Part shown: positions 1-64,000 of the stretch, piece after piece
Layout: each line of letters begins with the position of its first letter
Numbering within the stretch: the stretch's first letter is position 1
Assembly (NCBI GenBank): GCA_038503035.1
Contig: JAVSML010025154.1
Coordinates: forward strand, 434,001-498,000
Direction: 5' to 3'
Length of the DNA: 64,000 nucleotides
Source: Crocodylus rhombifer
Taxonomy: Eukaryota; Chordata; Crocodylia; Crocodylidae
Program-made: the position numbers and the translations under genes
The notes under the pieces: model-generated
Seen by the model: the letters and a program-made list of their open reading frames with translations, nothing else
What the model was told of the DNA's origin: nothing
Databases searched by the model: none

Positions 1-93
1 CTGAGTGTTGTAGTGGACCATAAGCTGAATATGAGCCAAGAAGTTGATCTTGTTGAAGAAAATCAGTGTCATACTGGACTGTATTAACAGAAG
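1..93 (+). mobile_element. L3/CR1-like LINE fragment, enters from the left edge
   Basis: The forward strand reads as a decayed piece of an L3/CR1-type reverse transcriptase C-terminal region ('VVVDHKLNMSQ', then a 'CHTGLY-Q' stretch). This is the part that normally follows the palm domain. The match ends near the small palindrome around 93-111, after which AT-rich simple sequence begins. The next part of the same LINE resumes at about 474, so this is probably one element interrupted by the sequence at 94-480. The family assignment comes from recognising the L3 tail and is inference. Confidence 0.6.
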
Positions 94-210
94 CATTAAG
101 TTAATGCTTAATGAAAATTAAGTATAGTGATTCTTAAAAATTGAGAATAGTGAATCTTACTGAAAATAGTGAAAATAGTGGAATAGTGAAAATTAAGCAT
201 AGTGATTCTC
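93..210. repeat. AT-rich degenerate tandem repeat
   Basis: The motif AATAGTGA and its variants (AATAGTGAAAATTAAG, ATAGTGATTCT) recur several times. The left edge is a 9-bp-arm palindrome, AAGCATTAAGTTAATGCTT, at about 93-111. The tract separates the left L3 fragment from the inverted L3 copy and looks like local slippage or filler DNA. Confidence 0.65.
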
Positions 211-480
211 CCATTTTCAGTCTATTCCTCCTGGTTAGTCCTGCCTCCTGTGCCCACACAGAAGAGTCCATCCAATCCTCAAGATAACCAACCTTAGGTA
301 TTTAAAGGCTTATCAAATACCCTCAGTCTTTTCTTCTCCAGCCTAAATAATTCTAGTTCTTTTGGCTTTCCTCATAAATCATATTTCCCAGTCCTCTGAT
401 CATTTTTTTTTAACTCTGCTGGATTCCTCCTAATTTTTCCACATCTTTCTTGAAGCAAGGGGCACAAAACTTGACACTGG
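211..480 (-). mobile_element. Inverted L3/CR1-like LINE fragment (left arm of palindrome)
   Basis: The reverse complement of this segment matches 500-765 along essentially its full length with scattered mismatches. It therefore carries the same internal part of the LINE 3' region in opposite orientation. It lacks the terminal ATTCTATGATTCTAT tail, which only the right-hand copy has. The arm ends at 480, next to the self-complementary decamer TGAGGCCTCA at 481-490. Confidence 0.8.
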
Positions 481-997
481 TGAGGCCTCACGTGGTATTC
501 CAGTGTCCAGTTTTGGGCCCCTTACTAAAAGAAAGCTGTAGAAAAATTAGGATGAGTCCAGCAGAGTTTAAAAAAAATGATCAGAGGCCTGGGAAATATG
601 ACTTATGAGGAAAGCCAAAAGAACTAGAATTATTTAGGCTGGAGAAGAAAAGACTGAGGACATTTGATAACCACCTTTAGGTATTTAAAGACTTGTCTTG
701 AGGATTGGATGGACTCTTGTCTGTGGGTGCAGGAGGCAAGACTAGGAGGAATGGTCTGAAATTGCAGCAGGGGACATTTAGTTTGGATATTAAGGACCAC
801 TTTATCTGCAAGTGTGGTTAAGCATTGGAACAGGCTGTGTTCCAGAGGGGTAGTAGAAATTTTTGAAAGTTTTTAAGACACAGTTAGACAGATACTTGAT
901 TAGAATGATTTAACAAGGATGATCCTGCCTTGAGCAGGGGGTTGAAATAGATGACCACCTGAGGTCCCTTCCAACTTTACTATTCTATGATTCTATA
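474..997 (+). mobile_element. L3/CR1-like LINE 3' end
   Basis: This is the forward copy of the 3' region of an L3/CR1-type non-LTR retrotransposon. It contains the family-typical 'actggtgaggcctca...ccagttttgggc' segment, then the 'ctggagaagaaaagactgagg' segment. The end carries the usual 'GAGGTCCCTTCCAAC' block followed by TATTCTATGATTCTAT. The reading frame is full of stops, so this is a fossil. Positions 500-765 pair with 211-480 as an inverted repeat. The remaining 766-997 is unique to this copy. Confidence 0.8.
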
Positions 998-3900
998 TTA
1001 TTTCCTATTCAATTTTCCTATGATAGTTCAGGTTTTTCTTATGCATTTCAGTCAGGTACTTCATAAGCTGGTTATCTCGTTCACTCATGTAATTTGGTGG
1101 TCTGCAGAAATCAACTAAGATCCCACCTTGTCCTACCCCTACTAGGAAAGAGCTGTCCAACTAGTGGGCATGTGCTGCCCCCAGGCTCTCACCCAGCAGC
1201 CACTCTCCCAATTTTTCCGACTGTAATTGTAGCTTGAGTTCCAGCATCTATTCTCCCCCTCCTGGCTTCTGCTTCCTGCCTTTGCTTCAGGAGCAGGGCA
1301 ATGGCGCAGCACAGAGAGCCAAGGGTAAGTCCAGGGCCAGGGCAGGAGGGGGAAGGCAACAGGGCTGCATACAGGAGGGGGATCATGCTCATGCAGTGTA
1401 GTGGTGGGGAGGGTCACCCTGGCAGGCATGAATTGCAGTGGAGGGGAATTGCACTTGTATGCCCAGATGATGTAGCAGTTGGGGAAGTGACCAGTGCAGT
1501 GGGTGGGGTGCCCACCCAGTTTGGTGGTATAGCAGTGAGAAAGGGTACTGGTACACCAAGGGAGAAGGCAGGGGAAGTGTCTGCAAACCACAGCACACCA
1601 GTGAACGGTGTGCCCCCCCACCGCTATGTGGATATGTGGCTGTGAGGGGCTTAGTATTTTGACAGTCCTGTGCTAGGACATTAGCCCACAAGCATTGAAG
1701 GTCACTGTCTTCAGACTTTGAAACAACTCAGAAATAGGTGATACCATTTTTATACAGTGCCACTCCACCTCACCTTTTACCCATATAATCCTTCTTAAAT
1801 TAAAAAGCATTATTATAATGCTTCTTAAAGCATTTGCTTTAACATCCCAGTTACATGAATCATCTCAAGTTTAAATAGTACTAAGTATGTCCAATTTATG
1901 TTCATAAATGAGCAACTTTAATTCATCTTGTTTATTTACCAAGTTCCTGGCACTTACCTAGAGGCAATTAAAGCATTCTTCTTCACAGCCTTTGGCAAGC
2001 TGGTTAATTTTGTTTCCACCACCAAGAATTTGTGCTAAATGAGCAGTCCTTTGTTCCTTCCTCTCATCCTATCCTTGCATTGTTAGTTTAATGCTCTCCT
2101 GACTTGTTTAGTCAGCCTGTTCCCTAAGGAGCTGGTTCTTTTCCCACCAAGATGAACAGTATCAAACTGAACATCCTTTCCCTGATGTTGGCCTGTGAGT
2201 CGCTGCCACAGAGGGCTCAAGTTTGCAGTTAATATCCCTGTCTACCAGTTCCAATGGCTATACCATTGGAATGGCTACCAGTGGCTACCAATTCCAGTAT
2301 CCCTGTGTAGCCAATTCCAGCGGCTGTACCTTGTTTATCAACAACAGAAGGTTATCCAATATTAAAATGGTTGATCAAATAATGTCTTGATTCTGATAAC
2401 ACAGCCTACCATCTTGTTGTCATGCTGTCCTTTGCAGAATGTTCTTTTCACTCTTTGACACTCTTTGGGGGGCACAGTTGATTTTCTTACAGGTTGGGCT
2501 GAGTGGCCATCCATGGGTGTGTTGAATATATTGCTCTATTCCATCCAACCACCTTAATCTTAAAAGAGATTTTCTGCAGCTTAGACTGGAAACTTTGAGA
2601 TGCACAGAATTCCTCATCAGCTTCTTCTCTCTGGTAGTCATAGCATGCCTATCAAGGTCTTTCTTCAGCTATGTAGAATATCACTTTGAGTCCTTTCCCA
2701 AACTTTTGTCATCATGAAACCACTTCTCAGTGTAAAGTACCATTTTCAGTTCCTTTTCTAGGATTCTCACCCCATTCTGAGCTGTGGTCCTTCTTGTGCA
2801 ATTGAAGTTTCATCAGAATTATGTTCCCCCCATATACTGCAACCCCCGCTAGGAATCCCTCATATTTCCAGCTCCCTTATTTGGGAGCTAATTTCCTCCA
2901 AATAGTTGTGAAGAACAGATTAAAAACATAATACAAATGTACCCCAAGAGCTCAGTAATGCAAGGCAAGTATTTACAGTGCAAAATTGTATTTATTTTTT
3001 AATTTTATAATTTAGAACAATAGGGAGTAGGGGAGCATGACTCATGCTTGTTGAGTGATTGAGGATAGGTATTTAAAACACTTTCTCCTATGCCTAATTG
3101 TGTCCTTTATATGGTTTCCAAACAATCTCTTCCACAGCATTTGTCATAAAGGCAAATGAATGCAGCACTGATAAAAGGACAGAATCCAAGGAATTTCTAA
3201 GACTAACACTCATCATAATATATCACAGTATATCACATATATATCACATATATCGCAGTATAAAGAATTTTCTATAGGACTTGACCAGTTTGTTATTTAA
3301 TGAATTGCACCATTTGTAGCTAAATGGTTTGTTTTTTTCATCAGACACCTTTTCAGTGGTGTTTAAGAAGCATTAGAATACCAGGAGATCTTTTATATTG
3401 CTTCCCAGACCTCTAAATGTATGTGATAGATAGTCAATGGCTATTTTAAATTTTAGGAAATCTTGAATAGCTCACAGAGATGACCCTACTATTTTTATTA
3501 AATTCTGCAATAAACTTATTCAGCTAATCACACGGCAAACTGTCTATGCAGCAAATGCACTACAAATAGGATTGGTTAACATTCTGAATAGCTAGGTGCC
3601 TGTTTTTACGTAACAAACATGGAATCACTTTTTATGTAAGGTTTAGAGAGTGCTTTGTCAATATTGTATTTTAAGTATTAAGAAGCCTGAATATTTCTAG
3701 AACTCAAAAATTGTTATTTCCCTCATTTGGTTGCTGATTTATACTGGTAAAGTCATTTAATTTTCTCAAATTATAGAAATACAACTATAATAAATGGATA
3801 ATCCACACACATAACCATGACACTGAGTTTTGAATGATTTATGCAATTATCCTAGTCCATGACTGAAAAAACTTTTTCCATTTTGTCAGAGCAAAACCTT

Positions 3901-5280
3901 TCAGGGAGATTCTATGTATTTAACCAAACCTCTTGCTCACTTTCCCTTAAAATGCAACATTGGGAAACCAGGGAAAGCATTGTGTCTTGAAGGAATAAAA
4001 CACTCAGCTGTGATTAATACTGTGGACTTCACATTGTTTCTGGGAAGGTTATTTCAGATACTGAGATTTCAAAACTATTTTCAGATTTTCTTAATTTTTC
4101 AAGCCTCCGACTATGATATCATTTTTGTAACAGAAGCCTCCATTACTAATAACTGGACTGGGTAACAGTCAGAGCAGATACAGCAGTCTATTTTCTATGT
4201 TCAGTTACACCCACAGAACTACAAAATTAACAAAACCCAGAGTTTGGAACTAAAGAACACTCAGAAAATTTCTAATAAAAAGTTGTTGGGGGCTTTTAAA
4301 ATTTTTTCTGTATTTATGTTAAAAAGCAAATACAATTTCAGAAAGTTTTGAAAGACAGAAAAACAAATCTTTATCTTTGGGCAAGTAATTGAAGATCTAA
4401 ACTCCCCCAGTGCTTTGTATCCAGAGATTTGAGATGGCCAAGGGAGGAAGCTGTTACAGCTGTGCCGAGAGAATCCAAGGAGGGTAAATCTTTAGCGTTG
4501 CTACATTTAAGTCCAGGTTGCTTGCCAAGTTCTCCAAATGGAAAGTGCAAGAAGGATCTTCATCAATGAAAGAAGAGGAATATTGTTTTAGAAATAAGAT
4601 GATTTACGTAGTTATTAACTTGCATTTTCTTGCAGATATAGATGTGGCCTGAAGAATTTTTTAAAATCCTCTTCCTATTTGGAAAAATCTGAACAAGAGA
4701 AAGATTGAATGTCCTTGTATGAAACATTTGTTATCTCCAGTTTACACTACATTGTGATACTGTTTCTGTCATAGCGCTAAAAAGACAAACGGACATTTAA
4801 ATATGTGCTGTCCAGAGGTTGGTGAAGTAATGGACTATTAATCATTTTGACCCTTCCTACATTCCTTTTATTAAAAAAATTGCAACATGGACATGATTGT
4901 GTTTATGATATTTGTTCTCTCCTCCTGGACATAGGAAAAACATATTTATATTGAAACACTGGCACCAATGTATGATTTTGGTTGATCAGTAGTTTTGACA
5001 ATAAGAAGTGCTGCATCAAATCTCCAGCAGAACTAGACTAGTTTATGCTGACTGAGGATCTGGCTTTGACTCAATGGCACTCGATAGCCCAGACTCCTTA
5101 CGTAGTAAAACAGGATTGGGTGAGTTTTTTGTGTTTGTTTTTGCCTTTTTTTTTTTTTGGTTTTCTTTTTGATATTTTCCTTAACAAAGAAATATGTATT
5201 TTAAATACTTCAAGTAAAAATCATATAGAAGCTGCTTCACCCTAAGTATTTAATATTATATATATTTATTTGCCTTAGCA
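998..5280. other. Unrecognised DNA, no gene seen
   Basis: I see no exon, RNA gene or named repeat here. 1150-1650 is GC-richer and gives overlapping open frames on both strands, as expected from base composition. 2230-2331 holds two diverged copies of a 'TATCCCTGT..ACCA.TTCCA..GGCT.TACC' phrase. 3215-3262 is a short ATATCACA-type repeat. 5142-5160 is a T-rich run. Confidence 0.5.
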
Positions 5281-5380
5281 TTAGGGTCCCAAATCACAGT
5301 TCCTTAACACGAGCTTCCAAGTAATATAGACACAGATGAATAAGGGTTTGCAGGATTACATCCTTGTTAAGGAATCTAGT

Positions 5381-5450
5381 TAAAACTGATCCAGTTCCCA
5401 CTGATATCAATGGAAAGACTCCCACTGACTTCATCAGGCACTAGATTACA
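5381..5450. repeat. Old sauropsid 'CCCACTGACTTCA' repeat fragment
   Basis: Two spaced copies of TCCCACTGA(C/T)(T/A)TCA are followed by a GATTACACC-like block. This resembles the widespread degenerate amniote repeat with CCCATTGACTTCAATGG cores. It is short and heavily diverged, and the family call is from memory. Confidence 0.4.
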
Positions 5451-7440
5451 CCTATGACTTGTGTATGGTAGGAGCATTCATTCCATAGGTCTAGTGATAC
5501 TTGAACCTTGTATCCTTTATCAGCACAAAGACCCTTTAAGATTGTTTTTTGATCACTCCAAGGGATATTGACAGAGTCTTAGGTGCATTAGCTCTTAAGA
5601 CCTTTCCCCTAAATCTTTTAAGCAGGATTCAGAATATCCATTTAAAGGCAATGGTGTGGTCACTGAAACCTTTGCACCACTAATGTAGCCACAGATAGGC
5701 AGAGGCCTAGCAGGGCAGCTGCCATGTACAGGGCAGTACCAGTGCAGCAGCAGCTAGGGTGCAAACAGAACTTACATTTGTCATGCCATTGGCCCCTTGA
5801 AAATGCTCTACAGCCATGCCCTGACAGAAGTGCACAGCTGCAGAGCACTTTAGAAGCCCCAGATCACACAACAAATTAACCCTTATTATATGAGTGTTCA
5901 GATGAAGACGTTCCAAAGTGGAGTGTCTTCATTAACTTCTGTCTGATCACGATGGGAGGGAGGCAGAGAGCTTAGGCTGAGGTTTGCTCAGCCTGCACTA
6001 GAGTGGGGGTGGGTGGATTGGAGCCCCCTGCCTCAAGCTCTCTCCCCACTCTTCCTCACCCTCCCATCCTGCAGACAGCACCAGAGTTAGGCTGGGGGGA
6101 GGGGAGAGCTAGGGGAGGGAAGCTGTAGAAATGTAGCTCCCCAGCTGAATTGGAGCTTGATCCCCCACCCTCCCAACCCAACAGTGAATGACTATTAATC
6201 AGGAGGGTTGGTCTAACTCATGGTACTTTCTGTGAAGCACCATGAACTAAATCTGGGAGCTGAACATCTCCCAGTGCCCCTGTTTTTATGCCCTATCCTC
6301 AAAGGTAGTGCCTAGGGCTCCCCCACCCCTCATAATTATGCTATTGTGTAGAGGTTATAATGAAGTGAGACCTATCCTATCCAATGTATGTAGCCCCATT
6401 TTTAAGAGTGCATTATTCTTTATTGTGACTCTTGACCCTTTGCATATGTAGTCCATCTCATGTCACTGAACATGTGCACTTGGTCAGTGTAAATCAGGGC
6501 ACCTTCTTTGGAACTTAGTAGAACTTGGCTAACTCATACCAGACACCACTGAGTTAGGGGAAATCTTGATATGTGGCCCAGGAACCCAGACTAAAAACTT
6601 AATTTATTTGAACTCTGGGCTTGTTTGGAAAAAAATATTTCTCCTTAAATCCTTCCTACTAATAGGTGCATAGTCATACTTCATCTACCAGCAAGGCCTT
6701 TTGAACTGTAGGATCCACTGTCTCGGGGGGCGGGGGGGATCTAAATGATTAACATGGTATAATTCAGACCTACAATCCCAGAAGTGATTGAAAAGTTACA
6801 GGTCACATTGTCACTGGTTACCAAAGAGGATGTAGAGGAAGCAGGAAAAAAGTCTAGCATCTTAACCCAAATTCAGATGGTTTTTAGGCAATATGGGATC
6901 ATCTTTGCTGCCACCCAAGCCCTCAGAAATCCTTCTCTATGAATTAATTGCATTTGTGTGGATTTTGAAAGTCTTTGAATAAACAAAAAAGAATAGGAGG
7001 TGTTTTAACAGCAGACACTCATAATGTTTTCCCTAAGTAAGGTCTTGATTGAGTAAACCTGACAATACTCACTCAAGAATGCTGCCCTCAGCAGTCTTTG
7101 TATGGCAAAGGTATACAAAATTAGTCCCAATATTGATGTTCATGAATGAACAATGGATGATACATACTCTGATACTATGCAGAAGGAGGACACTGTAGAG
7201 GGGAGAAGCTGTTGAATATTTACACGTAATAGTGTGTCTGTGGATATTTCCACTAGTCAGTGAGACAAATTGTATGATTAACATGAGTACTTCTCTTATT
7301 TGAGGCCTTCATAGACATCCAGTTCTTAACTTGCATGTACTCATGCTTTGAGTACACAACCTATGCATTCAGAAGCTCAGAAATGTTGACCTCAACTTTT
7401 CAGCACTTATTTAAAGTACGCATTATTTAATTATAATTAA
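5451..7440. other. Unrecognised DNA, no gene seen
   Basis: 5640-6180 is GC-richer, with a purine-rich G tract at 6095-6120 and a G-run pair at 6725-6739. The short open frames on the reverse strand at 5660-5916 show no recognisable domain. Nothing else is identifiable. Confidence 0.5.
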
Positions 7441-7479
7441 CTACTTAGGAGGAAAATGTGAGAAGCAGGTGTGGGTTCA

Positions 7480-7645
7480 TAATATCTTTCATTTCTCTTA
7501 CTCTATAGCTGGGAGATAAACTAGACACATTTGGGAGCACAAAATGCCCTTTATTTAAGCTCAAAAACTTGTCTACTATCTCATCCAACTGTGTAGGGGG
7601 TCTAATAAAAGTTACTACCAAGCAAACCCTGCTTCTTATATATTC
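7480..7645 (-). repeat. Ancient interspersed repeat fragment
   Basis: The end '...GTGTAGGGGGTCTAATAAAAGTTACTACC...' resembles the 3' part of a copy at 48670-48785 ('GCAGTTGGTCCAATAAACTATATCACC'). I read both as the same old amniote interspersed family, whose class I cannot name securely. Orientation is tentative. Confidence 0.35.
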
Positions 7646-7652
7646 CATACAC

Positions 7653-7921
7653 CAGTGGTTCTCAATGTTTTAGACTCCAGGCACCCCTTGGGAAATGCCA
7701 GCTCTAAGCTTCTATTCATTTTTTGACTATGGAAAAATAATAAAGGAATTATTCTGTTGCAAGGAACCACAGCAGGTCATCACGTTTTCGACACCATAGA
7801 CTCCTAGTTGAAATTTCTGAGTTTATTTTGAGAATCATGGGTAGATGTTTGTACACTTAACAATGCTAATATGGCTTGACACTCTTAAAAAGATCTGCCA
7901 CACCCTGGTTAAGAATCACAG
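7653..7921. mobile_element. hAT-like non-autonomous DNA transposon
   Basis: The left end CAGTGGTTCTCAATG and the right end TTAAGAATCACAG are inverted versions of the hAT-Charlie-type terminus CAGTGGTTCTCAA. Internal 'AGGCACCCCTTGG' and 'GATCTGCCACACCCTGG' phrases recur in the copy at 62740-63051. There is no transposase frame. The flanking 8-mers (CCATACAC and TCCTAGAG) match poorly, so target-site duplication is not demonstrated. Confidence 0.65.
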
Positions 7922-8009
7922 TCCTAGAGCATCAAAGCACCATAATGCAAGGGAGAAATTTCTCCCTATCCATAAATAATTACAAGTGCTGGGATTTCAA
8001 AACCTTAAT

Positions 8010-8050
8010 TTTTATTTGATTTGCGGTAATGTCTAGAGCCCCAACATCCT
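8010..8050. repeat. Short MIR-like/ancient SINE fragment
   Basis: A 'TTTATTTGATTTGCGGTAATGTCTAGAGCCCCAAC' type segment resembles the 5' part of the same ancient SINE-like repeat seen better at 37335-37580. It is too short for certainty. Confidence 0.3.
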
Positions 8051-8059
8051 GGTGGTAGG

Positions 8060-11040
8060 CAGGATGAGATCAGCTACTACACCAATAATGGCATATCATC
8101 AGGTGCTCAGCAAGTGCTGAGACTGTCTTCATTAGGCCCCAGATAAGGAAGGACTCTGTATTGAGCACCTTGGTGGCTGTGTAATGGTTGTGCATGCTCT
8201 TTGATCAAAGAAGTAGATGCAAATGTTGTTCCTAATCACCTGACTGTAATGAGGCCAGATCAGAGTTCTGAGCCCAGCCAGTCCCAGTCAAAAAATCAGG
8301 GCAAATCATCCCCTGAGGCTGCAGGGGACCAGACACCACCTGCAACAAGCTAGTACCAGTGCCCTGTACTCAGCTTGTCCTAATGGGGGAATCAGAGTGG
8401 CCAACCCCTGAGGCCACAGGAAACAGGGTCCATTTGCTCCAGTCTTTAGCCTGGCAGTACTCTGTCTTCCTTGCTTCACTTACTGAATCTCTGGTTTTGA
8501 CTCTGGCTTTGGCTCCTGACATTAACTGAACCCTTCGACTGCCCTCTGAGAAGCCACCCCTGAACCGTGCTTGCCCATCAGGGAACATCAGCCACTCACA
8601 CCTCAGTCCCTAACACAGTCACACTGAGGGCAGAGCTGGTGCTCAGATGCCTTTCAAAGATAGCGGCTGCTTTGAAAATGTACGGTCACAATTTCATGCA
8701 TGGCAGTATGACACCTAGGCTGTAATGTATTTTGGTTGTTCTGTCACATGCAAAATCGTGACTGTACAGTTTTAAAGTAGTGGCTGCCCCTGCAAGACCC
8801 CCAAGGGCAGGTCCTGTCACACTGACAACACTAGTCACAGTACCAGTCAGGCAACACCTATGTGCATTCTTTCATTGAAGAGCATGCACAGTGATTATAT
8901 AGGAGCTGGAAACTCAGCACAGAGACCATGCTCCCATAGGACTAGTACTAGGACTAGTTTGTTTTAAAAATGTACCGTGAATGTTTTATGTATGCTAAAC
9001 TATGCAAACAATGCTGGCATGGTACTTTGTTCAAAGAGCATCAAACAGTTTGTTGCTATACTGAGCATCAAACCCATCTCTGACACTGCAGCTGGGTTGC
9101 TCAGTATAGAGTCCACCCTTGCATGTGATCTCCCAAATGCAAGCTCTACCTTAAAAACGCATTGTTTCCTGAGTCAAAAAATAGTCGTAAATCAGCTTTT
9201 CTCCCTGATTGTTATCTCAGCTGATGATCCTAACTGAGATATTTTAAATTGCAGTCTTTCTTTAAAGTGCAAGTTAACAAGTTCCAAAAACCACAGGCTG
9301 AGACATATTTTTGAGGGCTGGATGTTCAGTACAGCAAACTTGAAAAACAAAGAGTTAAAAAGCTCAGCACTTAATATAGCTTTCACTGACAAGTTTCTAT
9401 AGCCTTCTTGCTAAAAAAGAAAAGCAGACAGGATAGCCCATCCTCCAGAGTTTGAATATGAATCAGTGTTTACATTTTATCTGTCATGGGAAATGTCATA
9501 AGTAACCATGAGAGTGTCACTAATTATGTCACCTGATGTAGTTGATAATGCACTAACAATATTAGAAACTCCATAATCTGAGTACCCTGGTTGTTATGGA
9601 AGAGTGGATAGGTCAGAGGGCCCCTAAAATGGAGGGATGCATGTTCTTTAATTCAGTCCCGATGCTAGGCACCAGGCCAAGTACATAACAGAAAGATGTC
9701 CCTGGTTCGTGTCATCTTCCCCATGGCAGCCTCTACAACTAATCAACTAAAGCTAAAAAATGAAGTAAAGAAAAGAAAATCAGCTGTTGAGGAAAGTATC
9801 AAGAGGATCATTTTAGGTGTTCAGTTTCCACCATTTTTACATTCATTTGCTGGACAGGGGAATGTACAATGGTTGCAAACAGCCAATATTACAGTTATGT
9901 GAGTATGCTAGAATGTCTGCAGGATATACTGTAGATAAGTGCACATTCACAAACCAAATAAAAAATCATATGGATTACTCTTTGAATGTAAACGGAATGT
10001 ACTCACAATGCATTCAGTTATTCATCAACAGTTTAGGAGCCTGATTGGTTATCAGGCACCAAAATGAGAATTCTGGTTTGAAGCTCTTAGAAGAATAGGT
10101 TTGATAGCTTCTGATGTAGAACCACTGATACGCATGTGGCTAGATAAGAGTATATATCTGCTGTCAATGATTCACTGTATGCCATTTCACATGGATGTTT
10201 CTTGAGTTTGGGGACATCTAGATGTCTAATCATGTCTGTAATAAAGCAAACAGTCCTGTGAAGTAAATGCCATACATAATGGAAGAAGAGAACTGGGAAC
10301 ACATGTATGCACAGGAAGAACTTGGAGTGCTCTGTAGAGAGATGTCACTTCTGCTTTTTCAGTAAACACCTACATTTTCTGAAAAAGGAGATTCCCAGGT
10401 TCTCCTCTGTACAAGAGGGAGGGAGAACAGAAATGTTTCTCCTTGTAGTCTGTAATGCTCGAGGTGAAGCATCAGTGAGATGCAACTTTTCTCTATCTTA
10501 TTCTCAAAGAAGGATAGAACTCCATGGGAAGCATCATTACGATTAACTTTGTCTCATGGCACAGTGTTTTTGTTTTTCTCTGTTTGCTGAACATGAATAA
10601 GTATTAGTTAGGAACTGGTTATTATAAATCATTCTCCTGCTCTAGGGGAGGCAAGTTGCTGATGAAGCAAAATTTGCCAAGGATCTCCACTGGCTGAAGT
10701 AATGAAAAGCAGTTAAGTCCCTGGCATTCCTTCAGCCCAGTCTGTATTTGTTTTTGGCCAGATCATTAGCCAGGGACATGAGCAGGTTATCCCTTCTCTT
10801 TATCCCTTTATGAGGATGGCAATGAAGGATTAAATTAGGGGTGCTTGGGGTAAAGGACACTGACTTTTCAATAGACCATAAGAGATTGGTTGGGGCTAAG
10901 TCCCGGGGTGAACCATGCACAGAAACAAATGTTTAAGCATCTGCATGATACAGTCACGTTAGTGAATTCAAGTTATCAGGCAACTAAAGGAACCAAAAAT
11001 TCTTGTCAAGAAAAGGCTTGTATGATTTTAGCAAATCACT
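8060..11040. other. Unrecognised DNA, no gene seen
   Basis: 8470-8590 contains a degenerate run of GACTCTGGCT/TTGGCTCCTGAC phrases also seen at 45820-45960. The rest shows no domain-bearing frame, no tRNA and no named repeat. The open frames at 9696-10546 are short and unrelated to anything I know. Confidence 0.5.
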
Positions 11041-11098
11041 TAGGCCCTGATTCACAGCACAAAGCATATGCTTATTTTCAAGTTTGTGAGTGGTCCCT
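11041..11098. repeat. Ancient 'CCCTGATTCA...AAGCATATGCTT' repeat, left half
   Basis: This is a diverged copy of a common sauropsid repeat with the pattern GGCCCTGATTCAGCAAAGCAC..AAGCATATGCTTA..GTGAGTGGTCCC. It stops abruptly at the DNA transposon starting at 11099. Its right half ('ATTCACATGCTTATAGTTAA') resumes after 11610. Confidence 0.55.
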
Positions 11099-11610
11099 TA
11101 GGCTAAGGACAGAAATTACACATAAATTGGTATAAGTGATCGCAAATCAGTTCAAATCTGTAACGCAACAGAAGTTCAGTGTGCATAAACCACTTTCTAA
11201 ATGTCTGAAACCTTTTTAAGATAAACTTGGATGGATGCAGTATCAGACTTAACTGCTTTAGTTTAAACTGATTTATTGAAAGCGATTTATTCTGTCCCAG
11301 AACCCCTCCAGATTGAAGTTAACTCACAGTCTCCCAGCATCCCAGGATGCTTTGCACCTCCCTGGCAAACCCCACCTCACAGGGTGGGTGAGCTAGCCTC
11401 TGCCCAAGCTGCCAGCTCCAACCAAGAAGGGAGGCATGCTCTAGCACCCCCAGGTTCTGGCCTGGGCCACTGTGGGCATGTGGCTGCATTTCCAGAATCA
11501 AAAGTTAATGTCTGTTCACTTGCTTATTGGTTCAGTGTACGCAGCTTAGACTAACTTGTGAAGATGGAATCAATTCAGCCTTGGGTTTTTTCACTGTCTG
11601 TACTTAGCCT
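11099..11610 (+). mobile_element. TIR DNA transposon, 'GGCTAGGGACAGACATT' family, short copy
   Basis: The left terminus TAGGCTAAGGACAGAAATTA is inverted at the right terminus (...CTGTCTGTACTTAGCCT). Sub-terminal blocks on both sides match the larger copy at 43991-45257 in opposite orientation: the 'ACACATAAA(T/C)(T/C)GGT' side and the 'GAATCAATTCAGCCT' side. The flanking octamers TGGTCCCT (11091-11098) and TGGTCATT (11611-11618) agree at 6 of 8 positions, consistent with a decayed hAT-type target duplication. There is no transposase frame. Confidence 0.75.
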
Positions 11611-11650
11611 TGGTCATTCACATGCTTATAGTTAATTTTGCTTGTTTAGA
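11611..11650. repeat. Ancient repeat, right half
   Basis: 'ATTCACATGCTTATAGTTAATTTTGC' continues the degenerate 'ACTCACATGCTTAAAGTTAAGC' pattern of the repeat broken at 11098. This supports a clean insertion of the 11099-11610 element. Confidence 0.45.
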
Positions 11651-13130
11651 GGCTAAATTTCTTATCCACTTCTGCAAAGCAGTTTTTGATTCTCAGATCA
11701 AAGGCACAATGTGAATACAATTTTTTTATTAGGAATAGTAATTATTATATTAAAGAAATGCTAGGAACATTTCTGAAGCAAGGACTTTTTCTTCATACTA
11801 TTGCTTCATTTTAAAATCATTTAAAAATATTGCATCATTGTAAAACATGTTAAAGGATTTGAAACTTGAAGAGTTCAGCATATGAGACAAGATACCTCCT
11901 TTACTTTTGCTGACACTGAGACAAAATTAATGAGGTATTTGATTTATAAAGCAAATCAGATGAAATGGTGCAAATGTTTCTCCTTCAAACTGATTTAGAA
12001 ATTTGGGTGTGTTAGGTATTCACAGAATTTTAACTATGTAAGTAGCAGTGGTAGCATTTTGAACTCTCACTTAGCTAATACACAATAAGGATAAATGTCA
12101 ACACGTATGGTTGAACAGTCAATAGTACTAAGATTGTTTCACGAGCATATGGTCAAATCCTATCCTAGGTCCAGATAAAATTGTAAATGTAAAATACAGT
12201 TATGCATGCAATTTAAAAAAACAAAACAAGGAAGGACTTGGAGGCTCCAGCCTATTGTAGCAGCTTAACCACACATTACAAACGCCAAGAATGAAAGACT
12301 AAAACTAACCCATTAAAGTATGTACATGCACAAATTATGTAACCTTGTGATTATTTTATTGTAACCCTTGTTCTTCCCTCCCTTATGTTTATTAGCCCAT
12401 CATCCTTTAATGCGAGGTCATAAATTCTTCAAGGCAGGGATCACATTTTTCCATTTTGCTCTGTAAGATGCCTAAACATACTTCTACTTGTAAAATTGAA
12501 TATTCATAAAAATGGCTTTCACTGATTTCACCTGCATGGATCTGGCCATTAAAGTGCAGACTAATATATTACTCCTGCTGTTGTTAAATGAATGCCATAA
12601 AAGAACACGTGGTGCTTCACTGACATTGCTTTTGAACTTTATATTTTGCATGGTGTGACCTTTTATGATTTTTAGCTGTGCATTTCATTATTGTAAGCTG
12701 GGCTTCATGTATTTATATACATAAATATGTACATGTTTAATAGGGTTTCTTGGGATCAACTGAGGAAACAATTTGTCCTGTATTTGTAAAGTTCCTGGAG
12801 TTTCCTTCAGGATTTAAGGACTATAAAATGTAGCATTATCATCATTATATCATTATTATAGTGGAGACAATGGAGACAATCACAGGCTTTTTGGAACATA
12901 ACGATCCCTATATATTAGATAACTTCAGTGAGCAACATGGTAACGTGTATTAGGAAACACAGATTTGTAAATGTCTAAGATTTTAGAATTGAATATGTAA
13001 TATCTTTCCTTTCATTCCATTCCTTCTTTTTTTCATTTCATAATAGTACTACAAACCTTTCATTGTACTATAACAATTAGTAAAGGAAGATACCAATATA
13101 AAGAAGAACAGAGGCCCATAGAGGAAGTGA
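11651..13130. other. AT-rich unrecognised DNA
   Basis: 12365-12480 carries a phrase like 'TTCTTCAAGGCAGGGATCACATTTTT...', which belongs to an ancient amniote SINE-like repeat also seen near 35850. 12840-12865 is ATCATTATA-rich. There is no gene signal. Confidence 0.45.
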
Positions 13131-13427
13131 CTTTTCCTAAGTCAGACAGCTGCTTGGTGGCAGAGCCAGAAATAAAATGCAGGTTCTCCTGACTCCCAGT
13201 CCAACACCCATGAACCACATGGCTCCCAACCACATGGCAACCACATTATGGTCTTGATCTTACAGATATTTATGCAGGTGTTTAACTTCCTACTCTGAGT
13301 AGCCCTGTTGAAGTAAAAAAGACTATTCGGTGAGTCAAAGTAAGCACATGCAAATATAATTGCAGAATTGGGGTGCAAAAGGTATTCCGCTCTCAGAGAT
13401 GTGCAGTGGATTTTTGGGTAGCATAAT
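13131..13427. repeat. Left arm of a ~285-bp inverted duplication
   Basis: The reverse complement matches 14298-14591 along the whole arm, roughly 85-90% by eye. The outer part is MIR-like ('AAGTGACTTTTCCTAAGTCAGACAGC...GGCAGAGCC...CTGACTCCCAGTCC'). The inner part resembles another old amniote repeat ('GGTCTTGATCTTACAGATA...GTTGAAGTAAAAA'). Both arms carry the same junction between these two pieces, so the composite was duplicated as a unit. Confidence 0.85.
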
Positions 13428-14297
13428 GAACAGAGTTGGTTCCTTCTGGGGTAAGCCCTGCAGGACAGCACAGTAGACGGGATGGGTGAGTGCAAGTCCT
13501 GAGAGCAAGTGTGGGAGTGGAAGGGGACTGGAGTGAGGAGGGGGGGAGGTCAGCAGCCTTATGCATGCCAGGAAGTTTAAACAGTTCCTGGCTGAGCTCC
13601 TGCCACCGCATGCTATGCCCACCTAGGCTGTTGCTCATATTGCAGCAGCAGCCAGGGACTGTTTTAGAGTTCCTGGCATTAGTATTCTGCTGGAGCATGG
13701 ACTCAGCGGAGTGGGGGTGATTTTAGCACCTCTCCTGGGGCAAGTGCCCTCTCGCCCCTACTCTGGTTACAGTACTGCTGGTAAATGAGGCATTGAAAAC
13801 AGAAAGCAGTGCAAGGCCAGCTTCACATTTAGTATTTAGTGCAGCAAGATTTTAAATGGGACAGGTGGTACCAGCTAGAGTAGAATAAAGGGGAGAAAAG
13901 CAGCTTACTATAAATGATAGTTAGCATGTGTACAGGTAAATGCTAAGTTATATAGTTAATTATAAAAAGTTAGCACCAAACTTAAGCGCATGCATTTCTT
14001 TTCTAATCAAATTTTCAGAAGTAACTAGTGATTTTGGGTTCCTAGCATCTTAGGGGAGCCTCATTCTTAGAAAGTACTGCAAATCTCTCTCAAAAAATAG
14101 GTCCTCCCAAGATGTCTCAAGCTGAGCATTTAAAATAACAAGTTAATTTTGAAAACTCTGGCTTGACTTCACTGGGATACCTCAGGAAGTAATGGTCTGC
14201 TGCTTCAAGCCATCTCATCGTGTCAATTAGTACTGTAGAAGCCGATAGTATATACACCTAAAAAACCAACTGAAATAATATAAATACTACTCCAGTT
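13428..14297. other. Spacer of the inverted duplication
   Basis: About 870 bp separate the arms. 13490-13720 is GC-richer and has overlapping open frames on both strands with no known domain. 13900-14280 is AT-rich. No named repeat or gene is seen. Confidence 0.5.
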
Positions 14298-14591
14298 GCT
14301 ACAGAAAAATCTGCTGCACACCTCTGACAGCAGAATACTTTTTCACCCTAACTCTGCAATCATATTTGCATGTGCTTATTTTGACTCTCCAAATAGTCCT
14401 TTTTACTTCATTGGGGCAACTCACAGAGTGGGAAGTTAAATTCCTGCATAAGTGTTTATAAGATCAAGACCATAATGTGGTTGCCATGTGGTCGGGAGCC
14501 ATGTGGCTCATGGGTGTTAGACTGGGAGTCAGAGGGACCTGCATTTTATTTCTGGCTCTGCCACTAAGCAGCTGTTTGACTTAGGAAAACC
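14298..14591. repeat. Right arm of the inverted duplication
   Basis: This is the inverted counterpart of 13131-13427. It keeps the MIR-like block (reverse strand: 'TTAGTGGCAGAGCCAGAAAT') and the adjoining repeat block. The match ends at TGACTTAGGAAAA near 14591, and the following sequence is unrelated to that left of 13131. Confidence 0.85.
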
Positions 14592-14667
14592 TACAGGGAT
14601 GCCACAAGATGCTCTGGCATATTGAAATCCACTTGATACCCAGCACTGGTTATGACTCCCACATACT

Positions 14668-14952
14668 GACTGTGTCTACACAAGATGCTTATTGGCCAGT
14701 AGCTCATTAGTACTCCTCAGTAGCTCTTTACTACTGTGCAATAGCATCGCAGCCAGGCATGAACCATAACATGAAGATGCTACTGTGCAGTAGTAACAAG
14801 CTACTGCATGGTCAGCATCACCACAAATCCATGCAGGGATGCTACTACACAGTAACGCTGGTTACTGTGCAGTCATTTAGTACCTGGGCATGCAAGTACT
14901 AAATGACTGCACAGTAACAACTGCACAGTCAGCATCTTCTGTAGACGTGGCC
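14668..14952. mobile_element. MITE, 3-bp-TSD 'GGCCATGTCTACA' family (copy 1)
   Basis: The left end GACTGTGTCTACACAAGATGCT-like sequence is inverted at the right end (AGCATCTTCTGTAGACGTGGCC). The flanks are ACT on both sides (14665-14667 and 14953-14955), a 3-bp target duplication. The body repeats TACTGTGCAGTAG phrases and has an internal hairpin with perfect 23-bp arms (14861-14883 and 14896-14918). There is no coding frame. A 3-bp duplication and G-rich TIR suggest PIF/Harbinger-like mobilisation, which is inference. Confidence 0.8.
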
Positions 14953-15160
14953 ACTCTGACCTTATGTATATTAGCTCTACCCACTGTAAGTGTGAACAGT
15001 TTAACAGCTTCTCTCATCAGGCAAGCTAGCTACTGTCCCCAAGGGGCAGAGATTGTTGGAATGCATTACATTACAGTTTTGCCTCCTATTTAACACCTTT
15101 ACTGGGAAGAATCAGGAGGAAATTGAAACAATCCCAGTCTGAGAGTAGTTAGAGTATTTC

Positions 15161-15638
15161 ACAGTTTCATAGTTGGTAGGGTTGGAAGGGACCTGAGCAG
15201 ATCATCAAGTCCGACCCCCTGCCATGGCAGGAAAGAGTACTGGGGTCAAACGACCCCAGCAAGGTGATTGTCAAACCTTGTCTTAAAGACCCCCAGGGTA
15301 GGAGCCAGCACCACTTCACTTGGAAGTTGGTTCCAGATCCTAGCTGCTCTGACAGTGAAGTAGCGCCTCCTGATATCTAGTCTGAATTTACCCTCTGCCA
15401 GCTTGTGACCGCTATTCCTGGTCACTCCTGGTGGTGCTCGGGGGAACGGGGACTTCCCCAGTGCCTGCTGGTCCCCTCTGACTAGTCTGTAACAGGCCAC
15501 TAGATCCCCCCTCAGCCTTCTCTTGTGGAGGCTGAACAGGTTCAGGTCCCTGAGCCTCTCCTCGTAGGGCCTGCTCTGCTGCCCCTGATCATGCGAGTGG
15601 CCCTCCTCTGGACCCTCTCCATGTTGTCCACATCCCTC
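15161..15638 (-). mobile_element. CR1 LINE 3' end
   Basis: The reverse strand carries the C-terminal tail of CR1 ORF2. An 84-codon open frame at 15246-15500 contains 'FRLDIRRRYFTVRAARIWNQ' and the 'LPSEVV.APTL..FK.R.D' pattern. Upstream lies a frame reading RDVDNMERVQRRATRMI. The element ends at the CR1 terminus ('GGTCCCTTCCAACCCTACCA' then CTATGAAACTG). It is 5'-truncated near 15638, within the same 'GTTGTCCACATCCCTC' block present in the longer copy at 53033-54986. Frames are shifted relative to each other, so it is dead. Confidence 0.93.
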
Positions 15639-16860
15639 AAATTTGTTTCTTTTGAGCTACAGAGACCAGCACAAAGAGAACAGTGATGGAAAAGAATCTG
15701 TCTCATTGTGCTGAAGACAATGCAGAACACTGAACTACCAAACAAGCCAATGTAAGTGGACTATGGTAGGTAGCCAAGTATACAGAGGTGTGTAAAAGAC
15801 TTCCAGAACTCTCTGTGGCTTTCATCTCAGACAATACCTTTTTTTGCAGATAGCCCTTTTTATGCTCATGGAGAAGATGGAAGTTCTGTGTGTTGTCCCA
15901 CTAGGTACAGATTTCTATGAACAGCAAGATAAAGTTGCTCAAAACACCAATAACAAGCTCAAAGCAGCTTTCTGTAGTAATGTACATAGGCTACTCCAGA
16001 AAAAAACAGTGTAATTCTTTGGCTCTGCCTTGCTGCTCACATTTTTGTCATGCTGCTTTACTTCATTGTTTGCAGGCCTTTTTTCAGGTCTTTTGCATGG
16101 GACTGTGTGTATGTTAAGATAATCTAGCATCACCAAGGAAAGTTTGTGTTTCTTGTATATGGACTCTCAAACAGGTTTCTAACACTATGCTTTTTGGCAT
16201 TAAATCCATAGGAGTATATGGCTCATAGTAAGTTTTCAACACTGTAAGCAGCAATAACTTGCTATTGGCAGAAATCTGCACCTCTGCGTTTGATGAAATA
16301 AGCGTCTCTGTCAAGTCCGAAGCACACAGCAGCCATCTGCTAATGACTGGTGTGTGTGGGCTGTCTCTGAAACTAGAAAGAGCTTGAAAAAACTTGCTGC
16401 ATAATTACAGACATCCTGATGCACTTCTCCAGATGAATCCATGTATGTACTAGTGCACTGTGATGCGTCTTTTACAACAAAAGCTGTGAGTTTTGGCTCT
16501 CTGAGGTATTATTTTTAGTAGGCCCACTGCTGGTTTCTATAGCCATTTTCCTCCTGATTGGATGCTGTTGTATGTAAGTTGGACAGTCTTTTTCTTATAG
16601 TAGTTTCTTGTGGATTTTTGTCCTTGGCACATACTTACTGCAAAGGTGGTGGTGGTGGGAATAACTGTGACTGAATGAATAGCAAGGTAAAAATCAGCTT
16701 TGGAAGCTGCGGGGGGGAGGGGGTTCAGTCATGCCAAAAGTCACATTTGAAAGTGATCTTATTTATTTTTCCTAGTAGTGCTGTTGTGTAGGCAAGTTGA
16801 GATATTTTTAAAGAATATACCTTTATGTACTAAACGGTATTTGTTCACTGCTCAGATTTC
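15639..16860. other. Unrecognised DNA, no gene seen
   Basis: There are short open frames on both strands only. A (GGT)5 run lies near 16646-16660 and a G-rich tract at 16710-16724. Confidence 0.5.
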
Positions 16861-16866
16861 ACATGG

Positions 16867-16975
16867 TCCCCAATTCAGCAAGATCACTGAGTATATGCCT
16901 AGCATCAAAAATATGACAGTAAAGCACATGCCCAATCTTAAGCATGTGCTTAACTGCCTTGAGGAACAAGATCCT
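16867..16975. repeat. Ancient 'CCCAATTCAGCAA...AAGCATGTGCTTAACT' repeat
   Basis: This is a diverged member of the same old sauropsid repeat as 11041-11098. It has the starting phrase CCCCAATTCAGCAAGATCAC and the core CTTAAGCATGTGCTTAACTG. It accounts for part of the 122-codon open frame here, which I therefore do not call a gene. Confidence 0.5.
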
Positions 16976-18635
16976 CATCTTGGACTACGAAATGTTATTG
17001 CCAGTTACATTTTTTGTTGTAACAAGAACAGATGGGATGAATATGATGTAATCCAAACACTGAGCAGGAATAAAGCAGCAAACAAAGCATGCCATCACAG
17101 GCACAGTGTAGGCAATGAAAGTTTTCAGTTGATGGAAAGTCAGTGAAACCCACTCAACTTCAATGAAGAACTGTACTGAGTCATGGGTAAGGTATGTCCA
17201 ACTGAATTTGCCAGACTGAACCCAAGAACTGTTGAGTTTCTTGCTGTTTTTGTGGGAGGTGTTGTTTTTTTTAATTTACAATTTTGTTTGGAGCCTGTGT
17301 ATGCCATTATGATCCATTCCTCATAATGAGGGATTGAGCTCAGCTGGGCATAAATACTTCATAGTCCAACAATGACACTTCAGGGAAATGAAGAATGGTA
17401 AGGGACAGACAAAAAATTAGCTTGTTCTATTCTAACCTGGCAGTTTTGAGGCAAATAAAGGTTAATAGAAAACAATAGCCTAGCTAGAGGTGGCTAAACA
17501 ATGCAGAAGCCCTGGGTGCTAATTAAGAGGGGTACCAGAATGGCACTACAAAACAGTGCCACCACCCCCGCGTTTAGTAAATTTACACTGCAGCAGCACT
17601 TATGAGGGGAGGTAAGTGCTAATCTTTCTGTCCCGTCCCATCCCATCCTGTCCCTGCTCTCTGACACTTGCAGCTGTATTTTTATGAACACTCAAGGCCA
17701 GATTTTATCTAAGTACAATGCTATTCCACCCTGCTCATGTCCCTGAAAAAAAATTAATGCAAGAAGGAGGGTAGATCTTCTTCTTCCTCACTGCTTTTTT
17801 GTGTCTCCATCATGAAAGTAAGATGGTGGCATGTTACAAAAGTAGATTCATTCATGGATTTTCAGGTCTTGAACAGAGTGGATTGCACTTTGGGCACCTA
17901 ATTCAACTTAGGCACCTAACAGGTAGAATAGACTCTGACCACAAAGTATATGAACTCCCAGCCTGGTTATTGGAAGTGTATAAAAGCTGCATATCTTTGT
18001 GTGTATGAGATTTCTTTTTGCATTCAGTTTTGTAATAAGAGTACCATGTTTTTTTGACTGTTATGTTTGATTTTTGTTTTTGTTTTCCTTTTTTATTGGT
18101 GCTAGTTTACATTATAGCTGTCTTCTATCAAAATATTCCGCATTTGTGAACATGGCACAGTTCTTCCGCAGGGTTCAGATAAGCAACGAATAGTTATAGT
18201 AGCAAAGTGAAATCTATCATGCATCCAGCCCAATTAGAAAAAATTATCAAGCACAAGAAAGTAACTTTATAAAACTGTAAAACTGGGGAGGGGAAAAGTA
18301 TTAAAAACTTAGTGCAGCTGTAACATAACATGGCTCTTACAGGCTGTTGTACCTAGAACAGATTTAGAATTACATTTGTAAATAATACATATTAATCACC
18401 TAATCCAAAAAGTAATATTTTCACAGAAAAGGCTCTAGGAAAAAGGACAAAAGAAAATTAATTAAATACAACAAAAATAAAAGTGCATGTTTATATTCCA
18501 TTCCATCAGTATAATTATTGTGATATTGCTTTGAGTGGCTTTTTCATATTTCTTTTTTTGTTTGTTTGTTTGTTTATGTACGTTTTCTTAAAGGAAACAA
18601 GCATGTTACTGGCAAAGGTCTTGCACAGAGCAATC
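16976..18635. other. Unrecognised DNA, no gene seen
   Basis: The tract contains T-rich runs at 18040-18100 and a (GTTT)n microsatellite at 18552-18577. No domain or named repeat is seen. Confidence 0.5.
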
Positions 18636-18712
18636 CCACATTGGCCAGAGGGGCAGACTAAGTGATCTAATAAGGTTTTTTCCCTGTCTCTTATTACTCT
18701 GTCTCTATGAAA
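18636..18712 (+). mobile_element. CR1 3'-tail remnant
   Basis: 'CCAGAGGGGCAGACTAAGTGATCTAATAAGGTTTTTTCCCTGTCT' followed by 'CTCTGTCTCTATGA' has the order of a CR1 3' end (gactagatgacct / ggtcccttcc / tctatga). It is very short and decayed. Confidence 0.5.
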
Positions 18713-20961
18713 CTTGGAAAACTTTCTTGCACTTTTATTCCAGTTTAAAATAAGCTGTAATTGCGGTCTTGTCTAAAACTTGCATCTGTCAATTTTATGG
18801 CACAGATACACAAATATAGCCACTTTCATTTTCTGCACATTATATCCTTCTGTTTATGTCTTCTGTGGGAATGGTTCTTCACTAAACCCATCACCCATTC
18901 TTTTTATTAGCAGTCTTGCTCCTTGGTTTTATATTCTCCTCTATTTTTATTATAATATTTTTTCTTTTCCTCCAGGAGCAGGAACAGTGACAAATCAGGG
19001 TATAAAGGCTACCTAGTTCTATTCTGGTTCATCATAACATTTAAATGGTATATATTGATGGGGAAATATATTAACAATAATGCATATATACATGCTTATA
19101 TTGAATGCAGCATCTTGGTCTGTGTATTTTGGTTGCCTTCTGAAAGACTTTTTATTTTAACCCCAGAGTCCTACTTGGCTGCACTAGGTCACTGGTTTCC
19201 AACAGCAATAAAAAAAACAGATTTGAATACAGCGTTCTTTTTTCAAGGATGTTGTTTTCTAGTCTTTGTCAGTTTCCGGTTCCCATGAACTAGCTTATTG
19301 CTGTTGGTTGTGTTTGGATTTACTACACTGCAGGAAAAACATTTAATTTTTTAAAAGGGTTTTAATAAAAAATACTTCATTTCTCTTCAAGCTGGGCCAA
19401 ATCTGTAAGTCTTTGTTCTCTTTTCTTTTTTCCTCCGGCTTTACTCAGGCAAATACCTACTAATTTCATTGGAAGGCTGAGTTAAAACCTAGGGCTAGGA
19501 TTTGGCATTCAGCCCCAGCTTGCCTTTTGCAAGGGGCAACACTCCAATAGAAGCTCTAGAGATTCAGCCACAATTCCACTGTCCTTTGAAATGACACATT
19601 AGGAGCTCTCCCCACCCTATGCTAGCTCCACACTTAACTAAGAGTGGGATCAAGGCCAGGCCTGGTTCTCATCATTGCCCTCCCCTCTTTCAGAGGTTAG
19701 GACAACTGGCAATACTAATGTAGAGCTACATTACTAGGATAGACTGCATCTTATGCAGTGTGGAAAGGTTACAGTTAAACCAATGCAATGTTTCTGCCTA
19801 GACAAGGCCTCAACTCCAGGTGACATTGCCCTCAGTTTGAGCCTTCTTATGAGTATGGTGAGGCAGAGGTCTTCAGTTGGTCTCAGTACATAGCTCAGCT
19901 AAAACTTGCAAAGCAGAGACCTATTTCTCCCACCTCAGGACACAAGCCAATCCCCAAGATTAAACAATCCCAGTCTGGACATGAAGAATCAGACTCTTGG
20001 ATATCAATGGCCTGATTTGCAGAGAGATGGCCACTTTTGACAGCAGCTGAAGTCCGAGAAAGCTTAACACCTTTGAAATGGGGCTCTGTGTGAAATGGGG
20101 CTTCTGACACACCTGGAAAGTCTCTGAATGTCAGACAGCCCAAGAGCATGGAAGCTGATCAGGCAAGAAGGAGTTCCTGTCTGTTACGGCTTGCCTTTCA
20201 GTAAAGGGCATGGCATATGTTCATTGTTCTGTTTCATTTCAGAAACAGAGCTGATGTCCTGATGTGAAGACCCCCATTTTGTGAGGCTCAACTTTAGGCT
20301 GCAGCATGACTCGTGTCACCCCCTCAAATGTAGCACTTAGTGCCCAGAGTAATGCAATAAAGATCTGAGGGCAAGACTTTGGCCCCTTTCATCTCCAAAA
20401 TCCCTACATTTCAAGAGACACTTTCCCTCACCCTGAGCTAACTCACTTGGAAAATCTAAGAAAAATCAAGTAGGAACTGCCCTGGGGGCAACAGGTGAGG
20501 AGTTCCAACAACTGTCCGATGGGGAAAGAATGGCATAATAATGATGATGATTGCTTTAGTAAGTGCTATACTTACTTTGTCAGCATTAGCAGAGACAGAC
20601 AGACTGCTTGGAGATAAGTGGATGAGAGATAATGGGATACCTTTCCTTAGACCAACATGGATGTTTAAAAGCAGAAACTACTGGCCCCCATATGTCAAGT
20701 CTTTAGAAGACTTTGGGTTATGTAATGCAATTGCAGAGTTAGTTGGGGAAGTCTCTCTTTTCAAGTGTACCAGATGAAAACTAGGCCTTATTAACACTCT
20801 AGAAATTGGTATCTCCTTCCCAAGCAACACCAACAATTAGACAAGTTTGTGCCATGCATCAGCATTGGGGAAGTGGGGAGGAGCACATCTTCAGCTGATG
20901 TAAATCAGTGTAATGCAGTTTACATCCAACTGACGATATGTTCCCTACTCACAAAGCTCCC
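18713..20961. other. Unrecognised DNA, no gene seen
   Basis: 19440-19500 has a 'TTTACTCAGGCAAATAC...ATTTCATTGGAAGGCTGAGT' stretch resembling a palindromic old sauropsid repeat (TTACTCAGGCAAAACTCCCATTGACTTC type). The 78-codon frame at 20541-20777 has no recognisable domain. Otherwise nothing. Confidence 0.45.
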
Positions 20962-20964
20962 ATA

Positions 20965-22496
20965 GGGCACATCTAGATGAGCGTGCACGTGCCGCTTGTA
21001 GCATTTCAAACCACTTTGAGATGTTGCAAGAGGCTTGCTGAGAACAAAAACATGTTCCCCGCACTGCATATTTGCAGCACCGACTCAAAATTTTATATCT
21101 GGATTTCCAGGTATCAAATAAATACACCAGGTAGGAAAGTGGTGCAGGGCATGGTTTCCCACTGTGCCCTGAGGCAGTCCAGGGCTCGGACCTCCAGAGA
21201 CACGCTAGCATCCAACCAGAGCAACTCTATGGTGCCCCCTGCTGCCCTAGCACACTGTATTCACATGCTGGGGCAAGCTGGAGTGGTGCAAAGCTGTAAC
21301 CCGGGTGCTGTCCCCGGTAGGTAAGGACTGGGGGGTTCAGGGGATTGTGGGATGGGGGGCTGTGCATGTATCGGGGTTCTGTGGGGGCAGGGGGGGCTGG
21401 GCAGGAAGCGTGGGTCCCCTGCAGGGCCCACAGCTCACCCCCACAGCAGGAGCAGCCGTGAGGTGCTCAGGGCCCACTGCTGCCAGCCCCTCCTCCTGAG
21501 CAGCCCCTCATATAGCCCCCCACACCCAGTCCCCCCACATCTTCAAGCCACCCTCACCCACATACCCAGCCACAAACCCCAACCCCCTGCACAAGCCCCA
21601 TACCCCCCCAAACCCTACACCCACCCACAAACTTCCCTAACCCCCCTCCAAATTGCTTTACACTTGAAAATATATCAATAAAACATTGCCCTTTCTATAC
21701 ATAGTGGCATTTCATTTTAATAATGGAAGAATACTATTTTGGGTGTTGTAATGAAAGAATTTGGGTTTCTTATCAGAGAATTTGCATAAACAGGAAACAC
21801 CAGGATTTCTGCTGGTGAGACAAGTGACGAGACCTGTGCAGAGGAGCCTGTCCAGGGCCAGCACTGGGGATCCAGCTGGAGGAAAGACAAAGTGGCTCAC
21901 CTCTTGGCCATTTGGGGCCAAGACAACATGTTTTGACAGTTCAAAGCAGGCCACCACAAGAAGCACATCTTCTGGGCAATAGCTGCCCAGATGGCAGAGT
22001 GGGGGCACCCCATCTGGGTCTGGCAGGGGCACAGCCTTGGGGCCGCAGGTCCAAGTGGGAGGATACTGTCACAGGTGGCAGCAGGTCACAGCCAGGCAGC
22101 AGCCTCCACTGCCAGACTGCTGCAATGGGTAGAGGGTGCAGGGGCCACTCCAGGTTAGGGCTGCTTCAGCTGTCCGGCTAGCACAAGGGGTAGTGTCCCC
22201 AGATACCAATTGGCCGGGCCTCAGAAGCTCCTGAGGACAAATAGACCTGAGCTGCTCACCAGGGCAGGTTTTCTTACTGCTGGAGCCAGCACAAGTGCTG
22301 GCCCCAGCCTCTAGCTTCCCCTGGCTGCAAATCTGGGAGGAGCTGCACAGGGTTATTTTCCCCAAGTGGCACAACTTGTCCCACACCAAAGTGCTTATCC
22401 AGGTATGTGCACTGAGGCAGAAAGCCCTGGCTCAAATTTATACCACTCCTATTTGAGCTGCTGTAAGCACACGTGCTTGCATGTGTGGATGTACCC
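20965..22496. mobile_element. 1.5-kb DNA element, 3-bp-TSD 'GGGCACATCTA' family (copy 2)
   Basis: The left end GGGCACATCTAGATGAGCGT and the right end (inverted GGGTACATCCACACATGCAA) form related termini. The similarity continues inward: GCACGTGCCGCTTGTAGC..TTTCAAA against the inverse of TTTGAGCTGCTGTAAGCACACGTGC. ATA flanks both sides (20962-20964 and 22497-22499). The interior is GC-rich and includes a C-rich, CCCCCAC-type low-complexity stretch at 21500-21650. No transposase motif is visible in the short frames, so it appears non-autonomous. Confidence 0.65.
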
Positions 22497-22499
22497 ATA

Positions 22500-23395
22500 G
22501 TGTCTAGCTCAGGATTTTTTTGCTTCTCTTGATCCTACCTTTACTCCATGGTTTTCGCTCCCAAATCTCTGAAGACTGATAAAATGACAAGAATATCCAG
22601 GAAACCTTTCAGTCCAGAGTGATACCCTTATGCACATCGATCGGCAATTTATTCATTTATTTGTCTCATGGTAAGCAATGCAACTGTATAAGTATTAAGG
22701 TACTTTTCAGTGTGATTAAAGGTATCACAATTTGGCCCTTAATGGGGTCAGGCTGTGTTAGATAGAACTAGGATATTGCTAAAAATGGATATCATGACAC
22801 AATAGGGAGTAGAAGTAATTCAGTAAAGCCAATTGCAAACAGAGACATCTTCGAACTTCAGTCTCATGGAAGTGAGAGCAATGAAACAAACCCAATACAC
22901 CCAAGAAAAAGGAACTGCTAGCTGATAATAGGGTAATGTCAGAGGACAGCTATTTTCTTACCTTGAAAAATAAGGCAACAAAGAAACAACAGCACTATGT
23001 CGAAAAACAGTAAAAAAGTTCAGTAGTCAAATCTCCATCACTCAAAACCCTACACTTCAAAGCCTCACACAGCTTCAGGAAGACTTGACTTCTGAGTGAG
23101 AAGACAACTGGCTATCATTCACAAACACTTTTGCAAGCTACTAAACACAAAGCAAGGACAAATCAAGAGTAAAACTATAAAGCAGCCAACAACTATATGG
23201 CACTGGAATGAAGGATCTTGCAGCATATTTGGTGTTACTGAACCACATGAGAGAAAGGTCTGTGAAAGGATAATGCAGATGCAAGGAAGACCACTTCAGA
23301 GTAGTTCTAGTTGCATCATGTTTGCCTGGGAGAGGGCATTCTATTGATGTCACAGGTCCAGCAGTGAACTTGAAGGTTATATTTGTCTATGTATC
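22500..23395. other. Unrecognised DNA, no gene seen
   Basis: AT-rich, with short open frames near 23096-23353 on both strands that have no known domain. Confidence 0.5.
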
Positions 23396-23399
23396 CACC

Positions 23400-23535
23400 T
23401 GTTCTGATGGCTAAGGCACTTTCCTGAAATGTGGAAAACCTGGGTTCAAGTTCCTGTTAAAATGAGAGTAGACCTAGTATTTCAGGTGACTAACCACTGG
23501 GCTAGCTAGCTATTTTGGGGTTGATCTCAGTTTTG
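23400..23535 (+). mobile_element. tRNA-derived SINE remnant
   Basis: 'GATGGCTAAGGCACTTTCCTG' carries an A-box-like TGGCTAAGGC. It is followed about 30 bp later by GGTTCAAGTTCC, close to the Pol III B box (GGTTCGANNCC). This is the spacing of a tRNA-type head. The downstream 'CTAACCACTGGGCTAG' suggests SINE body sequence. A true tRNA is excluded because the arms do not pair. Confidence 0.5.
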
Positions 23536-23539
23536 TCCT

Positions 23540-26284
23540 GGACTAGAAAGCCAGGCTTTGGTGCCTAGCTCCAGGAGAGGACTGACAACTAGGCATCGTT
23601 ACCAGGAGAATCTGCCTGGCTGTCCAGGCCAATTTAGTTGCTTAGAAGCCTAAGCCCTACCCAATTTCTTTTGCATCTCAGTTCTTTATAAGGTACCCCA
23701 CTCAACTGATTTTTGAGGTTCCCTTCTTGAAGTGCCTAACTCTCTCCATGCATTGTGTTGGGAACCCAGGCATTTAACAGAGGGTTGATATTTCCATTAA
23801 GTGGCAGGGTTCTTAATAGATCTTTCAGCATTCAGCATTGTGACTGCTATGTCATTCTGAGGATCCAGGTCTAAGTGACTTGTAATACAAGTTTCTCTTA
23901 GGAGAAATCTGCTAACCCTCTGCACAACAATGCATACAAACCTGATCCCAAGAACAAAGACAGTGAAAGGAGAAATCTGATCAAGAAGATGAAGTAATAA
24001 ATACCCTACTGTCATCAAGGCAGTGTTGAGCCTACAGGGCTTATGCCATTGTCTGGGTCAAGTTGAAACACTGGTATGTATCAGAGGGTGCATGCCACTA
24101 AGAACTGTTAAATCACTGGCATGAGGACATACAAAGGGCACATGCAGGCCAAAATGCCATAACTATATACATACTAGAACAAGTCTACACATGCTGCCCA
24201 CACAGTTAATACAGACAGATGCACTATTGCATCATGTCGGGCATGGTATTACAACCCCGAGGCAAACCAGAGACTAGTAAAAACAACATAATTGTGTCAA
24301 GGGGATCAGGCATAATAGCATCTTCCATAGGTTCTGGTTAATAATCAACCCTTCTTTCTACTCAATTCCTGAAGTAGGACAATGTCATAGATAACCAACG
24401 AGAGTTGACTGAATTATTCATTTTGTATGGTTTATTTGATTTACCTTCTTCACGTTGCAAATTGTTCTGAGAGCAAACTGTTTTTGCAACTTTGTTTTTA
24501 TTATTTGAAACAGTTCAGATAATTTCTGAGATGTGAATTGTTTGCAAACAAGTATAGTAGGCATGGGCAGAGTACATAAATTATTGGTGTATTGAAATTG
24601 CTTGCTTAAGTCACATGACGCCAAATTTCAAGCCCATGCCTGGAACAATGCAAAGGTGACTAAGACCTATTGAAAAGCAATGGGAAATCCCTATTTTAAA
24701 AATCCTCCTAGGTACCTATCTTTACTTTTAGACTCCAAATTACCATTAAAAACCTGCCCCCTGGTTTCTTGACCAGGTGAACTAAACTTTACATACTACT
24801 GTTGCTTCCTCCAAAACAAAAGCCATTATGTTAAGGAATGCATTTGTCTCATGATTAAACAATCCTTTGCTACTGGCCCAAAGTTCATTGTTCACAAACA
24901 AAATACTGGTCTTTTCCCCTTGTAAATGGAAAGTTCTTCAGAAACCAAACTGCATCCTGCAAGAATTTTACACTTTTTGAGAACAGGTCCCATACTACTC
25001 AGCCAGTTGTGATTCAAATACAGTATCTGCAGATGCCCAAATTTGTAGAAATAACACCAGCCATGTTTGCAGTATTCTACCATTGTTAGAGGGAAAAAAG
25101 GTGCCTAAATCCTCCATATCAAAATGGCTAAGACCAACCAAGTGAAAGGAATTTAAGCCCATTCCAACACAGCTTCAGGCTCATGGGCACTAATAAACTG
25201 TGCCCTGATAAAGAATTTGTAAGGTCACAACCTGGTTAAAGACTCATATTCCAGCTAGACATTGCAAACTGGATTTGCAGGCTTCTTTAGGGCCAGTCTT
25301 ACAGTCACTGCTTGCCTCCAGCTGTAGCGACTCTATGAACTCACAGACAAATAACTCGAATTGATTCTAGCCAACATTTGTTACACATTTGTGTGTGGCT
25401 CTTACATGATAATGTAGCTGTTCAGAATCTGACTATTGCTGTCCATCCGAAGTTTGAATTAGAGCAAATAGTTAAAAAAAATCAAAAGAAGTTGTTTCTC
25501 AGAAAATCTTGGCAAGGGACTAATACTCAATTTGAATAATAAATTCAGTTAAAGTCCTGTTTTCAGTTTCTTACTACTTTTACAAACTTTAACTGTTTAG
25601 GCTAAAATTTCCCATTCCAGGTGGAAGCTTTAAGCAGCCTTTAAAAAATTCAGGTAAAATAATTCAGCTGTTAGAGGAAAACATTGTTTTGTTCATATTT
25701 TTAAAAATCCTATTAAGAAGCTCCAGCAGCTCCATGCTTTGGTTTAGGGAACTGAAATGTGATCCTAATCTCAGGGATGCACCTTTGTTCCATGCCTGTG
25801 AAAATCCACCAACCTACAAAATTAAAAACTGGTCATGTTCAGTAGAAAATTATTTGGATTTGGGATGTAGTCTCCAGAAAGTCATTCTCCACTGAGCATG
25901 CTCCATCTCCTCAGAGCTCCTATGGGTGACCAGACTGTACACAGTGACTGAGCAAGCATAATGTCCCAGAATGGACAACAGGGAGTCTATTTTCCTTTTG
26001 CTCTTAATTGTTCCCATCCACTGCTCAGGTAGCAAGTAGGAAAAAGAAATGCTGAGGGGTAAGGAGCATTGGTGGGACATTAACAGTGGGCAAGACAGGG
26101 GAGGAGATAGGCAGCTGTGAGCAACAGGTGGGACCAGGGCAGAAAAAGGATAGGATTAGAGGCAAATTAGTGGAGAGGGGGAAAAAGGGGACAAGGATGG
26201 AGACTGGGACAGAAGAACCTGACCACTAGCCTGTATTCCCCTCCAGATCCAAAACTGAAGGCAGACTTCTTGAGACTGAGAATT
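23540..26284. other. Unrecognised AT-rich DNA
   Basis: 23540-23770 may be SINE body or flank ('AGGTGCCTAACTC'-like phrases). The remainder shows no gene, RNA or named repeat. 26040-26210 is purine-rich. Confidence 0.45.
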
Positions 26285-26560
26285 CCTCTGCTGAGAGATA
26301 TAGCCACATTAGTCTAAAGCCAAAGCAGAAGGCAGGGTAGATTTGAACCCTATAGACTAAACAAAGTGTGTGTGTATGCGTACACATACATATACATACA
26401 TAAATACATACATATACATACATACCAGCTATAATACAGTTTAGTATAGTATAGTTTAGCATATATAGCACAAGCTATATATGCTAAACAAAGTAGATTA
26501 TATATATAGCACAAGCTTTCATGAGCTGAAACTCACTTTATCAGATATAATTCCTCTGAT
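26285..26560 (+). repeat. Old interspersed repeat expanded by (TACA)n microsatellite
   Basis: The flanks read 'ATATAGCCACATTAGTCTAAAGCCAAAGC' on the left and 'ATATAGCACAAGCTTTCATGAGCTGAAACTCACTTTATCAGAT' on the right. This is the order of a common amniote interspersed repeat. Between them, 26365-26425 is TGTG followed by TACATACATA-type tetranucleotide repeat. ATATATAGCACAAGCT also occurs twice (about 26463-26478 and 26503-26519), indicating local duplication. Confidence 0.55.
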
Positions 26561-27154
26561 GTCAAATACCTATGAAATGCAGAGACAAAGCACCTCATCT
26601 CCATCTAGAGGCTGATCCACAGAGGATTACAGCCTCCCACTGCCAGTTACTCCATTATCTTATGTGGCAGAGGTCTGTTTTGTGGATCTAAAGGGTTCCA
26701 GTGCTGCAAATAACTTACAAGGTAGAATTCTGCTTTTTCAAGTGAGTTCATTCAGGGCACAGGGTTAGCCTGCTTCAGGGACGATTCGGAATTAAGCGGT
26801 AAAGAAAACATTTGTAGGAACTCTGCCTTGGTTGTTGCAGGAATTAGAGGGCTTGTAATGAAAGAGGCAGAGGGTTCTATGAATACAAGCACAGTATCTT
26901 GGTTTATGTGACTTGCCCATGAGATTGACCAGCAGCCACCAGTTGTACACTCATTTGCCAGCTGTCTGACTTGAGACAAAGGACTGAACTGCAAACTTGG
27001 TAAGCACTCACAGCTACAACAGTTATGCTGATACTGATTTCTGTAGAAACCAAAAGCTTGTGTCTGATACTTCAGAGAGCTATTAGTCTCAAATTTGGCA
27101 CCCAAATGTAGTGAATACATTCAGCTATTTCTGGCCTCCAATTGTTCTCCATTT

Positions 27155-27200
27155 CATTATCCCCATTTCACAGATGGAAGAATTGTTAACACCTCACTTA
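27155..27200 (+). repeat. MIR core fragment
   Basis: 'TTATCCCCATTTCACAGATGGAAGAA' matches the conserved MIR core (TTATCCCCATTTTACAGATGAGGAAA). It is very short. Confidence 0.5.
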
Positions 27201-27448
27201 AATTAAATCACTGAAATTTGCAAGGTATCTGAATACCATGGCATTTCTAGGCTGAAACATTTCATAGGTCTTAAGGGTCACAGCAGTGCTATCTGGCAGG
27301 ACATCCTATGGCCTTATTTCCAGGTTGAAGTGCACAGAACAGAAGTTTCTGGAAAGGGTTTATTTGCCCAAAGACAAGACCAGGCTCCTGAGTGCCACAG
27401 CAGAGTTATACCTGTAGTGTCCAGGTCCTGCATGGAACATGAGGATAA

Positions 27449-27464
27449 GGGGGGGGGGGGGGGG
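27449..27464 (+). repeat. G16 homopolymer
   Basis: Sixteen consecutive G on the + strand, inside GAGGATAAG...GAATCAA. It is a candidate quadruplex former and a likely length-variable or assembly-error site. Confidence 0.95.
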
Positions 27465-30400
27465 AATCAAACTATTAATTAAAATAATGCATCTTAATAT
27501 TATGACATTTTTACCATTCTTCAAATCAAGGCTGGAAAAAACAAATGTCTTTCTAAAAGATACGCTAGCCCCAATTATAATTTGTTGGTCAGAAAGCCCT
27601 GTGGACTATATTACATAGAAGGTCAGATTTCATTTTTTTAATGGTTCTGACTTTAAAAACTGTATGAACATTTGTCAAGATGCACGTTTTATGTGAATTC
27701 TGTTTCTAAATGTACCTCCAGTTCTGACTGCAGAGGACAAAATCCAGATGTGAGGACTAGTGAGCAAGATTGATTTTACTGTGAGTTGCTGTCATTCACC
27801 ACTCTAAAATTTTTGTTATTTCTGATTAGAATATCTTCTTCTTCACTTCTAAAATAGCTCTTTACTTTAGGCAGATTTAGTTTAATAATTTTGTTGTTTC
27901 TTTTGACATTAAATTTAAAGTTTGTTTGGAATTTGTTTTTACTTGCAAAAACACGTGCTATTTTGCAAGAAAACGGACGAAGAACAATGCTTGCAAGCGT
28001 GTCTTGCTCAGACAAAGTTAATAAAGAGAAATCTCCTGTCTCACACATAGTTGAGGTAGTATTAGAGACACCTCCCACTCTTGGCATTCCAACTCAAGCT
28101 CTTCAGGGGAGGGTATGAAAGAAGTTTCTCAGTGTCTCAAAGCCTTCAGGGGATGGGGACAAAGGTTTTTTTGTCAGCTATTTCACCCTTGGGGACGTTT
28201 CTTTCCTTCTATCAGTGTTATGAGATCTATCTTTTTGTTTTCTCATCTGAAACTTTTTTGAAATCCCGCACCGAGGGTCCCGTCTACTCGCATGTGTTCA
28301 GAGCGAAGGAAACATTCGAGCAAGTTGGAGCAGTCCTTGTCTTATGGCCGTATTGCAAGGTGCATAGTAACAGATAAAGAGCTTTAACGTATTGTGTTTA
28401 CATACCACTTGTACATACAAAACATTAAAGCTCTTCATTACTAAGTCATTTCCATGTCTGTCAAAAGAGTCGTATCAGTCTGACCTTAGACAAAGGTGTA
28501 ACAGGGTGGCACTGAGATGCAGGAAACTCTGATATGTTCCATGGACTACATGTCTCAAGATTTTTGATGATTCATAAATTATATAGTAAAAATAAGGAAA
28601 AGGCATCTTAAAAATGTCTTCAGCTATTATTTCCCAGTCTGTTGTGCCTCCAGAGGTTTTGTGCACTGGGGGCAGGCGCTTTTTTCAGGAAGAGCTTCCC
28701 TTCCTCAAAACCACTTTCACCATATTCCTACAAAACATCGGTCTGTTTTATGCAAAAAAGCCCAGGGCTATATCATTAATGGTCATCCATTTGCAGGACT
28801 GTGAAAGATAGCAAGGGTCTACCTTGGAAAAAGGTATGTGAGACACCAGCTACTACCATTTTCTTCTAGCATTTGCCAAAGATTAAAATCTGAGTTGAAT
28901 TCAATACCACACTCAGCCTTCCAGCAAAAACAACCAAGTTCTATAAATTATTAACAGAGAAAGCAAAGTCTGGTCCTCATTGGTAGTGGCTAAATCCACA
29001 AAGGGACTGCAATGCCGAGCTACATAAAACCTAACTTTCAGGCATCCTACCACAAATTATACATTAGGTTTTCCGTGAAATCCATGGGGAATATAACCAC
29101 AAAATGGATTCATAGAAGACAGAAAAATGAACAGCATAAATCTTTCCTCTTGTGGGGAGTTAGGTGCTTTTCTGCACTCAGCATTCTCACCATTCTTCAG
29201 AGAGGTGGCTAAATTAAGTCAGTTGTTCATTTTGAAATTGGAGACTATGATAGTGGGAGACCCAACAGTCCAAGATTGGAGCACTTACTCAGGAAGTGGA
29301 AGATGAACATTCTTGTTCCAGCTTTTCTGCCCGATTTGGAACAGGCATTTAAAGCAGGCCTTCCACATCCTAGGTGAAAGCAGTAGCTAGCAGACTACAG
29401 GATATTCTGGGGTAAGGCCCGAATGTCTCCTGCTGTACGGTTGGTTTGTGTACATTCTGGAAGTGCCACATGGAAGATTTTTGCAGTAAACATTCAGTTG
29501 TAATCAAGACAAAAAAATACACAGTAAATGCAGAAAAAGAACTAATCCTTAAGAGACTTCTTAATAATTATCTCTTATTCCGTTTCTTTTTAATTTATCT
29601 ATGGTGACCCTTTAAATATTGAAATTATAATGTAGCTAAATGAAAAATATGGTTGGGACTTTAAAAAGCACCTAAGTGGCTTTGGAGTAGTTTGAAATGC
29701 CTCACTGAATGTTACTGGGAATCCTGTAGTATTTTCAACAGGACTTGTAATCCTGAATCAGCTAAGTATTAACCCCTCTCCCCCCAAAAAACATATACCC
29801 ACCACCTCTCTTTCAATTTTCAAACTTTTAAAGAGGCAGCCTAGAATTTGTAAAGATGTCCAAGACATCTAGGTGCCCAACTTTCATAAGAAGTCCACAG
29901 GATTTAATCTCCTAGTGATCTCTTTAAATATCCTAGTCATAAGTATTTATATTCCTTTTGTTCAAAGAAAAGGCTCCATTTGATTTGAGAATAACCTGGC
30001 TCTTCTAGTGACCCAGACTGTTCGTAAAGAGTGACTCAAATTCCATACCTGCTATGCACTTTATGCAACAGCACTCGGACAAGTAGGACTGCGTGGAACA
30101 AAGGGCAATTTGGTTCTATAGCATTGCCAAAGAGCTGTTGGATATTTCAAAAACACTATGATGAAACACAGAGTTAATTATGAAGTGTGATCTGTCCCTT
30201 CTGTACCTTCTCTTATAATATGACAACAAAAGAACTTGCAGTGAAAGTAATGGCAGTATATTTAGGACTTATTTAAGTAAAAGACAATTATATTCCATTC
30301 AACATAGCCAAATTTTTGAGAGCCATTAATAATGTTTGTAGATTGGCATATTCAGGTAAAGGTGTATAAAATGTATGTTCCTGATCAGAACCGATTGCTA

Positions 30401-33219
30401 GTGGATGTTAAGAAGGAACATCTGCTCCTCCCCATCTAGGACAGGGCTTGGGACAGTCCGTAATGATACAGAGATGATACAGACAGTTCCTCCACTCATC
30501 TCCTTTCTTTCTCCACATACTACTCTATTGCCCACTCTATTGCTATGGACCTTGCTTAATTTTACCTTGGCTACTCCCTTCCTTGCTTCTCCCTAAGTCC
30601 AAACTGGTCTGTAGCAAGCCAGACAGCACAGGATTATGTGATGAGGAAAGCAAGTAGCTCTGTCCAATTAAGCTCTCTCGAGGCCTCACAGTCTTAATTC
30701 AACTTATTAATTGTAACTTGCTGCTTCTCAGAGGAAGTGGTAGCATCCTGCTCAGCCTCCAGTCTAGTGACTCCCCTCCAGCCTCTGCTCTTTCCCCATT
30801 ATAGCAACTGCCTACAGAGAAAAAAAATAATTAATACATTTAATTAAGCAGCAAAGGTCTTAACTGCACTTCATCACCTATTAACCCCTCCACACTCCAC
30901 CTGTTGCTAAACTCTGGCTTAAGGGAGGTGACGGTCATGGAAAAAGAGCAGAGCAACAAGGAAGGGGAGGAGGAAACCAAAGATTAGTCCCTCAGTTAAG
31001 GACATGCAATATCCACTGGATGAAAACACCACAAGGAGAAATGCAGCATTTTCAGTCACAGTTCAGAAGTCATGAGACAGTCTTAAAAATCATTTACAAA
31101 ATAGCACTTTTTAAATCTCATTTGCCTTCCAGTTTACGAGAGTTTAGGGGATCACATCTTCAGGCTGCTTTCAACCACCATAAGGGCAAGGAATTAAAGC
31201 TGAAACTCTTTGCATTTTCACATGTTTCCACAAGCTAAAACTGGAAAAAAGTAATCAACTGTCACAAGAGCTGGTAATCCTGAGGTTGGCACCTAAACTA
31301 AAGCAATGAATTGCACAAACCGACAGAAGAGAAAAATGCCAAGAAAGGACAGAAAACAGACGTGAACAAGAAACGACCCACCAAAAAGAGAATTGCTGAG
31401 ATAACTGGGCATTATAAACATTACACATTTAACAACAACTTTTTAAAGAGAACAAATCACATTAAAAACAAAGCAGAAGACAGAAGGAAATTGGAGAGGG
31501 GTGAATCCCTTTAAATAGTTTGAGAGCCTTTTACTGATGCTCAGCACGTTCTGCCTGAGAAACTGCCAGAAATAGGTCAGAGTCACAGACTATAGCCAGG
31601 TAGCCAGTGCCATAGCAACAAAGTTTGCTGCCCGGGGCAAAGCCCGCAGTGGCAGCCCGCCCTTGCCCCATGCACAGACCCAGGGGGCACCCTACCCTGC
31701 AGGCCCAGGAGTGCACGCAGCAGAGGAAACCACCCTCCCTTGTCCCCACCGCCCCCCCAAACAAGCCGCTCATGGCTCTGTCCCATGCCCTGCCTCGTTT
31801 GGGCGGCACCTGTTGAAGCCCCTTCACTTAGGCGCCTGGGGCAGTCACCCCACTTGCCCCCCGCCCCCAGCTACAGCATGGCAGGTAGCCTAGCATGTTT
31901 ACATTTATTTAGTAAATATTGAAGCCTCGTGTATTTATTTTACTTTTGTTATGCAATGAGCAAAAGACAATACATGGAAAAGAAGCTTGCTGTTGCTGAG
32001 GGGAAGAAAGAAGGAGGGACGGGATGACAGAGGTAAGACCCTCATGCACGGAGCTCCAAGAGAAAACCTGTCTTCTCTAGTCATCCTTCTTGTAACGCGT
32101 TAATTCTAGGAGCTGGCAAATGGATATAATGAAAGAGAAACAGCCCCCTAAAGTGGATTTGATCAGATGGGGGGAAAGGTGCTTTACGCCTGTTTGGCTT
32201 ATAGGATTTGGCCATATTGGCACAGCACACTACTTTATCTGTATAACTGTGCCCACCCTAAGCTCATTTAATTAAACAGACATAAGATCATTCTCCTCAC
32301 CGAAATAGTTAAATCCATGCATAGACTTCTGTGGAGGCCAGGCCTTGAAGAAAAAGAGGCAGAGAGACATTTCAGTCACAATCCTTGGCTTTATTTTACA
32401 CAATCTTCCCAATAATTAAAATAATCTTGACAGCTCTGTCATACTCACTATGGACAGACAGTTCTCAACAAGTTAATCCTAGAATAATCCTCCTGTCAGG
32501 TACAGCAAACAAGGGCTGGGTCAATAATGTGAAGGGGTCCATTTTGGGAAATAACCAAAACAACTCAAGCCACTAGCTAGGGTCAGGTAAGTTATCACTC
32601 CAGTCTCCTTACTACATAGTCATCACATCTACAAGCACTCTTGTGTCCTTTTAAATAAAGAAAGAACAATCTTTTCTTAAAAGAGAACGGAACAATGAAA
32701 ATGAAACAACTGGAAAAACAAGTATGGGTAAAATGAGGAATTCAAGAAGGTCATGTTGACTTACCAAGAAAACTCCCTTCCCGTCCAACTTCTCAACATA
32801 TCCGACGGGGATCCCCAATCCTGTCCACCATACATTTCATCCATCTCTTGCTCCACTCTGCTGTTCTGGTTGCCCGATTGAATTTTTACAAAATCCACTC
32901 AGTCCTATAAATGCTTTTTTCCACAGGCTTACAACATCTTCAGCTGGGGAGCTAGGTAAAATACAGGCCATTTAGCCTTTGGGTATCAGACTTTATTACT
33001 GAGTCTTACTTCAGATTTTGTGCTGTCACGGTCAACCCTGGACCACAGCATATTCAGCACAGTCCATGTACTCTCTATTAAACACTAAGCATAATCATGT
33101 ATTATGATATATTCACATTAGAACTTAGACTAATTCTAACCAAAGCAGCACAACACAGATGGTGGAATTATGGGTAAAATCATACAAATGAAGCTGCTTG
33201 GGGTTTTCATCCAAAAATC

Positions 33220-33300
33220 CCAAAGCGTGTCACAAACATTGATTACTTAAGCCTCACAATTCCCTCAGGAGATTGGGTGGGAGAATTAATGTGCATTAAG
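33220..33300 (+). repeat. MIR-like fragment
   Basis: 'ATTACTTAAGCCTCACAATTCCCTCAGGAGATTGGGTGGG' has the layout of the MIR core (TTTAATCCTCACAACAACCCTATGAGGTAGG). It is short and diverged. Confidence 0.4.
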
Positions 33301-34479
33301 CCTGTGCTAAAGTGCCTAAGCTGGTAGTAGACAAAGATTCCCTACAGCCCAGCAGTGCTTCGACTACATCCTTTTCTAGCCACAATCCACTTCATCCCCT
33401 GCACTGAAGCTAGGAGACAGGTGTAGGTCTGTGCTGATCTCACACCATTTGAGGCTTCTCCATCTGATGTAAGATAGCTTTCTACCTTTCTTGTACTGCT
33501 GCAACAATAAAAAGCAGGTAGAATAGGGGGCTGTGACCTGATTTGGAGAATGTAACAGATTTTTACTCAAGTCAAACTGTGAATTGCTGGTAGAGTCTGA
33601 AATTAAATCCACGAGCCCTCACCCCATTTTTATGCTGGACAACACTCTCTCATCCACAGCTAAGCATCTTTATTTTTTGTAAATAAAGTCCGTCAAATCT
33701 TTTTTTAATAAACATGCAGCACAGGCTACATAGTAAAGAAAGACTGTGGGCTAAACGTTTCCCTCATCAGATATCCTGGTGTAAAATGAGATCTGAATCA
33801 GAGTTGATACATCCAGTTTGTGCTTAAGTATGCTATGATTTCCAAACATTCTAAGACATGCACCTTTAAATGTCTTTGGCTGCATAATGGGTCTATTTTA
33901 TTATGTACTGGTAAAGAAGCCAAGATGTTCATTTTGACTACATTCTAGTTCAGTAGTGATAGACGTTATCATTTAAATTAATCCCTAATGAAAGAGAGTG
34001 AGTTGGTAAATGGGAAATGGTCTCTCATTTAAGTAGCTGTTAGTTAGGGGAAAGACTAAAGGCTTATGGACAATCATCTACTATTCTTCAATAAAACTTG
34101 TTGTCAGTTCCCCTCATTCTTTATATGCCTATATTTATTGAACTTGGTGGACACACAAAAAGGCACAAAAGGCTAGGCCCAGGCTGATCACCTAGATGCC
34201 TCTACTTAAGTATTGTAACACCTAATAATGAGGTGCTCATATAGACAGTGAGAGAACTAGGCTATATAGAGAAGAGGGAGAGTTAAGCACATCCAGATGG
34301 TGATTCAGAGAACCCAAAAGCAGCCACCAAGACACACTAAGCACAGGGATCTCCTATCCCCCTCCCTAAGTTGGCATCTCCATTCACTCAAAATCCATCC
34401 CTGTTCTGAGGGTAGGTGACCAACAGACCAGTTGTAGTTGTGCTCATCTTTTGCATAAAAATGTTATGGTTATAATACT

Positions 34480-34545
34480 CAGCAGGTAGGGTTCTAGGCC
34501 ACCTGGGTTTTAGGTCCTTCTCAGCCTCAGGGGTTTCAAACCTAT
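34480..34545 (+). mobile_element. tRNA-headed SINE remnant (forward)
   Basis: 'ATACTCAGCAGGTAGGGTTCTAGGCCACCTGGGTTTTAGGTCC' has the spacing of a degenerate tRNA-derived head, with a B-box-like GGTTTTAGGTCC. It faces a clearer copy on the opposite strand near 34803-34880. Confidence 0.4.
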
Positions 34546-34802
34546 CTCACCAATGAGAATGTTTTGACCACTAAACTGTAGGATAGTCTGGGTGAGGGCA
34601 GGGGGCACCCTCCTGCTGAGCAACCTCAGCCACTAGGCAGCTGTTAATGCTTGAATCATGAGATCAGGAAGATACCAAGGCTACCTAGCATTGGCCATGT
34701 ACCCAAGTGAGAAGGGCATTCCCCTGGGATGGGAGAGATTCGTTTCTCTCTGTTGGCCCACCTTTAACATGGAGGGTGCTGGCTATGAATTCCTTAGATT
34801 TA

Positions 34803-34880
34803 AGAGGACCTAGAACCTAAATCTCCCAGTTCCTAGGCAAGTACTCTGACCACTATGCTAGTATGGCAGCAGCACAGTCA
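34803..34880 (-). mobile_element. tRNA-derived SINE head (reverse)
   Basis: Read on the reverse strand: 'CATAGTGGTCAGAGTACTTG' (A box TAGTGGTCAGAG), then about 25 bp later GGTTCTAGGTCC (B box). This is a well-spaced Pol III type-2 promoter remnant typical of tRNA-derived SINEs. The 34546-34802 interval between it and the forward head is probably SINE body, but I cannot place it. Confidence 0.6.
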
Positions 34881-35545
34881 CCCTTGGCTCAATCTGGATT
34901 GGTCTTTCAAATGTAGGTACCTAAATCCACTGAAATCCCAATTTGGGTCAACTGCAGAGTCAATCAGGAAAGGAAGACTTATGGGACTACAAAAAAAATA
35001 TAGAAACAAGGGAACTCCTTGTTTATACAGCACCTACCACAGTGAGATCCTGGTCAGTGACTAGGATTCCTCCTGCTACCACAAGAATAAGAATCTTAAA
35101 GAATAAGTCATAAATTTGAACCTAAAGTCTACTATAGTACAAAGTGCATTCAGCTCTAGTGGAATATAACAACATTCCTAGATGTTTATGTGGATTATTA
35201 TAGCCAATACTAGGGGCAAAATAAATAACTGAATTATTTTAGGATAACACTGATCTTAGCTAAGTATCACTTAGGGTAAGATTAACATTTAGCCTCGGTA
35301 TTCAGAGCGTATTCAATTTTGTAAATGATATTCTGTCAAATTCAACTTAAGTTGCCGATGTGAGAGAAAGGGCAGCCCATGTGAAAGAGAGAGAACTAGA
35401 GTTCCCCATTCCTAACAGCCAGTGGGGAAGTAGAGGAGAAGCATCTGGGACAGAAAATGAAGTGCTCCATCAGAAACAAACTCTTTTTTGGTCTAAACCC
35501 TTTGCAGTTTAACCTCCCCCCAACCTTTATCTTATTACTGGCTCC
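34881..35545. other. Unrecognised DNA
   Basis: AT-rich, with a reverse-strand open frame at 35396-35686 of no known domain. No repeat recognised. Confidence 0.45.
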
Positions 35546-35809
35546 TGTCAGATGATACTTTGCTCCTCCTCTAAGCGCTTTACACTTTCTTCCAAGACAC
35601 CTACAAGCCCTACACCTTACACCCTTACACCTATAAGCCACTCGCAAACTGAACTTGTATAGCCACTCCTTTAAGTCTCTTTCCAAAGATCACCCTACTG
35701 ACAGAAATCCCATGATAGTTTGGCAGATGCAGAACTGTGATTGCTGCTCTGGATTGGGAAATAATGCATCCTAGTACTATTTTTACCCCATCCCTCACAT
35801 CCTCAACAC

Positions 35810-35935
35810 TGCACTGTTTATATAATTTACCTGCATTGTCTTTTCTCCTAGATTTTAACCTCTTTAAGGAAGGGGCTGTACTGTATACTGTATTTGTATA
35901 ATACATAGAACAGTGGCCTCCTAGCCTGGTTGAAA
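35810..35935 (+). repeat. Ancient SINE-like fragment
   Basis: 'GATTTTAACCTCTTTAAGGAAGGGGCTGTACTGTATACTG...ACATAGAACAGTGG' follows the pattern of an old amniote repeat (GATTTTAAGCTCCTTGAGGCAGGGACTGTCT...GCACAATGG). A sister fragment lies at 12410-12460. Confidence 0.4.
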
Positions 35936-35995
35936 CCACCCCATTAAAATGTATAAAGAATAAAAATTAATATTCCAGGTGGCATTGCCTTAATA

Positions 35996-36203
35996 CATAG
36001 GTTTCCAAACTTTCTTATTGCTTATCCCCTTCCAGATTTACTAGCTGCCTGCATACCCCTAGTAGCATACATTTTATATTTTAACCCGTTAAATGCCAAT
36101 TAATGACAAATCTACCGTTACACAATTTCTCCCATGTACCCCTCCCCCAAGAGATGTCTCGTGTACCCGCAGGGGTATGTGTACCACAGTTTATGAACCC
36201 CTG
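35996..36203. mobile_element. hAT-type MITE with perfect 8-bp target duplication
   Basis: The left end CATAGGTTTCCAAAC and the right end (inverted CAGGGGTTCATAAAC) are related hAT-type termini. CCTTAATA occurs immediately left (35988-35995) and right (36204-36211), a perfect 8-bp target-site duplication. The interior has 'CATACCCCTAG' and 'CATGTACCCCTCCCCC' phrases typical of these elements. The 63-codon frame here is an artefact of the MITE. Confidence 0.85.
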
Positions 36204-36499
36204 CCTTAATATATTACCCACCTTGTCTGGATTTCTTGTAGTTTTTCAAACGGAGGACTATGAGACAACACTTCAGATGCATATTGACAACTAAACGGAA
36301 ATGAAGAGGGAGGGTGTGTGTGAAAAAAAATCACTACAACTTCACACTGGAGGGGAAATATCATGGAAAGGGTAGTAGCTTGAGAAAACTAATTTGAGAC
36401 ATTTCTGGAATGAGATCATTACATAGGGTAAAATACTGGAGGCCATGGGTGTTTGGACTGCAGGATTTAGCGCCTCATAAATAATCATTCCTTTGCTGC

Positions 36500-36815
36500 T
36501 TTGGCAATTCTAGCTACTCCAAGACAGGAAGAAGATACATCTCAGGAAGATCTGAATGTACTTGATCTATTATCAAGGCCATTTCAGGCTGGACATAACG
36601 AAGAATTTCTTTACTGTCTGAGCCCCAAGGTCTGGAACAGTCTGCCATCGGAGGTGGTTCAAGCACCTACACTGAACACCTTCAAAAGTAAATTGGATGC
36701 TTATCTTGGTGGGATCCTATGACCCCAGCTGACTTCCTGCCCCTCAGCCAGGGGGCTGGACTCGATGATCTTCTGAGGTCCCTTCCAGCCCAAATGTCTA
36801 TGAAATCTTATACTG
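36500..36815 (+). mobile_element. CR1 LINE 3' end
   Basis: Forward frame 'WNSLPSEVVQAPTLNTFKSK' followed by LDAYLGG is the C-terminal tail of CR1 ORF2. Just upstream, in another frame, 'RLDITKNFFTV' is visible, so a frameshift lies near 36620. The 3' terminus has 'CTGAGGTCCCTTCCAGCC' and TGTCTATGAAATC. The element is 5'-truncated. The 73-codon frame at 36501-36722 is only a pseudogene segment. Confidence 0.9.
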
Positions 36816-37334
36816 GGTGGCTCTTTTAATAAGTAGATTGCTGAATGGAAGCCAAATCACTCCATATACTCCTAATTCTCATTATGCAGCACATGAAAGG
36901 GGACTAGAAAATAAATAATAATAAATGCTTCCTGTAAACTTATTGCAACAGGGGTCAGCCATCTTTTCCCTTGTATTTATGTCTACTGTACACCTGACAA
37001 TCCAGTCTCCAGTCATTTCTATTACCCATAGGAGAGGAAGTCACATACCAAATGCCAAGTAAGCTTGACAGATGTGAGAAATACCAGAATTGAAATTGGC
37101 CAGAAAGTTATGGACATGAAACTCCTTAAAACACTCCCTTACTTCCACTTCAGAGGTATAATCTCCAGAATGAAGAGAGCAAACAACAAGGCTTAGCCAG
37201 AAACAATTCATAGATGTCAGTATCCACTCATTCATTCCTCAGTACAAAATGGCATTTCTCTGCTGTTGTAGTGAAAGCCAAGCCTGCACAAATGCTGGTG
37301 AGCCATACAACAAGCAAGGATTATTTCATGACTG
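36816..37334. other. Unrecognised DNA
   Basis: No repeat or gene signal. Short overlapping frames on both strands. Confidence 0.45.
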
Positions 37335-37580
37335 TTATCATCATTTCTATTATAGTACCACCTGGAGAGTCCAACCAAGAGGAAGGTGCCCTTGTGCCTG
37401 ATATGATATAAAAGCAGAACAAGAAACAGTCCTGGCCCCAAAGAAAGCACAATTTAAATAGGCAAGAAAGAAAAAAAAAAGTGTGGTTGGAGGGACGAGG
37501 CACAGAGAAAATATGTGAGTTGTCCAGAGCTACACAGTAGGTTGTTAGCAGAGATGTGAAGAGATCCTAGGACTCTTCAC
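37335..37580 (+). repeat. MIR-like ancient SINE
   Basis: The order is 'TATTATAGTACCACCTGGAGAGTCCAACC', 'CAGAACAAGAAACAGTCCTGGCCCCAAAG', 'TGAGTTGTCCAGAGCTACACAGTAGG' and 'AGATCCTAGGACTC'. This follows the old amniote SINE that ends in a MIR-type 'ACTTGCCCAAGGTCACACAG' core. Its length and order are convincing despite divergence. Confidence 0.6.
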
Positions 37581-40406
37581 TATAGTTCACCCCCATGCTA
37601 TGGAACATGTTCTGAAGCACAGCATTTGGCTTACTCAAGCAGCCTGGATGGTCAAGTACCAGTCAGTGCACAGCTCTATTATGACACCTATAAAGGCAGG
37701 CATATCATTTACAGCCAACACTATGCCACTCTGCTCCAAGTTCTATACATATAATACAAGTGAGTCCTCATCCTCCCCCTGACTTGTCTCAGGAGATATG
37801 GATTCACTAAATATGTGGAGGGGGAGGAACACAGGAGAAAAAAAAAAAGACACCAAGCACATGGCAATGACAAACAGCAGCTGCCGAGACCCCCCACAAC
37901 TCCCACAGTGACCCTTGTGGGGTAATAGCCAGCAACCTCGAAAAGCCAATAGTAGACAAGTGAGAACTAAGGGCCTCTTTCTCCTTCCCCAAACTACAAG
38001 AAGGTTATTGCTCTCCACTCCTAATATGCAGCAGAAAATTAGGGGAGTACAGCTGGCAGTATTTATGTTATTCCAGCAGCTGTAGGGAAAGATGATGTGG
38101 TGCCTCCTTGTCTTCCTCCCATAAGTCAAAAGGGGAGGAAAGTTTTGTATAGATTGCTTCTATGAGCACCATGGGAGGATTCATTGCAACTGTAACTGCA
38201 AATCTGTGGTCTAAATCCATGAGTGAGGAATCACCTATTGATCAACTCATTAAACATCAACCAGAAGGCAGTCAGGCTTGTTCCTTTAGCACCGTATAAC
38301 ATAAAATAGCATCACAGGTTGAAATCCCAGCAGTGTGGATGCTTGTTGGTAATTTCAGGAGCAATTTCTAATTTAGGGTTTGGTTTGTTAGGCTTTTTCA
38401 TCTGCCTTCACCCACTGCGAAACTCAAGCACACTTCAAATCACCAGAGAATAGTGAAGGACTGATCAGTAGTCACGGCAGCTACAGACAAACCCCCAAGT
38501 ATTTGAAGTCATGTTTTTTGTTGTTTTTTTTCCTGTTTGGATAGATCTTCTTTGACCAAGATTTCAAAGATTCAATTAGTGTTTGGTCATTGGGCATCTG
38601 GGAGAGAAGCTGACTGGATGAATCAGTGGCTCCTTTCACTCAGAATCACTCATTGTGGATATTGGATAGCAATTACACAAAAGTGTATGGCTACTTGTAT
38701 TGTGCTTGGAAACTAGCATTCAAAGCCAACGGAGGGACAAATGTACAGGCTTAGAACTCCCATTAGCATCCTGATCAAATCTCTCTTTTATTTCCAAAGT
38801 GATATGTTCCAAGAGTACATGCTCTAAACTGCAGCTCTGGAATCACTTGCCGGGTCACATGCCAGACTGTTGTTCCTATACATCTGCTTTGCTTAGTATC
38901 ACCACTCCTTTTCTGGGAGGTGGAGGAGAGAGGGGTCGAAACAGGCTAGGGGTAGAACCCACGCCAGCATCTTTTTCAGCCAATGTTAGTACATATTAAA
39001 ATGTTTTGCAAACTTAATGAGATGAATTACTTCTCTGTTTCTGCACTCTTTTTGCTCATTCAGAATATGCTGGTATTGTTTCACAGGACAGACATCATGT
39101 GCACCCTAGGGAATATACATCTCTGGACACACAACTGGGTCACAAATTACTGTAAGTACTAGCAGTCAGGATGCACGTAGTCCTAGACAGAGGGAATAGG
39201 GGAAGGTAAAAATCTCTCACCTTTTCTCCCTGCTTCACCAAATTTTGACTGATGGAAAACGAATAGTCAGAAGGGAAGCATTATGGTCATACTCCTGCTG
39301 CAAATGGCACTGAGTGAATTGTGCTATGCTAATCAAAGTCACACCAGGTACCAGATTAATAGATAAATGTGGTCAAATATGAAGGCACCTAGCTCTGTCT
39401 CTCCTTCTTGAGCTGACCTGAACTAGAAAAGAAAGAGAAAAGGAGAGTGACAAAACCTGATGCAAGGCAAATACCCAGAAGTAGATGAAAAGCAGCGAAA
39501 CAGACAGACACAGAGTGAGAGACAGACAGATGCAGATACCCCAGAAGCAAAGAAAGAAACAGTGCCAAAGACAGATACCCCAAAAGTAAAGAAAAACAGT
39601 GTCAAAGGAAGGTCCCCCAGAAGCAAAGTACTGACTGGCAACTTTTGAAACTCCAGGGTATTTAGCAGATAACTCTTGTTGTTTTGTATGCCTCCATACT
39701 CAGCCTTGGGAGACGTTGAGCTCTAAGAATTGTGCACCTTTCTCTTCCATTCTTTTATTCCTTCCTACCCATTTGAAATCAAAGGATACTGAAAGGTACT
39801 TTGCACCTCACAGGGCAGGGCTCAAGATCTGTTGTTTAACCAATCACTTCACAATTGGGATGCCATCACATTGCTAGCCCAGGCAATGGTTGGAGCTGCG
39901 AAAAGCGCTGGCAATCCCAATAGATTACTGGTTATTCTCAACTCTCAGTTACAAATGTTATGACATCAACTCTTCCCCCCCACCCCCAAAAGAGCACACA
40001 GAAGCAGAAAACAATTCCTGTGGTGATACAGTTGTCATTTCATCAGTTACCACAGTAAAAAGCTCAATTTGATTAATTCCTGCAACTTTAAGTATTGTTT
40101 CAGGGATACCTACTGATGATCTGCACTGTCCATTAAATCTGGGATTTGTTGCTAGGAAAAGTCTGTAATGCCACACCATGTCTGACTGTAGCAAATACTA
40201 AAGGACTTGACTTCAGATGAATTAAGATTCAATGCTTTGTCACCCATAGAATGCATAACTTTCTACCCACTGCAAACAACAGCAGATTTGACCCACCTCA
40301 GCACCTCTACATTTTGCTTTGCAACTAGACATACGAAGGGGAAGGAATTTTTTTGTTCTGTGATCATGCTACACATAGCACAGCGGGGCCCTTGACTATG
40401 ATTAGA
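37581..40406. other. Unrecognised DNA, one minisatellite
   Basis: 39490-39630 holds a GACA-type microsatellite and a 39-bp minisatellite (listed separately). I see no exon or named repeat elsewhere. Confidence 0.45.
39533..39630 (+). repeat. 39-bp minisatellite, about 2.5 copies
   Basis: Units start CAGATACCCCAGAAGCAAAG (39533), CAGATACCCCAAAAGTAAAG (39572) and a partial GGTCCCCCAGAAGCAAAG (about 39611). The 39-bp period keeps frame, so the + strand shows a lysine-rich repeat 'DTPEAKKETVPKT / DTPKVKKNSVKGR' in a 62-codon open frame. Purine-rich low complexity explains this without a gene. Confidence 0.8.
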
Positions 40407-40414
40407 ATATGTAG

Positions 40415-41105
40415 TAGGGCTATGTGAAGCTTCGGTCCTGGATTCAATTTGGTGGAGATTTGGCCCGATTCAGTGGCTGAATCTCTGAATCTGAATCGAA
40501 TCAGAGGACCCTTTAGTCTCCCCAAATCAATTTGGAGACATTTGGACAAATTCGGATGTAGATACAGCTTTAAATGTTTTTCCTACATACCTTTAAGTAG
40601 TAGGGGCTCTGAATGCTGTGGTGCTGGGACAGATGCAGTGTCCCACACAAGCATGGGGGGCTCCCCAGCGTGCCTGGCAGCAGACCTGGAAGTGGACCAG
40701 AAGCACCCCCGGGTCCACCGGGGAGCGTGCTGGGCCCCCTCCCCCACGCCCTACAGCTCAGCAACTGGTGGCTCCTGGATCTGGGGGGGCACCTGGGGTC
40801 CCCCTGAGGCTGATCACTGGGCCGGGGGAGCACAGGGTGGGGTCCCCAACGTGCTCCCTGGCAGACCCGGAAGTGGACCGCAGAGATCACAAACCACGCT
40901 GCTAGCTCAAGGTATGTAGAAAAAAACTTTTAAACCTGTGCCTATGTAAGAATCACTGATTCACTGAATCAGCATCGAATCATCAGATTCAGATTTGGCT
41001 GAATTGAATCATGAACAGTCATCCAAATCAACGGATCGAATCGGTGTCCCTGATTTGGGCCGAATCCAAATTCGAATCAAACAGGGCCCATTTCACACAC
41101 CCCTA
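40415..41105. mobile_element. hAT-type DNA element with 8-bp target duplication
   Basis: The termini are TAGGGCTATGTGAAGCTTCG on the left and, inverted, TAGGGGTGTGTGAAATGGGC on the right. The flanks ATATGTAG (40407-40414) and ACATGTAG (41106-41113) match at 7 of 8. The sub-terminal 200 bp on each side is rich in GAATCGAATC/GATTCAG phrases that are inverted between sides. A GC-rich centre (40615-40910) contains a diverged direct repeat ('CTGGCAG.AGACC.GGAAGTGGACC' at about 40673 and 40857). No transposase is seen; the centre's frames are composition artefacts. Confidence 0.85.
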
Positions 41106-41113
41106 ACATGTAG

Positions 41114-42462
41114 CTACTAGTAAAGTACAAGTAAGGAATAAGCAGGGGGAAAAACCCTTCTTGGCTTCTGCCTCGTTGACACTCTCCCAGAAGAGGCTGC
41201 ATCCATACACCTCTCAATAACAGTCACAAATGGAGTGAGGATGGTGGTAAAGTGATAGCCAAAGATGTCTGAGTAGGAGTACCAGGATTTTTCTGCCTGA
41301 TGGGAAGCTGGGAAGGCTGTGGAGACCCAAGAACTGCAAAACAGACTGGTGTTGTCACTACTGTAGCATCAGTCTGTCAGCAGGAGTATCCCTTCAAGCA
41401 TTAGGGTAGAGAGGCAAAAACACAATGCTCAGCAACACTGTAGGTCATCTCCCTGCAACGACATTACAAATCAGCAAGATCCTTATGAGGGGAAACCAGA
41501 TATCCAGTAAAAGGTAGAACCATGTGACATGGGATAGGTTAGGGTTGGGAGCAGAGGTGGCCATCTTGCTGAGGCAGGGCAAGGTAGGGCAGCACAACAA
41601 CAAGGCTCAGAGGTGGAGGATAACACCCTCTGCAATGCACTTCACAAAAAAAGAACAGCATACACAGCCCCGCATAGGAAGAGTGTGACTCTAATCAAAA
41701 CCATGACCCAGAAGAACATGTGCTTTTACACTGCCCAGGACCATTTGTCACTATTCTTAGTCCTGCTGCTCTCACAGAGGAACCACAATAGCAATAAGTT
41801 CTCAACAGAGCTCATCAGATATTTTCCACTGGAATGATTCAGCCAAGCGGTGTGCCAACTCACTGAAACTAGAAAGTTGGCCACATATGTTGATTCTGAT
41901 TCAATTTAATTTCAGAAGAAAAACTGAAAAAAAGCATTTCACCTTTCAAAATGGAATTTCACCCTTCCATGTTGGCGTGACTTTTCATTTCAATGTGGAA
42001 AAGCTGTACCTAATAATCCTTGTCTAACCTTTTGTTTCATGGGATATTTACTTAATTACTTATTTGGGTCCTGCTCCATTTTGAAAGCAATATTGCATCT
42101 TGGATGTCCTGCGGAAAAAAAAAAAAAAAAAAGAAAGAAAAAGAAAAAGAAAAAAAGCAGCCCTTGCCTTCTCAAAACCTTCATTTTAGACCTAATTTGA
42201 AAGCAACTCTTTCAATAGCACAGTATTTCCTAATGTGATATTGAAGTATTAACACCAGGGGAAGAATGACACCAGCTGATTCATCAACATTGCCTCTTCT
42301 AGCACATAGGCATTCCTTAGCTATGTCACATTGAATCCTTACAACGATGAAGCTGAGATTCTGAGCTTTCTCGGTGCATACACCCACCCAAAAAAAAAAA
42401 GAAACGAAGGCAGCATCCACACATACAAAATATAGGCATTTTTTATTCTCTCCAGTAATATG
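41114..42462. other. Unrecognised DNA with a poly-A tract
   Basis: 42115-42157 is an A-rich run with AAAG/AAAAAG interruptions and no LINE tail sequence attached. No gene or named repeat seen. Confidence 0.5.
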
Positions 42463-42470
42463 TAGTAGAG

Positions 42471-42887
42471 CAACGGTGCTCAGCCTTCTGGCCTGGAAGG
42501 CTGGATCCCATGGGTAGGATGAGTCCATGAGCTTAATCCAGCATAGAGTTAGCACATAGAATCAATCTACAGATGTGATCCAATGAGTCATGTGATCCCC
42601 ACATCCCAGATCAGGCCACAACACAACCCTGCATGCTGGTTCATTGAGCCATGGCATCCAGCTCAAGCATTTTCCCCTGCTGCCAAATTTTCAGACCAAT
42701 AGGAGCAGTGGCAGCATTGACTGCTATGCCTTTGCAAATTGGAGACAGGAGAGGCTCTGGAAATTATGTTAATGCTGCTACTACTTCCCCACCACCAAAT
42801 TGCCAGCCCTCTGGGGAGACTTGTGAGTCAGATGATATAGCCCTGTGGGCCAAATTCAGCCCACAAGCCAGAGTTGAAGCACCACTG
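42471..42887. mobile_element. hAT-type MITE, 'CAGTGGTGCTCAA...CTGGCC' family
   Basis: The left CAACGGTGCTCAGCCTTCTG and the right, inverted CAGTGGTGCTTCAACTCTGG, are matching hAT termini. The octamers TAGTAGAG (42463-42470) and TACTAGAG (42888-42895) agree at 7 of 8. The right end includes the 'GGGCCAAATTCAGCCCACAAGCC' block seen in relatives such as 56366-56721. Non-coding. Confidence 0.85.
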
Positions 42888-42895
42888 TACTAGAG

Positions 42896-43990
42896 ATGAT
42901 TTTTTACAAGATATTTTGAGTACTTACTCAAGTATTGTCAACAACTGACAGCTGTTCACTGACATCAACAACATATTTTCCTGTGTGGTATATGACATAC
43001 ATGTACCTTCAATACTATAATTATAGGATTAATAAACAGTGAAGTATTGAAAGGACAGATGTATAAACCTTAAGATTTGTTTACATTGAAATTGTGTGCC
43101 ATGGCAATCCCCCCATTCTGACAGTTGTAGAGTAAGTGTAGTAGCACTAATTGATTTAGAGGTAGCATGTGAACCAGTGTTTTGGCCTGGAGAAATACCA
43201 CAATGTTAATGAGCTAATGTTTGCTGATTGCTAAAAGAGATGGGCAAGTACATTGAGGATGCAGTCCATTTTTCATTTAAAGCAAGCATTCAACCTTTTT
43301 ATTTTATAGGAAAAACAAAGTACCCATCCCAAAAATTCAGCACATAATTGCTAAGTAAAGCTTAAATTTCCTGGCATGTTTCACACAAACAGTCCATTGG
43401 TTTTCAAATTCAAATAAATTAAAGATGGCCCTGAAAAGAGTTCATATGAAGTTTCACGATTTTTCAGGCTTCCTCAACTTAAACACTACAAATTGCAGAA
43501 AGGCAAAGCACCTTTGAAATGAGAGTTTGGTGGGTTCACTGGGTTGTGCAGTTAACAGAAAGAAAAAATGTGGCTTTTTGGTCACAAGAGGGTCTGTTAT
43601 GAGTAACTGACAGAGATTCTGTATTGGAGACTTCTGTTTTCCAGTGTAGTACAGAGAAGACTTTGTGAACAGATTAGAAGAGGGATAAAAACACACATCC
43701 TTTTTACATGACATCTGCAGCCAAAACTGTGAGCTTAATGAACACATTTTATTGGGTAACGGGCTTTGTGTCATGTTAACAATGACGATAATTTATGAAA
43801 GTAGCTGCTGGTTTGCCAACCCCTTCTCCCCCCAAAAAGAGCCTTTGTGAAATCACCTTTTTAACCTGCAAATGTGGGTTTTACAGAGTATGCAAAAGGC
43901 TTGAAGTAAGGGAGAGAGGGGAAGCTGGTTTGTATACAGTGAGGATACATGGATGGGATTCATGGGGGTCCTGGAAGGCTAGCATCCCTA
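42896..43990. other. Unrecognised AT-rich DNA
   Basis: A reverse-strand 106-codon open frame at 43454-43774 has no recognisable domain. No repeat recognised. Confidence 0.45.
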
Positions 43991-45257
43991 GGGCTAGGGA
44001 CAGACATTCAAAAAGACTGAGCCTGAATTGATTCACTCTTTGCAGGTTAGTTGAAGCTGTGCAGCTTAAACTGATTAATGGCTAGCCAGACATGCTCTGT
44101 TAAATCAGAAAATGAAGGCACATGCCTGCAGAAGCTCAAGCCAGAAGCAAGGGGGGGGGGGGCAGGACGGGACACTAGAGCATGCCTGCCAGCCACTGCC
44201 AAAGGGGAAGAAAGAAAAGACAGACCCCTTCAAGACTCTGGCCCCGCCCTGCTGGAGCGGAGGGGACATAGCCAGGCACCAGCTGGGGCTAGCATACGGG
44301 ATGGGGAAAAAGTCCTCTCTCAAGCAAGGTATTGACCACAGCAATTTGCAAAGCATACAACAGGGAACTACCAAAAATTTTTGCGTAAGCTAAGATAAAG
44401 CCCAGTAAAACACAGCATACACAACTTAGTCTAACTTAAATTGTAAACCAGAAAGACAAGTGTCTTACTAATCCTGAGGGCAGAGTGTCTCCTTACAGAC
44501 AGGCATTTAGAAAGGTTGTGTTTACATGTTCTGCTTTATAATGTAAATGTAGCTCCCTGCATTCTTTGGTGCAACTTCTCTGACCTAAATCTCCAGCATT
44601 TGTGATCACTAATGATTGTCAGGTCTTTACTAACACATTCCACCTCTCAGTCTGGTCCTGCACGTCTTAGCTCTGGGTTCAGAGCTGCAACAGGGCTTGG
44701 ATCTGCACACCGGCCTGCTTGCCTCTCTCCCCTGTGCAAGCCACACAGACTGCAGCCAAAGCCCCGCATTTGGGGGAGAGGAGGGACAGAGGGAATGATT
44801 AACTGTGTCCCTGCAAGCCATGGATGTATGGCTGGGGCTGGCAAACAGCAGCTGCAGTACTCAGGGTTTGCCAGCAGAGGGAGGGGGAGACAGGGGATGG
44901 AGGGAGAAATTTGCCTCTGGGGCATGGCAGGTCAGCACCTGGCCACACCCTGCCCTTGCCCTGGCTAGAGAGCAGAGGGGAGGAGCCAGGTCTGCTGTGG
45001 AGCAGAACCCCACCCAGCCCAAGAGCACGCTGGGAAGCTGGTTTATCTTAAACCAGCAAGGGGTCTGGGATAGGCATTGCATAAACCAGTTTGAGCCAGA
45101 TTAGTTAAGTCTGATACTACGTTCAACCAGGTTTACATCGAACCGGTTTCAGCCATTCTCAAACTGGTTTATGTGCACTGAGCATCTGTTCTGTTACAGC
45201 TTAAAACCAATTTCTGATCACATCAACTGGTTTATGTGTAATGTCTGTTCCTAGCCC
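43991..45257 (-). mobile_element. TIR DNA transposon, 'GGCTAGGGACAGACATT' family, long copy
   Basis: The left end is GGGCTAGGGACAGACATTCA. The right end, inverted, is GGGCTAGGAACAGACATTAC. Reading from the right end inwards reproduces the left part of the copy at 11099-11610 ('ACACATAAACCAG...', 'GTATCAGACTTAACT'). Reading from the left end reproduces that copy's right part. The long copy has about 750 bp of extra GC-rich interior, with a G12 run at 44151-44162. Several open frames overlap on both strands, but none shows transposase motifs. No clean target duplication is seen. Confidence 0.75.
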
Positions 45258-46085
45258 AGAGGGAGAGAAGCTGTGTTTCTCTGTGGTCCTCTCAGGGTAG
45301 TGATGTATCCCAACTAAAACATTCCTGGGTACATCCTCCCACCCACTTCCACTTGTATGCTCCAAACCTGGAAATACCTAGGTGAGGCAACTTTCAGGTC
45401 ACCCCCAGCAGCTGCTGTCAAGCACACCGGGAACACCATAGAGAAAACCCCTTAGGATTCACTATTGAGGAAACCCTTGGAGCAGGTAAAAGTATGCTAG
45501 TGGTAGGCAGGCTGCTGCCATTAAAATAATTGACTCTCCCTCCACTCTATCAAGGATGCTAATCAGGCAGACTAGCCTGGGCCAAGTACTGTCAGGGACT
45601 CTGAGCGGGCAGGCTAGCCTGAACCAAGTACTTCAGCAGCCACACCTCCAGTAGGCTTTAGCTAATGAATTCTGCCCAAGTTAGAAGCAGCAAGCACCTC
45701 CTATGCCTTTAACACCATCTGGGGGCCTGGGTTTGCGGGGCAGTTGACAGTTTTTCTTCAGTAAGCCTCCTAGTTCTCAACCCTAGTTGATGGCTTATTT
45801 CTGGACATTTCCCTGTGGTTTTGTTTTCTGGCTCCTGACCCTGGTTTGGCCCTGATATTGGACTTTGCCCTGTGGATTGCTTCTCAGGTTGATACTCAAC
45901 TTCTGATCCCCTGATCTTGACCCTGGACTGTGTCATGGACTCTGCTTCTGGCTTCGGTATATGGGTCCTGTCCTTTAACCCAGTCCTAGGCCCCAGCTTT
46001 TCCTAAGCAGTCTAACCATTAGGTAATGGTTAGGCTGCTTGGGGCCTGCGCCCTGGTCCCTTACACTATCCATGTCATCATAGCT
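45258..46085. other. Unrecognised, repeat-like DNA
   Basis: 45568-45643 contains two tandem copies of a ~42-bp unit (GCAG(A/G)CTAGCCTG..CCAAGTACT). 45820-45960 is a degenerate run of CTGACC/GGACTCTGCTTCTGGCTT phrases. 46005-46021 and 46024-46040 form a hairpin with 16 of 17 pairs and a 2-nt loop. This could be part of an unrecognised retroelement or LTR, but no paired ends were found. Confidence 0.45.
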
Positions 46086-46390
46086 CTATGAAATAGGAAG
46101 CCAAAGAAAGGATTCAAAACATATCAAGTCTAAACTTCTTGTGCACATGTTCAAGGCAGTGCACAGCTGCCAGCTGTGAATGTCTGATAACATGTTAACA
46201 AGCAGCTCAGCTGCTATAACCACATGCCGTTTATATATTTGTACAGGGACTTCACCAGAACCAAGTGTTTTGCCAGACATTAAGGAGGAGATGGCCTTAG
46301 CAATTTCCTCATTGCTAATGTTATATCCCAAGGCCTCACATTCTTCCATTTCCAGATCCGTAAGTGAGCAGTCACTTAAACAAGAATGTT
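46086..46390 (-). mobile_element. Fragment of a non-CR1 LINE reverse transcriptase
   Basis: The reverse-strand frame contains 'ISNEEIAKAISSLMSGKTLG' followed by SGEVPVQIYK. This is the pattern at the start of the LINE reverse-transcriptase domain (EEI.KAI..L..GK.PG.DG.P.E.YK), as in RTE- or L1-type elements. CR1 in this window lacks this exact wording. The frame stays open from 46349 to 46086, but the second half loses similarity. It is an isolated fragment without a tail, so its family remains open. Confidence 0.55.
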
Positions 46391-48665
46391 TATTGCTGAT
46401 GTTTGATTTTTTTGTTTTGTGCTTTGGAAATGTATAGTTCCAACTAGAATTCCTGGAATCTGTTGTTTATAAGCAGGAGTCAGAGGTCGAAGAACCACTT
46501 TCTACACTGGAGAGAGATGCTTAGTTTTGCCAATGCGTAAAATCAAAGGGAGATGACCTACTTTTTTTTTTAAAGTAGTGTTGATAATTTTTCTGCCTCT
46601 TAAAATTCAGCTGTGTGGACTATTTTTATTACCGCTAGCCAACCCGAGTACATTCAAAATACTGTCCTTCTCTACTACTTTCTTCAGCATAAACTTATTC
46701 TTGGTCAAGATCACCAGCAATATCTGAAAATATAAACACAGTTTAAAGCTCTGATATTGATGTGCCCCAAGTGGAGGTTGTTTCACTATCAAAGGCATTG
46801 CAGCAGCGTGATTAATAACTGGATACTGTTCTTGCAGCATGATGCTTTCATCTCTCAGAAAGCAAATTAAAGCTGACTGAGACCAGTGTCTTAATGATTT
46901 GTCACTGGATGTTTGCCTCCTCAAAAGGTGAATGGTGGGCAATACATCAGTTTTGAGCAAGGCTCTCCTGAGAAAATGCTATACATGCAAGCTACCTCCA
47001 TCAGCACCGAAGTTCTTTGATGAAACAAAAAAAAAAAGTCATTATTGCCTCTGTTGATCTTTAAGATCTTAAAGGGAACACACACGCACACGCACAGTAC
47101 CATTCCACCTTTGGAACACCTCTATTTTCCCGAGTTCAAGAGCCTTATTCAGCTCCCATTGGATCAAGCCCCTGTTGAAGATTTTCTGTGACAACAACTG
47201 CAGGGCTATGTGGCTTTGTTTCCACATTTGCAAGTGTGAAGGTGAAAAGCAGTGGACATAGATTGTTCAGACATTTTCTATTGGAGCATGGTGTCCATAT
47301 GTGGCTAGGTAGTCTGAAATCACCGAATATAAAACTCCAGTGTGTATATCTAGAGGTATTTTGGATGCCATTCACTGCAGTGTAGAATTTGTAGAAACAC
47401 TTGCAGCATTTGCTTTGCTGATTGGCTGCCTACCTACTGATTTTAGCATGTGAGAACACTGCAAACTGACTTAAGCTCTACAGTTAGAAAGAGATATGTA
47501 GTACAGAAGGATTCATCTAGTACAGAATTAATTCCAAGCAGCTTCACTATGCAGCACCTTCATGGGGTAACAGCTAAAGAAATTCTATCCCATATCCTCA
47601 TATGAAAACAAGTGGTTGAAGATTGCTTTCTCTCAGCACACTGGCTTCTAGGTGGATAGCATCTAGAATTTGATCCAAGGTGGCAGGGGGTTGTGGAATG
47701 GTGCAGCAACTGGGAGGAGAGTTGGGCAAAGAGGAAGGCATGGGCAGACAGCAAACAGAGGGCAGTCCCCATCTCCAATGGGCAGCAGTTTCTGGTGGGG
47801 CAAAGATTCACGCTTGCAGTGAATGACTAAAGAACTAAGTGAGATGTTCAGACAACTCCTCCCTGATTCTGCCAGAGCAGTTAACAGACTGTCAATTCAA
47901 TACCCAATTGTCCTTGCATCAAGTCTGTTAATAAAGTGTAAATCTGCCTCTAAAGGCAGATTTAAAGGCACTACAACCCTAATACAAAGAGAAAAAAAGA
48001 CTGCCATTTACACAAGCCCTTTAGCCCTTATCCGTTTGATCTCACAACACCTCACTTAGTTCCATCCTTGTTAAGACAAACTGCAGGCCTTTGAATGAAT
48101 AAGAGACCTTTGCTCACTCCTCTTTCATCAAAAATCAATACCCAATGTTCTCTCTCATGCAGCAGACAAATTTAGGAATATTTCTCATAGAACACACAGG
48201 ATTAACAGTCTCAGACTTCCTCAGGGTAGGAACCACACCTTCTCAGAGAGCTTATTTTACAGACACCTCCCCTCCAATTTGCACTACTTAAACAGAAGCA
48301 CTGTAAGACATATTTTACCTACCTAGCAACTGAAAACAAAAAGTAGAGTGAGTGCTACTTGGCCACTAATTTTTTCACTAGGGACCACCAGCAAGTACTC
48401 TGTGACACAGTTTGAGAAAGCCTTTGGTTTTAAAGAGGCAGCAAGTACAGTGGGTAGGGCAGTGGGGTAAAAGATACTGAACTAGGCAAATCACTTCCCT
48501 ATACCTCCTTGATTAATTTTCCTTTGTAAAACAAATTTCTCTACTTCTTTCATTAAGAACATCAGTACAGAGAGCAGAATACCTTGGTACATGTTAAAGA
48601 AAAGAGCAATTTGTCTAGGGCAATTTGCCATGGGGTACTGCAGGGTGTTAGGGTGTCAATGTTAG
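46391..48665. other. Unrecognised DNA
   Basis: A 117-codon reverse frame (46607-46960) and a 76-codon reverse frame (47145-47375) have no domain I recognise and no splice context I can defend. 47080-47097 is a CACACG microsatellite. 47640-47780 is GC-richer. Confidence 0.45.
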
Positions 48666-48669
48666 TACT

Positions 48670-48785
48670 GTTGGGTGTGCAAACATCCCCATCTGATGAA
48701 GAATGCTTTACATTCAAAAGCTTTTCTTACCTTATCCCAACTATGCAGTTGGTCCAATAAACTATATCACCCATAAAAGTGCCTC
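48670..48785 (+). repeat. Ancient interspersed repeat 3' part
   Basis: 'CATCTGATGAAGAATGCTTTACATTCAAAAGCTTTTC' followed by 'CAACTATGCAGTTGGTCCAATAAACTATATCACC' is the order of a widespread amniote repeat (CATCTGATGAAG...AAAGCTT...TTGGTCCAATAAA). Related fragments lie at 7480-7645 and, in part, 26503-26545. Confidence 0.55.
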
Positions 48786-50065
48786 AAACACTTACATAAT
48801 TCACAAGATTTCAAGCAGGAATCAATAGAGTCAGAAGCATTGTGACCTGCTGTAGGCTGAATTCTTAGCAACAGGAGAATTAATCCACTATTTTTCCTTT
48901 TAATACAGAAGAGTCAAAACTAACAGCTGGCATTTTCCAAAGGGTCTAAGGAGGTTGGGGAACCCAAGGCAAACATGCATATTGTTAAGAGAGAAATGCA
49001 AGGAACAAACACTGTTAGGGCTAATGGCCAGAATTAAGCTTAAGGCTAGTTAGGAGCCACATTACCAATCTAGTTCAGCTGTATCTGATTGCCTGGCTGC
49101 AGGTAGTTAAGCATCAAGATAAAAAACTTGATGCTCAACTTCAACATGTTTCCTGCTCCAGGGATTCAGCCTATGTTAAGATTCTAGCCTTTAGTCAATC
49201 TCGGTCTTGAGAGTAGCTCTAGGACAGGTGCCTTTATTAAGGCAAAAAATTGGCCTTTTCCCCCCTCAGATTTTGGGGGTGGCCTAGTTCAGGCAAGGAG
49301 CAGGGGTTTAGCCCTATGTGGTTATTGGCTCCAAGGTTGGGAGTTGCCCTTGGAAGTACAAAGGAAAATTGCTTGTGGCCTCTGCCGACTGGACAGGGGG
49401 CACTTCTCCAGCCCATGCTTCCTTCCAAGCAGTGAGAGCATGCATGAAGATGGGTCTGGCCAGTTAGGTTAGCCCACTACTTTGAACTGAATGTTGGTTG
49501 TTCAGGGCTTTTTAAGCCTGTAGCTATTTTTAGTTGCTGATTGCTTGCTCACTTCATTTTCTCCTGCTTCTGGCCTCTTTACCTGTTCTCTGGGTCAAGC
49601 TTTGACCCTGTTTCTGCACTAATCCTTCTTCGGCCTTGTCCCCAGCACATGCTTCAGAACCAACAACAGCTTTGTCCCCCAGAGCCTGCCTGGGGCAGTA
49701 ACACAAGCCTGGGTAGGTTCTGAACAAACTTATTTTCCCAATCCCAGCTCTCTGCTCTTGTTACCTTAGATTTCCCAGCACAGTGGTTGACCGTCACTTC
49801 TGGCTCCAGTCTCTCAGACTGCTTCAGGCTGCTGATTCATGACCTGACCCTAGCACCATCTAGGCTCTGTTGTAGAATACAAATAGGTAAGTCAGCTTTG
49901 CATTTTAGTTCCATTTCTGATATTTGTCAGACAGACCTTCACTTGGCAGTCTCTTGTAGTAGCTTCTGCCTAGGAAGAATTTTTATAATAATAATAATAA
50001 TACTTGTTATTATGATTATTCCTGGTGTGCTTTGAATTGCATTGGACATAGAGGGATACATGGCT
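48786..50065. other. Unrecognised DNA
   Basis: 49230-49440 is GC-richer with short frames. 49540-49870 is rich in CTCCTG/TTTGACCCTG/GGCTCCAG phrases like those at 45820-45960. 49985-50003 is an (AAT)n microsatellite. Confidence 0.45.
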
Positions 50066-50069
50066 GATT

Positions 50070-50250
50070 CCAGTGGTGGCCAACCTTTTCAGCAGGCATG
50101 CTGAAAGTTAAGTCCAAGTGTACCACAAGTTAAGCCTGCCCTCCCCGAATGCCATTCTGATGCATGCCCCCTACACTATCTGCTGTTCTTCCCATTGTAT
50201 CCCTGAACTGCCATGTGGCATGTGGAGAGGCTGCCCATAAATTTAGAGAC
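50070..50250. mobile_element. hAT-like element fragment (left end only)
   Basis: 'CCAGTGGTGGCCAACCTTTTCAGCAGGCATGC' resembles the left terminus of CAGTGGTGGCCAACC-type hAT elements. No matching inverted right end was found, so it is probably truncated. 50234-50269 is a tandem duplication of CCATAAATTTAGAGACT. Confidence 0.45.
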
Positions 50251-50821
50251 TGTCCATAAATTTAGAGACTCAAAATCCAAGCTAAAAGAATTTGTCTATA
50301 GAGTCTAAAAAACTGAGCCATCCATAAAAACACTAAGCAACTCAGATCTGATTAAAAATCCCTCATTAGAAATGAAGCTGGAATTAAGTTTTGGAGGACA
50401 GACAGAGCAAAACAGCACCACCTGGTGTCTGAGAAGGAGCAGAGCACACTGCACAGAGCTCTGAGGGGATAGGCTAGGAAGGCATCAGGGTGTAAGGATG
50501 AGTAGGAGACCCATGGGAGCATCAGAGTGATGGTAAGGCCATTGCTGCAGTCAGCCTAGGATGCCAACCTCCTCCCCCCCACCACCCCCAAAGTTATTTT
50601 TACTAAGATTCTGCAAACTTACTGACTGACAACCAGGCTCCACCCCCTGCCATGGTTAATGTTAAAAAAGCTAAATTTGAATTCATCCATTGTCCAGGGC
50701 CTGGCAAGTGGATTACATTTATATTATGTAAAATGCATCAGTAAAAAGTTTGCAGATTGTCAGTAAAAATAAGTTTCTTTTTTTTTTTTTTGGTAATCCT
50801 GCTGCCGATGCCACTTGCAAC

Positions 50822-51607
50822 CAATGTTCCCTTTAAGGCTTAACGATCCATGAGTGTGCCGCTTCAGTCTGTTCCCAGACTGGTCTCGCCTCTCCCTTTC
50901 AGCAGCTGAGCAAATTATTCTCACAACATTATTTGGGAGAAAAGAGTCTTGAAATACTAAACTATATATATTTTATTTTTAAAAAATTAAAATACATAAA
51001 ACCCTGCCAAAACAGAAAAGTTTATGTATAATTCTCCACCTGAGGAGACCATGCAAAAGAAAATGGATTTCATGTGACAGACATAAATCACATCATTTAA
51101 TATACTCTGTAAAGCTCTCAGGTACTGTAAAACACTGAAGGTATGCCTGGTCTGCCCTATCTGGCAGATTTCATCACTCTTTCAGAAATGATCCACACTG
51201 CCTCCATAGCCTTTGAAGGCAGAGTGGAACCTTGTGTGTCCTGCCACTGGGCAGACCAGGCAGCAGGGAGGCACATGGCATCAGGTTCAGGGCAAAGCTT
51301 GCCTGAAGGGGCTGGGGAGTAGAGCCTGCGCAGTGCCTGGCTCAGCCCCAGTTCCCACTCCTGCCTTGCCTTGGAAAGGAGCCACTGCCTGCCCTGCACT
51401 GCTCTCTCTCCCCACAGGGATGCTCGTGTGGTAAGGAGTGGAGAGCAGAGAGTGGTAACTTACCACTGGTCCCAGTGCCTCTGCCACACTTCAGGTTTCT
51501 AGGAAGCCGCAGCACAGCTTCTCTCTGGGTGGGTGCGCAGCATTACAAAGCTAATGCATGGCAAAAAAAGTTTTTGTGCATGGTCACACACCTTAGAGGG
51601 AACCTTG
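50822..51607. mobile_element. hAT-type element, 'CAATGTTCCCTTTAAG' family
   Basis: The left end CAATGTTCCCTTTAAGGC and the right, inverted CAAGGTTCCCTCTAAGGT, form TIRs. The octamers CTTGCAAC (50814-50821) and CTTGCAAA (51608-51615) match at 7 of 8. The interior is mixed, with a GC-rich part at 51200-51480. Open frames there run on both strands and lack transposase motifs. It is non-autonomous. Confidence 0.8.
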
Positions 51608-52170
51608 CTTGCAAACAATCCGTGGCATTATGCACCACTGCTAGCCTATTGTTTAAGGTTGATTTCTGGTTTCCCATGGTTAAATCTTTCTTCTCAGAGG
51701 TTTCCTGGTGATACTGTTTATAGGCCTCCCAGTGTATTATGAATCTCTCACTCACACTGATCATGTTTTTGTCTGTGGTGGCACTCCCAGGCCTTACTAC
51801 ATTGATACCCATATAGAAGATGGCTCCTTTGCTTGTAAGCTCATAGTTTTATGAAAAGCCTTGACCCTAATTCAACAGAAGTAACAATTCTTGCCAGGTA
51901 AGAATCAGGTTCCTATAGATGAAGTTTCAGTAAATTCAGTATGCATATTGATGAATGCATGCACCAGGGATGAATGTTATCATGTTTTTCATTTAAAAAT
52001 AATGCCAAGATACATGTGTGCAGGCTGAAGCCAAGACATCCTTCTGTCCCCTCCAACTTGTCATCTTCTCAATCTCAGTTGAATAAAACAACATTTTTCC
52101 TATGCTTCAGTGAAAAATACACTGGCACACATGAGAATCAGTCTAGTGTTGAAACCTTTGTGTGATCACA

Positions 52171-52538
52171 GGGCACATCTACACATGTGCATTTACTGTA
52201 CATTAACCAAAATTATTACACAGTACAGGCATGTGTCTACATGTGAACAGCCACACTGTGTAGTAAATATGGCAACTTATGCCAACTTGGGTGTAAATTT
52301 GATACCTGCACAATGCAGGTATCAAATTTATGCCTGATTAGCTACTATGCAGTAATGAGCATGTAGATGCCTTACTGCACAGTAACACTGTTTGTGGACT
52401 GACTTGGGACTAACTTTAGTCCCAAGTCAAAGCACATTAATGCTGTGTGGAATAATGCCTGAATGTGTAGATGTCAGCCTATTCCCACTTACTGCACAGT
52501 AACTTTAAGCAGTCATAAATACACAGGTAGGCATGTCC
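52171..52538. mobile_element. MITE, 3-bp-TSD 'GGGCACATCTACA' family (copy 3)
   Basis: The left end GGGCACATCTACACATGTGC and the right, inverted GGACATGCCTACCTGTGTAT, are related termini flanked by ACA on both sides (52168-52170 and 52539-52541). The body repeats TACTGCACAGTAA phrases. It contains two perfect hairpins: 17-bp arms with a 3-nt loop (52294-52330) and 14-bp arms with a 2-nt loop (52400-52429). Confidence 0.75.
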
Positions 52539-52541
52539 ACA

Positions 52542-53032
52542 GTGTACTTTCTGTTCCTTTTTATTCTGGCATATCTTCTGGCATGTGAACCAACACAGTG
52601 GCAAATGGTGAATCTGTTTGATAACTGTAGAAGCTTAATGCCAAGTGCATGTACTACTCATTTCAGTTCCTAATGCCAAATGCATTCAGTGCCCAATTTA
52701 GCAACAGGCTAGAGGAACCGATTTATCTTTTTAACTGGAATTTTTAAAGGATAAAATATGTGTACAAAACAGAAAGTGTTTTAGTGCTTCCCCCACTCCC
52801 CTCCCTTACCCAAACATTGGCCAAGGTCTTGCACAACCATTTCACATGACTTTTAGTAGTAGTTTCTTTTATCTTTTTTATATCTGCTGCGGAGATAAAA
52901 GGAGACAGCATGGGATTTTGATGTATAAATTAGTTTTCCCAACGTATTGTTAAAAAAACAAAACAAAACAAAAAACCAGCATGTGGCAAAGTTTAATTTC
53001 TCCTCCTTTTTCATTAGTGCTAAAATGGCAAT
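52542..53032. other. Unrecognised AT-rich DNA
   Basis: 52948-52977 is an AAAAC-type A-rich run on the + strand. No gene or named repeat. Confidence 0.5.
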
Positions 53033-54986
53033 CATAGAATCATAAAAGTAGGGTTGGAAGGGACCTTATAGATCTTCAAGTCTGACCCCCTGCCAGGACA
53101 GGAGAAAAATAATGGGCTCAAATGATCCCAGCTAGGTAGGCATCAAGCCTCCTCTTAAAGACCCCCAGGGTAGGAGTCAGCACCACTTCCCTTGGAAGTT
53201 GGTTCCAGATCCTAGCCGCCCTGACTGTGAAGTAGTTCTTAGTTCTAATCTAAACCTACTCTCCAACAACTTGTGGCCGTTATTCCTTGTTATGCCAGGA
53301 GGCACTAGGGGAAACAAGGTCTCTCCCAAACCCTTCTGGTCCCCCCTAGTGAGTTTATAGACTGTCACCAGGTCCCCCTTCAGCCTTCTCTTGTGGAGGC
53401 TAAACAGGTTCAGGTCCCACAGTCTCTCATTGTAGGGTCTGCCCTGTAGTCCCCAGATCATGTGGGTGGCCCTCCTCTGGACCCTCTCAATGTTGTCCAC
53501 ATCCCTCCTGAAGTGGACAGAACTGGACACAGTACTCCAGCTGTGGCCTGACCAGTGCTGCATAGAGGGGGAGGATCACCTCCTTGGCCCTGCTAGAGAT
53601 GCATCTGTGGATGCATGACAAGGTCCGGTTAGCCCTGCCAACCGTGGCCTCACATTGTCGGCCCATGGTCATCTTGGAGTCGATAATGACTCCAAGATCC
53701 CTTTCTGCCTCCGTGCTCTCAAAAAGGGAGTTTCCCATCTTATAAGTGTGCTGCTGGTTTCTACTGCCCAAGTGCAGCACCCTGCACTTGTCACTATTGA
53801 AATGCATCCTGTTTTTGTTAGCCCACCCCTGTAAATTATCCAGGTCTTGCTGCAGTCTTTCCCTCCCTACTAGTGTGCTCACCTCACCCCAAATTTTGGT
53901 ATCATCAGCGAATTTAAAAAGGGAGCTTTTCACCCCATTGTCCAAATTGCTGATAAAGAGATTGAACAGTGTGGGCCCAAGGACCAAGCCCTGGGGGACT
54001 CCGCTGCCCACTTCTCCTCAGGCTGAATACAACCCATCCACCACCACCATCTGAGTGCGACCCTTCAGCCAATCTGCAATCCATCTGACTGTGTAGGCAT
54101 CAATGCCACAGTCACCCAATTTCTTAATGAGGATGGGGTGGGAGACGGTGTCAAAGGCCTTGCTGAAGTCCAGAAAGACTACATCATCTCTGAGGCCAGC
54201 CCATCCAGATGTGCTCCATGATGATCTTCTCAAAGAGCTTCCCTAGGGTTGAGGTAAGACTGATGAGCCTATAGTTGCCTGGGTCCTCCCTCCTCCCTTT
54301 TTTAAAGATGGGGACCATGTTGGCTATCTTCCAATCATCTGGCACCTGGCCCAAGAACCATGAGTGCTCATAAAGCTGTGCAAGGGCCCTCCAATAACCC
54401 CTGCTAGCTTCCTCAATACCCTGGGGTGGAGAGCATCTGAACCCGCTGATTTGAACATGTCCAGCCCCTCCAGAAGCTCTCTAACCCAGTCCTTCCCAAC
54501 CTGAGGTCTGGAGGCGTTCCCCTTGAGTCCATCTTGCATCACGGTGGGGAAGTCCCAGTCCCTGCCCAAGAAAACAGAGGTGAAGAATTGGTTAAAGAGG
54601 TCTGCTTTCTCCACCAGATTGCCCAGAGGATCTTGCAGGGACCCCACATTTTTCCAGTGCTTTCTTCATCCTCCCTATATATTTGAAAAAGGACTTTTTG
54701 TTATCTTTGATTTTGGATGCAATTCCTAGCTCTATGTCCACCTTAGCTTTCCTGACAGCCCCCCTACAGGCCTGAGCAGAGGAGGTATACTCCTCTTTGG
54801 AGATAGCACCCCCCTTCCACCGGGTGTACGCTGCCTTTTTGGCAATCAGACATTCCCGGATGCCCTTGGTGAGCCAGGGGAGCTTTCAGGCACTCCTGCT
54901 CCCCTTGCTTTTTGTTGGGATGGTCACCCCTCGGGCCCTGAGTATTGTCATCTTGGGCACTGAGTTCCCCTGCCCTTGGCAATACC
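53033..54986 (-). mobile_element. CR1 LINE, 5'-truncated, with most of the reverse transcriptase
   Basis: Reverse-strand ORF2 of a CR1 non-LTR retrotransposon, an enzyme that copies its RNA into DNA at the target site. In order: linker region before RT (54986-54650, several frames, 'VRKAKVDIELGIASKIKDNK'), 'FNQFFTSVF' and a 107-codon frame (54324-54647). Next come 'NYRLISLTSTLGKLFEKII' (about 54290-54215), 'VVFLDFSKAFDTVSHPILIK' (54018-54233) and 'GVPQGLVLGPTLFNLFISNL' with the catalytic FADDTK in a 174-codon frame (53487-54011). The C-terminal tail is in a 128-codon frame (53177-53563). The last two frames overlap by a frameshift, and another shift lies near 54015. The endonuclease and ORF1 are missing. 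The 3' end reads GGTCCCTTCCAACCC then TATGATTCTATGATT. It is inactive, but it is the best-preserved element in the window. Confidence 0.95.
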
Positions 54987-55426
54987 AGACAAGAAGGAGT
55001 AATGCCCTATTGTTTAAGACAACCGTCAATATTAATTTACATATAGATTAGTCCAATCCTGTTATGTCATAGAATTAGATCCCCCCACCCGAGGAACTCC
55101 CGCCAAGTTTGACATCCATAGGCATGGCTTGGTTACATAGCCTGGTTCAGCACCATAGAGAGATACTTGCTCTGTCCAAGCTAGTTAACTTTGCTCCTTG
55201 GGGACTTGCTCCTTGCAAGCCCGGCTGGGGATGCAGCCCAGTCTACAGAGGGGTGGCAGAGACTTCCCTTTCCCCACCCCCAGCAAACCCTGGATGGGGG
55301 CCACGGTCGGGGGTGGGGGGTTAAATTCCCCTTCCCTCATTCAACCTTACTGTGGCTGTAACTGTGGACTACAAATCCCAGAGGCACCTGAAAGCAGGAA
55401 GAGGAAGTGATAAACAACCCTGTAGA
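54987..55426. other. Unrecognised DNA, partly GC-rich
   Basis: 55200-55330 is GC-rich with a GGGGGTGGGGGG tract. Short forward frames only. Confidence 0.45.
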
Positions 55427-55584
55427 GTCATCTATATCTGTAACCAGGTACCTTCATCACTGGAGGGTTTCATGAAGAGGCAGGATATGCATTACTACTT
55501 CTAAATCATTCTTCACCAGTGCGTATCCTGCCTCTTCATGAAACCCTCCAGTGATGAAGATACCTGGTTACAGATGTAGATGAC
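55427..55584. repeat. Near-perfect long hairpin, 64-bp arms
   Basis: Arm 55427-55490 is the reverse complement of 55521-55584 except at three positions, all C/T differences. Two of these would be G-U pairs in RNA. The loop is 30 nt (55491-55520, AT-rich). Similarity stops sharply outside both arms. It matches no repeat family I know. It could be a young foldback MITE, a palindrome from replication template switching, or a hairpin RNA source. Confidence 0.93.
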
Positions 55585-56357
55585 AATGGATTTTATGCTT
55601 TATGGCAGCAATATCTGACTGTAACTGGCAGGGACCCCAGGGTGGCTGTGATATGGTCAGCCTGCTCCTGTTATGCCCTTGGTCCCTTAAGCATTCTCCC
55701 CTTCTCCTTTCCCGCCATGCCTTGATACAAATAAGTATTTAGAAAAGGGAGGCTGCCTTTGGGATCCCTGAGCAAGATCTCATTCACTCCTGCCCTTCTG
55801 TCTGTCTCTGTCAGGGTCTTGGCCCCCCACCAGGCACTAATGGGACCTCCAAACAATACCTTTCTAGTCCTACCCAAAAAACTAGTCCAAACCTTAATCT
55901 GCTCCAGGTATAGCAAATGACAACAATAGCTTGCTATCTTACAGCAAAACTTCCCTTTACCTGGGGTTGTGTTTCTCTATATTGCACCAATATTCTGCTC
56001 ACTGTCCTTAGTGCACCTCTGGAGCCATCCTGGCCAGGAGTCCTTCATCCAGTGGCACTTCTCAAACCCTACCCACATTGGTCAGGTGATCTATCAGCTA
56101 GCCTGACCACAGGGCTGTTTATTAACTCCAGCTTTGCCAACAACCCTTGTTTTGTTCACAAATCTATTCCCTGAAACAGACCATTCCCCTTTTCTGTAAC
56201 AGGGTAAAGGTTTCCTTTTACATCAACCCATCTGGTCCCAAAGGCTGAAAGAATGTCACAGGGCTGGTCACAGTCCATATCTGCCTATGGACTGGCCCTG
56301 CAGGCCGTGATCATTTGTTGACCTCTTAGATCTTGGGTCTTGCTTGTTGTGGTAATG
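55585..56357. other. Unrecognised DNA
   Basis: Short frames on both strands (55671-55916 reverse, 55917-56174 forward), none with a recognisable domain. Confidence 0.45.
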
Positions 56358-56365
56358 TCCTAGGC

Positions 56366-56721
56366 CAGTGGTGCTCAATCTCTGGCCCATAGGCCAGATC
56401 CAGCCTGTGGGGCACTCCACAGGTCTGCAAATTTGGCAGCAAGGGAGTGGAAGCAATTAATAACAGCTTCCCTGCCATCAAATTTCTAAGCCCAGAAGGC
56501 CAGATGACAAAGTCCTGCATGTGGGGCCAGGGCCATGAATGCAGTCTGGTCAAGGGACTGTTCCAGCATGTAGGGATAAGAACAAGGGCCTGATCCACTA
56601 CATGTGACTAGGACTGGAGCCAGCCTTGCATACTGGATTGGGCCTACAGATTGGCTCTGACCCACAGACTGATCCTGAATCAGTCATCCAGCCCACAGGG
56701 CCAAAAAGTTGGGCACTACTA
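56366..56721. mobile_element. hAT-type MITE, 'CAGTGGTGCTCAA...CTGGCCC' family
   Basis: The left end CAGTGGTGCTCAATCTCTGG and the right, inverted TAGTAGTGCCCAACTTTTTG, are matching termini. The octamers TCCTAGGC (56358-56365) and TCCCAGGG (56722-56729) agree at 6 of 8. It shares the 'GGCCAGATCCAGCCTGTGGGGC' block with the family of 42471-42887. Non-coding. Confidence 0.8.
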
Positions 56722-56729
56722 TCCCAGGG

Positions 56730-57510
56730 TAAGGCTGATATTGGCTGCATGTATCTAGTAATCAGTTTCTTAGCAGAAGTTCTTACTGCCTTCAGATTGT
56801 ATTCAGAGTAGATTGGAAGCACATATAAAAATAACCAAAGCTCTTCTTTACACCCCTGCTTCCAAAGACTTCTAGTTTATTACCCAATGAGAAGCAAGTG
56901 AACAACTCAGATTTTTGGAACATTAAAATAATGGGCCAGCAGTAGTTAATAAAAACATATGGATGCTCTCTTTGGGAAGGATATCTTTTCCTTCAGATAA
57001 GCTTTTTCAGATACTGACCAAAAAATGATTGCCTGAATTAAAAAAAAGCTCTGTGGTTAGCAGACCTGCCAAGCTAGGCCCCGAACCAGCACAGGATTAG
57101 AAACAACTCATATCTACATTTACCATAGTGCAGTGATTTCTACCTTACTCTATAACTATAAAATCAGATCCAAACAGAAGAAAGGCAAACCCTATATGTT
57201 AAAATAGCTAAGGAATACCTGTTATAATACTGGCTCTTAAAAATCCCTAATGTCCTTCTTGGGATTTCCTGGCCTGTAGGGTAAATTCCACTGAACAATA
57301 TTGAGTTCCTATAACAGAAAACCTTGCCTACAAGACAGAAGGAATTTTAAAGGTGCAGCTATAGAGATAAATAGTCATATACTAATAGCTGTGTGCCTGT
57401 GCTGTCCTTCCCTCAAAGCCTCGTTATGATTCAAATTCAGTTTACCATTTAGTAGGTGGAAGCTGCATTCTAGACTCAAAGAATGCAGTTAGACCAAAGA
57501 AAGCTCTCAC
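56730..57510. other. Unrecognised AT-rich DNA
   Basis: No repeat or gene signal recognised. Confidence 0.45.
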
Positions 57511-57511
57511 C

Positions 57512-57906
57512 TAGGGCTGTGAGAAACAGCAGCATTCTGCTTCGACTTCCGTTTTGACGTTTTGATGGAACATAGGTTTGTTTTGAGTTCTGTTTCATTT
57601 TGAAAGCACTGTTCTGTTGAGTTTTGTCGAAACATTTTCACTGTTTCAACACTGTTTTGATGTTTTGCAGACTCAGCCCATTAGGAGGAAGTGCCTCCTG
57701 CCACTGGATCAGCTGGATCCCATGGTCTCCTTGGTCTCTGCTGCATTCCCCACTTGCATGTTGGTACCAAGCCATAAGGACAGGGCCTTTACTAGTGGAA
57801 ATGCAACAGCAGAATTTTGTGGTTCATTTTTATTATTTTTTTCTCATGAAAAATGAAGCAGAATTCTTTTGGGGTTTGGTTCCCTTTGATTTTGGTTTGT
57901 CCTAAT
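57512..57906. mobile_element. hAT-like element, left end preserved
   Basis: 'CTAGGGCTGTGAGAAACAG' resembles the terminus of 40415-41105 (TAGGGCTATGTGAAGC). It is followed by runs of GTTTTGA/CATTTTGAAA and their loose inversions further right, such as TTTCTCATGAAAAATGAAGC. The expected right terminus (CACAGCCCTA) is absent, so it is truncated. The two short forward frames here are non-coding. Confidence 0.5.
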
Positions 57907-58275
57907 GTCAGCTGCAAAATAGAGGGAAAAATTCTAAGGAAAATAAGCATACAAATATGAACTGAGGCAAGGGATGGAAACTGTTTCATTTAAAACATCT
58001 GAAAAATTACCCAAGCCATCTCTATTTCCAAAGCTTCCACAATTTTTGTTCCACTCTTCTGCAGCTTTTGGTACTGCCACTGACTAGAATATGTGCAGCT
58101 GATTTATTACAATTTGAAGTAGCCACTTGGGTAATGAGAATGTCACTTTCCACCCTTTAGCTAACTATTCCATTGTTTTTATTAGAGGGAAAACAATAAG
58201 AAAGTATTTTTATTTCATTTTTTTTAATTAAAAAAAGCACAGAGCCCCAATGAAGGGCCATGATTTGAGATCAAA

Positions 58276-58951
58276 GGCCATGTGTGTACAAAATGAGAGG
58301 CACATGTGCACGACACTTCAAAGCGAGCTAAATGCTTTTGCACCGCTTTAATGGTGTTGGTGTTTGCATACCTTGGCAGCGTATTGCGTGTTAATTCCAG
58401 CTGCTGTAGAAAATTCAATGGCGTAATGCGCCTTAAATGACTTGGGGTGCAGCAAACTAAAACTTCTTCAAGGAGTTTTAGTTTGCTGCCCCTATAGCTG
58501 TGGAACGAAGCACCAGGCTCTGTGCTTCGCTCCATGGCTCTGCAGGAAACCCTGCAGGCAGCCTGGCAGCAGCCTGGGAAAGCAGTTCTACCCAAGAAAA
58601 GCAGAGAGCCTGATCTTTCCACCCCTCTCCCCACCCCGGAGCCTGCCTGCCTGCCTGAGCTGCGCGGGGCCTAGTGCTTCCCTGTATGGCTGTGGTGCCC
58701 CACAGGACTGCTTGAGCCAGGTGCCTGCAGGCGGGTGCTGCTGGGAGAGGTGGGGGGGGCCACAAGTGCCATAGAGAGAAGGACCAGCCCCAGCAGCCCA
58801 GGGACTGCTTTGCTTGCTGGCAGCTCACCCTCCCCTCCCCGCCGTAGAGGCAGGTAAGTCAGCGGGGTGTGTGCACAACACAGGGGTTTAATCAGCCTTA
58901 ATTGAAGCCCACTTCTTCAGTTTAGGGCCCCTGTTTCATCTATGCACACCC
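58276..58951. mobile_element. DNA element, probable 3-bp-TSD 'GGCCATGTGTGTACA' family (copy 4)
   Basis: The left end GGCCATGTGTGTACAAAATG and the right, inverted GGGTGTGCATAGATGAAACA, are weakly alike, with AAA on both sides (58273-58275 and 58952-58954). Inside is a 16-bp-arm hairpin (58449-58464 and 58474-58489) and a GC-rich interior without transposase motifs. Poly-A context weakens the target-site evidence, so this is the least certain member. Confidence 0.5.
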
Positions 58952-59235
58952 AAAATAATACAACAGTAAAATTAGCTACCTGTGCCTGTACATTTAAGTT
59001 TCCCTGTAATGTTTAATGAGGAAAAGTAACAAGCTCAGAGAGAGGTAAGGGCATGAGACTAGGATTCAGAAGGATACTGGGAGAAAGTCTATACAGCATT
59101 ATATAGTTCTATAGACACCACTACTAGCTAGCTTTTGACATGCCTTTGATATTCTCTTCTGTAACCAAAGGCAATGACACTGCTGTGATGTGTGCATAAT
59201 GAGGTAGATGCTTGTGCTCAAAGATAAACACTGAC

Positions 59236-59317
59236 AACTCAAATATCCAACTAGGAGAAGGTATCTAATAGGATGCCCCAGGGGTTTATCCTGGGCTCAA
59301 GTGTTCAGCGAGTACTC
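59236..59317 (+). mobile_element. L3-like LINE fragment, part 1 of 3
   Basis: 'GGATGCCCCAGGGGTTTATCCTGGGCTCAAGTG' decodes as a decayed GVPQGSVLGP-type reverse-transcriptase motif ('RMPQGFILGS'). The reading stops at the MITE inserted at 59321. The next RT block appears at 59906, after a CR1 copy. Confidence 0.65.
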
Positions 59318-59320
59318 AAT

Positions 59321-59562
59321 GGCCATGTCTACATGAGACATGTAGACATGTGAAGTGGTTGCTGCGCTATTATTTAGTATTTATATAAACAAGTACTGAA
59401 TAAACACAGTAACCTGTGTTACTGTGTAGTAGTACCAGAGAATGCCTGTTTTGTGGCAATACTGTACAGTAGCGTCATGCCATGGTTTTTGCCATGTGAT
59501 GCTACTGTGCACTGCAGTACCACCAGGCTACTGCACAGTCAGCATATCGTGTAGACATGCCC
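59321..59562. mobile_element. MITE, 3-bp-TSD 'GGCCATGTCTACA' family (copy 5)
   Basis: The left end GGCCATGTCTACATGAGACA and the right, inverted GGGCATGTCTACACGATATG, are clear TIRs with AAT on both sides (59318-59320 and 59563-59565). The body has TACTGTGTAGTAG/TACTGCACAGTCAGCAT phrases shared with 14668-14952. Non-coding. It sits inside the L3 fragment. Confidence 0.85.
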
Positions 59563-59574
59563 AATTAGTATCTT

Positions 59575-59903
59575 TCATAGATTCATAGATTGTAAGGCTG
59601 GAAAGGACCTTGGAAGATCATTGGGTCCAGCTCCCTGCACCAAGCAGGAAAGATAACTGGGGGTAAGGTGACCCCAGCAAGATGACTGTCCAGTCTCCTC
59701 TTGAAGATGTTCAGGGTAGGTGATTGCAGCACCTCTGGAGGGAGCTTATTCCACAGTCTGGACACCCTGACTGTGAAGAAGTTTTTCCTAATGTTGAGCC
59801 TAAATTGATATTCCAGGAGTTTGTGGCCATTACTCCTGGTTTCCCCTGTGGGTGCCCTGGTGAAAAGTTGCTCACCGAGTCCTTGATATACTCTTATCAA
59901 TAA
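59575..59903 (-). mobile_element. CR1 LINE 3' end
   Basis: A 105-codon reverse frame reads 'FRLNIRKNFFTVRVSRLWNK' then 'LPPEVLQSPTLNIFKRRLDSHLAGV', the CR1 ORF2 C-terminus. The 3' end 'GGTCCTTTCCAGCCTTACA' leads into ATCTATGAATCTATGAAAG. It is strongly 5'-truncated at about 59903 and lies immediately right of the MITE, inside the broken L3 copy. Confidence 0.93.
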
Positions 59904-59905
59904 GC

Positions 59906-60105
59906 ATGGAAGTGCATCTATGTTTAGTTAATTTGCAGGTGGCACGAAGGTATGTGGGATAACAGACACCCTGAATCTTAATCCTGTTCTATCAAATGAT
60001 TTTGATACATTGGAAAACATGGTCTCAAATAAATAGGAGGAAATTCAGTGAGGACAAATGCTAAGTACAGTGTACTCCATGTAAACACTACTGGATACAG
60101 GCATA
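59906..60105 (+). mobile_element. L3-like LINE fragment, part 2 of 3
   Basis: 'TTTGCAGGTGGCACGAAGGTATGTGGGAT' corresponds to the FADDTKV.G catalytic block (here FAGGTKVCGI). This is followed by a '...DTLENM...NK.EEIQ.GQM' phrase (the L..WS...RM.FN.DKC region) in shifted frames. The catalytic aspartates are replaced, so it is dead. Confidence 0.7.
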
Positions 60106-60744
60106 ACTTGCTTAACTGCTGAACACATTGTCAATTCCAATTTGTTGCCTACAGTTTATGTTCTAACGAAGTCCAGTTATCTGTGCATTAGTTAAATGCA
60201 TAGACCAGTTCAGCACATGGCCTCTTTCATCCCCCTGGGTGCAAAGCAAAGCAATAAACTCCAGAGCTTTTTGATTCTGGGTGCGCCATTTGAATGTGCA
60301 CCCAAGACTGCAGCATTGCTTACAGTCTTGGGGTAGTAGCATCCCTAAAGCTGACTGCAAGAAACTTAAAAATGAGGGCAGTTAGTCAGTTTAGAGGCTG
60401 TTAATATTACAGCCCAGACAGCAGTTTTCAGCAATGCTAGTTAAGTACATGCCACAGTCAGTGCTGTGGTATTTGTTGGTCTCATTTCAAGGCTTCTAGC
60501 TGTTTCATGGCTGCCTTTTGAAAACCTGAAAATGAGAACAGCTAGTTCAACTTCCAGGGTTGCTAATACCACAGTGTACTTAAGGAGCACTGCTTACATT
60601 AAATCTGGGTATGTAATAGTCTGCGGGAATGCGTAGCCTTTTTCATTCCAAGGCAATACACTTGGAAACTGAGTGCACTGTTCCTTCCTAAGTTTAGTAC
60701 AATCAAGTGCACAAACATGTCACAAAGGATGCATGAGTAGTCTG
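60106..60744. other. Unrecognised sequence interrupting the L3 copy
   Basis: About 640 bp lie between the two L3 blocks. A 'CAGCTAG'/'CTGAAAATGAG' phrase occurs more than once (about 60373 and 60529). No TIR, LINE tail or gene is recognised. Confidence 0.4.
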
Positions 60745-61285
60745 CAGAAAAGGATCTGAAAGTTAATGTGGATCACCAGCTGAATGAGTCAGTAATATAA
60801 TATTGTTGCTAAACGGGATAACAGCACACTGGGGTGCGTTAACAAGAGTCTAGTACAGAAATTACAAGACGTGGTTCTCCCACTCTTTTCAGCACTGGTT
60901 AGGCTTTGTTTAGAGTACTACAGCCAGTTTTGGGCACTTCAAGAAAGAAGTAGGTTGCATTTCAAGAAAGAAATAGGCAAATATTAAGGAGTCCAAAGGA
61001 AAGTGACAGACGCCTGGAGAACTTGAAAGCAATTTATGAAGGATGGGGATTATACAGTTTAGAGAAGAGAAGTCTGACGGCAGGAATGGGAATTTGATAA
61101 GTCCTCAAACAATAAAAAAAGGTTATTTTAATGAGGATGGCAATCAGTTGTCTGCATAGTAGACGGGATAAGAATGAATAGGCTCAAATTGAAGCAAAGG
61201 GAATAAGTTAGATTCTCGGCAGAAGTTTCTGCTCAGGAGGGTGGTTAAACGCTGGACCAGATTACCTAGAGTAGCTGTGGATCTC
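60745..61285 (+). mobile_element. L3-like LINE fragment, part 3 of 3
   Basis: 'GAAAAGGATCTGAAAGTTAATGTGGATCACCAGCTGAATGAGTCAG' decodes as EKDLKVNVDHQLNES, the region after the palm domain. It is followed by 'GGGGTGCGTTAACAAGAGTCTAGT', 'CACTGGTTAGGC...GAGTACTACAGCCAGTTTTGGGCAC' and 'GTCCAAAGGAAAGTGACAGACGCCTGGAGAACTTG'. Order and wording match the L3-type tail, as in 474-997. The end is eroded. Confidence 0.75.
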
Positions 61286-62739
61286 TGCCATGCTGTGCAG
61301 CTCTTCCTGGTCTGCCCTCCACCCCCATCCTCCTCCCAGGAACAGAGGTACACAGGTGGAATGGTCTCACAGGCCTCTTTCCAAAAGGAGTGCGGGTAGG
61401 ATCAGATTGGGAAGGGCTACCGCTGAGCCAGCTCCTGCCTGCTGTAGGCTGATCTGAGCCCTAATGTAGCAGGACTGTGCATGTGGCAGTTCTGTCTGGC
61501 TGCCACCTTGGCACCACTGTGGAGAAGGGGGTTGCAGTACTTGGTCGAGAACCACTGGTCTATATAAACCATAGAAATTAAAGGTCATAAGAATTCTTAC
61601 CAGTAAAAAAAGAGCCCAGGAGCTAGAGCATACATGTGTTCCAGTCCTTGGACAGGGAACTATACAAGCAACTCTCCAGCCAGGAGGCATTAGAGGGCTG
61701 CTGTCCAGTCAGCTCCTGTCACCCTTTAGTAGAGCTGATTGACTGATGGCTTGCCCTCTCCCCTGTTTGGGAAGGCTGTTAATTGGTGGTTGGCAGCTGA
61801 TAAAAAGCAGCAACTGTCACAGTCCGGAGGGCATGCCAGCCTTAGGAGAATATCCCCCACCCCATCCTACCAATCAGCTGATTGGAGGAAGAGAGGGCCA
61901 TTTTTCTGTGCCTGTCAGGCCAACCTGAAGGAGTGTGGGATGGGTGGGTGATTTCTGCCTGGTGGCAAGCCTTGCAGTGGGATGGCAGCCTGCCCCTCCA
62001 GGCTGATCCAGAGCAACGTGGTGGGAGGCAGGGGCACTTTGCCATGGTGGCAAGATTCCTTTAGCCTTTCCATTGCACATGACATTCTGCCTTACTCCAC
62101 GCTGCTCCAGCAGAGTAAGGGCAGCCTGGGGCATTTTCCTGTGGCAGGAAGGCTTCTACTGGAGAAGAATGCCCACCTCCCACCAAATTGCTGATTGGTG
62201 AGAAGAGGGGATTTTTTAGGGCAGGGTCTCCACAGAGACCCCTGACAGCTCACCCCTAGGCAGGCTATTAGGGAGTCAGTTAGCCCTCCCTTTCTGCTGG
62301 ACAGTTAGCTTGGGAGGAGGGAGACCTTCCTGGTAAGTATCCAATCTCACTTCTTGCAGAAGAGCCATTTCTCTTCCACAAAAAATCCCCCAAATGGCTG
62401 TATGTTCTCCTTGTACTGAGAGAGAGGCACCACAAAAGTACAGCTTGTTCATGGCCTGAGATTACCTTGCCTCTTAAAAGCCCTTCAGACTTACTTTTCC
62501 ATGATTCAATGAATGTGTTAGCTTATGTACAACAGTCTGCATAGTCGAACGCAGCTTCCTGCAGAGAATTCTGGGATAGCTGTGTGTGTGCTGGTAAAGG
62601 AACCAAAAAAAAAATGTTAGCTTGTTGCTAATAAACCCAGAGCTAATTAGCATACCACTCTGCCCCAGGCAATAAGGCTTTCCTGCTTTTGCTTCCCCAT
62701 TTTAGATATCTGTTTGGCATTGCCTTTATCTCTATAGGT
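61286..62739. other. GC-richer unrecognised DNA with CCAAT-type palindrome
   Basis: 61740-62300 repeats phrases around GCTGATTGG and GAAGAG(A)GGG. It includes CCAATCAGCTGATTGG, a perfect 16-bp palindrome at 61870-61885, and CCAAATTGCTGATTGG near 62182. Overlapping open frames occur on both strands with no domain. This may be an unnamed repeat, with a partial echo at 63923-63930. Confidence 0.45.
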
Positions 62740-63051
62740 CAGTTATTCTCAACTTTTCTGAACCTGAGGCACCCCTCATTGGACTCAAGGCACCCTCCAT
62801 AGCTTCTGTGAACTGAGTGGCACCCAATCTAAAAACCTAATTTGTAGATTATAGCTCTTATTTCTTTGCAAAAGAACCTGGCAGGGAAATAAGGGATCAT
62901 CCAGGCAGGGACAAGTCTGAGCCTATGCTTATCTGCTTAAGTTTCTTTGCTTATCTTGTAGCTCCTCACTTATCTCCACACACCTCATGGCACCCTTCAA
63001 AAGATCTGATGGCACCCCAAGATGCCCCGACACCCTGATTGAGAATCATTC
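62740..63051. mobile_element. hAT-like non-autonomous element
   Basis: The left CAGTTATTCTCAACTTTTCT and the right TTGAGAATCATTC are inverted relatives of CAGTGGTTCTCAA. The internal phrases 'GAGGCACCCCTCATTGG' and 'GATCTGATGGCACCCCAAG' match the layout of 7653-7921, so the two are probably one family. Target duplication is not clear. Confidence 0.65.
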
Positions 63052-64000
63052 ATATTGACCAAGGTTTTGAATGTAGAGATGTGTCTATCACAGACTGCTT
63101 GGGCAACTTACTTGAATTTTCATTCTGCCAGTGCTTTCCCTATAAAAACACTGTTCCATAAAGGTCTATATTCTATGCTCATTGTGGTAAAATCTGAGCA
63201 CCTACCGCACTGAGGTGTAATGACGATATTTGTTAGCCATGACTATGAGGATCACATAAGTAGATGAATACATCCCTGGTGTCTAACCTTCTCAAATATG
63301 AACATGCAAGATGCAGCACTTGCAGTGTGTTTAGTGAATCAGAATGACAGTGTCTTATCACCAGGCAAGTCACCTGTTTACAAGAGAAAAAAAACTGTAA
63401 ATGCATTAGCTATGTAAATAGCTCCTTAAAGTATCAACTGTAGACTTTTGGTGGCGTTCAGTGAGCTTTGGGGAATTGGGAGGGAGGGAGAGAGGTGCAA
63501 TAACTCAAAATGCAGGAGTAAGGGAAGAGACCTTTAAAGTTAACCTAAGCAATGATGGGTTTTTAGCTACTTAGGGTAATATGTTACTTCTCAGCCAGGT
63601 TATGTACAGACATACAGTTTCTACTGGGAGAATCACTGTTCTCTCATTAAAAAATAAGTGTGCAGTCTTCAAGCTTTCTCCCTCAGGGTAGAAATGGTTA
63701 CTCTGGGAGAAAAATGACCTGGGAATAATCATGGTTATATTGCTTTTGGAATGTCTGCACATCTTCCCCAGGCTTGACTCCTTACAGGGACAAGGAGGAG
63801 CAGAGCTAAGGGAAAGGTTCCCGTGCCTTTTGAAAACTAGGGTTATCCCAGACAGGGTCAGCCCAGAGGAATGCAAGGAGCAGGGCTGTTCTCCTGTGGA
63901 TGCCTCCCCCCGCCCCCATCAGCTGATTGTTAGAATGTGGGGAGGAACATTTTCCTAGGACTGTAATGTGTCAGCTACTGCTTCCCAGGAGCTGCCAACT
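63052..64000. other. Unrecognised DNA to the right edge
   Basis: No gene recognised. 63571-63958 has overlapping frames on both strands. 63923-63990 echoes the CAGCTGATTG/GGAGG motif of 61870. Confidence 0.45.

Follow-up and report, generated by a model that had tools for sequence, protein, structure and literature searches.

The hairpin of 158 bp at positions 55427-55584 of the window, by which we mean the whole 64,000-nucleotide stretch of Crocodylus rhombifer DNA analysed here, probably arose by a one-off fold-back (template-switch) mutation, in one direction or the other, in an old, 5'-truncated copy of a CR1-type LINE that was already resident in the chromosome. Such a mutation would account for the near-identity of the two arms, for a 7-nt inverted repeat at their inner ends and for the presence of only one full copy among the genomic matches found.

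Geometry and copy number of the hairpin

The hairpin consists of two 65-nt arms, arm 1 at 55427-55491 on the plus strand and arm 2 at 55520-55584 on the minus strand, which are complementary at 62 of 65 positions and are separated by a 28-nt loop (55492-55519). The initial annotation gave the total size, the abrupt ends and the three differences between the arms, all transitions (55435/55576, 55451/55560 and 55488/55523), correctly, whereas its arms of 64 nt and loop of 30 nt have to be corrected to 65 and 28 nt. The structure is far beyond chance: the RNA fold of 55407-55604 has an energy of -123.1 kcal/mol against a mean of -44.2 for shuffled sequences (z = -19.2), and none of 200 shuffles is as stable. 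Together with the complementarity of the arms, this bears out the earlier description of a real, near-perfect hairpin. A palindrome scan with our own script (arms of at least 30 nt, at least 85% alike, loop of at most 120 nt), which covered the window and 54 loci (55 sequences, 185,574 bases), reported only this hairpin, seen also in three overlapping loci, and a second palindrome of the window.

The 158-bp sequence was used as the query in a search of the genome from which the window comes (2.2 Gb, 14,832 contigs); this search passes over words of very high frequency and scores no more than the top candidates, so that all copy counts are lower bounds. The full hairpin was located once, at the locus of the query itself (matched on both strands), and no second full-length hairpin was found in this genome. 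The query matched at least 25 further places with 76-84% identity. All 25 of these listed matches are partial and lie inside query positions 59-138 (window 55485-55564), a single colinear segment made up of the inner part of arm 2, the loop and no more than 7 bases of arm 1. Inverted repeats of 30 nt or more are absent from all 25 of these related LINE copies that were scanned. The second arm is thus a reverse complement of adjacent sequence rather than an independent repeat copy, the arms being complementary at 62/65 positions compared with the 76-84% identity seen elsewhere, a figure that refers to the LINE part only. Copy number had been proposed earlier as the means of telling a transposon from a local palindrome, and one full copy without a set of sharp-ended relatives, the other 25 of 25 matches being partial and CR1-like, fits the template-switch palindrome that the initial annotation named as an alternative.

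Source element, breakpoints and direction of copying

The hairpin was initially assigned to an unknown family, a label that no longer holds, given that the sequence comes from the 3' end of a CR1-type LINE. A copy profile places the last ORF2 codons, the stop codon and the start of the 3'UTR of this element at 55482-55564 on the minus strand, where the ORF2 C-terminus is in frame with the stop and the order is colinear with the LINE family. The hairpin itself is no part of the element. Translated from the minus strand, arm 2 plus loop give SSLEGFMKRQDTHW*RMI*, which lines up with the ORF2 end of another LINE in the window (PTLGVFKRRLDAYLAGII*) as well as with the C-termini of the matched LINE proteins; the ORF2 stop codon (55503-55501) and the beginning of the 3'UTR fall in the loop. 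The profile, built from 14 of the 25 copies, fits minus 55564-55482 without gaps over 83 bases at 64.0 bits (E 2.3e-19 over the window). The LINE piece equals the 14-copy consensus, which comes from the same genome, at 63 of 83 bases and differs at 20, a gap that may be overstated because the piece has GATTTAGAAGTAG in common with copies of another tail type, so that the consensus may represent the wrong subfamily. One of the LINE copies (L005) contains the ORF2 end and the 3'UTR start twice in tandem.

Six LINE ORF2 proteins were picked from the 120 listed, and 20 of the 25 loci match one or more of these six. Among the 120 listed, the matched proteins are reverse transcriptases, in most cases with PF00078, one of them jockey-like, and their hosts are birds, turtles, crocodilians and a lizard. 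These matches are themselves named reverse transcriptase or jockey-like, and we take the element to be CR1. CR1 is reported to be the abundant LINE in genomes of this kind (PMC4316615). A long, decayed LINE ORF2 with frameshifts lies nearby at 53121-54900 on the minus strand, as delineated by protein matches. The top identity for it among the 120 proteins listed is to Alligator mississippiensis protein P0030 (86% over 70% of the query; 86-89% in the pieces that P0030 covers). In the same set of 120, Crocodylus porosus proteins show 66-67% identity, and the lowest E-value belongs to a protein of the stork Mycteria americana with 52% identity.

From arm 2 the similarity to the LINE extends through the loop and declines at TGCATAT (55491-55485, minus strand), a heptamer that one copy (L015) has at the same place in the 3'UTR. 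Six of its 7 bases can pair with ATACGCA (55526-55520, minus strand), and the exception is the third mismatch of the arms. The probable inner switch point, ATATGCA at 55485-55491 (TGCATAT on the minus strand), is thus one half of a 7-nt imperfect inverted repeat, ATATGCA / TGCGTAT. A different seed, AGGCAGGAT/ATCCTGCCT, taken from a copy at 901-935 of the window, was dropped because the profile of copies with one tail type fades at TGCATAT.

At the outer end of arm 1, an unclassified high-copy repeat, here called repeat X (55215-55429, plus strand), breaks off within 3 nt of where the arm begins, so that GTC (55427-55429) is common to both. Repeat X occurs in at least 39 other places in the genome (40 of 818 candidates scored). 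It ends at 55429 in 10 of 11 comparisons and at 55428 in one, and beyond this break the 11 copies read are unlike arm 1 and go on with CTGCTG or similar. A further listing (40 of 200 candidates scored) gives 39 other matches, of which 35 break off at 55429; the remaining 4, at 85-90%, continue into arm 1 for 12-14 nt. The rest of repeat X has no match at E 1e-4 within 50001-64000, and the LINE-tail part of the profile finds nothing better than E 2.7 in the window. The inner ~45 nt of arm 2 match the LINE; for the outer ~20 nt of the arms, likeness to the LINE or X is not above chance, and no genome match appeared among the 40 of 81 candidates scored. The copied stretch includes these ~20 nt. 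Several other assignments were tried and rejected. The outer arm end scores as repeat X at chance level (2536/4000, 2072/4921 and 1348/4000 random stretches and 308/1000 shuffled ones score at least as well), as does the right flank as a LINE tail of the first type (2743/4000 and 1565/4916). The left flank, tried as a continued LINE tail, was equalled by 74 of 1965 random flanks and turned out to be repeat X. In copy L061, repeat X contains a tandem unit of ~80 nt, and a second partial unit is present in four other copies (L056, L058, L062 and L063).

Within the right flank (55585-55605, plus strand), 55589-55604 resembles the octamer repeat of LINE 3' ends (GATTCTATGATTCTATG). This likeness, noticed post hoc, is equalled by 38 of 6000 shuffles and by 8 of 5907 random window stretches, which may include some true LINE ends. 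Farther to the right, copy alignment places the start of another interspersed repeat at 55620-55760 (plus strand), with a TG... end that looks LTR-like by eye; by a by-eye count, 13 of 16 aligned copies extend to about this boundary. A weak match to repeat X (2.0 bits, colinear order; 1 of 4000 random stretches is as good) at 55607-55642 overlaps this repeat, whose 16 aligned copies give one X match, at 0.0 bits; we read the match as chance.

The copying might have run in either of two directions, which we regard as about equally probable. If arm 2 was the template, a strand ending in the 3'UTR (...TGCATAT-3') would have folded over to pair with ATACGCA at the end of ORF2 and copied 58 nt of arm 2 into arm 1 (55427-55484, 58 bp); the new arm would then have joined repeat X at GTC, with loss of the LINE tail and of the remainder of X. 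This direction would explain the coincidence of the end of X with the end of arm 1, since the copy is joined to X at GTC. If arm 1 is original, a strand arriving through X and arm 1 would have switched to the opposite strand at ATATGCA, copied the loop and arm 2 backwards (93 nt, 55492-55584) and returned near the 3' end of the LINE, of which 55589-55604 would be the octamer end. The outer switch point varies accordingly: it would be GTC with X for the former direction, and for the latter the return point is not fixed. The octamer-like right flank would favour arm 1 as the original, and the X match at 55607-55642 points the same way (if it is real, X resumes there and copying from arm 2 fails); in view of these two results we leave the direction undecided.

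A fold-back hairpin is a known kind of mutation. Template switching is reported to create hairpins of this kind (PMC8794818), and the short-range switches of the four-point model (PMC7954356, PMC8794818) likewise place a reverse-complement copy nearby and yield a near-perfect hairpin. In great apes the copied length has a reported median of 12 nt and a maximum of 128 nt (PMC7954356); the 58 or 93 nt that would have been copied here are under this maximum and over this median. Those switches come from aligned species, whereas the present event, including a presumed earlier state that lacked the copy, is deduced from repeat copies. Whichever enzymes might have been involved, in yeast 4-bp stems are reported to suffice to prime fold-backs (PMC7467729). 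The hairpin-primed inversions described there likewise combine a short self-complementary seed, an inverted copy and a second junction elsewhere; unlike the ~158 bp inside a chromosome discussed here, they are gross rearrangements selected in mutants. Our literature search found nothing that joins crocodilians, hairpins and template switching, and nothing on Chompy in crocodilians.

Age and alternative origins

At the reported rate of 3.9e-10 substitutions per site per year (PMC4299795), 2 differences in 58 positions correspond to an age of ~45 million years (Poisson range 5-160), and 3 in 65 to 61 million years (range 12-173). At this rate the hairpin would be roughly 45-60 million years old, with wide limits. 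For comparison, few CR1 subfamilies are reported to have been active in crocodilians since ~87 million years ago (PMC4316615). The earlier characterization of the structure as young applies relative to the LINE piece (3/65 versus 20/83 differences) and does not apply in absolute terms, the age being tens of millions of years at the rate quoted.

The alternative closest to the proposed mutation is a fold-back during reverse transcription and insertion of the LINE itself, which would make the palindrome as old as the insertion. This is compatible with the break of repeat X at the arm end, with a right flank resembling a LINE 3' end, and with the LINE present in both arms of the second palindrome (212-764). 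We nevertheless consider it unlikely, given that the arms differ at 3/65 positions and the piece differs from the 14-copy consensus, possibly of the wrong subfamily, at 20/83. An old inverted repeat whose arms gene conversion has kept identical, perhaps because they serve as dsRNA, could likewise explain why the two arms resemble each other far more than the LINE piece resembles related copies, and two of the three mismatches stay as G-U pairs in plus-strand RNA. However, a single later origin already explains the likeness of the arms, two of three mismatches as G-U is not beyond chance, and no Rfam family supports a dsRNA function at the gathering score, which renders this explanation very unlikely; any gene conversion would make the hairpin older than estimated above.

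The foldback MITE suggested initially, or another DNA transposon with long terminal inverted repeats, would fit the long, sharp, near-identical arms and the short unpaired centre. The many copies sharing both ends that characterize such elements were not found: against the one full copy stand 25 of 25 partial, CR1-like matches, 20 of these loci matching LINE ORF2 proteins, and no target-site duplication is seen by eye at the arm ends, where the flanks AAACAACCCTGTAGA and AATGGATTTTATGCTT share none. Judged by the copies found, the hairpin is not a transposon family, and such an origin is extremely improbable. An assembly or library artefact (a fold-back chimera) might be suspected of a sequence that comes from one assembly only, but the three differences between the arms and the separate repeat that ends at the arm end make it highly improbable.

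Predicted RNA, significance and other inverted repeats

If transcribed from the plus strand, the hairpin would have 64 of its 65 arm positions paired, counting two G-U pairs; the remaining mismatch is C/A. The Dicer and ADAR roles suggested initially for such a duplex are putative. There is no Rfam match at the gathering score and, accordingly, no described family of microRNAs or hairpin RNA genes matched at its cut-off. The best sub-threshold match, to MIR173 (40.9 versus 70 bits, E 3.2e-7, search with 401 bases), is read as stem likeness.

The hairpin is a readable and roughly datable case of a long hairpin formed from dead retrotransposon sequence, probably by one mutation, and new hairpin RNA genes have been proposed to originate in this way (PMC8794818). 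The slowly changing crocodilian genomes may be suitable for counting such events. The hairpin alone alters no current view. Its origin is largely readable from sequence, and any role in the cell is putative. A broader and quite unlikely scenario is that the 3' ends of crocodilian CR1 elements are prone to fold-back copying and that hairpins formed in this way survive, owing to slow sequence change, for tens of millions of years as a reservoir of long dsRNA precursors, antisense to CR1. If this were true, the occurrence of two CR1-derived palindromes (55427-55584 and 212-764) in 64 kb would be no coincidence; at present, two LINE palindromes in 64 kb are suggestive only.

The second palindrome (212-764) comprises 271 aligned bp at 85.6% with 8 gaps and a loop of ~19 nt, with LINE ORF2 in both arms, and its plus copy continues to a LINE-like 3' end near position 1000; it has no other full-length match among the matches listed (40 of 5157 candidates scored). 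The window also contains an inverted pair at 13132-13381 / 14338-14589 (~294 bp, 87.4%, spacer near 950 bp), for which comparison with seven LINE proteins gave no match. Finally, a cluster of short inverted repeats with a MITE-like look and a recurring TACTGTGCAGT is located at 14700-14940 and includes an inverted repeat at 14861-14918 (26 nt, 96%, 6-nt loop).
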